A DNA stretch of 57,940 bases from assembly GCA_021604105.1 (NCBI GenBank), contig BQIW01000018.1, positions 1 through 57,940 of the forward strand, in the 5' to 3' direction. A program made the translations under genes and the position numbers. The notes below the pieces were generated by a model. It searched no databases. It was not told where the DNA came from and was given only the letters and a program-made list of their open reading frames with translations. Every line of letters starts with the position of its first letter. Within the stretch, counting starts at the first letter, position 1. Positions 1-57,940 of this stretch are shown piece after piece. The DNA is from Nitrospirales bacterium (lineage in GTDB: Bacteria; Nitrospirota; Nitrospiria; Nitrospirales; UBA8639).

Positions 1-112
1 CAACGACCTGCGGCATAATGCTCGCCAGGTTTTGATTCATGACCCGGGCATAGAGAGAATTGGTCGGTCCCTTCGTAACAAGATCCAATATCGTCACTCG
101 ACGTGGACGCAT
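1..112 (-). CDS. Radical SAM / B12-binding protein, N-terminal fragment
   Basis: The first 37 codons of a gene run off the left edge on the minus strand. The reading begins MRPRRVTILDLVTKG and continues with a stretch ending NLASIMPQVV. This pattern is the usual opening of large radical SAM proteins with an N-terminal cobalamin-binding domain, which carry out methylations or rearrangements using S-adenosylmethionine, a 4Fe-4S cluster and B12. A GGAGG ribosome binding site lies six bases before the ATG at 110-112. An overlapping ATG four bases upstream is in another frame. The catalytic CxxxCxxC motif would lie outside the window, so family membership rests on the opening segment only. Confidence 0.55.
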   Translation of the reverse strand, partial: MRPRRVTILDLVTKGPTNSLYARVMNQNLASIMPQVV

Positions 113-222
113 ACATAACCTCCATAAACTCAAGCGCTAAGACAGAAAAGGTCCAGTAAAGGGAAATAGGGTTTGTTAGCAGCCTATGCTGCCCGTGCAG
201 ATTGAAATTGAATCCCGTTGTT

Positions 223-290
223 CGTTCGGAATTGGGGGGGGATATAATTCTTGTTGGCATGAGGATTCATTCTGATCGTCATTCCGAACG
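223..290. repeat. 10-bp inverted repeat upstream of the radical SAM gene
   Basis: CGTTCGGAAT at 223-232 is repeated exactly as its reverse complement at 281-290, with 48 bases between the arms. The loop contains a run of eight G (234-241) and a TATAAT at 243-248. It sits in the 288-base gap between the radical SAM gene start and the end of the sensor kinase gene. It could be an RNA structure or paired operator half-sites. The function is unknown. Confidence 0.3.
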
Positions 291-400
291 TTCTGCCCCA
301 TTTCGCCTTTGTTAAGCTCCGACCGTGTCCCAATGTAGAAAATTTTAAGCAGTAAAAGATCTGAACGGTTAATAGTTCTTCAATTATACACGAATGAATC

Positions 401-1804
401 TTACCGAACCTGTTTTAAATTATTACGGATTGGTAAGGTTGAGGGTTTTTTGTACGACTGGGCATTGTGCATGGGAAATTCCAGTGTCACACGTAATCCT
501 GGATGATTGTCGGAAAGACTGATACGGATTCCATGAAGATCGGCAATCGCCGACACTAAACTAAGGCCAAGCCCGCTACCGGTTGTCGTTCGACTGGTTT
601 CCAGTCGATAAAAGCGTTGGAAAATTTTTTCTCGTTCGGATTCCGGAACGCCGGGTCCCGTATCGGTAATGACGGCCGTTACCCCGGACAGTCGTTGAGA
701 AAGGATGAGAGAGATTCGGGCACCTGGCGGGGAATGGCGAATGGCATTTTCCAGGAGGTTGACAAGCATTTGGGTGATCAGTCTGCTATCCCCATGAAAC
801 TGCAGATCTGGTTGGATGGTGGTAAAGAGAATTTGCTGTCGCTCCTCGGCAATCGGGGCATAGGTTTCTTCAAGAACTTCAAAGATTTCACTGAGTGAGA
901 TCTCATGAAATTTCTGCCGGTAGGCACCGGAGCCCACATGTGCGATTCCCAACAGGGCGCTGAACGTTTCGAGGATTTCATCATTTTGTTTGAGCGCCTG
1001 ATCAATAGCTTTTTCATAATCTTCCAGAGAGGTCGCCCGGTTACGGGCTCCTTCCAGTTTCTGTCGCATACGCGACAACGGCGTCCTCAAATCATGAGCC
1101 ATGTCTATAGAAACCTGCCGCAAGCCTCCCATCAATTTTTCAATTTGTTCCAGCATCAGATTAATTTGGCGACTCAATCGATCAAATTCGTCATTGGTCC
1201 CTTTGAGGGAAATACGCCGGTCAAAGTGTCCATTGATAATTTCCCCCACCGTGAGATTGATTTTTTCCACCCGTCGCAACGTAATGGCACTCACAATCGC
1301 TCCGCAGGCAAGCCCCAAAATAAGAATAGCAGCTAACAACCATCCAAACGCTTGCCGTAAAAATTCCTTCGCCGCTTCCAGGTCTTTTAAATCCTGCCCG
1401 ACCGTCAATTGCGCACCATCCGGCAACAACACCGCCTGCGCGCGAAGTGCATGTGAATTATGGTCAAGTGGTAGGTCTTTCGGTGCCAGCTCCTGAAACC
1501 ATTGTCGGACAGAAGCGCCTGATGGCAAATTTTCAACAATTGATCTCCCGACGCCATCCCGCAACAAAAGGTAAGTCCCCGGCTCCACCAAATCAGGATT
1601 CGTCGAATTGAGGGATCCGGCCTCATACTCCTTGGCGAGCATTTGAATCTGCCAGGTGATTTCTCCGTCAACACGCTCCAGCAAATACCGGACGGCTATC
1701 CAATATGAAACGACAAAGGTGGTGATCACAAACACGGCAAACAGGCACGCGGTGAAAAGGGTTAATCGGAAACTGGCTGTACGTAGAAGCTTACGCATCG
1801 GCAC
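401..1804 (-). CDS. Sensor histidine kinase, HAMP type (two-component)
   Basis: This is a membrane sensor kinase of the EnvZ/QseC-like class, 467 aa. A transmembrane segment at about residues 13-35 is followed by a periplasmic loop of about 115 residues, a second transmembrane segment at about 152-174 and a HAMP linker. The HisKA phosphoacceptor box contains H237 in MAHDLRTPLSR, and the HATPase domain shows the N box (NLLENAIRHS) and glycine-rich G boxes. The start is GTG at 1804; an ATG two codons later is an alternative. The start overlaps the end of the response regulator gene by 14 bases, so the two are translationally coupled and form one system. The signal sensed is not evident from the short loop. 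Confidence 0.93.
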   Translation of the reverse strand: MPMRKLLRTASFRLTLFTACLFAVFVITTFVVSYWIAVRYLLERVDGEITWQIQMLAKEYEAGSLNSTNPDLVEPGTYLLLRDGVGRSIVENLPSGASVRQWFQELAPKDLPLDHNSHALRAQAVLLPDGAQLTVGQDLKDLEAAKEFLRQAFGWLLAAILILGLACGAIVSAITLRRVEKINLTVGEIINGHFDRRISLKGTNDEFDRLSRQINLMLEQIEKLMGGLRQVSIDMAHDLRTPLSRMRQKLEGARNRATSLEDYEKAIDQALKQNDEILETFSALLGIAHVGSGAYRQKFHEISLSEIFEVLEETYAPIAEERQQILFTTIQPDLQFHGDSRLITQMLVNLLENAIRHSPPGARISLILSQRLSGVTAVITDTGPGVPESEREKIFQRFYRLETSRTTTGSGLGLSLVSAIADLHGIRISLSDNHPGLRVTLEFPMHNAQSYKKPSTLPIRNNLKQVR

Positions 1805-2468
1805 TCATACGATAGCCCGTGCCGCGGACAGTATGGATCAGTTGCTGTGTAAAGCCTTTATTGATCTTCATCCTCAGGCGGCTGATATGCGTGTCGACCA
1901 CGCTGGTCCGAGGGTCAAAATAAAAATCCCATACATGCTCGAGCAACATGGTGCGGGTCACGACCTGACCGGCATTTCGCATAAGATATTCGAGCAGGCG
2001 GAATTCGCGAGGTTGAAGCTCAATGCACACCTCTCCCCGTTTCACGATTCGTGTGAGGAGATCCAGTTCAAGATCTCCGACGCGTAACCGTGTCTCAATC
2101 CGTGACATGGGAGGACGGCGACGAAGCGCCTCTACCCGAGCTTTTAACTCTGAAAAGGCGAAGGGTTTGGTAAGATAATCGTCGCCACCACTTTGCAGTC
2201 CTTCGACTCGATGATCAATCTCACCCAAGGCACTGAGAAAGAGAACGGGGGTTTTCACATTCGTAGCTCGCAGTCCCTTGACCAGACTGATCCCGTCAAG
2301 ACTGGGGAGCATCCGGTCGACTATCAAGACTTCATACACCTCATCGATGGCCTTCTTCAAACCCTCTTTCCCATCCGTGACAATATCGACCACGTATCCT
2401 TCCTCGACCAGTCCACTGGCAATATACGAGGCCGTTTCTTGATCGTCTTCCAACACGAGGATCTTCAT
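1791..2468 (-). CDS. OmpR/PhoB-family response regulator
   Basis: This 225-aa protein has an N-terminal receiver domain (LVLEDDQET acidic pocket, phosphoacceptor Asp in LIVDRMLPSLDG, conserved Lys in LTKPF) and a C-terminal winged-helix DNA-binding domain ending in the typical RGTGYRM stretch. It is the cognate regulator of the kinase encoded immediately downstream, whose start overlaps its last codons (regulator first, kinase second). The closest named relatives by motif are the copper/heavy-metal-type and QseB-type regulators, but no metal-resistance gene is next to it, so no specific role is assigned. Confidence 0.93.
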   Translation of the reverse strand: MKILVLEDDQETASYIASGLVEEGYVVDIVTDGKEGLKKAIDEVYEVLIVDRMLPSLDGISLVKGLRATNVKTPVLFLSALGEIDHRVEGLQSGGDDYLTKPFAFSELKARVEALRRRPPMSRIETRLRVGDLELDLLTRIVKRGEVCIELQPREFRLLEYLMRNAGQVVTRTMLLEHVWDFYFDPRTSVVDTHISRLRMKINKGFTQQLIHTVRGTGYRMSADA

Positions 2469-3007
2469 TTTGTACGTAAGCCTTTATGCTTGGGAGGGAG
2501 ATGCCTTCACCATAACACGGAAAAGGGCCGTGTCTCAGCTAAAAAGTCCTCGTCTAATTCCTGGAGGGAAGGAGAGTACGTCTTCCTCCGTTCGGCCATG
2601 TTGAATTTTTCGTTTGAACCGAAGTGAGTCCATCTGATGGAAACTCCGAATCCTACCTAATTGCACACGGGTACATGGGCCTCCCAGGTATCCAAAGGCC
2701 AAATGTTACGGTGGACCTCACCCTTGTGAATCTTCGTACCTGAATGAAGGGGTAAAAACTGGCAATAAGAAATTGAAAGGCTTTTTGAACATTAAAGGAA
2801 AATCAAGGAATGCCAGTTGCATTAAGACCCGTCTTCCTGTACGGTTTTGAAAGAATCGACCGTCTCGCAGGATCCAAGCCATTCTCCGGCTGTTCTGGCC
2901 GGTGCCGTAGCCCAAATCTCCTCAGACCGGCCTCGATACGCAACCTCAGCAAAGAACAATGTCGTTCGTGCTTCGTCTGGTTGTGCCCAACAAAGGAACC
3001 GACTGTC
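2469..3007. other. Divergent intergenic region before typA
   Basis: This gap separates the minus-strand two-component operon from plus-strand typA and should hold both promoters. The typA frame stays open upstream to an ATG at 2810, but the translated extension (66 residues, Cys- and Arg-rich) has no resemblance to TypA proteins. No RNA gene or convincing terminator is seen. Confidence 0.5.
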
Positions 3008-4846
3008 ATGCCGAATCAAAAACGCCGAAAAGACCTTCGCAATGTCGCCATCATCGCTCACGTCGATCATGGCAAAACAACGTTAGTGGATGCCCTGCTC
3101 AGGCAAACCGGCGCGCATATATTCAAAGAAGGCGAAGCCGTCATTATGGATTCGAATCCATTGGAAAAGGAGCGTGGCATTACCATTTTTTCGAAAAATG
3201 CGTCGCTTCTCTATAAAGATACCCGCATCAATCTCGTTGATACGCCAGGCCATGCCGATTTTGGGAGTGAAGTCGAGCGCATTCTCCGCATGGTGGACGG
3301 TGTGCTCCTGCTGGTGGATGCCTTTGATGGCCCGATGCCTCAAACCAAATTTGTCCTCAAAAAATCGTTGGAACTACATCTCAAGCCTATCGTGGTGATC
3401 AACAAAATCGATCGGCCCAATGCCAGACCTGAAGAAATCGTGAATCAGACCTTTGATTTGTTTTGTGAGCTCAATGCGACCGACGAACAGTTAGATTTCC
3501 CGATTGTGTACGCATCCGGAAAAGAAGGAAAGTCCACACTGGATTTGAGTGATCCCACCGTCGACATGAAACCGTTATTAGATACGATCATCCATCGGGT
3601 CCTGCCACCTGTGGCTGATCCGGAGCAACCATTTCAAATGCTCGTCACCATGTTGGAATATGATTCTTATATCGGTCGGGTGGCAGTGGGACGGATTGTC
3701 CATGGGATGATTGAAGTCGGCAATCAGATCGTCGCCGTCAAACGGGATGGCACCATTTCCCGCGGCAAGGTCACCAAACTCTTAGCTTATCAGGGGCTGA
3801 CCCGTGTCGAAACCGATTCCGCTCAAGCCGGAGACATTATTTCCCTGGCCGGACATCAGGACGTTCGGGTGGGAGAAACGTTAGCTTCTCCTCAAAATCC
3901 GACAGCCCTACCGACCGTCAACGTTGATGAACCGACGATTTCCATGAATTTCTCTCATAACACCAGCCCCTTGGCTGGAAAAGACGGGGGTCGCTTTCTC
4001 ACGTCGCGACACATTCGTGAACGCCTGGCTCACGAAGCCATGATGAATGTGGGTATTAAAGTGGAGGAGGCCGACGGTGGCGAGCGATTTACCGTCTCGG
4101 GACGAGGCGAACTCCATTTGTCCATTTTAATCGAAACCATGCGTCGGGAAGGATTTGAATTAGAAGTCTCCCCGCCCAAAGTCATTTACAAAGAAATGGA
4201 CGGCGAGATCCTGGAACCGGTCGAACTCGTGGTCGTTGAGGTGGACCCCGGTTATCAGGGTGCGGTCATTGAAGCGCTCGGCGGCCGGAAAGCCGAAATG
4301 AAAGACCTGCGAATCAGTGCCGTCGGCACCGTCCGCATGGAATTTCACATTGCGTCGCGTGCCCTTTTAGGGTTTCGCAGTGAATTATTAAGGATGACCA
4401 GAGGCAGCGGGGTCATGTCACAAATTTTCTATGAATACCAACCCTTTAAAGGAGAGATTCCTCATCGTTCGGCTGGAGTGCTCATTGCTCATGGTCCTGG
4501 ACAAGCCGTGGCCTATGGTCTCTGGGGACTTCAGGATCGTGGAGAAATTTTTCTTCATCCTGGAGACGATATTTATGAGGGCATGCTGGTGGGGGTCAAC
4601 AACAAAGGCAACGACCTTGTCGTCAATGCCATTCGCGAGAAAAAACTCACCAATATTCGGGCCTCCGGGACCGATGAAGCCATTCACCTTATTCCACCAC
4701 GGGAAATGACTCTGGAATTCGCCTTGGAATTTATCGAAGACGATGAGCTGGTCGAAGTGACCCCCAAAAATGTGCGGCTGCGAAAGCGCTACCTCACCGA
4801 CAACGAGCGCCGCTCCGCTCGCAACTTATCCAAAAAGGCTCAATGA
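3008..4846 (+). CDS. typA: Translational GTPase TypA/BipA
   Basis: TypA is a ribosome-associated EF-G-like GTPase that helps 50S assembly and growth under stress. The 612-aa product has the G1 loop AHVDHGKTT near the N-terminus, GITI in switch I, the DTPGHADF G3 motif, the NKIDRP G4 motif, then domain II and the EF-G-like domains III and V with the TypA-specific C-terminal domain. The start is placed at 3008 because the conserved N-terminus ([18 protein letters not shown]) begins there and AAAGGA lies upstream. The longer in-frame ATG at 2810 would add 66 residues unlike the family. It stands alone on the plus strand. Confidence 0.97.
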
Positions 4847-4880
4847 CTCCGGCCTCCTTCCAATTTTTGATCTGATTCTT

Positions 4881-4915
4881 GGGCCTTGCCATCACGGACC
4901 CGTGCGGCGAGGCCC
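4881..4915 (+). terminator. Hairpin downstream of typA
   Basis: GGGCCTTGCC (4881-4890) pairs with GGCGAGGCCC (4906-4915), with one G-T wobble, and the interior CACGG/CCGTG can extend the stem. It begins 35 bases after the typA stop. No T run follows, so it may be a 3'-end stabilising structure rather than a classical terminator. Confidence 0.4.
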
Positions 4916-5261
4916 ATGGCCATTCTCTCCGATTCAACCCGCGGGTCTTGTAAAAAAACCGTTCGACTTGGTCCAATGCCCTTTGACCAGAAGGTATGCT
5001 AAACCCCCTTCACTCAGGCCTTTCTCAACAGTCCTTTAAGAAATCGCCCACGAAAGACTTGAGAGCCGGGTTCAATCCTCTATCAGGCAACTATCTGCTC
5101 TTCCTCGCAATAAGATTTTGACTCCTCGGGCGCTTTCCCCTCTTAAGTACTTTCCTCTTTCATCATTTTTACGTATAATTCAGTCCTACCGTCCGGACGG
5201 GAAAAAGCCTTGCCGGCAGGGCTTTTCACCCGATAGCGATCCATCCCATTGTGGAGCAGGC
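4916..5261 (+). promoter_or_regulatory. dapF-like leader: -10 box and two palindromic hairpins
   Basis: TATAAT at 5174-5179 (in ACGTATAATTC) is a good -10 hexamer; no clear -35 is seen at the proper distance. The transcript would then contain the perfect 12-base palindrome CCGTCCGGACGG (5189-5200), followed by a near-perfect hairpin AAAAGCCTTGCC/GGCAGGGCTTTT (5203-5226), ending 35 bases before the ATG. The second hairpin ends in TTTT and could work as an attenuator-like element. No known riboswitch consensus was recognised. Confidence 0.35.
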
Positions 5262-6131
5262 ATGAACAACAATTTTTTCAAAGGACATGGCTTGGGCAAT
5301 GACTATATTGCGCTCGACCCAGCCAAATTGTCTTTTAAATTAACACCGCGGACCATCCGGGCTCTCTGTGATCGGCATTGGGGAGTGGGAAGTGACGGCA
5401 TTCTGGCGCTCGGACCTTCGAAAAAAGCCGACTTTGGTCTCCGCATATACAACCCTGACGGGAGTGAGGCCGAGAAATCCGGTAATGGCCTGCGAATTTT
5501 CGGCTGTTATCTGTACCACACCAAACATACGAGGAAAAAACACTTTACGGTAGAAACTAAAGGCGGATTGGTTGAGGTCCATTTGGAACTCAACGGACAT
5601 GGATACGTGAATGGCGCCACAGTTGACATGGGACGAGCCTCGTTTCAACCCATTTCTCTCCCCTGTACCTTACGGGTACCTGAGTTGATTCAACAGCCCG
5701 TGAAGGCCGCAGGCCAGTCTCTCCGGTTTACCGGGGTCAGTGTCGGAAACCCGCATTGTGTCGTGTATAAAAAACAGGAAGATCAATGGACCCGACAAGA
5801 CCTTCTGGAAATCGGGCCGGAACTGGAAAATCATATCATTTTCCCGAAACGAACCAATGTCCAACTGGCCGTTCCTTCCGGGCCTCGGACCATTTCAATT
5901 TTAATCTGGGAACGAGGAGCGGGAGAAACGCAGGCCTCGGGTTCCTCCGCCTGTGCGGCGGCTTGCGCCGGAGTACGGTTAGGATTAGTTAAAAGCCCCG
6001 TATGTGTAAAAGCTCCCGGAGGAACATTGGAAATTACCGTTGATCCTCAATACAACATCACAATGAAAGGGCCCGTTACCGAAGTCGCCAGAGGAGAAAT
6101 CAGTCAAGGCTTCATAAACGCCCTGCGTTAA
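5262..6131 (+). CDS. Diaminopimelate epimerase-like protein, both catalytic Cys replaced by Ser
   Basis: This 289-aa protein has the DapF two-lobe fold signature: GHGLGNDY at the N-terminus, NPDGSEAE and GNGLRIF around residues 64-80, and ERGAGETQASGSSACA around 217-231. DapF interconverts LL- and meso-diaminopimelate with a pair of cysteine thiols (Cys73 and Cys217 in the Haemophilus enzyme). Here both are serine: S73 (codon TCC) in EKSGNGLR and S226 (codon TCG) in QASGSSAC, while the surrounding motifs are kept. The start at 5262 is chosen because family homology begins there and GGAGCAGG precedes it. It may be a divergent epimerase/isomerase acting on another substrate rather than a true DapF, so no symbol is given. 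Confidence 0.85.
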   Translation: MNNNFFKGHGLGNDYIALDPAKLSFKLTPRTIRALCDRHWGVGSDGILALGPSKKADFGLRIYNPDGSEAEKSGNGLRIFGCYLYHTKHTRKKHFTVETKGGLVEVHLELNGHGYVNGATVDMGRASFQPISLPCTLRVPELIQQPVKAAGQSLRFTGVSVGNPHCVVYKKQEDQWTRQDLLEIGPELENHIIFPKRTNVQLAVPSGPRTISILIWERGAGETQASGSSACAAACAGVRLGLVKSPVCVKAPGGTLEITVDPQYNITMKGPVTEVARGEISQGFINALR

Positions 6132-6544
6132 AACAGATATCCCTTCCCCACTCCCTGGCTTGTTCTCGGAGTCGACCGCCCACGGTTCCTGAATTCCGCC
6201 AGAACGTACAAAGAAATGCCAGGACATTCCATTTGTGCTATCCCGAAAACTCTCCCTTCCCGGAGGGCACCGAAGGCACTCACTTTTTATCTCGAATAAT
6301 CGTTAAACATTCTTTCTCCGGCATTTTTTACACTGTCTCCTGGGAGAGGTCAGCGAGGCTGGCCGTGAGACTATCTCTGCCACCGGACCATCATCCGGAC
6401 CCTGGTCCGATACACGGGTTTGCTCTGCTCTGCATAGTCAATGGGATCATCCACAAGCACCAGTCCCCTTCAACAGCATGATACAGCCCTATCCCGGTAT
6501 CAACCCGGAAACAGGCATTCACCGGCTCCGCTGGTTAGTCTGGT
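6132..6544. other. Convergent intergenic region
   Basis: This lies between the DapF-like gene and the peroxidase gene, which converge. A 7-bp hairpin CGGACCA/TGGTCCG with a 12-base loop is seen at 6384-6409. No T run is attached and no coding sequence with family resemblance is present. Confidence 0.4.
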
Positions 6545-7615
6545 TTATTCTGGTAACTTGGGAAATTCAAACGGAATCGGTTCGCCGGTCAATGCTTTTA
6601 GAAAGGCAATAAGATCGGTCTTCTCTTGCGGCGACAATCCCAGCGGTTTCATCAACGGACTTAACTGAGGATTGGCATTCCCGCCTTTATCGAAAAAGTC
6701 GATCACCTCCTCTAAGGTTTTAAAGGCACCGTCATGCATATACGGTGCGGATTCCGTAATACTTCGAAGCGTTGGAGTTTTGAATGCTCCTTTATCTCGT
6801 TCACGAAGAGTCACATAATACCGGCCCAAATCTTCTTTCATCGGCCCCACTTGCGGCACGCCAAGGTTGTGAAACCGATTATCCGTAAAATTTGAATCGT
6901 TGTGACAGAGGATGCACCGGCCTTTTCCTTTGAAAATGGCCATCCCACGCTGGGCGTCTTCTCCCATCGCTTGTGGATCACCTAAGACAAACTTATCGAA
7001 GGCCGAATTGGTGGAGATGATTGTCCGTTCATAGGCAGCTATCGCTTCGGCGATTCCCTGCAAACTCACTTCGGTTCCGAATACTTTCTGAAACGCTTCC
7101 TTGTAGCCGCTTATCTTCGCAATTTTGGGCACGACAGCTTCATGGGTCTCAGCCATTTCAACGGGATTATGAATAGGACCAATGGCCTGTTCTTCCAAAG
7201 AGCCGGCTCGACCATCCCAGAATTGGAAGGGATTAAAGGCGGTGTTGTAGACTGTCGGCGATTGACGCCCTCCACGCTTCCCACCCACTCCCACGGAGGT
7301 TTGGTTGGGATCGGCAAAGCCCGCAACAGGGTTATGACAAAACGCACAAGAGATCGCATTGTTTTTGGATAAACGCCCATCAAAATACAGCTGTTTACCC
7401 AGAGACACTTTGGCGGCATAATTTAAATTGGTGGCCGGCACAGGAACCACCGTCGGGAGTGGACCTATGTCGGGAACCATATGTCCATCAACCGTGATCA
7501 TTCCCCCTTCTGAATTAGGCCGCATTTCACTCCCTAATCCTATGGAGGTGAGACCCAGTCCTATCAGGATTGTGCAAAGTACTGTGGTCAATTCCCTTTT
7601 GATTGCTGGCTTCAT
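6545..7615 (-). CDS. Di-haem cytochrome c peroxidase (CcpA/MauG family)
   Basis: This is a periplasmic di-haem enzyme that reduces hydrogen peroxide using electrons from a small c-type cytochrome. It is 356 aa with an N-terminal signal peptide (hydrophobic stretch about residues 10-28). Two haem-binding motifs are visible: CAFCH at 90-94 (peroxidatic haem side) and CILCH at 234-238 (electron-transfer haem). The family segment APYMHDG supplies the usual region around the C-terminal haem's Met ligand. FQFWDGRAG is the common W-containing motif. An AGGAGGGG ribosome binding site precedes the ATG. It is monocistronic and convergent with the DapF-like gene. Because it lacks a MauG gene context, a peroxidase role is more likely than cofactor maturation. 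Confidence 0.92.
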   Translation of the reverse strand: MKPAIKRELTTVLCTILIGLGLTSIGLGSEMRPNSEGGMITVDGHMVPDIGPLPTVVPVPATNLNYAAKVSLGKQLYFDGRLSKNNAISCAFCHNPVAGFADPNQTSVGVGGKRGGRQSPTVYNTAFNPFQFWDGRAGSLEEQAIGPIHNPVEMAETHEAVVPKIAKISGYKEAFQKVFGTEVSLQGIAEAIAAYERTIISTNSAFDKFVLGDPQAMGEDAQRGMAIFKGKGRCILCHNDSNFTDNRFHNLGVPQVGPMKEDLGRYYVTLRERDKGAFKTPTLRSITESAPYMHDGAFKTLEEVIDFFDKGGNANPQLSPLMKPLGLSPQEKTDLIAFLKALTGEPIPFEFPKLPE

Positions 7616-7833
7616 TCGGTCTTCCCCTCCTGATCAGTTTGACGCCATTCCCGATATACTACAGCCCTTATTCAATCCTTCATTTTACCTTGAATGTCCC
7701 CGAAATAAAAAGACAATTGCTCCACAAATTCCAAAGAGAGATGCTCCCATCGGTTCCTTTCAGGTAAGTTCCCTATCCAACAATGGGGCCTTGCCAGAAA
7801 ACTCCAATTGGCCATCACCTCCAAATTTTTTGC

Positions 7834-10356
7834 ATGAAAACACACACGTATCCCATTGAAGCCATCATTCCCCAACTACAACGGACGATCAGACAGCACC
7901 CGATCGTCCTCCTCACCGCACAGCCGGGTGCCGGGAAAACGACCCAGATCCCGCTGGCCCTTCTCCAAGAACCGTGGTTGAGCCCAAAAACCATCATTAT
8001 GTTGGAACCACGCCGGTTGTCAGCGCGGGCAGCGGCACGCCGTATGTCCGATCTCCTGGGGGAGGCCGTTGGCACCACCGTTGGATATCGAACACGGTTG
8101 GATACCAAAATCAGTCGGAACACGAAACTGGAAGTGGTAACCGAAGGCATTCTCACAAGAATACTTCAACACGATCCGTCATTACAGAACTATGGCCTAG
8201 TCATCTTTGATGAATTTCATGAACGCAGCCTGCAAGCCGATCTGGGTCTGGCCTTATGCCTGGAATCCCAGAAGATATTTCGTGAGGACCTCCGGCTGTT
8301 GATCATGTCGGCCACACTCGACAGTGCGGCCATCTCGCAACAATTGAGACAGGCTCCAGTGATTACCAGCGAAGGCAGGATGTTTCCCGTCGAAACCCGC
8401 TACGTCGGAAAGCCGGAAAGAAAAAATTTCGCCATTCAGGTGACCCATACCATTCATCGTCTGCTAAAGACCGAACAGGGCAACCTCTTGGTATTTCTTC
8501 CGGGTTCGGGCGAAATCCGGCATGTGGAACGGCTCCTGTCAGACCTGCCTCTTGACCCACATACACGCATCGCTCCGCTCTATGGTGATCTATCCCCTCA
8601 GGACCAGGACCAGGCCATTCTTTCACCGCCTGCCGGATGGCGCAAAGTGGTTCTATCCACCAACATTGCCGAATCCAGTCTCACCATTGAAGGCATTCGT
8701 CTCGTCATTGATACCGGACTCATGCGCGTACCGCGTTTTGACCCACGCAGCGGTATGAGCCGGTTGGTCACGCTCACGGTCTCCCAACAATCGGCAGAAC
8801 AACGTCGCGGGCGGGCGGGACGTCTGGGACCCGGCCTGTGTATTCGGTTCTGGTCTGAGGCCGAGCAGCGTACCCTCCCCCCCCGAATCACACCGGAAAT
8901 TCTTGATGCGGACTTGACCTCTCTCGCGTTGGAATTGTCTCGATGGGGCAATCACGATCCACAGGAATTGATCTGGGTTGACCCTCCTCCTTCCGGCCCC
9001 ATCGCTCAGGCGCGACAGCTCCTTCACTCACTTGGCGCATGTGATACCCATGGCCACATCACCGATCATGGCCGGTCCATGGCCGATCTCCCCATGCACC
9101 CGCGGCTGGCGCATATGGTCCTGAAGGGAAAAGCGCTGGGATTTGGAGCCTTGGCATGTGATCTCGCCGCAGCCTTAAGCGAACGAAACCTGTTCAAAGG
9201 AGCAATCGCAGGAGAGCATGCCGATCTTCGCAGCCGATTTGATATTCTCTATGGTGGCGCCCGCCTTCACAGAACCACCGGGACGCCGAATAGGGGAACC
9301 ATCCAACGCATTCGCCAGGTCTCACAGGCCTGGCAACGGACACTGTCCATTACCACTCCTCGCCAGGCCCCCAAACAACAGATTGATCAAATGGGTGTCC
9401 TCCTGGCGCTGGCTTACCCCGACCGGATTGCGCAACGACAATCAGATGGGGCCAGACGATACCGGTTGGCCAACGGGCGAAGTGCAAAATTTCATCACCC
9501 CGATCCCTTGGAACATGAAGAATGGCTCGTGATCGCCGATCTGGACGGTGCTCCAGCAACGGCACGTATCTATACGGCTGCCCCGATTTCACGTGAAGAT
9601 CTGATCTCCCACTGTGGAGAGCTCATACAGTCAACGGATTCTGTGATGTGGGATGGATCGACGCAAGCGGTCAGATCCATCCGGCAACGACGACTCGGAG
9701 AACTCATTCTTGAGGAAGGCCGCCTTCCAGATCCTGATCCTGATTTGGTTTTGACCGCGCTTCTCGACGGCCTTCGGAACACGGGCCTCTCCCGTTTGCC
9801 CTGGAACCCCACACTCAGAAACTGGCAGGCGCGCGTCCAATTTCTGCGCCGCGCCACGGAACCGGGATCCGCTTGGCCCGATGTCTCGGACGACACACTC
9901 CTTCAGACATTGGACCAGTGGCTTGGGCCTTTTCTCAGCAATCTCTCCAGCCTCAATCAGCTGCAACGGATCGATCTTGCCTGGCCGCTTCAAGCGCTCC
10001 TTTCCTCTGACCAACGGCGAACACTCGACAGCCTGGCGCCCACCCATCTCACTGTGCCGACCGGATCGCACATTCCCTTGGATTATCTGTCAGGAGAGAT
10101 TCCCGTTCTGGCTGTCCGCCTTCAGGAATTATTCGGACAATGCGACACCCCCCGCCTGGTCAACGGGAGAGTTCCTGTCCTTATTCATCTGCTCTCTCCG
10201 TCCCGACGCCCCGTTCAAGTCACCCAGGACCTCACAAGCTTTTGGAAAACCGGTTATACGGAAGTGAAAAAAGAATTGAAGGGCCGCTACCCCAAACACT
10301 TCTGGCCGGATGACCCTTTCCAGGCTCCACCCACCCGCGGCATCAAAAAGCGATAA
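7834..10356 (+). CDS. hrpB: ATP-dependent RNA helicase HrpB
   Basis: This is a DEAH-family helicase of 840 aa, the usual HrpB length. Visible motifs in order are Walker A AQPGAGKTTQIP, motif Ia EPRRLSARAAA, motif II DEFH, motif III SATLDS, motif V STNIAESSLTIEG and motif VI QQSAEQRRGRAGR, then the helicase-associated domain and the HrpB-specific C-terminal region (ending near KGRYPKHFWPDDP). The frame is open to an earlier ATG at 7783, but family similarity starts at the ATG at 7834. No strong ribosome binding site is seen for either. HrpB proteins are common in bacteria and their substrate is poorly defined. Confidence 0.95.
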   Translation: MKTHTYPIEAIIPQLQRTIRQHPIVLLTAQPGAGKTTQIPLALLQEPWLSPKTIIMLEPRRLSARAAARRMSDLLGEAVGTTVGYRTRLDTKISRNTKLEVVTEGILTRILQHDPSLQNYGLVIFDEFHERSLQADLGLALCLESQKIFREDLRLLIMSATLDSAAISQQLRQAPVITSEGRMFPVETRYVGKPERKNFAIQVTHTIHRLLKTEQGNLLVFLPGSGEIRHVERLLSDLPLDPHTRIAPLYGDLSPQDQDQAILSPPAGWRKVVLSTNIAESSLTIEGIRLVIDTGLMRVPRFDPRSGMSRLVTLTVSQQSAEQRRGRAGRLGPGLCIRFWSEAEQRTLPPRITPEILDADLTSLALELSRWGNHDPQELIWVDPPPSGPIAQARQLLHSLGACDTHGHITDHGRSMADLPMHPRLAHMVLKGKALGFGALACDLAAALSERNLFKGAIAGEHADLRSRFDILYGGARLHRTTGTPNRGTIQRIRQVSQAWQRTLSITTPRQAPKQQIDQMGVLLALAYPDRIAQRQSDGARRYRLANGRSAKFHHPDPLEHEEWLVIADLDGAPATARIYTAAPISREDLISHCGELIQSTDSVMWDGSTQAVRSIRQRRLGELILEEGRLPDPDPDLVLTALLDGLRNTGLSRLPWNPTLRNWQARVQFLRRATEPGSAWPDVSDDTLLQTLDQWLGPFLSNLSSLNQLQRIDLAWPLQALLSSDQRRTLDSLAPTHLTVPTGSHIPLDYLSGEIPVLAVRLQELFGQCDTPRLVNGRVPVLIHLLSPSRRPVQVTQDLTSFWKTGYTEVKKELKGRYPKHFWPDDPFQAPPTRGIKKR

Positions 10357-10378
10357 TTCATCGAGGGAGGTCCCACCC

Positions 10379-10525
10379 ATGGACCCGGAAAGCCAGTCCG
10401 ATCGACAAATATTAGCCATCGCCATCATGGACACTACCGAGGAAGGAGCAACCGAAGTTGTCTGTACTACGCATACGAAAAAATTACAGAACAGCCGAAG
10501 GGAACCGCTACCATGGAACTTTTAG
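10379..10525 (+). CDS. Small hypothetical protein (48 aa)
   Basis: This short frame starts 23 bases after hrpB. It is preceded by a strong GAGGGAGG ribosome binding site seven bases from its ATG, which is the main argument that it is translated. The product (MDPESQSDRQILAIAIMDTT onward) is acidic at its start and has no signal peptide or transmembrane segment. No family is recognised. It is probably co-transcribed with hrpB. Confidence 0.35.
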   Translation: MDPESQSDRQILAIAIMDTTEEGATEVVCTTHTKKLQNSRREPLPWNF

Positions 10526-11036
10526 AACAGATTGACAGGCGTCACCAGGCTGAATGGGGGATCTTCCATTCATTCATCCACCCGAAGTCCCTAGTCATGT
10601 TCGTGCACAAGTCATGAGTCTCCGATCTACCTTTCAAGTACACGTAAATGCATTGGTATTCCAATGATTGTCCAAGTAACTCAATCTGAATGTGTCACAT
10701 TTCAAATATGCAGAAGTCTGTTCAGAGACATACTTGGCTACAATGGACGCCCCCGGCATCATTGATGCTTTTGACCAGATACTGATTCACCACCGTCTTC
10801 ACGGCCAGGATATTGTCGACATTCATCCAGGTGGCAACTTCTCCTCATGTGTTTTAATATCCTTCACCTGTCACTTCTCCAAATCAGCAATGACTGTCCT
10901 GAAACACAGACCTTTCCACCTTCTTTCAGTGGATCGCCCTGACTCTCTTGCTATTCTTATGGAGAATTTTTAAGGTATTCTTGATGAAAGATTCGTGATA
11001 GAGGTTTTTTATTTTCGACCTTAAGGAGCCGGCCTC
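10526..11036. other. Intergenic region with no recognisable gene
   Basis: About 510 bases separate the small frame after hrpB from the lipoprotein gene at 11037. A GTG-started frame at 10692-10973 exists but has no ribosome binding site and no family resemblance. No tRNA-like structure or clear hairpin was found. The promoter for the lipoprotein/amine-oxidase-like operon should be near its right end. Confidence 0.4.
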
Positions 11037-11843
11037 ATGCATTCAAAATTGCCTTTTCATATCCTGGTGGCGGCGGGTTGGGTCCTGAGCAGCTTTGTTC
11101 TGGGGTGCTCCAGCGTGGAACTCACAAAGGTTCCCCAAAAACCCCTGCCTTTCCATCCCCCTCCATTGATTGAATTACCATTGGAATTGCCACCGGAAGG
11201 AGGTCCACGACGCCCCGTCGATTCCATGTCCCCCACGGCTTTATCCGGTCCGGGACCGGAGATTACCATTGTCGATTCTGATCAGCCTGCCTTACGTGCC
11301 ACAGCAGAAGAAGATCCCGAGGTGAAGACCCAATTGGGGGACCGCTTTACCTATATCAATACCGAGGAAGTTCCCGCTGACCAATGCCTGGTGACCCTGC
11401 AAGCAGACGACGCTGCTGACGCTCGAACGACTGAACGGGGATCGGCTTCCGATGCCTTAGCCTATCGGCTGACCTATTACAGTTACACCCACAATGTGGC
11501 TGTGCATGTCTGCATGGAAAATGACCGGATGTCTTCTGTCCAGCAGGACCCGCGTGAAGGCTACCAGCCCGAGGAAGGTGAAGAAGAAATTACCAAGGCC
11601 ATTGAGCTGGCCAGAGTCGACCAACGAATCGCCCAGGAGGTCCAGCATCTGCACGGGCATGCCATTCTGACTTCCCCTGAAGAATACCGGTATTTCTGGG
11701 TGAGCGACGAAGCGGGGTTCGGGAACCGAGTGTTTTGGGTCACATTTTCTGAAACGCCAGAGAGCTTGGCCCTTTACTTTGCCCGAGTCGACCTCACTTC
11801 TCAAACCGTCTTAGACGCAGGCAAGGAGGAAGGACCCCAATGA
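11037..11843 (+). CDS. Lipoprotein with amine-oxidase N3-like region
   Basis: This 268-aa exported lipoprotein has a signal peptide with the lipobox VLGC (Cys24), followed by a Pro-rich linker. The central part resembles the small N-terminal alpha/beta (N3-like) domain of copper amine oxidases: a strand LAYRLTYYSYTHNVAVHVC, then GYQPEEGEEEITKAIELA, matching the family order of strand, acidic GVQPP-like turn and helix. That match is by eye and tentative. AAGGAGCC precedes the ATG. The stop overlaps the start of the next gene (ATGA), and that gene resembles the catalytic domain of the same enzyme family, so the two probably act together in the envelope. Confidence 0.7.
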   Translation: MHSKLPFHILVAAGWVLSSFVLGCSSVELTKVPQKPLPFHPPPLIELPLELPPEGGPRRPVDSMSPTALSGPGPEITIVDSDQPALRATAEEDPEVKTQLGDRFTYINTEEVPADQCLVTLQADDAADARTTERGSASDALAYRLTYYSYTHNVAVHVCMENDRMSSVQQDPREGYQPEEGEEEITKAIELARVDQRIAQEVQHLHGHAILTSPEEYRYFWVSDEAGFGNRVFWVTFSETPESLALYFARVDLTSQTVLDAGKEEGPQ

Positions 11844-12853
11844 CTAATCCAAAACAAGGAGGGCGGCGCATGGCATCTTTTCAATATTTCCTCGCCGGTG
11901 TCGCATTGACCAGTGCTTTGGTTGTCAGCCCCGCTTGGGCCGACTGGGAATCCAAACCGTTTACCTGGGGTCCTTGGAATTTATACCTTGAGATGAAAGA
12001 TGCTGCCGGCCTGGGGCTACGCAATGTGGCTTATCAAGGCAACCAGGTTTTAGGTAAAGCGGATTTGCCGGTGATCAGGGTCAAGTATGTTCGCGAGTGG
12101 CCGGCCTGGCATCCCTTCAGTTGGTTTGGCCTAGGGCGATCCAGTGGCCGATGCGGACCATTCGAGGACCGGATCAGCCCATCGCGCCTCAAAAAAAATC
12201 CTAACTGCGATGGGAAAAAGCTTTGTCAGGCCGAACATACCATTCAAGGCGTCAAGTGGTTGGAATTAGGTATCTACGCCAAAATTGGTCAATACCATCT
12301 GTATCAGGCCTGGTATCTCAGCGAAGACGGTCGCCTGTATCCCAGCGTTCAGAGCTGGAATCTCTCCTGCAATACCGACCATGAACACCATGCCTACTGG
12401 CGACTGGACTTCGATATTGGCGGACCTGATCAGGATCAGGTCTTTGTCCTGGACCGGAATTCTGTAAAAGACAACGGTTGGGGACCAGGATGGGAAAAAT
12501 ATCTGGTAGAAGAGGATGACAAGAAGCCCGATGCCAACAGCCAGGATAGGGTCTGGTTTGTGCGTGATTACCCCACCGGACAGGGTGTCTGGATTGTTCC
12601 AGGTCCCTTTGATGGCGAATCGAAAAAATTTTCCGATCGCGATGTTTCGATTCGAAAATTTTATCGGGATGAAGATGCCGGGTGGCCGTTCGGCGCACGC
12701 GGAGATTTGGAATTTAAAAGTGATGAAAGCGTCCAAGAGACTAATGTGGTCTTTTGGTATGTGGCCCATCTTCCTCATAAGGCCGCGGAAGGGGACCGAC
12801 CCATGCGTTACTGGATGGGCCCACTTCTCCAGGTCCACCAGGAATCCCCATAG
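11840..12853 (+). CDS. Exported short copper amine oxidase-like domain protein
   Basis: This 337-aa protein has a signal peptide (cleavage near PAWA-DW). It appears to be a shortened version of the catalytic beta-sandwich domain of copper amine oxidases. AAGLGLRNVAYQGNQVL matches the family's domain opening. IGQYHLYQAWYLSEDG aligns with the TPQ strand (usual NY[DE], here Q-Y152-H). HEHHAYWRLDFDI gives the His-x-His copper pair (H181, H183). WYVAHLPH followed by RPMRYWMGPLL matches the closing segment that carries the third copper His (H310). The cofactor-flanking Asn and the catalytic-base Asp motif are not seen, so activity is doubtful. The start could be 11840 (overlapping ATGA) or 11870, each with a good ribosome binding site. 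Confidence 0.75.
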   Translation: MTNPKQGGRRMASFQYFLAGVALTSALVVSPAWADWESKPFTWGPWNLYLEMKDAAGLGLRNVAYQGNQVLGKADLPVIRVKYVREWPAWHPFSWFGLGRSSGRCGPFEDRISPSRLKKNPNCDGKKLCQAEHTIQGVKWLELGIYAKIGQYHLYQAWYLSEDGRLYPSVQSWNLSCNTDHEHHAYWRLDFDIGGPDQDQVFVLDRNSVKDNGWGPGWEKYLVEEDDKKPDANSQDRVWFVRDYPTGQGVWIVPGPFDGESKKFSDRDVSIRKFYRDEDAGWPFGARGDLEFKSDESVQETNVVFWYVAHLPHKAAEGDRPMRYWMGPLLQVHQESP

Positions 12854-13331
12854 CACAAATTGAGGCGGTCTTCGGCAAGCCCCTGACCGTGGATAAGGGT
12901 GATTCCTCCCACCTGAGGCTTTACTGAGAATATTATGACCAATCGTTTGTTCCACCTTTATACGCCGATCCGTTTTGAACATTCGGGATGCCCTTAAGGA
13001 AGAGAACGCGCACAAGAAGTGCCACTCTCTCGAAAGGAAGTATTCACTGCCCCGTTAATTGAGAGGACCTATCCAAGAGAGCCTTCATGCTTTCAATAAA
13101 TTCGGTACCTGTCACATTTCCTTTGTGATTTCAAAGCCCCTGCTCACAATTTATTTTCTGAGTCCCCAAACGACCTGTATGGCCTCCATCTGCTGGTCTC
13201 CCTACACGACATCATCGCCTTTTTCAGGAAAGGTTTGGTATGGTGACCACTCATTCAGAACGGCCTATATCACCTGGATGGCCTTTTTTTTTATTCTTTT
13301 CTTTATCTTCACCAGTAAGGAACCTCACGTT
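12854..13331. other. Intergenic region before an exported-protein gene
   Basis: The downstream frame is open leftward to an ATG at 13059, but the translation before 13332 shows no family resemblance and the true start is better at 13332. No RNA gene or strong hairpin was seen in this stretch. Confidence 0.4.
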
Positions 13332-13895
13332 ATGAAATTTCTGTCCGGCATTCTTGGTCTACGAACCTGCTCTCTCCTCACCTGGACTTCCATTGTCTTT
13401 TCGTGTGGACTGGGATTGGCAGAGCCCGGAATTGATGGGTTCCGGGAATTAAAATTCGGCATGACGGAACAAGAGGTATTCGCCCTGCCAGCCTGCAACA
13501 ACTCTAAGGAATGTCTCTATGAACTGACCGATAAAAATCGATATGTGGAACTGACCTATGTATCCGACGAAATCTCAGATACGACCGAACCAGCCGGGAA
13601 ACTGGCAAAGATTACCATCGATATGGGGCTCTATAGGGATGAATGGTACCAGCAGTTACAGGTTATTCTTGGAGCGAGTTATCACCTCACGCAGGATTTT
13701 ACTGAAGCGACTAAGCAATCGTTTCTGGCTGGACAACTCAACGAGCTGAATTCAGGCTTTGAAGATGGACAGGTGTTACTGAAGGTCGTGCGCCGCCCGT
13801 TCGGAAACCTTGAGTTAAAGGTCGTGTATCAAAATGCCGACCTTGCGAAAGCATTTATTCAACAGAGACAAGACGCGACCGCTTCCTCCAACTAA
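13332..13895 (+). CDS. Exported hypothetical protein (187 aa)
   Basis: The family is not recognised. The product has a signal peptide (hydrophobic core about residues 5-30 ending near GLAEPG), so it is likely periplasmic. The mature part begins with IDGFRELKFGMTEQEV, a phrase common in small periplasmic proteins of the 'FGM' repeat kind, and has a Cys pair (ACNNSKEC) that could form a disulphide. The start at 13332 is supported by AAGGA nine bases upstream and by the signal peptide beginning there. An in-frame upstream extension to 13059 would bury the signal. It is monocistronic. Confidence 0.75.
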   Translation: MKFLSGILGLRTCSLLTWTSIVFSCGLGLAEPGIDGFRELKFGMTEQEVFALPACNNSKECLYELTDKNRYVELTYVSDEISDTTEPAGKLAKITIDMGLYRDEWYQQLQVILGASYHLTQDFTEATKQSFLAGQLNELNSGFEDGQVLLKVVRRPFGNLELKVVYQNADLAKAFIQQRQDATASSN

Positions 13896-13966
13896 ATTCG
13901 TACTGACAGACCATATCCGAACTGCCATTGGCGTTTGAACCGTTGGTCCCTATGCCTAGGCGAGGA

Positions 13967-14359
13967 TTAAGACGCTTGCTTGGGTATGGAAGCCATTTGA
14001 GGTAGCAACAGGCGAGGGCGGAGATTTTCCTCTTTCAGAAAACAGGAAATGGGCAGGGTCACCACCTCCGTTTTGCGTTGTTGATGCATCAACCTCCGCC
14101 AGCAGCGCCGGCACAGATCATGATCCTTCAACGAGACAGCCCGTCCTAATTTGTTGGAATGAGGATTTCGTCTGGGAGAAACCAAGACCTTCACCTCACC
14201 ACCACATTTGGCACAACAGATCGCACCGGTCGAACTGCTTCTTGAGGCCCGCTGAGTCACCAGACCCATGTTTTCCGCCATATGTTTTCGTTTTGGATTC
14301 CACGCATGTTCATGTGACGTGACAGAATCAGGTATATCCCATGTCAGCATTCGTCTCAT
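13967..14359 (-). CDS. Small zinc-ribbon protein (130 aa), unknown
   Basis: This basic protein carries two CxxC knuckles, CAKC (in GAICCAKCGG) and CRRC (in HDLCRRCWRR), spaced as in a zinc ribbon, so nucleic-acid or protein binding is possible. The start at 14359 is chosen because AAGGAGG lies six bases before that ATG. A 37-residue in-frame extension to 14470 lacks a ribosome binding site. No family was recognised and no partner gene is adjacent. Confidence 0.6.
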   Translation of the reverse strand: MRRMLTWDIPDSVTSHEHAWNPKRKHMAENMGLVTQRASRSSSTGAICCAKCGGEVKVLVSPRRNPHSNKLGRAVSLKDHDLCRRCWRRLMHQQRKTEVVTLPISCFLKEENLRPRLLLPQMASIPKQAS

Positions 14360-14735
14360 GGCCCCCTCCTTGAAAAGAATGGTCGTTGGATCAGTACCTC
14401 TTACCTTCAGCAAGGGATATGCCTGATATTGCACCGGATAAATCCAAGAGAGAAAAGCGTGTGGAAACAAAAGAGAAGAGATTCAATGACCAGAAATCCG
14501 GGATCAGGAGGATAGGCAGGTTCTGCGGGAGATGGGCATATCTTTCCTGTTTCAAGTCACTGGAATTGTGACACCTGTTGGGACCTTTGACATAGAGGAT
14601 GAGAGCGGAAAGATTCAGCACCCATAAGGAGGTTGATCAATGAACAAGACCAGGAAAGGCCGTAAGATCCCACGGTTCCTCTCAAGAAAACCACCTGCCC
14701 TCCACTGCAGGGTAAAACTCTTTGACCTGACCGGA
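14360..14735. other. Intergenic region, nothing recognised
   Basis: This stretch lies between the small zinc-ribbon gene and the response regulator gene, both on the minus strand. Only short frames without family resemblance are present. The promoter of the zinc-ribbon gene should be at the left end. Confidence 0.35.
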
Positions 14736-15179
14736 TCACACCCTTTCCGGTGCCGATTCATTTAAAATCAGCCAATAGAGCCCCAGGTTTTGAACCGCTT
14801 GAGAAAACTCTTGAAAGTCCACTGGCTTGCGAACATAACTATTGGCTCCAAGTTGATAGCTTTTCACAATGTCCTGCTCTTCCTTGGACGACGTGAGCAC
14901 CACCACCGGGAGAAACTTCGTCCGGTCATCGGCCCGCAATCGTCGAAGCACTTCCAGCCCATCAATCTTGGGGAGCTTGAGGTCCAGCAGGATAATTTGA
15001 GGCATCTGGCTTAAATCACGACCGGCATGCGCTCCGGTTCCAAATAAATATTCCAATGCCTCTACTCCGTCCCGGGCCACCACAACTTCATTTTTTATGT
15101 TGTTTTTCTTGAGCGCCCGCATCGTTAACTCTTCATCATCGGGATGATCTTCCACTAACAGAATTGCTTTGTTGGTCAT
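14736..15179 (-). CDS. Single-domain response regulator (Rcp1-like)
   Basis: This 147-aa receiver-only protein has the acidic pair in [12 protein letters not shown], the phosphoacceptor Asp in [14 protein letters not shown], the conserved Thr/Ser in VVLTSS and Lys in VRKPVDF. The HPDDEELT and LKLPKIDG wording is that of phytochrome-partner regulators (Rcp1 class), which have no DNA-binding domain and pass phosphate on or bind a partner. The start at 15179 has a GGAGGAG ribosome binding site. An upstream in-frame extension overlaps the kinase gene. It lies directly downstream of the sensor kinase at 15200-16942 and is its probable partner. Confidence 0.92.
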
Positions 15180-15199
15180 CTTCTCCTCCTCCGGTTGTC

Positions 15200-16942
15200 T
15201 TACAAGGTAAAATGAAAGGTCGCGCCTTTGCCCACCACTCCTTCTGCCCAAATTTGACCGCCATGTCGTTGAATAATACGATGCACCGTCGCCAGCCCCA
15301 CCCCCACTCCCGGATATTCCGTATAGGCATGGAGGCGTTGAAAGGCCCCGAAAAGTTTATGCACATAGGTCATATCAAAACCCGCCCCATTGTCGGAGAC
15401 AAAGTAGGCCGCCTGCCCTTTATATTGTCCATAACCGAATTCGATACGGGGGTGAGCTTGCTGCTGGGTAAACTTCCAGGCGTTGCCTATCAAATTTTCT
15501 AAAACCGCCCGAAGCAATTGCGGGTCAGCGGTGGCAAATACGTTATTGGCCACAATACATTCTACCTTGCGGTCCGGTTCCATTTTTTGAAAGTCTTCCA
15601 GAACAGCTCGGGCTACGGCACTCATATCAAATGTTTGAGTATGGATTTCAGCTCGCGTCAACCGGGCCAGATTGAGCATGGCATCGATAAGTTTGGACAT
15701 TCGTTGACTGGCAGTCCGCACTTTATGCAAATAATTTCGTCCTGATTCATCAAGCTTTTCATCATAGTCTTCCAACACGGCCTGACTAAATCCATCGATC
15801 CCCCGCAACGGGGCACGTAAGTCATGGGAGACCGAATAACTAAACGCTTCAAGTTCTTTATTACTCGCCTCCAGTTGCGCCGAGCGCTGGACCAGCTGGG
15901 AATTGAGTTTGCGTATATCCTCCTCAGCCCGTTTCCGCTCTGCCACTTCACGAATGAGTTCCGCATTTGACGCAGCCAACTTCCCCGTTCGCTCTTGGAC
16001 TCGCTTTTCCAGATTATCTTTCGCCTTTCGAAGGGTATCTTCGGCCAATAGTCGATCATGAATTTCCGATTCCAAATGTTTGTTGGCACTTTGCAGTGCG
16101 CCCGTCCGGTCACGAACCTCCTCTTCCAATTCCCTTGCCACCCGTCCGAGCTTTATCACCACTAACCCGAATCCGCCCATCCAAATGACGACCAACATGC
16201 CCATCAATCCATACGTCCCTTGCCAACTCATACCCATGATCGTTTCCAACGAATCAACGGGATACACGACCTCCAACAAGCCTCCCACTTGCCCGATCTG
16301 CCAATCACGCTTTGGACTGTCCGGATGGCTGTTATGACACTCCACACATTCCTTCTGCATCCGATCGGCCTTTACGAAACGGAGGGACTCTCGCCCATCG
16401 ACTTGCTCAAACCGATAAAATGGATCATTTGAATCAGGGTGTTGGGTGAAAAATTTCCACGCCTCTTTCTGGAAATCGTCAGTGAGTCCTCCGGATTTTT
16501 TTTCAGGGTTAAATGGATAGGGGCTCAGTAAATGCAATCGCTCGCCTGGTCGCCCAGCGACCAATCGACGGCCCAGGTCACGACTGAGAACTGCGGGGAG
16601 AGGAATTTCCCCTTGATAGTCCCGATATTCTGCCGAGGCTTTAATTCCCTGGTTATGAAGGCGTTGGACAACCTCGACGGTGTACCATATCCGCATCTCA
16701 TTCAGCGCTCTGGTATAAATATCGGATCCCCGAAAGGCCATGGCCGTCACCATCTGGGTTTTCAATTGTGAAATATGCAAATAAATCACAATGAGACAGA
16801 GCCCAAAAAGCATGGTTAACACCAAAATCGTATGTCGATGTAGGAGCTCCATGGCTCCCAGGATCCTGTTCATACAGGTGCGCCAGAGTCCCAAAACCGA
16901 CCACCGCATTTCTTTACGAGACGTTAACTCAGATACCGACAA
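15200..16942 (-). CDS. Sensor histidine kinase with CxxCH (DUF3365/Tll0287-like) periplasmic domain
   Basis: This 580-aa membrane kinase has a first transmembrane segment at about residues 38-57 and a periplasmic domain with the haem-binding motif CVECH at 199-203 followed by [13 protein letters not shown]. That pattern is typical of DUF3365 (Tll0287-like) haem sensors for redox state or gas. A second transmembrane segment (about 241-265) is followed by a long coiled coil, a HisKA domain with H373 in [10 protein letters not shown] and an HATPase domain resembling bacteriophytochrome-type kinases ([22 protein letters not shown]). The receiver-only regulator 20 bases downstream is its likely phosphate acceptor. 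Covalent haem attachment is inferred from the motif. Confidence 0.92.
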
Positions 16943-17589
16943 AGGTCTCTCCTATTCTCATGCCAGACTTTTCAATATCCCTCCCTCTTGAGGGCGGGGT
17001 TTTGACTAATGCTATCGGATTATTACGAACAAAATTGAGCATTTCTCCCCTGAGAGGCCTTACTCATCACCAATGCCCGGAAGCCTTTGACTGTCGATTG
17101 CTCTCGAAGGGATTGGGTCTGAATCCGCCTTCTAATGGGCCCCCGCAATTTAAATCATGATGGGACCCCATCCGGGCAAATATATTTGCAGACCCTCAAT
17201 ATGAGAAAGGAGGGGAAGCACAGCCGAGATCTTGAGTAGGAATCAACAGATATCGTGCATCAGGTTCCTTCTCCTCCAAGAACCTCGCACGGATAGTCTA
17301 TGAAGTATTCGCCTTCCTGCAGACCAATCCTGCCCGAAACATCTAATAATCTGGCATGGTGACAACTGGGAGTGGATGGGAAGAACGACTGTAAGTTAAC
17401 CGGGAAGGACCGCCCACAACGATTGGCACCGGGAGTGTACTCTCGTCGCGAACCCTACACCCTACGCATGTCAAGCAGACGGCCTGGAGAAAAATAACCT
17501 GAGGCTCACGCGAGAACATTAGGCCGCTCATTCCCGGGCAGGAGCTTGGCCTCCGTGCCAGACGCCCGAATCCCCAGTTGGTCCCTCAC
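16943..17589. other. Intergenic region with a perfect 14-bp palindrome
   Basis: About 650 bases lie between the end of the ATPase operon and the start of the haem-sensor kinase, both on the minus strand. The exact palindrome GCAAATATATTTGC is at 17176-17189, about 235 bases upstream of the kinase start, and could be an operator. No tRNA-like fold or coding sequence with family resemblance was found. Any terminator for the ATPase operon is not obvious. Confidence 0.4.
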
Positions 17590-19914
17590 TCACACGGGAG
17601 ATTGATTTTGTAAGGCGACAGCCATCAAGCTTTCATCCAACTCTGAGACCTTTCCTGAGTCGGTGTCCTCCGCCATCGTGGGTTCCAGTTCCTGATCCTC
17701 GTCATACGTTTGCCGCACATCCAGAATTTCAATGTCTAATTGAGCTTCAGGGTACAATCGCCGCAGGTCCCATTCCGTGATCCACCCGCGCACATACTCG
17801 CGCATCCGGGTACTGGATAATTTCTCTACAGCTGAAACAGGGGGTGGTGTCCAACTATAGGCGGATCCATGAAGCGCTCGAATCCGCTCATATAGGGCAT
17901 CCACCATTGATTCATAGGGACGAATTAATGGTTCGCCTTCCTGTTCGATTAAGCGGATACCCTGGACTGCCTGCAATGCCTGAACATGACTTTCCTCTGT
18001 CGATTCCTCCTGACACATCTGTTCAATTTTTTGAGAATCCTGTTTTTCTTCCAAGACCACGCTTTGAAAATCATCGGTCAAAGCCACAATGGCCCCAATA
18101 GCCGGACAGGTACCCTCGGCTAACACTCCCATCCACCGTGCCACCTCCATATAGGACTTGGTCCGTTGTTTAAAGGAATATCGCCCGATAATTTCCGCTT
18201 CATCAATAAGCAAAATCCACCCTTTATATCCAGCCCCCACCATCAAACGCGAGACAAACTGAAACCGGTTCAGGGCCAAATCCTGACTGGAAATTTTATT
18301 AAATACGTATGGGATTTCCGGCGGACACCCCTGGAGATATTTATTGAGTTGACTGTTACTCAATGGATCTCCCGCCCAATACCGGATCATGCGATGACTT
18401 AGCTCAGGGTCATTAATCATCCGCTCATAGAGATAGAGACTGGCAGCAAACCGAGGATCGCATCCCTGGTCTTTCCGATGCACCCAATCAAATAAATCGG
18501 CATAGTGCGGGCTTTGGAAATTCAGTTCACCGGCTATTTCGGTGAGAGCATCGCCATGTTTACCGGGAACAATGGCATTATTGATGGCTGCACGAAAAAG
18601 GGGCACCAGATTGTACAAAGGTGTTTCCTTACTGATTACAATGGGACTGCAGACAAAGTTCTTCTCCAGTGCTACCTGTTGCAACGCATGAAGAAGATGG
18701 GATTTCCCGCTGCCGAATCCCCCTTCAATTACGAGACCCTTGGTGGGCGTGTCATGAGGAACGTTCCCCTCCATCTGTTGAAGCAGCCTCCTGAATTTTC
18801 CTTCCAGGTCCGGTTGGTGACTTCCAAGCACCTGCACCACGTCACGGTTCGGCACTCCGGATCGCAAGGCTTCCATGGCACGTTGATGTCCAACATCACC
18901 ATTGGCCATTGCCGGTCGATCAGGGTATTCCTTCTTGCCGAGATCATGGGCATCCCCCGCCTGTTGAGAGACAAGACGAATCAGTGCCCCTAAGGGGTTT
19001 TGGTATTGGCGGTCACGGACTTCGTCCCAAATGCGTAATTTCAACGCCTCATACCGATTGAGCCCCCTTCGTTCATCTGTCAAAAATTCATTCGGCACGT
19101 GGACCACCAACAAGAAGCTTTCCAATTCATCCGTCCCATCAATAAACTGACGAAGCATTTCGTAGGCATCTAACGTGCTTGAGACGCCATAATACAAGCC
19201 CTCAGGAGAATCCGGTTTCTTACTGAGCAAACATCGACTCAAGTCCAAGGAAACGACTAACCCTGTTTTCCCCACTAACCGTAACCAACGGCACAACGAA
19301 ACAAACATATACCGGGCATTGGTCCGATTGATTTTCTGAAAAATAAGGGCTTCTTTGAGAGCGGAAATTTGACGAATCTCCCCACCCAGCCACGCCTTGA
19401 CCGGTTCGGTCATAAAGGGGACTTCTGAACCGGAGTCCATTTGCCCCAAACACAATCGGATCATGGCCATACGAAATTCCTGGCACATCTGCGTATCTCG
19501 ATAGATAGCCCGCTCCAACCAACTATTTAAATCACGTCGGAGTAAGGGTTCCGCCCGTTCATTCATCCGGGCGACTCCAGCCATGCAAAATTCTTCCTTG
19601 TTCTCGGGAATTTGGTACCCATTTTCTTGAAGGAGTCGACGAACGAATTGTGAGGCCAGATCATCCCATGGGATGCGTCGAGCAATCTGATGAAAAAACT
19701 TATCCATCATATGAATTTTAGTGTCTTGGGCAGCAACTGAGATGCACGCATATCCCTCCTGTTGAGCCAAGGCAGCCAATTGGTTTTGGTTGTCCTCCCT
19801 TCCCGAAACAGAATCTGTCACCACAAATTTGACCGATGAGCCTCCTTGCCCAATAAATCGTTGAAGGTAATCTTGCCGAAGCGTATGAAACCATTCTTGA
19901 GGTCGTAACTCCAT
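17590..19914 (-). CDS. Tandem BrxC/BrxD-like P-loop ATPase, paralogue A
   Basis: This 774-aa protein is built of two homologous ATPase halves. The C-terminal half (about 341-700) matches the BREX BrxC/BrxD (DUF2791) family: lead-in ALRSGVPNRDVVQVLG, Walker A GGFGSGKS at 398-405, ISKETPLY, Walker B GWILLIDEAE at 565-574 and sensor-like VALTDDF. The N-terminal half (about 14-315) follows the same plan but is degenerate. The GGSSVKFVV strand at 24-32 has no GKS loop after it, the Walker B-like strand reads GLVVSLDLSR without the catalytic Glu, and the FLTDERRGLNRYEALKLR segment keeps the family's sensor/arginine region. An acidic tail ends the protein. AAGGA lies eight bases before the start. 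It is the last gene of an operon with paralogue B. Its substrate is unknown. Confidence 0.88.
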   Translation of the reverse strand: MELRPQEWFHTLRQDYLQRFIGQGGSSVKFVVTDSVSGREDNQNQLAALAQQEGYACISVAAQDTKIHMMDKFFHQIARRIPWDDLASQFVRRLLQENGYQIPENKEEFCMAGVARMNERAEPLLRRDLNSWLERAIYRDTQMCQEFRMAMIRLCLGQMDSGSEVPFMTEPVKAWLGGEIRQISALKEALIFQKINRTNARYMFVSLCRWLRLVGKTGLVVSLDLSRCLLSKKPDSPEGLYYGVSSTLDAYEMLRQFIDGTDELESFLLVVHVPNEFLTDERRGLNRYEALKLRIWDEVRDRQYQNPLGALIRLVSQQAGDAHDLGKKEYPDRPAMANGDVGHQRAMEALRSGVPNRDVVQVLGSHQPDLEGKFRRLLQQMEGNVPHDTPTKGLVIEGGFGSGKSHLLHALQQVALEKNFVCSPIVISKETPLYNLVPLFRAAINNAIVPGKHGDALTEIAGELNFQSPHYADLFDWVHRKDQGCDPRFAASLYLYERMINDPELSHRMIRYWAGDPLSNSQLNKYLQGCPPEIPYVFNKISSQDLALNRFQFVSRLMVGAGYKGWILLIDEAEIIGRYSFKQRTKSYMEVARWMGVLAEGTCPAIGAIVALTDDFQSVVLEEKQDSQKIEQMCQEESTEESHVQALQAVQGIRLIEQEGEPLIRPYESMVDALYERIRALHGSAYSWTPPPVSAVEKLSSTRMREYVRGWITEWDLRRLYPEAQLDIEILDVRQTYDEDQELEPTMAEDTDSGKVSELDESLMAVALQNQSPV

Positions 19915-20093
19915 TGCTCATATCCTTCACAGGTTAGAAAGTCACATGCATACGCAGATGGGGTTTTACGGACTGACGAATAACCAGAGATCTATTCTGA
20001 AAACATGGGTTGCCCCGTCTGGGAACGATGGATTCGACTGGAGATACTCATACGCCAATTTTCCGATGACAACCATTTTGATCAAGGCCCAAA

Positions 20094-22370
20094 CTAGCAC
20101 GACTCGGAAAGTGCCGGATGAAGCCGGTCTTCCTGCTCCCCTTCTAATTCAGAATCCTCCGAATAATCTTGTCGAATTTCCGTTAATTCAATTTCGACTT
20201 TTTGTGTTGGATCAAGACGCGTCAAATCCCATTCGGTAATCCAGCCTTTGACATATTCACGCATCCGAGTGCTGGATAATCGCTCAATTGTTGGGACCTG
20301 AGGTGGTTCCCACCCATACGCCGCGCCATGAAGGCCACGAATTTTATGGTAAATTTCTTCCACAAGCTGATCATAGGGACCGACCAAGGGTATGCGTTCG
20401 CATTCAATGAGCCGCATTCCCTGTTCCGCTTGGCGGGACAGCACCAAATCGGTTTCCGATCCTGATTCTCGCAGCTTTTCTGGCACTTTTTCCCGATCAC
20501 CCTTTTCATCCAGAATCGCACTTTGAAAATCATCCGTGAGCGCCATCACCGCCGCCAATCCGGATTTATAGCCAAGATCTGCAAAGCTGGACGCTTCCAG
20601 GCGGCCCAGCCACCTGGCTAATTCCGCATAGGACTGGGCACGTTGCTTAAAGGAATACCTGCCAATAATTTCTGCCTCGTCGATCAGTAAAATCCAACCG
20701 GAATACCCTGCCGCGATCATGAGACGTGAAACAAATTTAAAGCGTTGCAACGCCATCTCCATGGGTGAGACTCGTTCAAATCGATAGGAAGCACCCGCAT
20801 CACAGGATTTGAGATATCGCTTAATTTCAGCATCGGTCAAGGGGTCCCCTGCCCAAAATCGAATGATCCGGTGACTTAATTCCGGGTCATTCACCATACG
20901 TTCGTACAGAAACACCGAGGCCGCAAACCGCCCATCAATTTCTCCACCCTGACGATGCACCCATTCATAAAAATTTGCGTATTGGGGACTCTTAAAATTC
21001 AAATCCGCTGCCACCTCGGCCAAGACATCTCCTCGTTTTTCGGGGATATGAGCAGACTCAATGGCAGATCGAAACATCAATGCGGGGCTATACAGAGGTG
21101 TTTCCTTACTTATAACGACCTTGCTACACACGAATCTGGATTCCAATGCCATATGCCTCAAGGATTCCAGTAAATGCGATTTCCCCGTCCCAAACCCCCC
21201 TTCAATCAACATTCCTTTTGTGGTCCAACCCTTATGAATGCTGGCCTGCGCGTCCTGCAACATCTGTTGAAATTTGGATTTGACCATCGGCTGTGGACAT
21301 CCAAGCGCTTGGACCACTCCCGGACTCGGGACACCTGCACGCAAGGATTCAATGACCCGTTGATGCTGCACATCATCTTTTCGGTTTCCCACTCTGGCCA
21401 GTAGACTGCACTCGGTAAAGGCTGCGGTCTGATCCGTCAACCTGACCATCGGTGCGAAGGGATTTTGACGGGTTTTATCCCTGACATCATCCCAAATTCG
21501 AAGCTTTAAGGCTTCATACCGATTCAGGCCCAGCCGTTGATCTGAGAGAAAGGCATGTGAGGTGACCACCACGACCAATAGCCCTTCGATTTCATCGCTG
21601 CCATCGATGAATTGTCTCAGCATCTCATAGGCATCCATAACGGCAGAGGGCGAATAATTCAGGGAGGTCACACCGGCTTCCTTGCCGCCTGTAAAGGCTG
21701 AAATATCGATGGTCAGGACCATACCGGGTTTTCCCACCAGGCGGGTCCAATGGGCTAAGGAGACAATGAGGTCACGCGCATTGCTGCGGGTAACCTTTTC
21801 AAAAATTAATAATTTTTTAAGAGTCGCCATTTGTTTCAACTCGCCTCGAAGCCAGGCCTTAATGGCTCCCGACTCTTTAGAGGGACTATCAGGTAATTCC
21901 AACTGCGCTAAACACAACTGGATCATGGCCAGTCGAAATTCACGACTCATGTGAAAATCATGAAACAAGCTCCCTTCCAACCATGCGTTCATTTCCCGGA
22001 GCATCGTGGCTTCATCGCAACTATTGAGAGAGGCCAAAAAAGACCAGCAACATTCCTCCCGCCGGTCAGGGATCTTCCATTGATGCTCTCGAAAGAGATT
22101 TTTGACATACTCGAATGCCAAAGCATCCCAATCAATTTGTCTGGCTATTTCCTTAAACAACAGATCAATGAGTTGAACCTTTGTACAATGGGAATCCGCG
22201 TGTATCGTGACATAGCCCTGCTCCCGTGCTAGCTCCCCCACCCCCACGCTCACCGCTTTGGTATTCTGAGCCTCCTCCACGACCGCAAATTTGACCGCCG
22301 ATCCTCCACGACGAATAAAACCCTGCAGATAGGCGGATTTGAGAACGTTCAACCATTCCTGTGGAGACAT
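20094..22370 (-). CDS. Tandem BrxC/BrxD-like P-loop ATPase, paralogue B
   Basis: This 758-aa protein is closely similar to the downstream gene over its whole length (shared RMREYV-GWITEWDL, EIIGRYSFKQR, QRAG-VP-type linkers). The C-terminal ATPase is intact: GGFGTGKS at 391-398, VISKETPLYSP, Walker B GWILLIDEAE and MALTDDF. The N-terminal half is again a degenerate P-loop domain: RRGGSAVKFAVVEEAQN lacks GKS, and the Walker B-like MVLTIDISAF lacks Glu. AGGA lies about nine bases before the ATG. It is separated from paralogue A by 179 bases and from the 326-aa gene upstream by 80 bases, and all three point the same way. Two such proteins could form a hetero-oligomer. Confidence 0.88.
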   Translation of the reverse strand: MSPQEWLNVLKSAYLQGFIRRGGSAVKFAVVEEAQNTKAVSVGVGELAREQGYVTIHADSHCTKVQLIDLLFKEIARQIDWDALAFEYVKNLFREHQWKIPDRREECCWSFLASLNSCDEATMLREMNAWLEGSLFHDFHMSREFRLAMIQLCLAQLELPDSPSKESGAIKAWLRGELKQMATLKKLLIFEKVTRSNARDLIVSLAHWTRLVGKPGMVLTIDISAFTGGKEAGVTSLNYSPSAVMDAYEMLRQFIDGSDEIEGLLVVVVTSHAFLSDQRLGLNRYEALKLRIWDDVRDKTRQNPFAPMVRLTDQTAAFTECSLLARVGNRKDDVQHQRVIESLRAGVPSPGVVQALGCPQPMVKSKFQQMLQDAQASIHKGWTTKGMLIEGGFGTGKSHLLESLRHMALESRFVCSKVVISKETPLYSPALMFRSAIESAHIPEKRGDVLAEVAADLNFKSPQYANFYEWVHRQGGEIDGRFAASVFLYERMVNDPELSHRIIRFWAGDPLTDAEIKRYLKSCDAGASYRFERVSPMEMALQRFKFVSRLMIAAGYSGWILLIDEAEIIGRYSFKQRAQSYAELARWLGRLEASSFADLGYKSGLAAVMALTDDFQSAILDEKGDREKVPEKLRESGSETDLVLSRQAEQGMRLIECERIPLVGPYDQLVEEIYHKIRGLHGAAYGWEPPQVPTIERLSSTRMREYVKGWITEWDLTRLDPTQKVEIELTEIRQDYSEDSELEGEQEDRLHPALSESC

Positions 22371-22450
22371 AAATTTTTCCTCAATATCCTGTTAATCTCA
22401 TTGGTCTTCTCGGTTCACCCTAGGGAAACTTAAATACGATCCTGGTCTGT

Positions 22451-23431
22451 TTATCCCCCTACAAAGGAAATTCCGTAATAGGTTTTCTCCCGTCCCCCTT
22501 GCGCAATCACGGTTAACGTTTTGGTGGCATCCCGCACGCCGGTACTGGCATGAAAGTTTGCCCGATGATTGTTTTTGGTGGTAATGGTTCCACTTTTATC
22601 CAATAAATAGACATCCCGCCCAAATTCTTGTCTGGTGTATTCATTCGCCTGCCACGGAAGAAGCGTCAGGAGTTGATACAGTTCCAGGAGTGGAATCACC
22701 GTTCCTTTGCCAATGAGGTGCTTCCCTCGACCCGCCACCACAATGGAATAGGCGGTAAAGACCATCTCCAGAAACGTTTGGGGTTTGAATCGAAGGGGTT
22801 TATTTTGAACTTCCTTTAATCGTTTAACCAAGACCGAAGGACGAAGCCGGTTTTCCCGCATTCGGTCAATGGCAACCGCGCGTTCTTTGTGAAGAATGCG
22901 CAATAAGACGGGATAGGAAAATAAATAACCGTCGTGCTCATAGAGATTGACACCCATCTGCTGGGCCGTGGTCAGAAGCTCCTGGCGAAAAGCCTTGCCC
23001 TCCAGATATCCCGCTTCATCAAAATTCAGACGTTCCTGGGTTTTCACAAAGTCACACCCCAGGCTCAGCGTCACCTCCTTGCCTTCGTCCAGTAATTTTC
23101 GCAGATTGACCAAATCGCCCACTTTCGCTGCATCTTTAATTTTTTTAAATGACGCCATCACCTGTTTTGTGGTTTTCACTAATCCCCCGGCCTGCTCTTC
23201 GATATCAGCCAGAGCCTGCTCCAAATTGACGTTTTTCAGGACAGGCTTTGAAGGTGGGGAGGCATCCGGCAACTCCAGCACACCAGTTGCCGAACTCGAC
23301 CCACAGGCTTCTATCGTATTGTCAATTCCTTCGGCACTCATGTCGGTTATCGAGTCCTCTGGTTTGTGGTGAATACAGGAATCGGCGTTAACGAACCGAT
23401 TGGTCGGCGCATACCTGTTCATTCGGTACAT
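22451..23431 (-). CDS. Unrecognised 326-aa protein heading the ATPase operon
   Basis: No family is recognised. The N-terminal 60 residues are Ser/Pro-rich and look disordered. Residues about 65-115 form a predicted coiled coil (LEQALADIEEQAGGL and following). A middle segment reads YEHDGYLFSYPVLLRI and is followed by a basic stretch (ERAVAIDRMRENRLRPSVL). The C-terminal region ends in beta-like KTLTVIAQGG. No transmembrane segment or signal peptide is seen, so it is cytoplasmic. It is first in the operon with paralogues B and A, which suggests an adaptor or regulatory partner of the ATPases. The start is uncertain: 23431 or an internal ATG at 23341. Confidence 0.72.
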   Translation of the reverse strand: MYRMNRYAPTNRFVNADSCIHHKPEDSITDMSAEGIDNTIEACGSSSATGVLELPDASPPSKPVLKNVNLEQALADIEEQAGGLVKTTKQVMASFKKIKDAAKVGDLVNLRKLLDEGKEVTLSLGCDFVKTQERLNFDEAGYLEGKAFRQELLTTAQQMGVNLYEHDGYLFSYPVLLRILHKERAVAIDRMRENRLRPSVLVKRLKEVQNKPLRFKPQTFLEMVFTAYSIVVAGRGKHLIGKGTVIPLLELYQLLTLLPWQANEYTRQEFGRDVYLLDKSGTITTKNNHRANFHASTGVRDATKTLTVIAQGGREKTYYGISFVGG

Positions 23432-23559
23432 CTCTGATAATTCTTAATAATTTCCCACTGATTTCATGAACCTAGTTCAGGGAAAATCCACAACGTTTTT
23501 TGGGGAGGCTCAGCGCTTTTTATTCAACCTGCAGTTGACCTGTAGGAAGAAAGCCTTTT

Positions 23560-24381
23560 ATGGTTGAACCATTTCTTCAGACACTATTCATGAGAAATTT
23601 CGCGCCATTTGCAGTGATTACAGGAGCTTCACGAGGGATTGGAGCCGAATATGCCAGAGCCTTAGCGAATCAAGGGTATCATCTCCTGTTAGTCGCCAGG
23701 GACCCAAGCCGTCTGAATCAATTATCCAAGGAAATTCAACAAACTACTTCTGTTCAAGTCTGGACAGAAACGCTGGATTTGGCCAAACCAAACGCGGCTG
23801 GAACTCTTTACCAATTAGCCCAATCATATCAGCCGCATGTGTCGTTACTGGTCAACAATGCCGGTTTTGGACTGTATGGTCTTTTTTCAGGCATGCCACT
23901 CTCAACCATCCAGGACATGCTACAGGTTCATATCCATGTGACCATAGAAAGCACAAGACTCTTCCTACCGGATATGATGAATCGACGGCAGGGTGCAATA
24001 ATCAATGTGGCGTCCGTGGCAGGATTTTTCCCCATTCCCTATATGGCGGAATACGCCGCCACCAAAGCCTTTATCATATCTTTCTCTGAAGCCGTGGCGA
24101 TGGAGGCCAAAGATAATGAGGTGATCATCCAGGTATGCTGTCCAGGCTACACAGACACCGATTTCCATAAAACGGCAGGGCACCGTCCACGCCACATTTC
24201 TTCCCCTCACACTCCCCACGACGTCGTACAAAATTCATTACAGGCCCTAAGGTCGCGGAAAACTCTCGTGACTATTGGATGGCAGGGACTGGCCACACAA
24301 TGGATAACGTCATTCATTCCCAAAAAATGGCTTATGCGTCTTACCATCCGATTTGTTCGACCGAATTCCTCCTCTCATTGA
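23560..24381 (+). CDS. Short-chain dehydrogenase/reductase (SDR)
   Basis: This 273-aa classical SDR has the NAD(P)-binding motif TGASRGIG near residue 20, NNAG at the beta-4 strand and the catalytic triad Ser (VASVAG), Tyr and Lys in YAATKAF. The wording is that of the YqjQ/DltE-like group of uncharacterised SDRs acting on unknown carbonyls or alcohols. The start at 23560 has AGGAAG upstream; a later in-frame ATG at 23590 is the alternative. It is divergent from the 326-aa/ATPase operon across 128 bases that must hold both promoters. The glycine-zipper lipoprotein follows 32 bases after its stop. Confidence 0.9.
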   Translation: MVEPFLQTLFMRNFAPFAVITGASRGIGAEYARALANQGYHLLLVARDPSRLNQLSKEIQQTTSVQVWTETLDLAKPNAAGTLYQLAQSYQPHVSLLVNNAGFGLYGLFSGMPLSTIQDMLQVHIHVTIESTRLFLPDMMNRRQGAIINVASVAGFFPIPYMAEYAATKAFIISFSEAVAMEAKDNEVIIQVCCPGYTDTDFHKTAGHRPRHISSPHTPHDVVQNSLQALRSRKTLVTIGWQGLATQWITSFIPKKWLMRLTIRFVRPNSSSH

Positions 24382-24413
24382 ACGCACGACCTCCCATACT
24401 AAAGGAGCACAGC

Positions 24414-24845
24414 ATGTCCCATTCCCATTTTCATTCATTTATTACCTCTCTTAGCATCTGCAGTGCCTGCATTTTAGCCTTTGGGTGCTCTGGCCCTCGC
24501 CCAATCCTTTATCCCAACGACCATCTTCAACAAGTTGGCCCCGATCGAGCTGAACAGGATATTGAGGAATGCCAGCAACTTGCAGAAGATTATGTGCCGG
24601 AGCACGATGCTGCGACGGTGGCCGGGAATACAGCGGTTGGGGCTGGAGCAGGGAGTGCCGTCGGGGCAGTCAGTGGGGCCATCCGAGGAGGAGTTGGTAT
24701 TGGAGCAGCCATAGGAGCCGCGACAGGTGCCACCGTTGGCTTTTTCCGAGGCTTATTCCAGGCCTCGCAACCAACACCCGCCCACAAGGCGTTCGTCAAC
24801 CGATGTCTTGCGGAACGAGGATACGATTCGATTGGTTGGGAATAG
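24414..24845 (+). CDS. Glycine-zipper lipoprotein
   Basis: This 143-aa lipoprotein has the lipobox AFGC (LAFGCSGPRP). The middle of the mature protein carries a glycine-zipper region of repeated G-x3-G spacing (AVGAGAGSAVGAVSGA then IGAAIGAATGATVGFFRG), as in the SlyB/Rick-17kDa-type outer-membrane proteins. The C-terminal part has a Cys in NRCLAERGYDSIGW. AAAGGAG lies upstream of the ATG at 24414; a longer in-frame reading from 24279 overlaps the SDR gene and would lose the lipobox. It probably sits in the outer or inner membrane, with a structural role unproven. Confidence 0.82.
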   Translation: MSHSHFHSFITSLSICSACILAFGCSGPRPILYPNDHLQQVGPDRAEQDIEECQQLAEDYVPEHDAATVAGNTAVGAGAGSAVGAVSGAIRGGVGIGAAIGAATGATVGFFRGLFQASQPTPAHKAFVNRCLAERGYDSIGWE

Positions 24846-24964
24846 ATCAGGAAATAAACATAAAGAAAATGGGGTCGGAATACCTCGAGACCCTGTTCGT
24901 GGGAGCTTTCACCTTAAGTCGATTCCTCATCGAATCCTGACTCACAGGATAATCCAGGGATGAA

Positions 24965-25822
24965 TTAAACTGCGGAACTTTCTGCACGACGGAGAGCTCG
25001 CATCAATACTGGATCTTGATAAGCCACTTCACTTAAGGCGTCCAACATATGAAGATCTTTTTCCTTTGCCAATGCTTTAGCTTTACTGAATTGTCGGGAG
25101 TTAAAGCGAGCTACGGATGGCTGGCCATTGATGATCTGACACGCAAGGCCTCCACCATCTTTCAACGCAAGAGTACCCCCGTGATCAAACAACGTACGGG
25201 TCTCGTCCACGCTGATCCCATGCAGCTCCGCAAAATCATGGAGCCCACTGGTCTCAATCAATCGTCCATCAGGCATGACACATTTTCGTTTAAAATGGGG
25301 AGACCAATCTTTTCGGAAATCAATATATTGAATGTCTCCACTACACGAGTGACCTGAGTCAACTTTTGTCAAATCGATCCCTAAGTTTTTTTGCCGCAAC
25401 CGATCCTGCAATTCCTGTGGAAGTCCTCGATAAAAAACCCGCTCCATGCCTTCTTCCAAGGTCACACCATAACTTTGCCGCATGCGCTCGGCTGCAGCAT
25501 ATTGCTCAAGATCCATGACCCAAGTCTGTTTCGGATCTTTGCCAAGAGGATCAACACGACAGACGAATGCGCCTTTTGTGACAAGCGTACCTTCATGCGG
25601 ATAGAGATATATCCCTCCGTCCTGAAGCACCCCCGTTATGGCTTCAAGAGGAATGTCATAACTTTCAGACAGGACTCGTGCATGCATCTCAACATCTTCC
25701 GGTTCTGTCATTCCGCACACCATGACATTTCCAGGAGGATCATAATCCGTATAGTTCTCTAAAATATTATAGAGAACCGGGGGCTTCTCCTTTTTTAATG
25801 GACGCTTTTTCACTTTAAACAT
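24965..25822 (-). CDS. Unrecognised 285-aa protein
   Basis: No family is recognised. The product has a Lys-rich start (MFKVKKRPLKKEKPP), no signal peptide or transmembrane segment, and a repeated architecture of short Gly-containing strands: AITGVLQDGGIYLYPHEGTL in the first half and a similar layout (FDHGGTLALKDGGG) near the C-terminus, suggesting two related domains. It ends in a helical AKEKDLHMLDALSEV region. It is convergent with the lipoprotein gene and divergent from pyrE. It lies 2.4 kb from the ATPase operon on the same strand, but the SDR and lipoprotein genes intervene, so a shared function is only a guess. Confidence 0.7.
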   Translation of the reverse strand: MFKVKKRPLKKEKPPVLYNILENYTDYDPPGNVMVCGMTEPEDVEMHARVLSESYDIPLEAITGVLQDGGIYLYPHEGTLVTKGAFVCRVDPLGKDPKQTWVMDLEQYAAAERMRQSYGVTLEEGMERVFYRGLPQELQDRLRQKNLGIDLTKVDSGHSCSGDIQYIDFRKDWSPHFKRKCVMPDGRLIETSGLHDFAELHGISVDETRTLFDHGGTLALKDGGGLACQIINGQPSVARFNSRQFSKAKALAKEKDLHMLDALSEVAYQDPVLMRALRRAESSAV

Positions 25823-26038
25823 TCAATACGCTCCTTCACGGTGAGTTTCCATTTGGCCTTGGACTCCTTCGCCCTCATGGAATAGGCAAGATTTCCGCCA
25901 CACCAGGGCTTTTCGATTCCATCCGGACATTCCCTTTTGTATCACCACTCTCTATTGCGCGCCCTGTTGCAGATCTCGAAGTCGTAATGGTAGAAGGAAA
26001 CCGCTCATGACTCAACCATAACACCCCCTAAACTTCCT

Positions 26039-26614
26039 ATGCCAAAAAATGCTCTCATTCAGGCGTTCCATCACCTGGAAGCCTTCAAATGGAATCAGCA
26101 AGAAGGCTTTCGGCTCGCTTCAGGGAAAACCAGTCCCTATTATGTTGACTGTCGTATTGTATTGGCTCATCCGCACTCACGTCACCTTGTGGCTCAATTA
26201 GCCTATCACCTGCTTAAATCTTTAGATTTCACGCTCATTGGCGGGCTCGAAATCGGAGCGATTCCCTTGGCTACCTGTATTTCAGATTATGGCTATAGGG
26301 CCGATCCGCAGCGGAAGTGGCGAACATTTGTCGTACGTAAACAACCTAAGGATCATGGATTAGGCAAATTAATTGAAGGCACCATCCATAACGGGGAAAC
26401 AGCTTTGGTGGTCGACGATGTCCTAACCACAGGCGGATCTTTGATCAAGGCCGCCGAATCAGCTCGCGCCCAGGGCTTAATTGTCACTCACGGGTTAGTG
26501 GTTGTGGATCGATCTGAAGTTGAAGGGAAAAGCCATCTGGCCCGCATGGGCATTCAATTGCTCCCCCTCCTCACCCTGGAGGATTTAAGACAAACGCCCC
26601 CCTCTGCCCGGTAA
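26039..26614 (+). CDS. pyrE: Orotate phosphoribosyltransferase
   Basis: PyrE joins orotate to PRPP to make orotidine monophosphate in UMP synthesis. The product has 191 aa, the usual length. It shows FRLASGKTSPYYVDCR near residues 24-39, the flexible loop RKQPKDHGLGKLIEG at about 100-114 and the PRPP-binding motif ALVVDDVLTTGGS at 122-134. The start at 26039 lacks an obvious ribosome binding site, but homology begins there. It is divergent from the 285-aa gene and stands alone. Confidence 0.95.
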   Translation: MPKNALIQAFHHLEAFKWNQQEGFRLASGKTSPYYVDCRIVLAHPHSRHLVAQLAYHLLKSLDFTLIGGLEIGAIPLATCISDYGYRADPQRKWRTFVVRKQPKDHGLGKLIEGTIHNGETALVVDDVLTTGGSLIKAAESARAQGLIVTHGLVVVDRSEVEGKSHLARMGIQLLPLLTLEDLRQTPPSAR

Positions 26615-26917
26615 GTCCTCGGAATATTTCCCACCACGGTTCAAAACCTTAATCGGTTCTTAGGCCTCAACGGGTAGGCAGCCTATTTCTCAAAAATTAT
26701 CCAGTCCAATTTGATACTATGAAGAACATTTCAACTCACAACCTCGTCGGTACTCTCCCCATTCCGGATGACTTACTTGACCGTCTCTTCTGACCAACCA
26801 TACAATTTCAAAACAACCTATTTGCGATTGTCTAGGCAATTTCCTTTCCGAAAAAGGACAAGGCTATTTTAATTTTTCCAAAGAAGAAATCCATTTCCAA
26901 TACTACGGAGGATCACC
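26615..26917. other. Intergenic region, nothing recognised
   Basis: This is the gap between pyrE and the rhodanese gene on the plus strand. No hairpin with a T run, RNA gene or coding resemblance was seen. The rhodanese promoter should lie here. Confidence 0.3.
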
Positions 26918-27337
26918 ATGAAACCTTTCTTTCTCTTCTTGCCCATCGTCCTTCTTTTTTCAGGATGGTGGAACCCCGCCATCGTCGATGCTGAGCCCTA
27001 CCTTTTAACCGTTCAGCAACTCAAAGCAGGACTTGACAAGGCTCCCCAGCCCAAACAAAAAGGATTTGTGCTCGTCGACGTTCGGAGTCCAGACGAACAT
27101 ATGAGTGGCTTCATTCCCGGAACGGATTTCAATATTGATTTTCGCGAAATGCAAGGACGACACCAAGAGCTCAAAGCGAAACCGGATCAGCACATCGTGG
27201 TGTACTGCCAATCTGGACACCGTAGCAATCTTGCTGCTGAAACCTTAATGGGGTTAGGCTATCAGCATGTCTATAATGTGGATGGTAGTATGAATGCCTG
27301 GACAGAAGCCGGGTATCCTATCGAACACCCCAGGTAA
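26918..27337 (+). CDS. Periplasmic rhodanese-domain protein
   Basis: This 139-aa protein has a signal peptide (hydrophobic core residues 4-18, cleavage near VDA-EP) followed by a single rhodanese fold. DVRSPDEH at about 54-61 and the active-site loop CQSGHRS starting at C97 are both intact. Rhodaneses transfer sulphane sulphur from thiosulphate or a persulphide carrier via the active-site Cys. The GGAGG ribosome binding site lies seven bases before the ATG. It is convergent with the HD-GYP gene. The physiological donor is unknown. Confidence 0.92.
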   Translation: MKPFFLFLPIVLLFSGWWNPAIVDAEPYLLTVQQLKAGLDKAPQPKQKGFVLVDVRSPDEHMSGFIPGTDFNIDFREMQGRHQELKAKPDQHIVVYCQSGHRSNLAAETLMGLGYQHVYNVDGSMNAWTEAGYPIEHPR

Positions 27338-27363
27338 CGGAGAATGGCCAACTGCAAAGAATG

Positions 27364-28239
27364 TTAGATTTCCGCCACGGTGGAATAGATTCCATCAAAG
27401 TCCTGGTGCGTTTCACGAAAAACTTCCAAAAGGTGTGGGTCAAAATGTGTCGGCTTGGTTCTATCATTTCCGTTTAAGATGATGTCGCATGTCTTTTCAT
27501 GGGTAAACGCCGGTTTATATGGCCTTTGGCTCCGTAAGGCATCGTAAAGATCACCCAGCATCACAATTCGCCCTGTTATGGGAATCTGTGTTCCCTTTAG
27601 ACCTCGTGGATATCCACTTCCATCCCAACGTTCATGGTGAGTCAGGGCGACTTCCTTGGCCATCTCTAGCAAGGGAGAAGTCGAGCCATCCAATAAACTC
27701 GCTCCCAAAAGAGGATGCTGCTTAATCGATTGCCATTCTTCTTCTGTCAACGGTCCATGCTTTCCAAGAACAGCATCTGGAACCCCAATTTTCCCCACAT
27801 CATGCATCGGCGCAACTGCGAATAAACAACGAGCGCGTGGCCGATCCCATCCAATAGCCAAAGCAAGCGATTGTGAGTAATGGCTTAACCGTTCAATATG
27901 TGCTCCTGTTTCCTCATCTTTATAGCGTGACGCTCGGGCTAGACGAAGAATAGTGTCGGCATAGGCCTGCTCCAATTCGCCATTTTTGAGTTGCTCTGCC
28001 TCCAATGAGCGTTTAAGGTCTCGGGCGTAGGCAAGCATTTGGGCATGAGCTTTTTTAAGCAGTTGAGTTTTCTGACCTTCCTGCTCCAACATCTGCCTGA
28101 GATCTTTGGCATATGCCATGAGTTGCGAGCGGGCCGCCTGGAGTTTCCCTGCGGCAGATCCTTGGGAACCTTCCGCCTTTGAGTGCGCCATAAAGAATGA
28201 AGGAGAAATCCCATCTTCCCTGGGTGTATCCTTACTCAT
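27364..28239 (-). CDS. HD-GYP domain c-di-GMP phosphodiesterase
   Basis: This 291-aa cytoplasmic protein has an N-terminal coiled coil (about 30-95) made of two copies of a motif like MAYAKDLRQMLE / LAYARDLKRSLE, followed by an HD-GYP domain with HDVGK (H146 D147), HHERWDGSGYP at 191-201 and LMLGDLYDAL-type wording. HD-GYP proteins hydrolyse cyclic di-GMP. The start codon overlaps the stop of the upstream response regulator by one base (TAATG), so the pair is translationally coupled. The regulator probably controls this enzyme in trans, replacing the fused receiver found in many homologues. Confidence 0.92.
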   Translation of the reverse strand: MSKDTPREDGISPSFFMAHSKAEGSQGSAAGKLQAARSQLMAYAKDLRQMLEQEGQKTQLLKKAHAQMLAYARDLKRSLEAEQLKNGELEQAYADTILRLARASRYKDEETGAHIERLSHYSQSLALAIGWDRPRARCLFAVAPMHDVGKIGVPDAVLGKHGPLTEEEWQSIKQHPLLGASLLDGSTSPLLEMAKEVALTHHERWDGSGYPRGLKGTQIPITGRIVMLGDLYDALRSQRPYKPAFTHEKTCDIILNGNDRTKPTHFDPHLLEVFRETHQDFDGIYSTVAEI

Positions 28240-28622
28240 TAGGCAAGTACCTCCCGAACTTTTTGAATCAATGCTAATGGGCTAAAGGGCTTGACCAAAT
28301 ATCCTGCGAGATCAAGTGAAGCCATCTGCTCCCGTGCATCAAGCCCGCCTTTCGCCGTTAACATGACTATTGGAATTCTAGCCGTATCGGAGTGCAGGCG
28401 AAGCTTTCTTACCACCTCACACCCATTTAGACCAGGCATCATCCAATCAAGAATCAAAAGATCGGGAATGTGGGTGCAAACGGCATCCATCGCCGCGCAA
28501 CCATCTATCGCAGTGAGAATTCGATACGAGGGGTGTTCAAGAGTAACCTGGACCAGCAGCCTAAGATCTTCCTCATCATCGGCAATGAGGATCGTTTTTA
28601 CGGGACCTACCATGGTGAACAT
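28239..28622 (-). CDS. Response regulator receiver protein
   Basis: This 127-aa receiver-only protein has the ADDEEDLR acidic pair, the phosphoacceptor Asp in LLILDWMMPGLNG, a Thr in VMLTAKGG and Lys in LVKPFSP. The start at 28622 (MFTMVG) is preceded by AGGAGGA at close spacing. A longer reading to 28643 lacks that site. It overlaps the downstream HD-GYP gene by one base, and together they form a split phosphorelay-to-c-di-GMP module. No cognate kinase is adjacent. Confidence 0.9.
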   Translation of the reverse strand: MFTMVGPVKTILIADDEEDLRLLVQVTLEHPSYRILTAIDGCAAMDAVCTHIPDLLILDWMMPGLNGCEVVRKLRLHSDTARIPIVMLTAKGGLDAREQMASLDLAGYLVKPFSPLALIQKVREVLA

Positions 28623-28647
28623 TTCCTCCTGGTTGGCCCGCAAGGGC

Positions 28648-29541
28648 TCAGGGAATATCTAATCCATCACCGATATATTCATCCTCCTTGATGACATGAT
28701 CGTCTTGTTGAGACACAGGTGCGTTGCCTTGCTCAGAATTCCAAATATTATTTTCGACTTTTCTGGCCACGGTAATAAATCCGGAATGGGCAACCATTCG
28801 GTGATCGGGTCGAACACTGCGGCCTTTAATATTCCACGTCCGCAACAACGTTTCAAAATTTTGAACCATGATGAAAACTCGGCTCTGCTCCAACGCTTGT
28901 ACCGTTTGCATCACCTGCGGCACCGTCGGGACATAACTCAAATACAGGCCACCGGACCGCAATGCCCGCGCCGCATGCGGAACGACTCGCCAGGGCTCCG
29001 GAAGATCCAATACCACTCGATCAAACATCCAGGAAGACGCCCCTTCCCCAATCTCGATACCTTCATATGCATTCCGAATCTGAAGAAAATGATTAGGTAC
29101 CTTTCCCATAAACCGTTCGAGGTTTTTCGTGGCCGTAGCGGCAAAATCCTCTCGCATTTCATAGCTCACCACACACCCACGATCCCCCACCGCACGCAAA
29201 AGAGCCATCGTTAATGCCCCAGAGCCCACCCCGGCCTCAAAGACTCTGGCTCCTGGATAAATATCCGCCCACATTGGAATGACAGCCAAATCTTTTGGAT
29301 AAATCACCTGAGCTCCTCGAGGCATTTTCAAGGTATACTCAGCTAACGTTGGATGAACGGCTACCATTAACTTTCCATTTGAAAACTGGACCACTGTCCC
29401 ATCCGGCTTTCCAATAATGTCATCATGACTAATCCGGTCTCCACTATGCTGAAAGATTTCTCCGGCTTTAAGTGTAACGGCATATGGCCGTTCTTTCTTA
29501 TCGATTAAATGAACTCGTTCTCCAGCTTGAAAAGTTTTCAT
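28648..29541 (-). CDS. trmI: tRNA (adenine-58-N1)-methyltransferase TrmI
   Basis: TrmI methylates N1 of A58 in the T loop of tRNA using S-adenosylmethionine. The 297-aa product has the family's N-terminal small beta domain (FQAGERVHLIDKKERPYAVTL), then a class I methyltransferase with the SAM motif FEAGVGSGALTMALL and acidic VVSYEMRED, and the conserved LDLPEPWRVVPHA segment. It is slightly longer than typical (about 255-290 aa), with a Gln/Asp-rich tail. It is located upstream of the response regulator on the same strand. Confidence 0.93.
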   Translation of the reverse strand: MKTFQAGERVHLIDKKERPYAVTLKAGEIFQHSGDRISHDDIIGKPDGTVVQFSNGKLMVAVHPTLAEYTLKMPRGAQVIYPKDLAVIPMWADIYPGARVFEAGVGSGALTMALLRAVGDRGCVVSYEMREDFAATATKNLERFMGKVPNHFLQIRNAYEGIEIGEGASSWMFDRVVLDLPEPWRVVPHAARALRSGGLYLSYVPTVPQVMQTVQALEQSRVFIMVQNFETLLRTWNIKGRSVRPDHRMVAHSGFITVARKVENNIWNSEQGNAPVSQQDDHVIKEDEYIGDGLDIP

Positions 29542-29900
29542 AAGGCACGCATTCTAGCAAGGCTTTTCTCTTCTTTGATACCCACCATAATGGTGGAACC
29601 TTCTTAATGGAATTAACTCGACAACTAATCGGCATTTCAATTGGATCATTCTTGACACCCTCCCCATTCAGACGTATGATTAAACAACTTCAGTGCTTTA
29701 CATACCTATCGACACCAAATTCTCCAAATTATTTAGATCCCTTAAATTTCCAAATGGCTCTTGTGCGAATGTTCTCAATAGGCAAAAAACCGAACATCAG
29801 TTCTGGAACGGATCAGAAGCATTTTCATAACCACACTCTCGGCTGCTCTTGCTAGAAGAATAGTCGCCCGATGAATACAGTGTCCCAAACCTAATCTACG
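29542..29900. other. Divergent intergenic region between trmI and the RCK gene
   Basis: This gap should hold the promoters of both divergent genes. A frame at 29607-29855 is open, but its translation shows no family resemblance and it has no ribosome binding site. The region is AT-richer than its surroundings by eye. Confidence 0.35.
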
Positions 29901-30590
29901 ATGAAACGCCTTTTCACAGTTATCGGGCTTGGGCGCTTCGGCTATAGTGTGGCACAAGGATTGGTAACCAAAGGATGCGAAGTACTTGCCATTGATAAGG
30001 ATGAGGAAAAAATTCAGGCCATCAGTGACATTGCAACCTTTGCCGTCCAATGCGATGCGACTGATGAACGAGCATTAAAAGCAGTCAGTGCGCAAAACGT
30101 CGACGTCGCCGTTGTCAGTATCGGTGAAAACATTGAAGCCAGCATTCTTATTGTTCAAACACTCAAGGAAATGGGGGTCAAATCCATTGTGGCGAAAGCC
30201 GTGGCACCAATCCAGGGGAAAATATTAATGAACCTGGGAGTCGATGAGGTCATTTACCCTGAACGAGATGCAGCCGTCCGTCTCGCCCACAGGCTGGTCT
30301 CACCCAGCGTACTCGAATACTTAGAATTGGCTCCAGGATTTAGTGTGGAGGAAGTGTCCGTTTCGGAGAGCTTGTCAGGACTGAGTCTAGAGGATGTTAA
30401 GTTGCGCGGAAAGCATAACTTGAATGTGATTGGGATAAAAAAACAAGTTACCAGAATGGTTAAAGGGCGTATGATGAAAGAAGAAGTATTTAATTTCACC
30501 CCAAAACCCGATGACGTCATTGAAAAAGGTGATGTTTTGGTCATGATTGGCCGAGAAGAAGATTTAGACCGTTTTTGCAATAACGTGTAA
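29901..30590 (+). CDS. TrkA/KtrA-type RCK potassium-uptake regulator
   Basis: This is the cytoplasmic gating subunit of a Trk/Ktr K+ transporter. The 229-aa product has a Rossmann RCK_N domain with VIGLGRFGYSVAQGL near the start and the acidic DKDEE nucleotide-binding segment, followed by an RCK_C (TrkA-C) domain (KGDVLVMIGREEDL). The length matches single-RCK KtrA proteins. No KtrB/TrkH membrane partner is in the window, so it pairs with a channel encoded elsewhere. The start at 29901 has no strong ribosome binding site, but homology begins at MKRLFTVIGLG. Confidence 0.9.
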   Translation: MKRLFTVIGLGRFGYSVAQGLVTKGCEVLAIDKDEEKIQAISDIATFAVQCDATDERALKAVSAQNVDVAVVSIGENIEASILIVQTLKEMGVKSIVAKAVAPIQGKILMNLGVDEVIYPERDAAVRLAHRLVSPSVLEYLELAPGFSVEEVSVSESLSGLSLEDVKLRGKHNLNVIGIKKQVTRMVKGRMMKEEVFNFTPKPDDVIEKGDVLVMIGREEDLDRFCNNV

Positions 30591-30777
30591 GAAATTTAAC
30601 AGTTCCGTCAATTACCTCTGCACTTTTTACTTCATCACCCCCTCTCACCTCCTAAATTTTAAGATTTTCCCCTTTCGCACTATCCAGGGATTGCGATGGA
30701 TTACCGATTTCTTCAATAGCTACCCTATTTTTCCAAAAGGCAGGAAATTTTTACAGATAGCAGCTTTATACTTATGT

Positions 30778-30833
30778 TTCATATGGTTATCCATTTCATA
30801 GAATATGAGATTTAAATCCAACCATTCATATGG
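30778..30833 (+). promoter_or_regulatory. Paired TTCATATGG repeats (possible enhancer half-sites)
   Basis: TTCATATGG occurs at 30778-30786 and again at 30825-30833, each containing the palindromic core CATATG. They lie about 90-140 bases upstream of the -12 element of the sigma-54-like promoter, the usual location for activator (bEBP) sites. Binding is inferred only from position and repetition. Confidence 0.3.
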
Positions 30834-30905
30834 AGGAAATCCAGCGTTTCAAAAAAGGCGTTGAGTTGACTGCCATTGAAAGCTAAACGGGCTGAACCAT
30901 ATTAC

Positions 30906-30921
30906 TGGCTTGCTTTTTGCT
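30906..30921 (+). promoter_or_regulatory. Sigma-54 (-24/-12) promoter upstream of a sigma-70 gene
   Basis: TGGCTTGCTTTTTGCT matches the sigma-54 consensus TGGCAC-G-N4-TTGCW with the invariant GG and GC at the exact required spacing. It lies 77 bases before the ATG of the sigma factor gene, leaving a leader of about 65 bases. Consensus and spacing are seen directly; use by RpoN is inferred. Confidence 0.6.
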
Positions 30922-30998
30922 TTTGTAACATAATGTAAGATTCACCTTGATGTTGAACAATAGGCTATCGGAAACCTGAACCCCCAGGGGAAACTGTT

Positions 30999-32144
30999 AT
31001 GGAATACCAAACTGTTTTGGATGAGCCCACAGAAACCGAACTCGCTACCATAAAAAATGAGAAGATCAAACCTTCAATCAGGAGTGGCGGGCCACCCCTC
31101 GAATCATTATATTTCCGATCATTTGGCAGCCGACCTCTTCTCAACAAAGATTCCGAGATCGAATTAGCGAAGGAGATAGATCAAGCCTCTAGAGCCATCA
31201 GGGTCATTATTAAGCAGATCCTTCACCTCACACAGCCATTCAAGAAAGACCCAGAGAAGGAAGAGACAATTGCTCTACTCAAGGAAACGATTGCCCTAAG
31301 TGGTTTTTCGGCCCCCGCAATCGAAAAATTGAAATCCGTTCTGGTGGTCTTAGGCCAAACATATCCCTCCGTATCCTCATCTCTTCAGGATCTCGGCCAA
31401 CAACTTCAAAAAGCTAAAGTTCAACTAGAAAAAGCTAAGTCCGAACTCGTTCAACGAAATCTTCGCCTGGTTGTGGACATCGCGAAACGATATACGGGCC
31501 ATGGACTGGCCTTTTTGGACTTAGTCCAAGAGGGAAATATTGGGCTCATGAAAGCGGCAGAACGATTTCAATATCGGAAAGGGTTTAAGTTCAGCACCTA
31601 TGCCACATGGTGGATTCGACAAGGGATTACGCGATCACTCGCCGACCAATCTAGAACCATTCGTGTCCCCGTCCATTTAAATGAAATCTCCAATAAGATT
31701 GCTCGTGCCTCTAAACGGTTGACACAACAGTATGCCCGCCCAGTTCAGTTGGATGACCTTGGAGAAGCACTCAAGCTGAGTGTGGAAAAAGTTCATGACA
31801 CCATTCAAGCCTTTCAGGATCCTATATCGTTAGAAACTCCGGTTGGGGACGGAGAAACCTTTCTCACAGACTTCATTCCAGATATGGGAACTTTGACGCC
31901 CGATGGACCTGTCTCACGCCAAGAAACGAATCAACAAGTCGAACGGATTTTGGATTCCCTGACTCCAAGGGAACAAACGGTGATTCGCTTGCGCTTTGGC
32001 ATTGGCCAGGACGAACCCTGGACCCTTGAAGAAGTCGGGCAAAGTATGTCGGTTACCCGGGAACGGGTCCGTCAGATTGAAGCCAAAGCCCTTCAAAAAT
32101 TGAAGGAGCCTGCTATGAAGGATATGCTATCTACCATTAAGTAG
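30999..32144 (+). CDS. Sigma-70 family RNA polymerase factor (group 2, RpoD/RpoS-like)
   Basis: This 381-aa sigma factor has region 1.2 (LLNKDSEIELAKEIDQA), region 2 with the core-binding and -10 recognition helices (LVQEGNIGLMKAAERF, FSTYATWWIRQGITRS), region 3 (VPVHLNEISNKI) and region 4 with a helix-turn-helix (LEEVGQSMSVTRERVRQIEA). It lacks the long acidic N-terminal region 1.1 of primary sigma factors, and a spacer of about 90 residues separates regions 1.2 and 2, so an alternative stationary- or stress-type sigma is likely. AGGGG precedes the ATG at 30999. Its promoter looks sigma-54 dependent. Confidence 0.93.
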   Translation: MEYQTVLDEPTETELATIKNEKIKPSIRSGGPPLESLYFRSFGSRPLLNKDSEIELAKEIDQASRAIRVIIKQILHLTQPFKKDPEKEETIALLKETIALSGFSAPAIEKLKSVLVVLGQTYPSVSSSLQDLGQQLQKAKVQLEKAKSELVQRNLRLVVDIAKRYTGHGLAFLDLVQEGNIGLMKAAERFQYRKGFKFSTYATWWIRQGITRSLADQSRTIRVPVHLNEISNKIARASKRLTQQYARPVQLDDLGEALKLSVEKVHDTIQAFQDPISLETPVGDGETFLTDFIPDMGTLTPDGPVSRQETNQQVERILDSLTPREQTVIRLRFGIGQDEPWTLEEVGQSMSVTRERVRQIEAKALQKLKEPAMKDMLSTIK

Positions 32145-32301
32145 AAAATTGCTGCATTCATTCCCGAGTCAACCATTGCAATCAATAATTTCTTATAGGT
32201 GGATTTACCTTTTCTGACCGAAGACTTGTCAATCAGCCATTTACCGTCTTAACATAGGGCTATTCGGTATCAATTTCATCTATGCATAAAGACCAACTCC
32301 T

Positions 32302-32667
32302 TTGTTGCCATCTGACTCTATTTACAAACTTCGACAAGAATTCAGAGGCCATCTTGAAGAATTCTACACTCATCTGAATCTGGCTCCTCCATATCACAGC
32401 ATTGAAAAAGCGGTTCAACATTTCTCTAATACACTTAGAACAAAACCTGAAGAATTCTCTCAGAAATTGTTACAGGATGCCTCAAAAAAGTGGACCGTAT
32501 TTCAGGAAATTTTCTTAGCCTCTGGCTTACATAGAAAGCATCGAGGAATCATTGAACAATTAGCTCTTTCCCAACATTCCCATTTTAGGGATCTAGCTGA
32601 TTCGCCTGAATCGGGCCGGTTCCTACAAATTTTCTTAACTAATTCACAGGAATCCACGTCTAAGTGA
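32302..32667 (+). CDS. Hypothetical protein (121 aa), TTG start
   Basis: No family is recognised. The frame opens with TTG at 32302 with no in-frame ATG nearby and no strong ribosome binding site. The product is soluble and helical (KLRQEFRGHLEEFYTHL; FSQKLLQDASKKWTVF). It has no signal peptide. It lies between the sigma factor gene and lpxC on the same strand. Coding character is plausible from its length and amphipathic composition, but it could be a fortuitous frame. Confidence 0.5.
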   Translation: MLPSDSIYKLRQEFRGHLEEFYTHLNLAPPYHSIEKAVQHFSNTLRTKPEEFSQKLLQDASKKWTVFQEIFLASGLHRKHRGIIEQLALSQHSHFRDLADSPESGRFLQIFLTNSQESTSK

Positions 32668-32868
32668 GCCGGTCATCTTCCTCACTCAGCCCAATTCTTA
32701 CCTAAAACCAACCAGTAAGATCCAATTAGTGGAAAAAGTATACATTTGTTTGGTTTCTGCAACACTCGGAAACCAAAAAACCTTTTTTCAACTATAAATA
32801 TTGCCTTTCGCCAGGATATCAAGTAGTACAAATTTTGCAGGACAAAAGCTAAGGATTCTTCGTACCTC

Positions 32869-33816
32869 ATGCGTCATCAACAAACCCTCGAAACCTCATC
32901 CTTCTTATCTGGCATTGGCCTGCATTCTGGCAACCCTGGTTCAATTGCCATTCACCCGGCCCCGGTGAACACCGGGGTGGTCTTTGTGAAGCATATAGCC
33001 GATCAAATCCAGTCATGCCCAGCTAGCATTACCTATTTAGGCCAAACAGATCATTGCACCACACTTCAAGTCGGTGAATTTGACATACAGACGGTTGAGC
33101 ATGTGTTAAGTGCACTAGCTGGCCTGGAAGTCGATAATGCCTATGTGGAGTTGCTTGGCAGTGAAATCCCTGCAGCAGACGGAAGCTCCACTCCATTTGT
33201 CGACATGATTTACCAAAGTGGTGTTCTCATCCAGGAAGAACCACGCAAATACCTTAAAATTGTGCAACCAATTACTGTGGAAGATGGGCACCGATCAATC
33301 AGTGTTCTCCCCTCTGCCCTCCCCCAAATAAGCTATTTCATTGATTTTCCTCATCCCCTTATTCAACAACAAGAATATCACCATTTTTGCACGCCCCATG
33401 AGTATGGCAAAAATATTGCCGGAGCCCGAACTTTCGCCTTTCAAAAAGAAGTCGAATTTTTATGGTCACGAGGATTGGGGCTCGGTGGTTCACTACACAA
33501 TACCGTCGTCTTCGCTGAAACCGGATTGGTCAATGATGATGACTTACGCTTCTCGGACGAATGCGTTCGACATAAAGTGCTCGACCTTATTGGCGATTTG
33601 TCATTATTGGGAATCCCCGTTATTGGTCATTTCTACGCAAAATGTGCCGGGCACGCTCTCCATACTCAATTTGTCCAAGCCATCATCCATAATCCTGACA
33701 AGTGGATAATGTTAAATGCTGGAGAAACCGGAAAGGGTGGCATCCTTAACGGACAGTCCTCCTTCAATTCAACGATACGTCTCCCTGAACTCCAACCTGC
33801 CTTTCACGCACTCTGA
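32869..33816 (+). CDS. lpxC: UDP-3-O-acyl-N-acetylglucosamine deacetylase
   Basis: LpxC is the zinc-dependent enzyme that commits UDP-GlcNAc derivatives to lipid A synthesis. The 315-aa product has TVEHVLSAL with zinc ligand H78, SEIPAADGSS, the second zinc cluster in RHKVLDLIGDL (HKxxD) and GHFYAKCAGHALH with the catalytic His. The length is normal. Its presence marks an outer membrane with lipid A. It stands apart from other cell-envelope genes; the exported protein gene downstream is 130 bases away. Confidence 0.96.
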   Translation: MRHQQTLETSSFLSGIGLHSGNPGSIAIHPAPVNTGVVFVKHIADQIQSCPASITYLGQTDHCTTLQVGEFDIQTVEHVLSALAGLEVDNAYVELLGSEIPAADGSSTPFVDMIYQSGVLIQEEPRKYLKIVQPITVEDGHRSISVLPSALPQISYFIDFPHPLIQQQEYHHFCTPHEYGKNIAGARTFAFQKEVEFLWSRGLGLGGSLHNTVVFAETGLVNDDDLRFSDECVRHKVLDLIGDLSLLGIPVIGHFYAKCAGHALHTQFVQAIIHNPDKWIMLNAGETGKGGILNGQSSFNSTIRLPELQPAFHAL

Positions 33817-33946
33817 CACCTCTCCCTCCTTTCTCACTGTGTGCTCCCAGCCACCTTTGCGTTCGCTTTCTGCCCAGCAATAACAGGGAAGAAATGCTTT
33901 TTTCTATTGTCTTCATTCCCTACGCATGATAGCGTCTGGCATAATT

Positions 33947-34492
33947 ATGAGTCTCCAATCCTTAGTCCGACCTTTTCCTCAAAGCAAACTCAGATTACTT
34001 TTCATAATTTGCCTGTGCCTTTTCCCATGGACGCCGGTCTTAAGCGCTACACCAATAGAAAATGATCCCAAAGGATTCTATGGTAGTCTATGGGGCCATT
34101 CTCTCCAGGGTCGCTCGGACCTGAAAGAAATCGATTCAATTGATTCCATGCATATCTATACGATAAAACGCGGTGCCCCCCTGCTTGGATCCATTGAGTT
34201 GGAATCCGTCAAACTTTATACCTTAAATGGAAAGTATGCCCGGGCCCTCTTTCATTACCAGGGGGGAGCTATTCACAAAGCCATCTTACAGTATCTGAGA
34301 AATGAGTTTGGAAACACTTACGAGCCGTATGGATCAAGGATTCGTGGATTAAGCCAACACTACACCTGGCGCGGGCCAGAAACCCAAATCACACTCACCT
34401 ATCATGGATTTCGAGAGCGGGGAATTTTAACTGTGGAGGGTCGGATCTATGCACCACTGTTTCTTGACACACTTTCTGATAATTCCTATTAA
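33947..34492 (+). CDS. Exported hypothetical protein (181 aa)
   Basis: The family is not recognised. A signal peptide (RLLFIICLCLFPWTPVLSA) ends near residue 33. The mature protein opens with PKGFYGSLWGHSLQG and contains several aromatic beta-type strands (ALFHYQGGAIHKAIL, LSQHYTWRGPETQIT). This looks like a small periplasmic protein of the same general kind as the one at 13332. The start at 33947 is chosen because it begins the signal peptide; an in-frame ATG at 33926 is the alternative. It follows lpxC on the same strand. Confidence 0.75.
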   Translation: MSLQSLVRPFPQSKLRLLFIICLCLFPWTPVLSATPIENDPKGFYGSLWGHSLQGRSDLKEIDSIDSMHIYTIKRGAPLLGSIELESVKLYTLNGKYARALFHYQGGAIHKAILQYLRNEFGNTYEPYGSRIRGLSQHYTWRGPETQITLTYHGFRERGILTVEGRIYAPLFLDTLSDNSY

Positions 34493-34739
34493 CAGCTAAA
34501 ATTCCCAGACCATCAACAATACACCATTCAAAATTCAGCCCTTCGCAGCAAGCCTCGCACGGAGCCGATCATGTGTTTTTTCGGGTTAGCCCTCCCCCAT
34601 GGCAAGGGCACCAACTTACTGGTTTCTATCATCGTATCAAGCACCGCCTCAACATTATTTTCATTTCCAAAAAGCGAAAGAATAATTGATTTCAAAGCGG
34701 CGATTGCCCCTCCACAATCTGTGTGGCGATAACAATCGG

Positions 34740-35000
34740 TCAAGGAGCGTACCACTCCACCGGGATAACGCAGCGGCCGAAAATTTTTCCACATTCTTAA
34801 AATAACGCTCATTCATGAAAGATTTTCACACACGCCAGAAGGCTCGGAATGAAAGATTTGAATCTAGCGAAGTCTTTTACAATCAGCAGCGACGCCATTC
34901 AGCGGTCGGCCATCCGACTCCCGCCGAGTGTGAAAAACGGGCTGTCCTGCTCAACCAGGTGTCCACAAAACCGGGAGGACCAAAAGTAAACCGAGCAAGA
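34740..35000 (+). pseudogene. IS3-family transposase (OrfB) remnant
   Basis: The C-terminal end of an IS3 OrfB is recognisable in one frame: DNAAAENFSTFLK, an in-frame stop, then FHTRQKARNERFESSEVFYN and QRRHSAVGHPTPAE. These match the end of the DDE integrase domain (usual DNA-xxES-F, FYNRQRRHSALGY). The stop and the missing N-terminal two thirds show it is broken. No intact terminal repeats were found. It marks a past insertion in the gap between two gene blocks. Confidence 0.75.
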
Positions 35001-35326
35001 CATAAGAAAAGAAATCGTATAGAGGGGAACAACGATTTGCTGGATCCGCGGGTGTCCTCATACAGTGAGCCCTGAATAAAACTGAACCAATTGAGAAGTC
35101 TTGGACTCGGTCCGACATCAGATGAGGAAAGACCACTCGAATCTGCTTTAAGACATTTCTCTATAGAGTTCCCCTGCCTCCAGATTCCTCAGCGTTGCCT
35201 GCCTCTGTATGAAAATCATTCTCTCTCCGGGCAATTTTACCTAAAGCCCTTGACTCCTCCTGAAACAAGGTTCACTATAGGCCCGTTTTTTTACGTCATC
35301 CTAGCCGAATACCCAATAGGGACTCC
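35001..35326. other. Intergenic region after the IS remnant
   Basis: No gene is recognised between the IS3 remnant and the oxygenase-like gene at 35327. The promoter of that gene should lie here; no consensus hexamers stand out. Confidence 0.3.
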
Positions 35327-36100
35327 ATGTCCAATCTCATTCGCTCGGATCTTCTCGACCTCAATCCCCACAAAACGGTTTCAATTCAGCGCGTTGGACT
35401 GGGGCACCATCAGGTCGTGATTGTGGATAATTTCTATCAATACCCTGATGAAATCCTGAAAGTTGCGTTGAGCCTACCCTATACCGACCGATTTGAAATC
35501 GTGGGGAATTTTCCTGGAGTTCGAGCCCGACTCAATTATGAGCACCAAAAACTTGTGGAATCTCTAAGCGCCCTTTGGGGATGCCCTCTCTTCACATTTT
35601 TTTCTCCCCAACCAGTCGTCTTTCAAGGAATAAAAACTGACAACTACGCCCTAAACGTTGGGCAACGACAACCTCACATTGATCAGGATATCACCGCCAT
35701 GGTCTATTTAAATCCTGCGGATTCATGTACGGGTGGAACCGGCTTATATCGCCACCGCCCGACAGGACTCGAACGCGTACCACCGGTCCCTGACGGGACC
35801 ATCCAACAACTTGCGATCCAACTGGAACTCAGCGACGAATTCTTCACCAGCCCGGAAGGGTATGAAAATTTCCAAAATAGCATGATTTTCAATCCACTCT
35901 TCGCTTGTCGAGGCAATAGGTATATTAACGACGGAAATGAATATTGGGAATTACTGAAACTTATCGAAATGCGGCCAAACAGATTGATGATGTTTGATGG
36001 ACGCTGTTTTCATTCCCAGTATATCCAATCCGGCCAATACAACCAGGCCTTTCGGGTGAACCAAATTCTGTATCTCAGTCAAAAGAAAAAAGTACCCTGA
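35327..36100 (+). CDS. DUF6445 (2OG-Fe(II) oxygenase-like) protein
   Basis: This 257-aa cytoplasmic protein resembles the DUF6445 family of cupin-type dioxygenase-like proteins. VDNFYQYPDEILKVAL is the typical family opening, PHIDQDITAMVYLNP carries the H-x-D iron-binding pair, and MMFDGRCFHSQY supplies the distal His with a following Arg (QAFRVNQILYL) as 2-oxoglutarate ligand. Homologues occur in natural-product and tryptophan-halogenase clusters, but none are adjacent here. The substrate is unknown. The start is the ATG 6 bases after AGGGACT. Confidence 0.85.
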   Translation: MSNLIRSDLLDLNPHKTVSIQRVGLGHHQVVIVDNFYQYPDEILKVALSLPYTDRFEIVGNFPGVRARLNYEHQKLVESLSALWGCPLFTFFSPQPVVFQGIKTDNYALNVGQRQPHIDQDITAMVYLNPADSCTGGTGLYRHRPTGLERVPPVPDGTIQQLAIQLELSDEFFTSPEGYENFQNSMIFNPLFACRGNRYINDGNEYWELLKLIEMRPNRLMMFDGRCFHSQYIQSGQYNQAFRVNQILYLSQKKKVP

Positions 36101-36291
36101 TGTAGGAATACCTCCCCCTCCCTATAACGCCTTTTCCGTTTTCATTCGATTTCCTATTCCTTCTTGTCAAAGCTTAGACAGACATCAGTTCCTCATATGT
36201 TCTTCGTCTAAATCCGGTTTCAAAAATTGAGGAGAATACTCATCTCCACCAACTAATGTGGGAAAACCCGGGCTCTGATGCTCTACTCAAA

Positions 36292-37644
36292 TCATCCCTG
36301 TTCTGTTCCCTGCAAATACGTTTCTTCCTTGTAGCCTTGCATCACCAAAAGAAACAGACAAGCGACCAGAAACATGACGCCCGCAAAAAACCAATAGTAA
36401 TCGGGGCCGGTCAATGCAACCGTCCCATCTGAATTCTGAATCCAAAAATTTACAAAGGCGGTAAACCCGTTACCCAATGATACTGAGAGCAAAAATAAGC
36501 CCATCAGGAGCGATTTGAGTTTAAGTGGAGCCTGAGTATAAGAAAACTCGAGACAGGTAATTGACACCATGACCTCTGCAGCCGTAATTACCACAAAGGC
36601 TAATAACTGCCAGCCAATCGGCGGTTCCATGCCCAACTCAATTTGTTGCTCAATATAGGCTGAGATCAAAAACGCCCCAACCGTCATAAAAAACCCCATG
36701 GCTATTTTTCGCAATGATGTGAGGAGAATTATTCTATTTAAAACCGGATAGACCACATAGGTAAACAAAGGAATAAACACCATGATCAAAACCGGATTCA
36801 CTGCTTGAATTTGCGAAGGCAACCATTCAACACCCATCCAGACCCGATCCATATGTTGAGCTTGAAGAACCCACGCTGAAGATGTTTGGTCATAGAGAGA
36901 CCAAAAAAATGCGACAAACACATAAATACCCGCCAACTTCCCGATCGCTCGCCATGTCTCTGGACAAGAAAGCGCATGAAGCACGCCCGAGGGGTCAGGA
37001 GGAATATGCACATAATGGGTCCGGCCAGACCAAAAAATGATGGTCGCCGCAAACATCAAGATGCCAGGCACCCCAAATGCCAGGCCAGGGCCAAAATGCT
37101 CCAATAGCCAGGGGGTAAGCATCACGGATCCAAAGGCTCCCACGTTGATTGCGAAGTAAAACCAGGCAAAGGCCTTGGATAAAAGGTGTCCATTAGCCAA
37201 ACCAAACTGGTCCCCTAAATTAGCTGACACACAAGGCTTAATTCCCCCGGAGCCGATAGCAATTAAAGCCAATCCAACAAGTAGGCCGAATCGGGTGTGG
37301 TCTAAAGCCAAGACGACATGGCCCCCACAATACACCAGAGATAAAAGAATAATGGTTTTGTATTTCCCCAAAAAGGCATCGGCCAAAATCGCTCCCAAAA
37401 AAGGGAAAAAGTACACTCCCGAGGCAAAAAGGTGAAAATAACTTTTCGCTTCTGCCTCGCCCATGGGATCCAGGCTTCCCTCTGTATTCAGCAACATCCC
37501 CGTCATAAACACCACCAGAATGGCTCGCATCCCATAGTAACTAAATCGCTCAGCACCTTCATTGACAACCAAATGCACGACTCCCGACGGCATGGAAGCT
37601 GTCGTCGTTGATTCGGTCCGAAATTCATGTTTTTTCATGAACAA
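36292..37644 (-). CDS. Proton-dependent oligopeptide transporter (POT/PTR2 family)
   Basis: This 450-aa inner-membrane protein of the major facilitator superfamily couples uptake of di/tripeptides (or nitrate-type substrates in some members) to protons. It has the POT signature NEGAERFSYYGMRAIL near residue 30, GGIKPCVSANLGDQF (the second PTR2 signature), about 12 hydrophobic segments, and FYFAINVGAFG. It is divergent from the TonB receptor gene across 116 bases. The substrate specificity cannot be read from sequence alone. Confidence 0.93.
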   Translation of the reverse strand: MFMKKHEFRTESTTTASMPSGVVHLVVNEGAERFSYYGMRAILVVFMTGMLLNTEGSLDPMGEAEAKSYFHLFASGVYFFPFLGAILADAFLGKYKTIILLSLVYCGGHVVLALDHTRFGLLVGLALIAIGSGGIKPCVSANLGDQFGLANGHLLSKAFAWFYFAINVGAFGSVMLTPWLLEHFGPGLAFGVPGILMFAATIIFWSGRTHYVHIPPDPSGVLHALSCPETWRAIGKLAGIYVFVAFFWSLYDQTSSAWVLQAQHMDRVWMGVEWLPSQIQAVNPVLIMVFIPLFTYVVYPVLNRIILLTSLRKIAMGFFMTVGAFLISAYIEQQIELGMEPPIGWQLLAFVVITAAEVMVSITCLEFSYTQAPLKLKSLLMGLFLLSVSLGNGFTAFVNFWIQNSDGTVALTGPDYYWFFAGVMFLVACLFLLVMQGYKEETYLQGTEQG

Positions 37645-37760
37645 ACTTTCATCGATAAGAAGTGGACAAGCTTTGAAAATTCGTATAGATCCTATCCGGT
37701 GAGAACGGCTGTGTCAGTCCGACCAGCAAACCTCCGTCCCCACCGGGATGTCATTGTATA

Positions 37761-39719
37761 ATGCCGACCCCTTTCCCGCCATTCCCAGGCTTAATCCTCT
37801 TGGCCAGTCTTTCAGCTCTAAGAATGTTGTTTCCCGCGCCGGGACAGGCTCAGGAATCATCGGTTACGACTCTTGATACGATGATTGTCACAGGCTCCGC
37901 TCAACCCACCCAACCCCACCAATCAACCCAAAGCATTACGACCCTCAACGCGGAACAGATTGCCCCCCTTCAGCCAAATCGGGTAACCACCATCCTCCAA
38001 CAAGTCCCAGGACTCCATACCGATGAGATGAGCGGGAGAAGTGGAATCAGCTCCGCATATCTCCGAGGTGCCGATCCCAACTTCACCTTGATTATGCTGG
38101 ATGGTGTCCCCATGAATGACTCAACGAACCAGCGTGGCGGATCAGTTGATCTTTCCACTATTCCTATTGATCGGATCGAGCGAGTAGAAATTGTTCGGGG
38201 ACCTCTCTCGGCATTTTATGGTTCTGAAGCCATGGCGGGCGCAATCAATTTCATTACCAAATCTGCTTCCACGGCTCCCTCCTTTCGCCTCCTGGGCGAA
38301 GGAGGTCGATACGATTATTACAAAGGGCTTATCCAAACCGGTGGATCTCTTGGACCATTATCCGCCAATCTGACGCTGTCCCATACCCAAAATGGAGAGC
38401 AAATCGAGAAAGATTCCTTTTTGATGGACTCGGCCGGATGGAATTTTTCGATACTGACAGATTCCAATTTTGACATTCAACTAAACGGGCAATATACAGA
38501 TTCGACGGTCCGGAGTTTTCCGGAAGGCAGTGGTGGGTCGAAACTGGCGTTACTCCGGGAAACCGAACGACGAAAGACCCAGGAATTTCTGACCGGTTTG
38601 TCCGCCTCATTTCACATTCCTTCGGGTTGGCAGCATCAGGTATTTCTGAGCGTCACTCGGAGACTTCAAGACGTGTCAAACCCCGGAATTCTTGCGACTC
38701 CAACCACCTATGCCCTGCCCCCGGCAGATTTTGAAACTCTTTATACCCGTTTTCAAACACGCATGACGACAACATGGACGCTCAGCCCCCAATGGAAGTT
38801 TTCACTTGGCGAACAGCTGACCCATGAACGCGGAAGACGGAACGGGACGCAAGACCTGAGTTCCTTCGGAGGCTCCTCTGACCAGCCGGATGACTTTGCC
38901 ATCCGGCGGACCCTCGGAGGAACCTTTGCGGAATTAACGTCCATCTGGTGGGAAAAACTGACCCTGAATTCCGGTGTTCGAGCCGATATCTCAGAAGGAT
39001 TCCAGCCGAAGATTAGTCCCAGGATTGGAGCGAAATTTCAACTGTTGAACTCAATCCAGATTCGTGGTGGCTATGGAAAGGGATTCAAATTGCCTAGCTT
39101 ATCCAGTTTAGGTGACCCCTTGATTGGGAACCCTTCCTTACAACCCGAAACCAGCGTCGGATGGGATCTCGGCCTAGACTATCACGCATTCGATAAACGA
39201 TTTACCGCAACCATAGAATACTTTCACAACCGGTTCAAAAACCTTATTGACCTCGATCCCGACCTCCTCAATCAAGGAATTATTCGCCTGGCCAATATTG
39301 ATAAGGCAGAAACTCATGGTTGGAATATTTCCCTGTCCCTCACCCCAATCCCTGCCGTTTCTTTCCAATCGAGTCTCACTCGCCTCACCACTCGAGTGAC
39401 GGAAACGGGAGCTCAACTAAGAAACCGCCCAAAGTGGCGCGGTTGGGTTGGGGTCATGATGAAGCTTTCTCCGACCCTCAATGTCAAAAGCCAAGTCACA
39501 TGGGTCAGTTCCAGTTTTGACTTTCAAGTTCCAACCCAAACTACACAGGTAGGAGGATTCGCCAAGGCAGACATTACGGTCAATTACCATCCCTTTTCTG
39601 AATGGAGTGGCTATGCAGCCCTAGAAAATGTCACCAACTCCTCATATGAACAGTTTGCCGGATTCCCAGCTCCGCCCTTGACCTTTCGCTTAGGATTGGA
39701 ATACCGGCCAGAATTTTAA
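37761..39719 (+). CDS. TonB-dependent outer-membrane receptor
   Basis: This 652-aa BtuB/CirA-like receptor has a signal peptide (LILLASLSALRMLFPAPGQAQ), a TonB box region (TLDTMIVTGSAQ), a plug domain (LQQVPGLHTDEMSGRSG, SAYLRGADPNFTLIMLDGVP, RIERVEIVRGPLSAFYGSEA) and a beta barrel ending with the aromatic residue pattern FRLGLEYRPEF. The ligand may be a siderophore, cobalamin or another substrate; no exclusive siderophore gene is adjacent. The ATG at 37761 overlaps a TATAAT-like hexamer and has no ribosome binding site, so the true start may differ by a few codons. Confidence 0.93.
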   Translation: MPTPFPPFPGLILLASLSALRMLFPAPGQAQESSVTTLDTMIVTGSAQPTQPHQSTQSITTLNAEQIAPLQPNRVTTILQQVPGLHTDEMSGRSGISSAYLRGADPNFTLIMLDGVPMNDSTNQRGGSVDLSTIPIDRIERVEIVRGPLSAFYGSEAMAGAINFITKSASTAPSFRLLGEGGRYDYYKGLIQTGGSLGPLSANLTLSHTQNGEQIEKDSFLMDSAGWNFSILTDSNFDIQLNGQYTDSTVRSFPEGSGGSKLALLRETERRKTQEFLTGLSASFHIPSGWQHQVFLSVTRRLQDVSNPGILATPTTYALPPADFETLYTRFQTRMTTTWTLSPQWKFSLGEQLTHERGRRNGTQDLSSFGGSSDQPDDFAIRRTLGGTFAELTSIWWEKLTLNSGVRADISEGFQPKISPRIGAKFQLLNSIQIRGGYGKGFKLPSLSSLGDPLIGNPSLQPETSVGWDLGLDYHAFDKRFTATIEYFHNRFKNLIDLDPDLLNQGIIRLANIDKAETHGWNISLSLTPIPAVSFQSSLTRLTTRVTETGAQLRNRPKWRGWVGVMMKLSPTLNVKSQVTWVSSSFDFQVPTQTTQVGGFAKADITVNYHPFSEWSGYAALENVTNSSYEQFAGFPAPPLTFRLGLEYRPEF

Positions 39720-39906
39720 GATCAGTACTGGTTTCTCATAAGAGGACATTGATTACATCATCAACCAAGTTTTCTCCATAAACCTATCGCAGAAATCTGC
39801 TTAAGCCAGGTCGCGTTTTGACCGAAAAAGGAAAAGACGTCGAAAAGAGGCAGGCGAAGGGTTGATAAACATCGCCTCCTACCTTACATTTCACTAGGAA
39901 TCGTTC

Positions 39907-40893
39907 ATGCAACTCATCCTTCCATTAGATCCGGTTCAGGACGAAGAGCGATCCACAATTTTTGCCAGAATTAAAAGCTGTAAATCCTTGCCTATTCTGT
40001 CCCCTCTGGCCTCAACCATTCTCAAGATGTGCCAAAATGAAGAAACAAATGCCTCAGAATTGGCCACGATCATAAGTCAGGATCCGGGAATGGCGGCTCA
40101 AATTTTATTTATGGCAAATTCGGGGTATTACGGCGGGTCTCGACACAAGGTGACCAGCATCGGACAGGCCGTGACCTTGCTTGGATTTTCAACGATCGCC
40201 AATCTGGCTCTATCTTTTTGCTTTTATCGTTTAATTAAAGATATGAAAGAGGTCTCCACTTCCGGGATTGACCATGTAAAATTTTGGCGGCGATCCATTC
40301 TGGCCAGTGTCGCAGCTCGTGCCATTGGAACACACTTCACGTTTCCTGATGTCGAACTCATGTTTCTTGGTGCCCTGCTTCAGGACATCGGACTATTAGC
40401 ATTAAACGAGGTGGCTTCAAAAGAAATGGCCTCACTCCAGGGTTACAATCAGGATGATCATGGCAACTTACACCAATATGAACTTGAACACTTGGGAGTT
40501 GCCCATTCACAGGTAGGAGCCTGGTTGGCCCAACATTGGCAGCTTCCTGAGGAGTTTCAGGTGGCCATTCTCTACAGTCATACTCCTGAATTATTTGAGA
40601 CGCCGCTGGACTTTCAAGCTCTGGTGGATACCGTGGCACTCTCCGGTATCATCGCGGACATGTGGATCAACCCCGATACCGAAGCCGCCATTGCCTCAGC
40701 CCGAAACAATAGTCAGGGTCGCTTAACCTTGCAACTGAAAGATTGGGAGCCGATTCTTGAGCATATAATGACGGGAATTCCCAAAATTGCCAGTTTTTTT
40801 CACAGCCGGATTGGGAACTTTGAAGACATCGCCCACATCCATCATGTAGCCTTACAACAGCTGAAATGCACTGATCCCCAATTATTCAGCTAA
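39907..40893 (+). CDS. HDOD-domain signalling protein
   Basis: This 328-aa cytoplasmic protein has an HDOD domain: LPILSPLASTILKMC, DPGMAAQILFMANSGYYG, VTSIGQAVTLLGFSTI, then the loop SIL and helix FLGALLQDIGLLALNE. HDOD domains are inactive relatives of HD hydrolases that scaffold signalling proteins, often linked to c-di-GMP pathways. It precedes a diguanylate cyclase that converges on it (27 bases between stops). The canonical HD metal ligands are absent, as in the family. Confidence 0.93.
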   Translation: MQLILPLDPVQDEERSTIFARIKSCKSLPILSPLASTILKMCQNEETNASELATIISQDPGMAAQILFMANSGYYGGSRHKVTSIGQAVTLLGFSTIANLALSFCFYRLIKDMKEVSTSGIDHVKFWRRSILASVAARAIGTHFTFPDVELMFLGALLQDIGLLALNEVASKEMASLQGYNQDDHGNLHQYELEHLGVAHSQVGAWLAQHWQLPEEFQVAILYSHTPELFETPLDFQALVDTVALSGIIADMWINPDTEAAIASARNNSQGRLTLQLKDWEPILEHIMTGIPKIASFFHSRIGNFEDIAHIHHVALQQLKCTDPQLFS

Positions 40894-40920
40894 CCCGGGG
40901 TCAACGCCCTCCACTCGGAC

Positions 40921-42078
40921 TCAGCCTTTCTTCCCCACTCCGTCATGCTCAGTCGCCAGACACAATTGGTTCCGACCATTGTCCTTTGCCCGATATAATG
41001 CACGATCTGCACGTTCAAGCCAGGAGAGCCCGGTTTCGCCAGGAAGGAACTCCGCCAAACCGATCGATGCCGTAACGGGAATGATGATATCTTGGTAGAA
41101 AAAGTTCTCTCCTCTCATAGCATCCAGCAACCGCTCGCCCAATCGTTGGCTCAGTTCCCCGTCGGCTCCCTGAAGCAAGACACAAAATTCTTCCCCCCCA
41201 TATCTGGCAATAAAATCAGATTTTCTGGGGAAAGTCGACACCAGACGTTTCGCCACCTGCTGTAGCACCACATCCCCAGCCGGATGGCCATACGTATCGT
41301 TCACATGCTTAAAATGATCGATATCCACCATCAAAATACAGGCTGACGTCCCAGAGAAAAAACTCATACTGGCCGTTCGTTCTAATTGAAGATCCAATGC
41401 TCCACGGTTATACAGCTGGGTCAATGCATCCAGCCTCATTTGCTTTCGTGCGCCCCCCAGTTCCTCTTCAACGGTACGCAATTTTTCTCCAAGATTTTCC
41501 AATCGTTGCTGCTGACGTTCTTTTCGTTCATCCACAAGAGCACTGATGTTTTCAACCACAGCCAATAGGGCCTGCTTCACATCCTGAAAGGATCCGTCCT
41601 CGGTTGCCGTGCGCAATTGAACGAGATGGGTGGTCACTTTTTGATCGGTTTCCTGATCCTCCACAAACGCGCGCCCCATGATATTGGTAAATTCGCAAAG
41701 AACAGTTCGCATATCTTGGAGATTACGTGTCACATAGGATTTTTCCTTTTGACGATGGCCATTGACAAATTGCGTGAGTGCCCCCCAATCACGGCGTGGA
41801 CAGGCCTCGTGTTTTTTTGAATCGTCGGTATCAATCTGCGCGCCCACCAACACATGTCTCGACCACCGTTCAAACTCCTTTTCTATTTCCTCTTCCGATA
41901 GTTGATCAAGTTCAAACGCATGACGGCCCAGGCATCGTAAAACCCTGGCCAAGGATTCTAAGGCCTTGTCAGCCTCTCCCGAGATTTCTGAAGCCCGAGA
42001 ACCGTTAGCGATTTGCTCTTTTTGTGTCCCATTCTCATTATGGTGATCGTTTTTCCCAATAGACCACGATCCTATCAT
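40921..42078 (-). CDS. GGDEF-domain diguanylate cyclase
   Basis: This 385-aa protein joins an N-terminal helical region (containing a long coiled coil, RKERQQQRLENLGEKLRTVE) to a C-terminal GGDEF domain that makes cyclic di-GMP. The active-site motif reads GGEEF, and the feedback I-site RxxD is intact as RKSD five residues before it. DALTQLYNRGAL and VDIDHFKHVNDTYGH are the usual framing motifs. The start at 42078 is chosen for an AGAGGAGGA ribosome binding site five bases before that ATG; an in-frame extension to 42180 lacks one. It is soluble, with no input domain of known type. Confidence 0.93.
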   Translation of the reverse strand: MIGSWSIGKNDHHNENGTQKEQIANGSRASEISGEADKALESLARVLRCLGRHAFELDQLSEEEIEKEFERWSRHVLVGAQIDTDDSKKHEACPRRDWGALTQFVNGHRQKEKSYVTRNLQDMRTVLCEFTNIMGRAFVEDQETDQKVTTHLVQLRTATEDGSFQDVKQALLAVVENISALVDERKERQQQRLENLGEKLRTVEEELGGARKQMRLDALTQLYNRGALDLQLERTASMSFFSGTSACILMVDIDHFKHVNDTYGHPAGDVVLQQVAKRLVSTFPRKSDFIARYGGEEFCVLLQGADGELSQRLGERLLDAMRGENFFYQDIIIPVTASIGLAEFLPGETGLSWLERADRALYRAKDNGRNQLCLATEHDGVGKKG

Positions 42079-42302
42079 GTCTTCCTCCTCTTCAATTCTC
42101 TTCTGCCTTTGTCTATATCGGTGACTATCCAGCCAATGTATGGGGAGAGCGGGGTAACGGTTTGATTCCGTTATCGGCATTTCCTCTATGTCTCTTAAGT
42201 CACATATTTGTTATGCTCTTCCCCAATGGCGACAACACAACGTTCCTAAATGAACCACTTGATATTCAATTTCATCGTTCACTCTTATTTTTCTGAACGC
42301 GC

Positions 42303-43070
42303 GTGAATCCAGCATACAGGATCTCCAGCAGACAAAATTCCCAATTCAAACGATGGGTGTCCTTACTTGACTCTCATGGGATTAAACGTCATCGCCTCTG
42401 CCTCGTTTCCGGGAATAAACTCCGGAGGGAAATTGGGACCCATTCGGGAGTGACTGTCCACGAAATCTTACTTCCGCCATCGTGGACCTCCAGAGATGAC
42501 CTCCCTTCTGAAGCCCTCCACTATGAACTGTCCCATGCCCTATTTCAGGAGCTGGACGTATTTGGGACAAAAGAACCACTTCTGATCTGCGGTGTCCCCG
42601 AAATGTTACGGAGCGATCTCAGGAGGCCCCCCAACGGATTGGAAGTCCTATGCCCGATTGGAGACCCCGGGAACCTTGGAGCCTTACTCCGGTGCTGTCG
42701 AGCCTTTGACGTACAAACGGTCGTGTTACTTCGGGAAGCCGTTCACCCCTTCCACCCGAAGGTCATTCGTGCCAGTAGCGGAGCGGTGTTTGTCCAGTCC
42801 TTGGAATGGGCAGGCTCCATCACCGAACTGAATGATCCGGAAACATTGCAATGGATTACCGCATTAGATTTACACGGGACGAATATGTCTACGGTGAAAT
42901 GGTCTCAGCATGTTCGACTCCTTATTGGAGAAGAAGGGGTAGGTGTTCCACCCTTTCAGTTTCTGGAACGCCTGTGCATTCCTCAAATCCATCCATCGAT
43001 CCCGTTAAATGCGACCGTCGCAGGCAGCATCGCCCTCTATGCATATCGCCAACACCACTCACAGGCCTAA
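42303..43070 (+). CDS. TrmH/SpoU-family RNA 2'-O-methyltransferase
   Basis: This 255-aa protein has an N-terminal RNA-binding region and a C-terminal SPOUT methyltransferase with the three family motifs: GDPGNLGALLRCCRAF, LIGEEGVGVPPF and IPLNATVAGSIALYAYR, which form the trefoil-knot SAM-binding site. It methylates ribose 2'-OH of a tRNA or rRNA position. The third motif has Ala-Thr in place of the common Ser-Leu-Asn, so the exact target is unclear. The start is GTG at 42303. It is divergent from the diguanylate cyclase. Confidence 0.88.
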   Translation: MNPAYRISSRQNSQFKRWVSLLDSHGIKRHRLCLVSGNKLRREIGTHSGVTVHEILLPPSWTSRDDLPSEALHYELSHALFQELDVFGTKEPLLICGVPEMLRSDLRRPPNGLEVLCPIGDPGNLGALLRCCRAFDVQTVVLLREAVHPFHPKVIRASSGAVFVQSLEWAGSITELNDPETLQWITALDLHGTNMSTVKWSQHVRLLIGEEGVGVPPFQFLERLCIPQIHPSIPLNATVAGSIALYAYRQHHSQA

Positions 43071-43150
43071 CCAATTGCGATCCGACCACTTATGAGGTGC
43101 TCCGTAGTTGATTGTGGCATCACTCAAACAGAACAACACCCACACATCTT

Positions 43151-43444
43151 ATGAACACACCACAGTCACCCCAGGATCAGAACCTTACGATGATTCAACC
43201 CGGTAGATATCGGCACTATAAAGGGAAAGAATATCAAGTTATTGGCATCGCCAAACATTCCGAGACAGAAGAAAATCTGGTGGTCTATCGAGCACTCTAT
43301 GGTGAATTTGGCCTTTGGGTCAGACCGGCAACAATGTTTAGGGAGAAAATTGAAATAGAGGGAAAATTAGTCTTTAGATTTGAGCCGATCGAGGATGCCA
43401 ACGCTGAAACTGACACCACGACTCTCAAACCGGGAGGAGTTTAA
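43151..43444 (+). CDS. DUF1653 domain protein
   Basis: This 97-aa protein has the DUF1653 signature PGRYRHYKGKEYQVIGIAKH, then ENLVVYRALYGEFGLWVRP and MFREKIEIEGKLVFRF. The family is a small, widely distributed beta-barrel-like domain of unknown function. The start at 43151 is favoured over an in-frame ATG at 43112, and the core domain could also start at the ATG at 43190. It follows the TrmH-type gene by 80 bases on the same strand. Confidence 0.88.
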   Translation: MNTPQSPQDQNLTMIQPGRYRHYKGKEYQVIGIAKHSETEENLVVYRALYGEFGLWVRPATMFREKIEIEGKLVFRFEPIEDANAETDTTTLKPGGV

Positions 43445-43611
43445 CCGGATTTTGCCGGGTGGAACAGAATGTCTTGGCATTTTGGTTGCTAGCCCGGCCA
43501 GACAATCATCTATGGGTCCGCTTCGAGAAAATGCTGTGAATTCGCCTCATCTCTCATCGTGCCTGTCATGCCCATTGATTCGCAATCGATCTGCATATTC
43601 TCCATCGACAC

Positions 43612-44100
43612 TCACAACTGTTCTTCTAACACAGCACGCGTTTGTTCTTCTCGATAGGCATGCAACCGTTTAGAGAGAGAAGCATCTGCCAACGCTAAAA
43701 TCGCAGCAGCCAACAAGGCCGCATTCACGGCGCCAGCGGTCCCTATGGCTAAGGTTCCTACGGGAACACCTTTTGGCATTTGCACAATCGACAAAAGGGA
43801 ATCGAGGCCTTGCAGAGCCTTTGATTGCAGAGGGACACCCAATACCGGCAATTGGGTTTTAGCCGTAATCACCCCGGCTAAATGGCCCCCTCCTCCAGCT
43901 CCGGCAATGAACACCTGCACTCCACGAGCTTCCACCTCAGTTATATATTCCCCCAACGCATCTGGAGCCCTATGCGCAGACAGGACCCGACTTTCATGGG
44001 TTACCTCCAGCTTGGTGAGCGTTTCACTGGCTAACCGCATAGTGTCCCAATCCGATTTACTGCCCATGATAATCGCGACCCGAAATGATGACTCAGCCAT
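43612..44100 (-). CDS. purE: N5-carboxyaminoimidazole ribonucleotide mutase PurE
   Basis: PurE moves the carboxyl group of N5-CAIR to make CAIR in purine synthesis. The product has 162 aa (166 from an upstream GTG at 44112). Motifs [32 protein letters not shown] and the C-terminal helix [10 protein letters not shown] are those of class I PurE. AAGAGGT lies just before the ATG at 44100. PurK, the usual partner, is not in the window. It is divergent from the peroxiredoxin gene. Confidence 0.95.
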
Positions 44101-44348
44101 AACCTCTTGCACTCCTTCTATAGGTTATCTATTCCTAAATGACAACGAATGGGAAAAAGTCCATGTCTCTAATACACGGGCGTACGATAACGCGTCCTGG
44201 TCCAAGTTGACCATATAACAGGATCTGTCTTACACTACAATTCCTCTGTTTTTAAAAAAATCCTCTCTGGGCCGACAATTGTTCTCGCGGGGTTTTATAT
44301 TCCTGAGAGATGTATTATTCACTTTATTTAAAAGGGGAGAGAAATATT

Positions 44349-44984
44349 ATGGCAATACGTCTTGGAGATGAAGCACCAAATTTTACAGCCGAAACGACAC
44401 AAGGTACCGTGAATTTCCATGAATGGCTTGGTGACGGATGGGGCATACTCTTTTCACACCCTAAGGATTTCACCCCTGTGTGCACCACGGAATTGGGAAC
44501 CATGGCGAACATGACGGAAGAATTTAAAAAGCGAAATGTGAAAGTGTTGGCGATCAGCGTGGATCCTCTCGACTCCCATAAAGGTTGGATCAACGACATT
44601 AATGAAACTCAACACTGCACGGTTGGGTATCCCATTATCGCGGACCCCGAAAAAAAGGTCGCAACCCTCTATGATATGATCCATCCCAATGCCCTCGATA
44701 ATATGACCGTTCGCTCGGTATTCGTGATCGGACCCGACAAAAAGGTCAAATTAACCCTCACCTATCCCGCATCAACTGGCAGGAATTTCAATGAAATTCT
44801 TCGTGTCATTGACTCACTGCAATTAACGGCCAAACATAAAGTGGCCACACCGGCAAATTGGAAGGACGGGGAGGATTGTATTATCACGCCAGCCGTAACG
44901 GATGCAGAAATCCCCGCACTGTTCCCGAAAGGTCATCGTGCGGTAAAACCCTATCTACGCTTCACCCCTCAACCCAACCGTTAG
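44349..44984 (+). CDS. 1-Cys peroxiredoxin (Prx6 family)
   Basis: This 211-aa thiol peroxidase reduces peroxides. The peroxidatic Cys is in HPKDFTPVCTTELG, the Prx6 signature. The family's C-terminal segment (DGEDCIITPAVTDAEI, then PYLRFTPQP) is present. A further Cys occurs in QHCTVGYP, but the resolving Cys of typical 2-Cys enzymes is absent. The start at 44349 has AAAGGGGAG upstream; a longer reading from 44310 does not. A strong hairpin follows the stop. It is divergent from purE across about 250 bases. Confidence 0.93.
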   Translation: MAIRLGDEAPNFTAETTQGTVNFHEWLGDGWGILFSHPKDFTPVCTTELGTMANMTEEFKKRNVKVLAISVDPLDSHKGWINDINETQHCTVGYPIIADPEKKVATLYDMIHPNALDNMTVRSVFVIGPDKKVKLTLTYPASTGRNFNEILRVIDSLQLTAKHKVATPANWKDGEDCIITPAVTDAEIPALFPKGHRAVKPYLRFTPQPNR

Positions 44985-45002
44985 AGCTTCTGGAAAAAAT
45001 TG

Positions 45003-45032
45003 AGGCAGCGCCACATGTGTGTGGCGCTGCCT
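45003..45032. terminator. Perfect 13-bp hairpin after the peroxiredoxin gene
   Basis: AGGCAGCGCCACA (45003-45015) and TGTGGCGCTGCCT (45020-45032) form a perfect stem with a 4-base loop. It begins 19 bases after the peroxiredoxin stop. On the plus strand no T run follows; the A6 run just left of the stem makes a U-run for minus-strand transcripts, so it may act bidirectionally. Confidence 0.7.
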
Positions 45033-45373
45033 GTGATGCGTTCAACCTTTCCTCTTCTCATCCCCTCGCAACTGCGAATGTATTCATGTTTTCACATGCC
45101 TTCTATAGTCCCATGCCCCCTTGACGACGATTATTCATGGTTTATACGGAGTACCCTCAAAATCGCAAATGTCCTAGGACCACACCAAGTCAGAAGAACA
45201 AGTGTTCTTAAATTCTGTACGAGGGAGAGACCACTGAAAGACAAGTATAAAATCCTCATCAGGACTCGGTTCCGTTCAGCCCTTCTCAGAAGTTGCTCTA
45301 AAATAAGGAATGGCTGTGGGCTTTTAAGCGAAAAGTTAAAAAGGGACAGGAACGAGTTGCAGGAAAAGATCAG
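45033..45373. other. Intergenic region, nothing recognised
   Basis: Apart from the hairpin at its left end this stretch holds only short frames with no family resemblance. The two flanking genes converge here. Confidence 0.35.
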
Positions 45374-45718
45374 TCAGGATTGATGGGTCTCAAATAGGGC
45401 CACATCCAACTCATAGGTACGATGACAGGATCCACACCTGAATTCTACCCCAGACCGTTCGATATCGACCAAGCTGACCCGGACATCGTTCGGATGATTC
45501 TGAACACATCCTTGAAGCAGAGAGAGGTCATGACTAGGGATTTGGATACTCGCTTCTGTGGCCACGCAAGCCTGCGGAAGCGTTAAACGATGACGCATCC
45601 GACAATTCGTACAGAGCACGCCGACAGTATGAGGGGGAGAAACAAGCTTAACAGTCAGACAGAGCGGATGCACTGAGAAACATTGCTGAAGAAACGCTCC
45701 GCTTTTATGCACAGGCAT
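45374..45718 (-). CDS. Zinc-ribbon-like hypothetical protein (114 aa)
   Basis: The family is not recognised. The protein has two CxxC pairs, CTNC (in VGVLCTNCRMRHRLTL) and CGSC (in EFRCGSCHRTYELDV), each followed by a similar His/Tyr-containing strand, which suggests one zinc ribbon or two rubredoxin-like knuckles. No signal peptide is seen. The N-terminal 35 residues are not similar to known domains and the start may be internal. It sits downstream of the lipoprotein gene on the same strand. Confidence 0.6.
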   Translation of the reverse strand: MPVHKSGAFLQQCFSVHPLCLTVKLVSPPHTVGVLCTNCRMRHRLTLPQACVATEASIQIPSHDLSLLQGCVQNHPNDVRVSLVDIERSGVEFRCGSCHRTYELDVALFETHQS

Positions 45719-45802
45719 ACTGTGGACCCCATCAATTCCCTTGTGTAAACTCCCCTCACCACCGTGAGGATCTCTTGCTCACTTCTGTGAAATGAACGAT
45801 GC

Positions 45803-46252
45803 CTAGCCGGAAAGTCCGCGTTGAAACGGATCGGGTGGTTTGGGAATTTGGCAGAGCTCCCGCTCCCAATGGCGCAGGATCTCCTCTTTATCAAAAGTCA
45901 AAACGTACCTAAAACAATAGACTTTTTCACGTGGGCCGCCTTCAGGGCCACCCATCAGGCTTCCAGCCTGCTTACCCAAGGCTTTGACTCCGGACGGATC
46001 CAATTCACTTTCAGACATGGCAAACCTGTACGTCCATGTGGTCGCATCCGAAAGCAATGGATCTTTAACCATATGAGGTTTTCCCAGCTTCTCTTTGATA
46101 TCTGATTGCGTTAACACCCCCACGCCATCGTCAAAATAGCTATCACGCCAGTGGGAGCAGGCTACAAGTGCGAGACAAAGCATAAGGCCTACCCATTTCA
46201 ATTGGCTCACAACAAGACGATGAGGCATCGCACTACCGGATGATTCAGTCAT
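45803..46252 (-). CDS. SmpA/OmlA-like lipoprotein (149 aa)
   Basis: The lipobox LVAC follows a hydrophobic signal segment (VGLMLCLALVAC). The mature part reads LTQSDIKEKLGKPHMVKDPL, then TTWTYRFAM and a C-terminal CFRYVLTFDKEEIL strand, the pattern of the small outer-membrane lipoprotein A (BamE/SmpA-like) fold in which a KLG-P turn precedes a Tyr/Trp strand. The start at 46252 overlaps the end of the upstream 90-aa gene by eight bases (ATGACTGA), implying coupling. Outer-membrane localisation is inferred. Confidence 0.72.
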   Translation of the reverse strand: MTESSGSAMPHRLVVSQLKWVGLMLCLALVACSHWRDSYFDDGVGVLTQSDIKEKLGKPHMVKDPLLSDATTWTYRFAMSESELDPSGVKALGKQAGSLMGGPEGGPREKVYCFRYVLTFDKEEILRHWERELCQIPKPPDPFQRGLSG

Positions 46253-46517
46253 CCCCCTTGCCTTGTGAACCCACAAAACAGGTTTTCACTAACGCAAACA
46301 CTTGTGCGACTAAGCCCGTCGCAATCATCCCTAAAGCGGTCGGAAGCATGGAAGAGCCAGGTTGTTCTAATCCATGAATACCCAGCATAAACCCTGCCGC
46401 GACACACAGAATCCCAATGGCTCTGGCAATCAAAACGGAACGACGTCTCCCCGTCGATGTTGAAACAGGAGGAGACTTCTCTGAGGAAGAAGGGATATTG
46501 ACAGGTTCTCTTGGCAT
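46245..46517 (-). CDS. Small membrane protein (90 aa), unknown
   Basis: This short protein has a Ser/Pro-rich N-terminus (MPREPVNIPSSSEKSPP) and two hydrophobic segments (ARAIGILCVAAGFMLGI and LPTALGMIATGLVAQVFALV) separated by a short loop, giving a probable hairpin in the inner membrane. No family is recognised. It lies 10 bases downstream of ettA and overlaps the lipoprotein gene, so the three are probably one operon. Confidence 0.7.
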   Translation of the reverse strand: MPREPVNIPSSSEKSPPVSTSTGRRRSVLIARAIGILCVAAGFMLGIHGLEQPGSSMLPTALGMIATGLVAQVFALVKTCFVGSQGKGDD

Positions 46518-46527
46518 CCTTATTCCA

Positions 46528-48213
46528 TCAGGATTTGGTCAGCTTTCTGTAACGAATTTGATGGGGACGTTCTGCCGCCTTCCCCAATCGCTTTTTGCGA
46601 TTATCCTCATATTCACTGTAATTGCCTTCATACCAACTCACCTGGCTATTCCCTTCAAAGGCTATAATATGTGTGGCCACACGATCCAGAAACCATCGGT
46701 CATGACTGCTGATCACCGCACATCCACCGAAATGATTCAATCCCTCTTCCAAAGCCCGTAGCGTGTTGACATCCAGATCGTTCGTGGGCTCATCCAGCAA
46801 TAACAGATTCGCCCCCTCTTTCAGCGTGCGAGCTAAATGCACCCGGTTGCGTTCTCCACCTGATAAATCCTTCACTAGTTTTTGTTGATCAGATCCTGAA
46901 AAATTAAATCGGGACACATACCCACGCGAATTCACTTCCATCTTTCCTAAGGTAACGGTTTCTTTTCCATCCGCAATACATTCCCAGACATTCAAATCAC
47001 CATCAATCTCGCGATTCTGATCTACATAGCCCAATGAAACGGTTTCACCCAAAGTCAGAGTGCCGGCATCCGGCTTAACCAACCCGGCAATAATTTTAAA
47101 CAGGGTGGACTTTCCCGCCCCATTTGGCCCCACCACACCGACGATACCCCCTTTAGGCAAAGAAAACGAGAGATCATCAAACAGCAGGGAATCCCCATAG
47201 CTCTTCGAGAGATTGGTGGCTTCCACCACGACATCACCAAGACGCGGGCCGGAAGGAATATAAATCTCCAAATCGTCAGTTTGTTGACTCTCCTCTTCAC
47301 TCACTAATTGTTCATATTTCGTGACGCGGGCTTTTCCCTTAGCCTGGCGGCCTTTGGGAGACATACGAATCCATTCCAGTTCCCGTTCCAACGTTTTTTG
47401 TCGTTTCGACTCGGATTTTTCTTCCTGCGCCAGTCTCGCCTGCTTCTGCTCCAACCAGGAAGAATAGTTGCCCTGGAAGGGAATCCCTTGCCCACGGTCC
47501 AACTCCAGGATCCACCCGGCCACATTGTCTAAAAAATACCGGTCATGGGTCACCGCAATCACGGTGCCCTTATATTCTTGAAGATGTTGCTCCAACCATC
47601 CCACCGTCTCCGCATCTAAATGGTTCGTGGGCTCGTCAAGCAGCAAGATGTCAGGCTCCTGGATCAGCAACCGGCACAAAGCCACCCTCCGACGTTCGCC
47701 CCCGGATAAGTGGTCAACTCTGGTATCCGGTGGTGGACAGCGAAGGGCATCCATGGCGATTTCCAATTGATGCTCCAACTCCCACCCGTTGACCGTTTCA
47801 ATTTGCTCTTGCAGTCTGCCCTGCCGTTCGAGCAACTTTTCCATCTCTTCAGGACTCACATCTCCCGAAAAGGCCTGACTGATCTCCTCGTAATCTCGGA
47901 GCAATTTGGCAACCTCGGCCCGCCCTTCTTCAACGACTTCTTTCACCGTTTTCCCAGGCTCCAAATACGGCTCCTGTTCAAACAGCCCTATGGAATATCC
48001 CTTCGAGAAGGTAATGTTCCCGATATAGTTGGTATCCAATCCCGCAATAATTCTGAGAAGGGTACTCTTTCCCGATCCATTTAATCCCAAAACCCCGATT
48101 TTTGCCCCGTAAAAAAATGAAAGGTAGATATCTTTCAAGACCTGTTTTTTTGGGGGATGGATACGGCCCACTCCCACCAAAGAAAATATAATTTGTCGAT
48201 CATTCGTACTCAT
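46528..48213 (-). CDS. ettA: Energy-dependent translational throttle protein EttA (ABC-F)
   Basis: EttA is an ABC-F ATPase that binds the ribosomal E site and gates the first peptide bond according to the ATP/ADP ratio. The 561-aa product has two ABC domains: Walker A GLNGSGKSTLLRI and GPNGAGKSTLFKI, signature LSGGERRRVALCRLL and LSGGERNRVHLARTL, Walker B LLLDEPTNHLDAET and LLLDEPTNDLDVNT. The linker and the arm region (WELEHQLEIAMDAL) match the EttA subgroup in length and wording. It is the first gene of a three-gene run with a small membrane protein and a lipoprotein. Confidence 0.95.
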   Translation of the reverse strand: MSTNDRQIIFSLVGVGRIHPPKKQVLKDIYLSFFYGAKIGVLGLNGSGKSTLLRIIAGLDTNYIGNITFSKGYSIGLFEQEPYLEPGKTVKEVVEEGRAEVAKLLRDYEEISQAFSGDVSPEEMEKLLERQGRLQEQIETVNGWELEHQLEIAMDALRCPPPDTRVDHLSGGERRRVALCRLLIQEPDILLLDEPTNHLDAETVGWLEQHLQEYKGTVIAVTHDRYFLDNVAGWILELDRGQGIPFQGNYSSWLEQKQARLAQEEKSESKRQKTLERELEWIRMSPKGRQAKGKARVTKYEQLVSEEESQQTDDLEIYIPSGPRLGDVVVEATNLSKSYGDSLLFDDLSFSLPKGGIVGVVGPNGAGKSTLFKIIAGLVKPDAGTLTLGETVSLGYVDQNREIDGDLNVWECIADGKETVTLGKMEVNSRGYVSRFNFSGSDQQKLVKDLSGGERNRVHLARTLKEGANLLLLDEPTNDLDVNTLRALEEGLNHFGGCAVISSHDRWFLDRVATHIIAFEGNSQVSWYEGNYSEYEDNRKKRLGKAAERPHQIRYRKLTKS

Positions 48214-48445
48214 GCCGTTCGCTCCAATCAGTTCTCACACAATCCAAAATTTGTCAGGGTTGCAAGAAGACACATGCAGATGCCAACCTTACCAAAGGAA
48301 TACGAAGATTCACAATGCAGGGGAGTAAATGAGCCCCTTTCCTTCAAAATGTGCCTGGGATATGCTGCCCATTAAGAAGAGGATCCATTCTGTAAATACG
48401 CCATTGAATTACAGGCGAGAAAGAGTATGATAAAGAAAGCCCCAC

Positions 48446-49096
48446 ATGGTGCAGGTCTTTCAGATTGTGGAACCCACTCACATTTATCGCTCATCACTCT
48501 GTCCATCTAAATTCAGAACGACCACCTTGCTAAACAACATCAAATACTGTGCTCAATGTGGAAGCGTCGTTGAAGAAAAAATTCCTTCGGGTGAATCCCT
48601 TTTCAGAGCCGTCTGTCCATCCTGCCATACTATTCATTATGAAAACCCCAAAATCGTCGCGGGCAGCATTCCCGAATGGGAAGACAAAATTCTTTTATGC
48701 CGACGGGCCATCGAGCCTCGATCAGGGCTCTGGACCTTCCCGGCTGGATTTATGGAATTAGGCGAGAGCACGGAAGAGGCGGCAATCCGGGAAACCCTGG
48801 AAGAAGCACACGCGGAAATCACCATTCATAGTTTATTCGGTATATTTAGCCTTCCACATGTCTCTCAAGTCTATGTGGTCTACCGGGCCCATCTACAAAA
48901 CCTGAACTTTAAACCGGGTCCGGAAAGCCTGGAAGTCCAACTGATTTCCCTAGCCGACATCCCCTGGAAACATCTGGCCTTCCCCGTCATCCATGAATCG
49001 TTAACTCGATACGTCAAGGATATCCAAACCTCCACCTCTCAAACCCATTCCTCCGTCGTCCCCACCAAAAAACCTCTGTCCTTTTATTCATCCTAA
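48446..49096 (+). CDS. NUDIX hydrolase with N-terminal zinc ribbon
   Basis: This protein (216 aa, start uncertain) joins a zinc ribbon (CAQC, CPSC) to a NUDIX domain with the box GFMELGESTEEAAIRETLEE. NUDIX enzymes split nucleoside diphosphates linked to another group; this zinc ribbon plus NUDIX arrangement is the NudC/ADP-ribose-type layout. Position 21 of the Nudix box (usually Gly) is His (EEAHAEI), an uncommon substitution. The ATG at 48446 adds 27 residues before the ribbon; a TTG at 48527 is an alternative start. Confidence 0.88.
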   Translation: MVQVFQIVEPTHIYRSSLCPSKFRTTTLLNNIKYCAQCGSVVEEKIPSGESLFRAVCPSCHTIHYENPKIVAGSIPEWEDKILLCRRAIEPRSGLWTFPAGFMELGESTEEAAIRETLEEAHAEITIHSLFGIFSLPHVSQVYVVYRAHLQNLNFKPGPESLEVQLISLADIPWKHLAFPVIHESLTRYVKDIQTSTSQTHSSVVPTKKPLSFYSS

Positions 49097-49343
49097 CCGT
49101 CCACCGAAAAGGAAGAAGGTCAATCTGAAGGAACAGTGGAAAAAGAGAGGGGTGTGATTATTTTGCCTTGCCTTAACACCAGTGAGATCACACGGCTTTT
49201 CTGTATTGCCCGATTTCGCACCGGCATTTCCAAATTACCAAGAGAGCAAAAATGTGGGGCGAAGGATTAGCGTGAAGGCAAAGATACTGGTCAAAGCTTG
49301 TGACAAGTGAGGGCAGTGGAGAAGAGGGAATGACAGGTAGGGA

Positions 49344-49916
49344 TTAATCCCTCGACTGCTCTAATGCCAAAAGGGCGGTTTTGATGGGCAGTCCGCCTCC
49401 GTAACCAACCAGTTTTCCATTTGACCCAATCACCCGATGGCACGGCACAATAATAGAGACAGGGTTTTGGCCATTGGCGGCTCCCACAGCTCGTGAGGCC
49501 TTCGGGCTGCCGATCTGGTGAGCAATTTTTCCGTACGACACCGTTCGGCCATAGGGAATAGATTGGAGAGCCTTCCAGACCTGACATTGAAAGGGGGTCC
49601 CTTGAAGGTTCAATGCGATCTGAAACCGTGTTCGGGAACCGTCAAAATATTCCTTCAGTTGCGCTAGCACCGTGTGAAACGGTTCACGTGACTGTGTCCA
49701 CATCGGCTGGATGTCCAGAGGGTGGACTCCATCTTGAAACTGCAGACCCTGCAACCCAGCTGAGTTTCCCACCAAAAGCAGGCGGCCAACCGGACTCGGA
49801 CTAATCCAGTAAAAAATACCGGCGTCCTTGGAGGCTTTGTGGGGCACTGATGGCTTCACGATCCTGATCCTCTCGATTATCGCAGGTGAAACCGTCTGGG
49901 GTCCGGCCGACATTGA
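49344..49916 (-). CDS. ogt: Methylated-DNA--protein-cysteine methyltransferase
   Basis: This protein removes alkyl groups from O6 of guanine by transferring them to its own Cys. It is about 190 aa: a small N-terminal domain and a C-terminal DNA-binding domain with RAVGAANGQNP and the active-site motif PCHRVIG (Cys acceptor). GTPFQCQVWKALQSIPYG is the typical helix-turn-helix region. The start is uncertain between 49916 and 49973, the latter overlapping the divergent HTH gene. It converges towards nothing obvious on its left. Confidence 0.9.
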   Translation of the reverse strand, partial: SMSAGPQTVSPAIIERIRIVKPSVPHKASKDAGIFYWISPSPVGRLLLVGNSAGLQGLQFQDGVHPLDIQPMWTQSREPFHTVLAQLKEYFDGSRTRFQIALNLQGTPFQCQVWKALQSIPYGRTVSYGKIAHQIGSPKASRAVGAANGQNPVSIIVPCHRVIGSNGKLVGYGGGLPIKTALLALEQSRD

Positions 49917-49955
49917 AGATGGACAGACCGACGACCATTTCCCTATGATCCAACC

Positions 49956-50423
49956 ATGTCCATTCAGCAACATTTAAGTCAGTGGTGTCAAACCAGAGGA
50001 CTCTCTCTGGCCGACCTGAGTCAACAAACGGGCGTGGACCTGACGAAATTACAGGATTTTCAAAAGGGTAACTGGGACCCACCCTTGTCCACGATGGCGT
50101 TAATTGCCGAATCCTTGAATGTGCCTGAGTCCTGGCTCCACCTTGATCCCCGGATCCTTCTGCGATTATGGAATGAATCTGACGAAGATAATCCGGAACT
50201 TCCGAGCACCTCTTCTCCCGATCCCCTCTTTCAACGAATTATCCAAACCAGCCGTGATTACCAAGACCTCTTCGTCTTGCTCACAAGCCTGCTTCACCAC
50301 GGTGACCCCAAGTTAATTCGCGCCGCTCAGGTCAACCTCCAAAGCCTTTTTAAGCAGGTGCGCCCCACCACTGTCCCCTGGGGGTCGAGACCTCCAGGAC
50401 ACTTTGAACCCCCCAACGATTAA
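49956..50423 (+). CDS. Helix-turn-helix (XRE-like) protein, 155 aa
   Basis: An N-terminal HTH of the Cro/CI type is visible: LSLADLSQQTGVDLTKLQDF followed by TMALIAESLNVPESWL. The C-terminal 90 residues are helical with no known sensor domain (LLHHGDPKLIRAAQVNLQSL). It probably acts as a transcription regulator of unknown target. It starts 40 bases from the ogt start, and the two are divergent, so it could regulate that gene. No ligand is evident. Confidence 0.78.
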   Translation: MSIQQHLSQWCQTRGLSLADLSQQTGVDLTKLQDFQKGNWDPPLSTMALIAESLNVPESWLHLDPRILLRLWNESDEDNPELPSTSSPDPLFQRIIQTSRDYQDLFVLLTSLLHHGDPKLIRAAQVNLQSLFKQVRPTTVPWGSRPPGHFEPPND

Positions 50424-50514
50424 CGACGCAACCTTCTCGTATCCAAAGATTGAGTTGAACCGAAGGAAAAGATCCTGTCATGTAAAATGGAGCAGGAACG
50501 GAGGAATTATCGAC

Positions 50515-50883
50515 TTAATGTACTAAAGCCTTTTGGACTGTCTGGAGAAGCTCATCGACAGTAAAGGGTTTTTGCAAGGTACAAATCGGCTGGAATATTG
50601 GGTAAGGGCCTTTCAGCATTTCACCAGATGCGGGAATATTTCCCGTCAGAGTGATCATCGGAATATGAGAAGATTGTTCAAAATCAAGCCCAGGGGATTC
50701 GTGTTCTCTTTCTTCCATCGCTACCACATCCATAATAATTAAGGATGCTTGAAAATTTTCATGATTTTGGAGGCCTTCCTGACAGGACCCTGCAGCCATA
50801 ACCGTATACCCGGCTGTTTCCAATGAAAGAGAAACGGACTCCCTCACCTGGATATCATCATCAATCACCAAAATTCTATTCAT
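50515..50883 (-). CDS. Receiver-domain protein (122 aa)
   Basis: This is a single response-regulator receiver: VIDDDIQVRESV acidic pair, phosphoacceptor Asp in LIIMDVVAME, Thr in MITLTGNI, and Lys in LQKPFTVDEL. After the Asp the usual MP-x-xG loop is replaced by VVAMEEREHESPG, an odd and longer insertion, so phosphorylation dynamics may differ. It is a monocistronic gene with no kinase nearby. Confidence 0.82.
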   Translation of the reverse strand: MNRILVIDDDIQVRESVSLSLETAGYTVMAAGSCQEGLQNHENFQASLIIMDVVAMEEREHESPGLDFEQSSHIPMITLTGNIPASGEMLKGPYPIFQPICTLQKPFTVDELLQTVQKALVH

Positions 50884-51194
50884 GAGCTAACCCAAAAGTG
50901 TTTCACAATTACAAATACTTGTTAGCATGTGGAAAAGACACAGCTACCTTGACTATTTAACGAGCAATTTATGTTCCCTCCTCATTTTAAATCGCCTAAA
51001 TGGCCTGCAAAAAATTTTATCAATAAAAACAACAATATACGACTGTAATTTAGAAATAATATGGTAACCGGCATGAAGGAGAAAACATTCAGTATGCAGG
51101 GATTCCCATTCACTGCTTTTCAAATAATCTGCCTGATGAACTTTTAGAAAGGGTGACTGGCCTTGAAGCCATACGACTACCCCACGAAAACTCC
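50884..51194. other. Intergenic region before the transporter gene
   Basis: Both neighbours are on the minus strand. The stretch is AT-rich (about 50950-51060) and carries no recognisable gene. A frame from 51429 to 50953 runs through it but lies antiparallel in phase to the transporter and has no family resemblance. Confidence 0.35.
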
Positions 51195-52526
51195 TTAAGG
51201 ATTTTGGGAGTGAACAGCAAACTTGCCACTGTTCCTCCATAGCCACCACAGTTGAAATCCGAACCCGGAAAGCATCGCGGCCAAGCCCACATATAATCCG
51301 GTCACTTGCCCATACAGAACTCCGGCCAACAAGAAGATGGAACTTCCAAATAGATACAAACACACAGCTTGGGTAATAATGGAAGTGACACCACGATGAA
51401 CGAACTGACCCTGAAAAAAACTTTCCCATGGACTCAAAGCAGGGAAAATGACCATGAGCCAGAGCGCTGTCGAAGCCAACACGGTCAACTCAGGAGTCAG
51501 AGCCGCGCCCCATTCAAACCAGAACGTGGAGAGAGGAGTAGCGGCAATCATAAACAGGATTCCGCTCGTACCGATTGAAACCATCGTCACAAATTTCCTC
51601 AGAGGGACCAGAAAATGAGGTCGGTCATACAGGGCAACCACCACCTCCTGCATCGCCAATCCTCCACTCCGGAATACAAACGAGAGCCCTCCTAACACTG
51701 GCCACACAGCCAAGGATTCTATAGCGTTTGGCATTCGACTGATGGCCGCACTGACAATCGGTAAATTTCCAAGGGAAATGAGTGGAGTAAATGCGAGAGG
51801 CCAATAAAACAGGCTTAATTGACTCAGCGTGAGAAGCGATGGATGGGCAGGACTCATTTTAAGATTGCTGAGGATCGGACGCACGAAAAGCAGAATAAAG
51901 CCAGCCTCGACCATTGCCCCGGAAGACATGGCGACCGTCGCCACAACAATACCCGGAAAACTCTGGAGAACTAATCCGCTCAATAGGACGGCACTACTTA
52001 CGAATAAACGGACCAAGGTTCCCAGTCCAATCAGGCGCGTCTGCCCCGCCCGAATCACCACACCCTGAAAAAACCTTCTCACCGCAATCGAGAGCGTCCA
52101 TGGCGTCATGCATTGAAGACCGATTCTGGCCGGTTCTACAATGATATCGGGTACACCTAATACGTCTTGGACGATCATCCCGTACACCGGAGTAAAAGCC
52201 ACCACGACATGAACGACTGTCAGAAGACTTCCCAAAGTCACAATGAAATTTCGAATAAGCCGATAGGCCAACCAATCTTTGCATAAGGCGGTAGAGGCAA
52301 CCAGAATCATAATGACGGGGGCCTCAATCAACAATGAGAGAGGAAAAACCACTCCACCATAGGCTGCTAAATGGACCTCAGGATCCCCCAGGCGAGAAAC
52401 CGTGGCCGTGACAAGTGGAAACTCCAAACCCATGAGCATCCAACTCGCGGCCAATGGCCACCACATGCGAAAAATCGTGAAGAAGGGAGAAGAAGGGACG
52501 AGGACAACCGGTGAGTTAGCAGCCAC
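51195..52526 (-). CDS. MATE/ANKH-like membrane transporter
   Basis: This 443-aa integral membrane protein has about 12 hydrophobic segments. The opening (RMWWPLAASWMLMGLEFPLV, then SRLGDPEVHLAAYGGVVFPL) resembles the ANKH/progressive-ankylosis branch of the MATE-related multidrug/oligosaccharidyl-lipid flippase superfamily rather than NorM-type MATE pumps. AAYG and IEAPVIMILV follow the same branch's first repeat. The substrate is unknown (phosphate/pyrophosphate or citrate export in animal ANKH). It lies 215 bases downstream of ATPase paralogue C on the same strand. Confidence 0.78.
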   Translation of the reverse strand: MAANSPVVLVPSSPFFTIFRMWWPLAASWMLMGLEFPLVTATVSRLGDPEVHLAAYGGVVFPLSLLIEAPVIMILVASTALCKDWLAYRLIRNFIVTLGSLLTVVHVVVAFTPVYGMIVQDVLGVPDIIVEPARIGLQCMTPWTLSIAVRRFFQGVVIRAGQTRLIGLGTLVRLFVSSAVLLSGLVLQSFPGIVVATVAMSSGAMVEAGFILLFVRPILSNLKMSPAHPSLLTLSQLSLFYWPLAFTPLISLGNLPIVSAAISRMPNAIESLAVWPVLGGLSFVFRSGGLAMQEVVVALYDRPHFLVPLRKFVTMVSIGTSGILFMIAATPLSTFWFEWGAALTPELTVLASTALWLMVIFPALSPWESFFQGQFVHRGVTSIITQAVCLYLFGSSIFLLAGVLYGQVTGLYVGLAAMLSGFGFQLWWLWRNSGKFAVHSQNP

Positions 52527-52741
52527 GAAACCACAAGTGGCTCAAATTGAACATGCCTGCGCAGATTCCGCCACGGTCAGACAACCTGAGATAAAGCCAA
52601 AAGACATGATCCTACCCCATTCACTACAGCTCATTGCTCGGATAAGGACAACAGAAAATCATCCACGAAAGGGGGAGGACCCCCTTCGTGAAGAATTTAC
52701 AATATCATGAAAGCGAGCGGATCTGCCAAAAGGCTTGTTTC

Positions 52742-55327
52742 TTACAAGGAAGAATTGGAAGGATTAGTGGAGGAGTGAGATTCACCCTGAATCGCATGGG
52801 CAACGAATTCCTGATCTTCAGGCACTCCCTCTGTAGCAGACTCGGATTCCGAAGCAAAACGGCCCGCATGGCTTTCCTCCGGACATTCTTGAGGGGCTTC
52901 CTCTTCCTGGATGTCTTCTTGATCGACGCAAGACGGCTTCCATGTCGAGGCCTCTATTTCACATTCTTCTCCGGGATAGAAACGAAGGGAATCCCAATGC
53001 GTCACCCAACTCTTCACGTATTTCCGCATACTGGTTCCTGGGATTATTTGGGCCGGACCATTTGCGGCATTTTCCCACATATGCCACCCATGCCCTTTCA
53101 GATGAAGCGATCGAATCGTCTGATGTGCATCTTGAATAATGTCGTTCGGTGGCTGTCCAAGAGGAATACGTTGGGACTCCAATAAGCCCATGCCTTTCTC
53201 CGCCTTATCGGCTAGCATCCGTTCGGCTTCCGTATTTCTGGCTCGAAGTTTCTCCAAGAGTTTAACCTTGTCACCTTTTTTCTCTAAGACCTCTTCTCGA
53301 AAGTCATTGGTTAATGCCAGCACGGCACCCAACCCCGGCAAAGAAGGACCGCCATCTAAATTCATGAGGCGTGACACTTCGGCATAGGATTTCGCCCGCT
53401 GATTCACCGAATATCGGCCAATCAGTTCGGCTTCATCAATCAGCAGAATCCAGCCAGCATATCCAGCGGCTTGCATCAGACGAGCCGCAAACTGAAAGCG
53501 CTGAAGCGCCAATTCTGCACCAGATATTTTTTTAAAGGCATACCGCTCTCCAAATCCGGCCTCTTGCAGGTACCTTTTTAAATCGCCCACCCCGATGGGG
53601 TCTCCCGTCCAAAATCGAGTCATCCGGTTACCCACCTCCATATCGGAGCTCAATCGTTCATACAGCATCAACGTCGCCGCAAACCTGGCATCAATCTGAC
53701 TCTCCGGATTATTCACCCACGTCACAAGATCCTTATATCGCGGTTCCCAGACATCACATTGACCCGCGATTTCCGCGAACACTTCCCCTCGTTTATCTGG
53801 GATCACCGCAGCTTCGATCGCCGAATAATACAACCGGACTGGATGATACAGAGGCGTTTCCTTACTGATCACAATCCTGCTGCAGATGAAATTGGCATCC
53901 AGCGCCAGATTTTGGAGATACCCCAGGATATGCGATTTGCCACTACCAAACTCCCCCTCGATCACCATGCCACGGGGACACGGTCCCGTCATAATATTTT
54001 GCTGTGTGGCCTCTAATAATCGCCGAAAACGTCCCTCCACCTCTGGCTGAAGACATCCAAGCGTCGTCACCACATGCCGGTTCGGAACCCCAGCCCGAAG
54101 GCCCTCAATGACACGACGGGCTTCTTCATCAGGCACCATTCTCCTCGGAGTGGGGGCGGGAACATCATGCGTTCCTTCCGGAACCGGCTCATGGCGATTT
54201 TGAATCCGGACCAACGATGCCAGTGGATTCTGGCGGTATTTCGGGCGAACGTCATCCCATACGCGCAATTTCAACGCTTCGTACCGATTCACGCCACGGC
54301 GGGAATCGGTCAGGAACTCTTGTGGAGCCATGACCACCATCAGCAAGCCTTCCATCTCATCAGCCGAATCAATAAATTGACGAAGCAATTCATACAAATC
54401 CATGGTGGCTGAAGGAGAAAATGACAGAGAGCCATCATTCAGCAAGGCATCTTTTTTCTTAAAATACCGAGAGATATCGAGGGAAAGAATGAGGCCTCCC
54501 TGTCCCGTTAAACGAAGCCAGCGTGTTAAGGAAGACAGCATATACCGTGCATTATGACGCGAGATTTTTTGATAGATGAGAGCCTTTTTGACTCCAGTCA
54601 CCAGTCGAAGGTCTCCACACAACCACTCTTTCACGGCTGTGGCCAAGACACGATCGGAATCCCCGGCATCCAACTGAGCCATGCACAACCTGATCATCGC
54701 CATGCGAAATTCACGGCACAGTCCCCAATCGCCTTCAATCGCTTTTTCCATCCATGTTTGAATATCCCGGCGGAGCATCGGCTCCTTCCGTTCATTCATC
54801 ATCGCAACCTGCCGCAATGAGAATTCTTGTCGGTTTGAAGGAATTTGATGCCCATGTTCTTCGAGCAACCTTTGAAGAAAGCGATAGGCGAGTTCATCCC
54901 AATCTATTTGTTTGGCAATTTTTTGAAACAGTCGCTCGACCATGTGGGCTTTTGTAAATCGCGCATCAACTTTTGCCAACACATATCCTTCACGATTGGC
55001 CAGTCTCTCCAATTCTTGTTGACAGGTTTTCAATACGTCTTCACCAGGGAACACGGCAAATTTGACCGCTCCACCCCCTTCACGGACGAACGTTCCAAGA
55101 TATTCACGGTGAAGAATGCCCAGCCATTCGCAGAGAGCCAGATTAAATCGTGGTTCCTCCTCGGAGTGAATTTTGTTTTTTGGCGATGGCTTCAAATGTG
55201 ACTGATGTGGTTGTGCCCCTTCCGACCCGTCCGGACGTGAGTCAGTGAGCAAAAAAGAGGAGGAAGGGACACCTTCTTCTGTTCTCACGGACTGAAGACG
55301 ATTTAAGGCCTCAATTAATTTGCTCAT
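52742..55327 (-). CDS. Tandem BrxC/BrxD-like P-loop ATPase, paralogue C
   Basis: This 861-aa protein has the same two-half layout as the pair at 17.6-22.4 kb: a degenerate N-terminal P-loop domain (GGGAVKFAVFPGED without GKS; Walker B-like LILSLDISRY without Glu; FLTDSRRGVNRYEALKLR) and an intact C-terminal ATPase (GEFGSGKS near 458-465, VISKETPLYHP, WILLIDEAELIGRYS, VLALTNDF). It adds a Ser/Pro-rich N-terminal extension of about 75 residues opening MSKLIEALNRLQ, and a Glu-rich tail. The ATG at 55327 has AAGGAACC upstream; an in-frame reading from 55378 is less likely. It follows the DUF6499-like gene on the same strand. Confidence 0.88.
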   Translation of the reverse strand: MSKLIEALNRLQSVRTEEGVPSSSFLLTDSRPDGSEGAQPHQSHLKPSPKNKIHSEEEPRFNLALCEWLGILHREYLGTFVREGGGAVKFAVFPGEDVLKTCQQELERLANREGYVLAKVDARFTKAHMVERLFQKIAKQIDWDELAYRFLQRLLEEHGHQIPSNRQEFSLRQVAMMNERKEPMLRRDIQTWMEKAIEGDWGLCREFRMAMIRLCMAQLDAGDSDRVLATAVKEWLCGDLRLVTGVKKALIYQKISRHNARYMLSSLTRWLRLTGQGGLILSLDISRYFKKKDALLNDGSLSFSPSATMDLYELLRQFIDSADEMEGLLMVVMAPQEFLTDSRRGVNRYEALKLRVWDDVRPKYRQNPLASLVRIQNRHEPVPEGTHDVPAPTPRRMVPDEEARRVIEGLRAGVPNRHVVTTLGCLQPEVEGRFRRLLEATQQNIMTGPCPRGMVIEGEFGSGKSHILGYLQNLALDANFICSRIVISKETPLYHPVRLYYSAIEAAVIPDKRGEVFAEIAGQCDVWEPRYKDLVTWVNNPESQIDARFAATLMLYERLSSDMEVGNRMTRFWTGDPIGVGDLKRYLQEAGFGERYAFKKISGAELALQRFQFAARLMQAAGYAGWILLIDEAELIGRYSVNQRAKSYAEVSRLMNLDGGPSLPGLGAVLALTNDFREEVLEKKGDKVKLLEKLRARNTEAERMLADKAEKGMGLLESQRIPLGQPPNDIIQDAHQTIRSLHLKGHGWHMWENAANGPAQIIPGTSMRKYVKSWVTHWDSLRFYPGEECEIEASTWKPSCVDQEDIQEEEAPQECPEESHAGRFASESESATEGVPEDQEFVAHAIQGESHSSTNPSNSSL

Positions 55328-55438
55328 CCTACGGTTCCTTCCCTCATGTACATTCTGAGTTGTTCGGACCTCCACCACTCCACGCCTGATTCCATGCCCA
55401 AAAACATACTCTGACCGGCTCTCTTACCTTTGGATCCC

Positions 55439-56179
55439 TTACACAGGAAAATGCACACTGATTTGACAGGCACGTTTATACAATTGATTGGCTCTCGCTT
55501 CCGCTATTTCATCATCTTGTAGATGGAATAAGATTCGTCCGATTTCATGAAATGGCACGCCGAGCTCGACGGCATCCAACACGCGGAGATACATCGGCCA
55601 TTCATCACGACATTTTCGCCGTTCAAGTTTTCGACCGACTTGATGTTTTTGCCATTCCATAAGATCCGCCTTAACTTTTTCAATTTGAGCCGCCAACGGC
55701 TTTTTCAGATCAAATACGGCCGCCATTCGCCATTCCGACAAACACAAGGAGACTTCTTCCCCCCCCCCCAACCAATCCGGTCCTTGTCCGAAATAGATCC
55801 GACCGTAATTCGAATCAAATGACAACATCCAGGGCTTGGCAATTGATGGATTCGGAAGGCCACTGAGATGATATTTTTCTAATGAATTCGGCATTCGAGC
55901 CTTAAATGCCGGGTGATCCGGGGTAAAAACTTTTTTGCGATACCGAGTGGGATACTGAGGATCCTTGGCACAGGACAGATCAAAATCGTATGTTTGCCAG
56001 CAATGAAGCTCCCAATCCTTCCGGTAATCTGCACGCCGACGGAGAAACTCCCACCGCCAAAATGTATCGTTTAAACTCTGGGCGCAGGGATAGGTATCCT
56101 CACTCTGCCAGTTGGGTTCGGCCTCTAACACTCGGGGATGCCCGTGCATTTCCTTGGGCGGTCGTTTACTGTTCAACAT
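55439..56179 (-). CDS. DUF6499/DUF2285-like regulator with a coding poly-C tract
   Basis: This 246-aa protein is cytoplasmic. The N-terminal region WRWEFLRRRADYRKDWELH resembles the DUF6499 'transcriptional regulator' domain (usual AWEFLRRNPDYRADW) and the C-terminal region YLRVLDAVELGVPFHEIGRI resembles the DUF2285 DNA-binding helix-turn-helix (usual LRALDARLAGASYREIA), as in regulators of integrative elements. The middle contains DWLGGGEEVS, coded across an 11-base C/G run at 55759-55769. It lies 111 bases upstream of ATPase paralogue C and points the same way, so it may regulate or partner it. The assignment is by eye. Confidence 0.7.
   Translation of the reverse strand: MLNSKRPPKEMHGHPRVLEAEPNWQSEDTYPCAQSLNDTFWRWEFLRRRADYRKDWELHCWQTYDFDLSCAKDPQYPTRYRKKVFTPDHPAFKARMPNSLEKYHLSGLPNPSIAKPWMLSFDSNYGRIYFGQGPDWLGGGEEVSLCLSEWRMAAVFDLKKPLAAQIEKVKADLMEWQKHQVGRKLERRKCRDEWPMYLRVLDAVELGVPFHEIGRILFHLQDDEIAEARANQLYKRACQISVHFPV
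55759..55769. repeat. 11-base C homopolymer inside the DUF6499/DUF2285-like gene
   Basis: Eleven consecutive C on the plus strand encode Leu-Gly-Gly-Gly-Glu on the minus strand. Slippage by one or two bases would shift the frame after about residue 142 and truncate the C-terminal DUF2285-like domain. Such tracts are typical phase-variation sites; the assembly could also have miscounted it. Confidence 0.75.
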
Positions 56180-57586
56180 ATCGCGGGACCTCCAATTCGG
56201 GAGTATTCAATAATAAATCACCGGATGTGAGGTACATGCCGAGGCCAAAGATAGTCATGCCTATCAATCCCGGCCTACGCGACATTCCAGCAACCAACCT
56301 CAAATCCGCAAATACTCAGGAAGACTGATAACGCGGTCAAGTAGAATGGTGTCGGTTCTCAAACGACAATACGAATAAAAAAGGCAGGTATGGGGAGACG
56401 AGCCAGGGGATTATTACTCATGATAAGGAGAACAGGTTTTGCGTCTTGACCAAGACACTCCATGGACCCACCCAAACCAGGAAAGGACCGTCACAAAACA
56501 AGCTAAAGCAATCATGGCCAAGACAAAACAAATTTTCCCTAACATGTCGAAGACCCCCCAGGATAGCGGTTCTTCATGCCTGCCAATACTCTCTGTATCG
56601 GCAGAGTTTTTATAGGTCTTTACTAGATGACCAAAAATACACGCTTCCTTAAAGAAAATACCTCCAAAAATTCTACAAAACAATGGGCAAGACTTTCCTC
56701 TGGATAAATTTCATATTTTTTCATATAAAACAATGATTTATAGAAAACAGGCTACAGTTGATTCGTATACCCCACTTGGATCAGACGGGAATGATGGACT
56801 TGAAATACCAGAACCGATTCATGATGACAATTATTTCAAAACCCAACCATTTGGCAAAGATGGAGCAAGAACTTGTGGGTACCCTGCGACAAGAACCACC
56901 AGAGATCTCAAATTCCGGCATCACTGGCGATTCAACAAAAAAACAACCATGATCGACTTCAAGACGTTGAACTCTGGAGCAGGAAATCAGCCCCCGGCGC
57001 GAACCAGTGTCACCCTATTCGATTAACCCAAAGGGTACGGGGTGAATCAAAAAGATGCGAGGGAGAGAAAAACGGTCTCTCATATCCTACCGCCTTTCGA
57101 CTTGCAGAAAGGCTGAGTACCAATCGGCCGATTGGACAAAGACTCCCGTGGCCTCCCGCTCTTTACTCAAATGAAACAGTGATTGACCGGCTCACAGAAC
57201 CAGGCAAAGGCCAAAAAACATATGAGGGTGGGATCCGTGAAGGAATTCCAGACAAAGACCTATCCCGTGTGTCACAGGGAGCTTCCACTTCAATCGGAAC
57301 ATTAAACGTACAGAGGGTTACAAAGAAAGTGAAGTCGGGGCCAAAACACATTTAGAGGTCGTCGTACGGGAGGGAAAAACCGGCATCTCCGTCGAACCTT
57401 TGATGCCCTGAAAGAACCAAAATTTCATACGCCGCTCAAAGGTCTCGATTTCAAACCCGCAACAAATCAGCAACTTGCCGGTGGATACCCCGCTTAGAGG
57501 AAGGTCAACTCCCGACGAGGAAACTTAATTGTTGGCAATTTTCAAAATACCAATACATTGGGATTGAATCCCTGGTGAATGAACGC
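56180..57586. other. Gene-poor 1.4-kb region
   Basis: Only short frames are present, with none matching a known family. A 43-aa hydrophobic frame at 56414-56545 may be a small membrane protein. Around 57241-57411 two frames each give ordered-looking peptides (FQTKTYPVCHRELP, then GAKTHLEVVVREGKTG) separated by a frame change, possibly a decayed gene. AT-rich DNA lies at 56690-56740. No RNA gene was recognised. Confidence 0.4.
56414..56545 (-). CDS. Possible small membrane protein (43 aa)
   Basis: The peptide MLGKICFVLAMIALACFVTV plus a short basic tail would form a single transmembrane helix. A G-rich stretch lies about 8 bases before the ATG at 56543-56545. Short hydrophobic frames arise easily by chance, and no family is recognised. 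Confidence 0.25.
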   Translation of the reverse strand: MLGKICFVLAMIALACFVTVLSWFGWVHGVSWSRRKTCSPYHE

Positions 57587-57940
57587 TCACTTTTTATCAA
57601 TTTTCGCCCATGTATCCCGAAGAGGCACTGTCCGATTGAACACTAACCGATCCTGAGTAGAGTCCGGATCCAGGCAAAAATATCCCTGCCGCTCAAACTG
57701 AAACCGACTACCTGATGGCGCCTCTCTGAGACCGGGTTCGACCTGGCAATCAGACAACACGGTCAAGGAATGTGGATTGAGCAGATGGTGAAGGTCCTGA
57801 GGCTCACCCCCCGAACCAGGATTCGTGTGCGCCAACAAAGCCTCAAACAGTCGCACTTCGGCAGGAAGGGCATGCTGAGCCGAGACCCAGTGGAGAGTCC
57901 CTTTTACCTTTCGACCTGATTGACTCCCGCCACGTTTCGT
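57587..57940 (-). CDS. glnS: Glutaminyl-tRNA synthetase, C-terminal part
   Basis: GlnRS charges tRNA(Gln) with glutamine. The last 117 residues of the product are in the window and the gene runs off the right end. They form the end of the anticodon-binding beta-barrels: KVKGTLHWVSAQHALPAEVR, LLNPHSLTVLSDCQVEP, and the terminal FQFERQGYFCLDPDSTQDRL and FNRTVPLRDTWAK, which match the GlnRS C-terminus closely (GluRS ends differently). The stop is at 57587-57589. Direct charging by GlnRS means the cell does not depend on the transamidation route for Gln-tRNA. Confidence 0.93.
   Translation of the reverse strand, partial: TKRGGSQSGRKVKGTLHWVSAQHALPAEVRLFEALLAHTNPGSGGEPQDLHHLLNPHSLTVLSDCQVEPGLREAPSGSRFQFERQGYFCLDPDSTQDRLVFNRTVPLRDTWAKIDKK

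What the first reader, a model, noticed from the sequence alone, without database searches (positions are those of the whole stretch)
17590..22370. Two adjacent paralogues of a BrxC/BrxD-type ATPase with a dead N-terminal P-loop half
Seen: both proteins keep an intact C-terminal ATPase (GGFG[ST]GKS, IDEAE) of the BREX BrxC/BrxD (DUF2791) family, preceded by a homologous half that has lost GKS and the Walker B Glu but keeps the surrounding strands and the sensor-like FL-D-RGLNRYEALKLR segment. Known: BrxC and BrxD are phage-defence ATPases. Inference: an active/pseudo-ATPase fusion, duplicated, suggests an oligomeric machine. No PglX, PglZ, BrxA, BrxB or BrxL is nearby, so it may be a new or derived system, possibly not defence at all.
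Basis: partly seen in the sequence, partly recalled or inferred. Interest (0 to 1): 0.8.

Follow-up and report, generated by a model that had tools for sequence, protein, structure and literature searches.

The report
Fused dead-plus-active BrxD-like ATPases, triplicated
Two neighbouring bacterial genes (and a third copy nearby) each encode a broken ATPase fused to a working one; elsewhere the two halves are separate genes in an apparently undescribed five-gene operon with a DNA helicase, so this looks like a possible phage-defence machine that one lineage of Nitrospirota has stripped down, fused and kept as standard equipment.

Summary
Both proteins carry a PF10923 (BrxC/BrxD) half without Walker A Lys or Walker B Glu, followed by an intact half. 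In Bacillota, Chloroflexota, Actinomycetota and a gammaproteobacterium the halves are two adjacent genes, mostly within a compact operon: c1 - dead ATPase - active ATPase - c46 - SNF2 helicase (one with an Mrr nuclease). c1 and c46 match nothing in PADLOC. Searching with c46 alone recovered the same arrangement in 4 of 4 new loci. The fusion arose once (100/100), inside a Nitrospirota family. There c46 and the operon's helicase are gone, and the gene exists in three copies under purifying selection throughout the genus. PglZ and BrxC are absent from the genome. The predicted fold of the active half is closest to BrxC, TnsC and Orc/Cdc6. Solved BrxB-BrxC complexes, where dead BrxB supplies an arginine to BrxC's ATP site, suggest the mechanism: the dead half caps and completes the active site. 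Not BREX; a new variant of an ORC/Cdc6-type ATPase switch. Its cellular role is undemonstrated.

The parts
20094..22370 (-). Paralogue B, 758 aa: dead N-half (residues 1 to ~330) fused to active C-half (~331 to 758)
17590..19914 (-). Paralogue A, 774 aa, same architecture
52742..55378 (-).
22451..23431 (-). c1: partner protein, long helical hairpin plus an alpha/beta part without a known match; start probably 23338 (orthologues begin there); directly upstream of B
22281..22307 (-). B residues 22-30 GGSAVKFAV: degenerate P-loop region of the N-half (GG and K27 invariant, no GKS)
21699..21722 (-). B residues 217-224 MVLTIDIS: degenerate Walker B strand of the N-half (Asp kept, Glu lost)
21477..21542 (-). 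B residues 277-298 after strand 4 of the N-half, R291 invariant in 47/47: candidate arginine-finger region
   Evidence: analogy with BrxB R182
21174..21200 (-). B residues 391-399 GGFGTGKSH: intact Walker A of the C-half
20670..20693 (-). B residues 560-567 ILLIDEAE: intact Walker B of the C-half
15200..16942 (-). Context: histidine kinase with Tll0287-like sensor domain and a CVECH (haem c type) motif, syntenic with A-type copies across genera
14736..15251 (-). Context: response regulator next to that kinase
51195..52526 (-). Context: c8, 443-aa protein without a Pfam match, syntenic with paralogue C across genera

Best explanation
A, B and C are ORC/Cdc6-type AAA+ ATPases in which an old pair of separate subunits, one catalytically dead and one active, has been joined into one chain. 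Mechanism, inferred: the C-half binds and hydrolyses ATP; the dead N-half docks on an active half, supplies a trans-acting arginine (candidate R291) to its ATP site and limits or shapes oligomerisation on DNA, as dead BrxB does to BrxC. In the five-gene operon of other phyla (c1, dead ATPase, active ATPase, c46, SNF2 helicase with or without Mrr nuclease) this ATP-controlled assembly would recognise foreign DNA and recruit the SNF2 translocase, as proposed for BrxD with BrxHI. In this Nitrospirota lineage the halves fused once, the operon's helicase and c46 are gone, and the fused gene was multiplied (B and A next to c1, C elsewhere) and fixed as a core function: a DNA-associated ATPase switch retained from a probable defence system.
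For: Shown: dead and active motifs in 47/47 sequences from five phyla; separate N and C genes in a tight operon, gaps mostly under 30 bp; an independent search with c46 gave c1-N-C-c46 in 4/4 new loci, three with the SNF2 gene and one cut by the contig end; one fusion, 100/100, with A, B and C each following the lineage; SNF2 helicase with Mrr in L050; the C-half of the model (pLDDT 87.7) resembles BrxC (9zll, Z 10.9, 299 residues, rmsd 5.2), TnsC and archaeal Orc1/Cdc6 (Z 10.2-10.5); a family profile picks BrxC and DnaI-type helicase loaders among solved chains, weakly (E 0.009-0.016); purifying selection on the dead half too (dN/dS 0.08-0.24); c46 absent from 16 genus genomes (positive control). 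Precedent: BrxB R182 completes the BrxC ATP site and blocks further BrxC binding (PMC13326643); BrxD is proposed to load or activate BrxHI (PMC12839542). Defence-type genes beside 4 split loci.
Against: No experiment ties any member to phage or DNA. The arginine-finger role of R291 rests on position and conservation; no complex was modelled. Flanks of the loci found through c46 look neutral, and no relative was found on plasmids, phages or viral contigs. Some split loci lack c46 or the helicase (L051, L055, L067, L069). The N-half was barely covered by the structure comparison.
Confidence: 0.5

Rival explanations
1. Housekeeping DNA ATPase: the fused proteins, and perhaps the split operon, serve replication, repair or chromosome organisation (helicase loader or remodeler) and never were an immune system.
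For: Core and vertically inherited in the genus, three copies at constant spacing; neutral flanks of independently found split loci; absent from plasmids, phages and viral contigs; weak likeness to DnaI-type loaders.
Against: The split form is sporadic: 8 of 400 Chloroflexota genomes and 3 of 14 genomes of a sister genus, unlike a replication factor; it crosses five phyla; 4 loci lie beside restriction or helicase defence genes; the helicase can carry an Mrr nuclease.
Confidence: 0.25
2. Core-genome immunity: A, B, C and c1 are still an anti-phage or anti-plasmid system in Nitrospirota, working with a different effector in trans (for example a ~1190-aa SNF2 protein).
For: Purifying selection with active motifs; such an SNF2 protein is in all eight fused-form genomes first searched.
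Against: That SNF2 protein is also common in Nitrospirota without the ATPases and was not found in one genome with them (G055), so it is not a specific partner; fixed triplicate retention in a whole genus is unusual for defence genes.
Confidence: 0.2
3. Remnant of a BREX or Shango locus.
For: Same Pfam family; best PADLOC matches are BrxD and SngB.
Against: No PglZ or BrxC in the genome, PglZ over its cut-off in only 2 of 12 split-form genomes, BrxD model far under its cut-off, consistent own partners instead.
Confidence: 0.05

Closest known systems
BrxB-BrxC(-PglZ) of type I BREX (PMC13326643; PDB 9zll)
   Same: An inactive AAA+-like protein docks on an active ORC/Cdc6-type ATPase; best fold match of the C-half (Z 10.9).
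   Different: BrxC is a ~1200-aa protein with wHTH and other domains and BrxB a different inactive family; no PglZ or BrxC here; the dead subunit here belongs to the same Pfam family as the active one.
BrxD with BrxHI helicase of type II BREX (PMC12839542)
   Same: Same Pfam family PF10923; ORC/Cdc6 ATPase beside an SF2 helicase gene.
   Different: BrxD is one active ~440-aa ATPase; here a dead/active pair, an SNF2 helicase, and c1 and c46; scores far under the BrxD cut-off.
Shango (SngABC)
   Same: SngB is a weak PADLOC match (E 1.8e-12 and 5.1e-14); ATPase plus helicase logic.
   Different: No TerB-type SngA recognised in the operon; dead/active pair; helicase closest to ZorD and DpdE.
Paired Orc/Cdc6 proteins, the second with a disrupted Walker B, with a KAP NTPase (mobile neighbourhoods in PMC10853773)
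   Same: Two ORC/Cdc6 proteins, one impaired, in a presumed conflict system.
   Different: There the impaired copy keeps Walker A; partners differ; not compared by sequence here.
Archaeal Orc1/Cdc6; TnsC
   Same: Fold of the AAA+ core (Z 9.3-10.5).
   Different: No wHTH domain evident; no origin or transposon context.

Membership tests
PF10923 BrxC/BrxD superfamily | Pfam score over the gathering cut-off (22.2 bits) | tested here: met
   116, 109 and 108 bits; both halves separately in split forms
BrxD (NF033438 equivalog) | Score over the curated cut-off of 350 bits | tested here: not met
   103 and 72 bits
BREX | PglZ in the genome or locus | tested here: not met
   None in the own genome, 96% complete
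BREX | Full-length BrxC/PglY ATPase | tested here: not met
   None in the own genome
BREX | PglX-type methyltransferase | not tested
   None among the neighbouring genes scanned; no genome-wide search
Shango | SngB ATPase close to the family profile | tested here: inconclusive
   Weak partial matches only
Shango | TerB-domain SngA in the operon | tested here: not met
   c1 and c46 of two representatives have no Pfam or PADLOC family match; the window c1 has none either
Shango | SngC-type helicase in the operon | tested here: inconclusive
   Operon helicase is SNF2, best PADLOC matches ZorD and DpdE; SngC not among the 25 best shown
ORC/Cdc6-type AAA+ | AAA+ core with Walker A, Walker B and C-terminal helical lid, Orc/Cdc6-like fold | tested here: met
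   Motifs 47/47, invariant R704 in the C-terminal bundle; fold matches. Sensor-2 assignment of R704 is inference
Anti-phage defence system | Shown protection against phage or plasmid | not testable with these tools
   Needs experiment

The most novel reading that the evidence does not exclude
c1 - dead ATPase - active ATPase - c46 - SNF2 helicase is an undescribed five-gene immune system found in several phyla, and one Nitrospirota lineage has domesticated its ATPase switch: it fused the dead and active subunits once, lost the helicase, multiplied the gene to three and fixed it as a core chromosomal function.
Probability: 0.4. Interest if true: 0.78.

Novelty: new variant of a known kind. Interest (0 to 1): 0.6.

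Why it matters
It is a natural experiment on how a pseudo-ATPase and its active partner work together: the same two subunits exist apart (in a helicase operon) and fused (without it), with a single fusion on the tree. BrxB-BrxC structures make the mechanism directly testable. If the domestication reading holds, it documents a route from a probable sporadic defence module to a core bacterial function. The five-gene operon itself appears unreported and is a ready candidate for defence assays.

Tried and rejected
BREX remnant: PglZ and BrxC absent. The ~1190-aa Nitrospirota SNF2 protein as replacement helicase: also found without the ATPases. Mobile-element carriage: nothing on plasmids, phages or viral contigs, though only one C-half and the c46 alignment were used as queries. 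Fold of c1: only its coiled-coil hairpin matched; the rest stays unassigned. Direct hhalign of N against C was weak; homology rests on both matching PF10923. Whole-chain Foldseek of B was poor, probably because of its two domains. First-pass ORF clusters c2, c20, c30 and c47 turned out to be antisense frames of these genes. Promoter and terminator scan at chance level. Papers: no account of the pair, the fusion or the operon found in the held library; most subscription papers and bioRxiv preprints are not held.

Full report
The window is one whole contig (G000:C18) of a 4.9-Mb, 96% complete assembly whose nearest relatives are Nitrospirota, order Nitrospirales (titles). ORFs A (17590-19914, minus) and B (20094-22370, minus) are intact, same-strand and 49% identical. 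Both match PF10923 in three stretches.

The dead half is real. In 47 aligned sequences the N-half has an invariant GG...K signature (G22, G23, K27) where a P-loop would be, but never GKS; its Walker B strand keeps Asp but not Glu; its R195, R199, R252 and R291 are invariant. The C-half has G.FG[STA]GKSH and DE.E in every sequence, and invariant R704 and R718 in the last helices. Where the halves are separate proteins, each matches PF10923 on its own. The order of secondary structure in the model of B is alike in both halves up to strand 4 (H3-18, E24-31, H36-50, E54-59 ... E217-222, E264-271 against H361-380, E387-390, H397-410, E414-419 ... E559-564, E605-611), after which only the C-half has the long helical bundle. 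Direct profile comparison of the halves is weak, so homology rests mainly on the shared Pfam family.

Relatives outside the lineage changed the picture. A scan of named genomes with the A/B/C alignment found 50 loci. In those from Bacillota, Chloroflexota, Actinomycetota, a gammaproteobacterium and others, N and C are two genes, ~320 and ~420 aa, back to back. Upstream is c1 (~265-290 aa); downstream, in most, c46 (~190 aa) and an SNF2 helicase. c1 and c46 match nothing in Pfam or PADLOC in the two representatives scanned; the helicase resembles ZorD and DpdE, and in L050 ends in an Mrr nuclease domain. Independent test: searching 400 Chloroflexota genomes with c46 alone gave 8 hits; the four not known before all have c1-N-C-c46 in order, three with the helicase and one with the contig ending there. 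So the operon is real and sporadic. Five-gene loci in hand: L029, L042, L046, L047, L049, L050, L052, L083, L084, L085.

Defence context is mixed. L047 has DUF499, a DUF1156 methyltransferase and a PLD-helicase directly upstream; L046 a DpdF/GajB-like helicase protein; L050 a GmrSD gene and a ZacB-like gene; L049 a helicase. But the flanks scanned around loci found through c46 are metabolic or transport genes, one with an integrase.

History in Nitrospirota. On a tree of 47 proteins all 32 fused proteins form one side of a branch with 100/100 support, next to the Bacillota split forms; A, B and C are separate clades, each following the lineage (the root is not fixed and some split rows are long). 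Each of the 20 other genomes of the genus has fused copies, three in the better assemblies. The distance from B to C is 30.4 kb here and 30.6-32.4 kb in other contiguous genomes (coordinates). In the sister genus g4, 3 of 14 genomes carry instead the split form, from a distant branch. c46 is absent from the 16 genus genomes searched (positive control). The only strong SNF2 match is a ~1190-aa protein also common in relatives without the ATPases. c1 is single-copy and tracks A/B: four genomes with a single fused gene (three of them shown to be the C type) lack it (G058-G061). dN/dS of A, B and C against close orthologues is 0.055-0.19, and 0.08-0.24 for the dead half: all copies are maintained.

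Mechanism. The model of B (pLDDT 87.7, pTM 0.87) matches BrxC, TnsC and archaeal Orc1/Cdc6 over residues ~325-733 (Z 10-11, rmsd 3.7-5.2). In the solved BREX complex an inactive BrxB takes the place of a second BrxC, contributes R182 to BrxC's ATP site and excludes a further BrxC (PMC13326643). The N-half keeps an invariant arginine (R291) shortly after its fourth strand. I therefore infer that the N-half is a capping subunit that completes a C-half ATP site and limits ring growth, and that in the operon this ATP-controlled assembly delivers the SNF2 helicase to DNA, as proposed for BrxD and BrxHI (PMC12839542). Shown by computation: motifs, predicted fold, operon, fusion history, selection. 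Inferred: arginine donation, DNA binding, helicase recruitment, defence origin, new role in Nitrospirota.

Membership. The proteins belong to PF10923 and to the ORC/Cdc6-type AAA+ group. They are not BrxD (far below the cut-off) and the locus is not BREX (no PglZ, no BrxC). It may work like the BrxB-BrxC pair; that is a likeness, not membership.

Verdict.

Noticed in passing
window 14736-16942: Histidine kinase with Tll0287-like sensor domain and a CVECH motif plus response regulator, kept next to A-type fused copies across several genera; a 647-bp gap separates it from A, so a functional link is open.
   Followed up: partly
window 50515-52526: c8 (443 aa, no Pfam match) and a response-regulator-like protein are syntenic with paralogue C across genera.
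   Followed up: partly
window 55439-56179: Gene upstream of C with a marginal PF20109 (regulator-like) match, kept in the genus but not seen upstream of C in genus g5.
   Followed up: partly
L067:3445-6677, L069:3252-6445: Split c1-N-C loci of the sister genus show no c46 or SNF2 gene, but both sit beside a pair of DEAD/DSHCT helicase genes on the other strand: a possible replacement helicase.
   Followed up: no
L047:2-9109: DUF499 - DUF1156 methyltransferase - PLD/SNF2 helicase (BREX-related type) ends 3 bp before c1 of the five-gene operon, as if one transcript.
   Followed up: partly
L020:12398-14712: Copy A lies in two overlapping reading frames in this assembly: either a frameshift or an assembly error.
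   Followed up: no
G058-G061 (L070, L071, L079): These genomes of genus g5 have a single fused gene (C type where checked) and no c1; G024 of the same genus keeps A, B, C and c1.
   Followed up: partly
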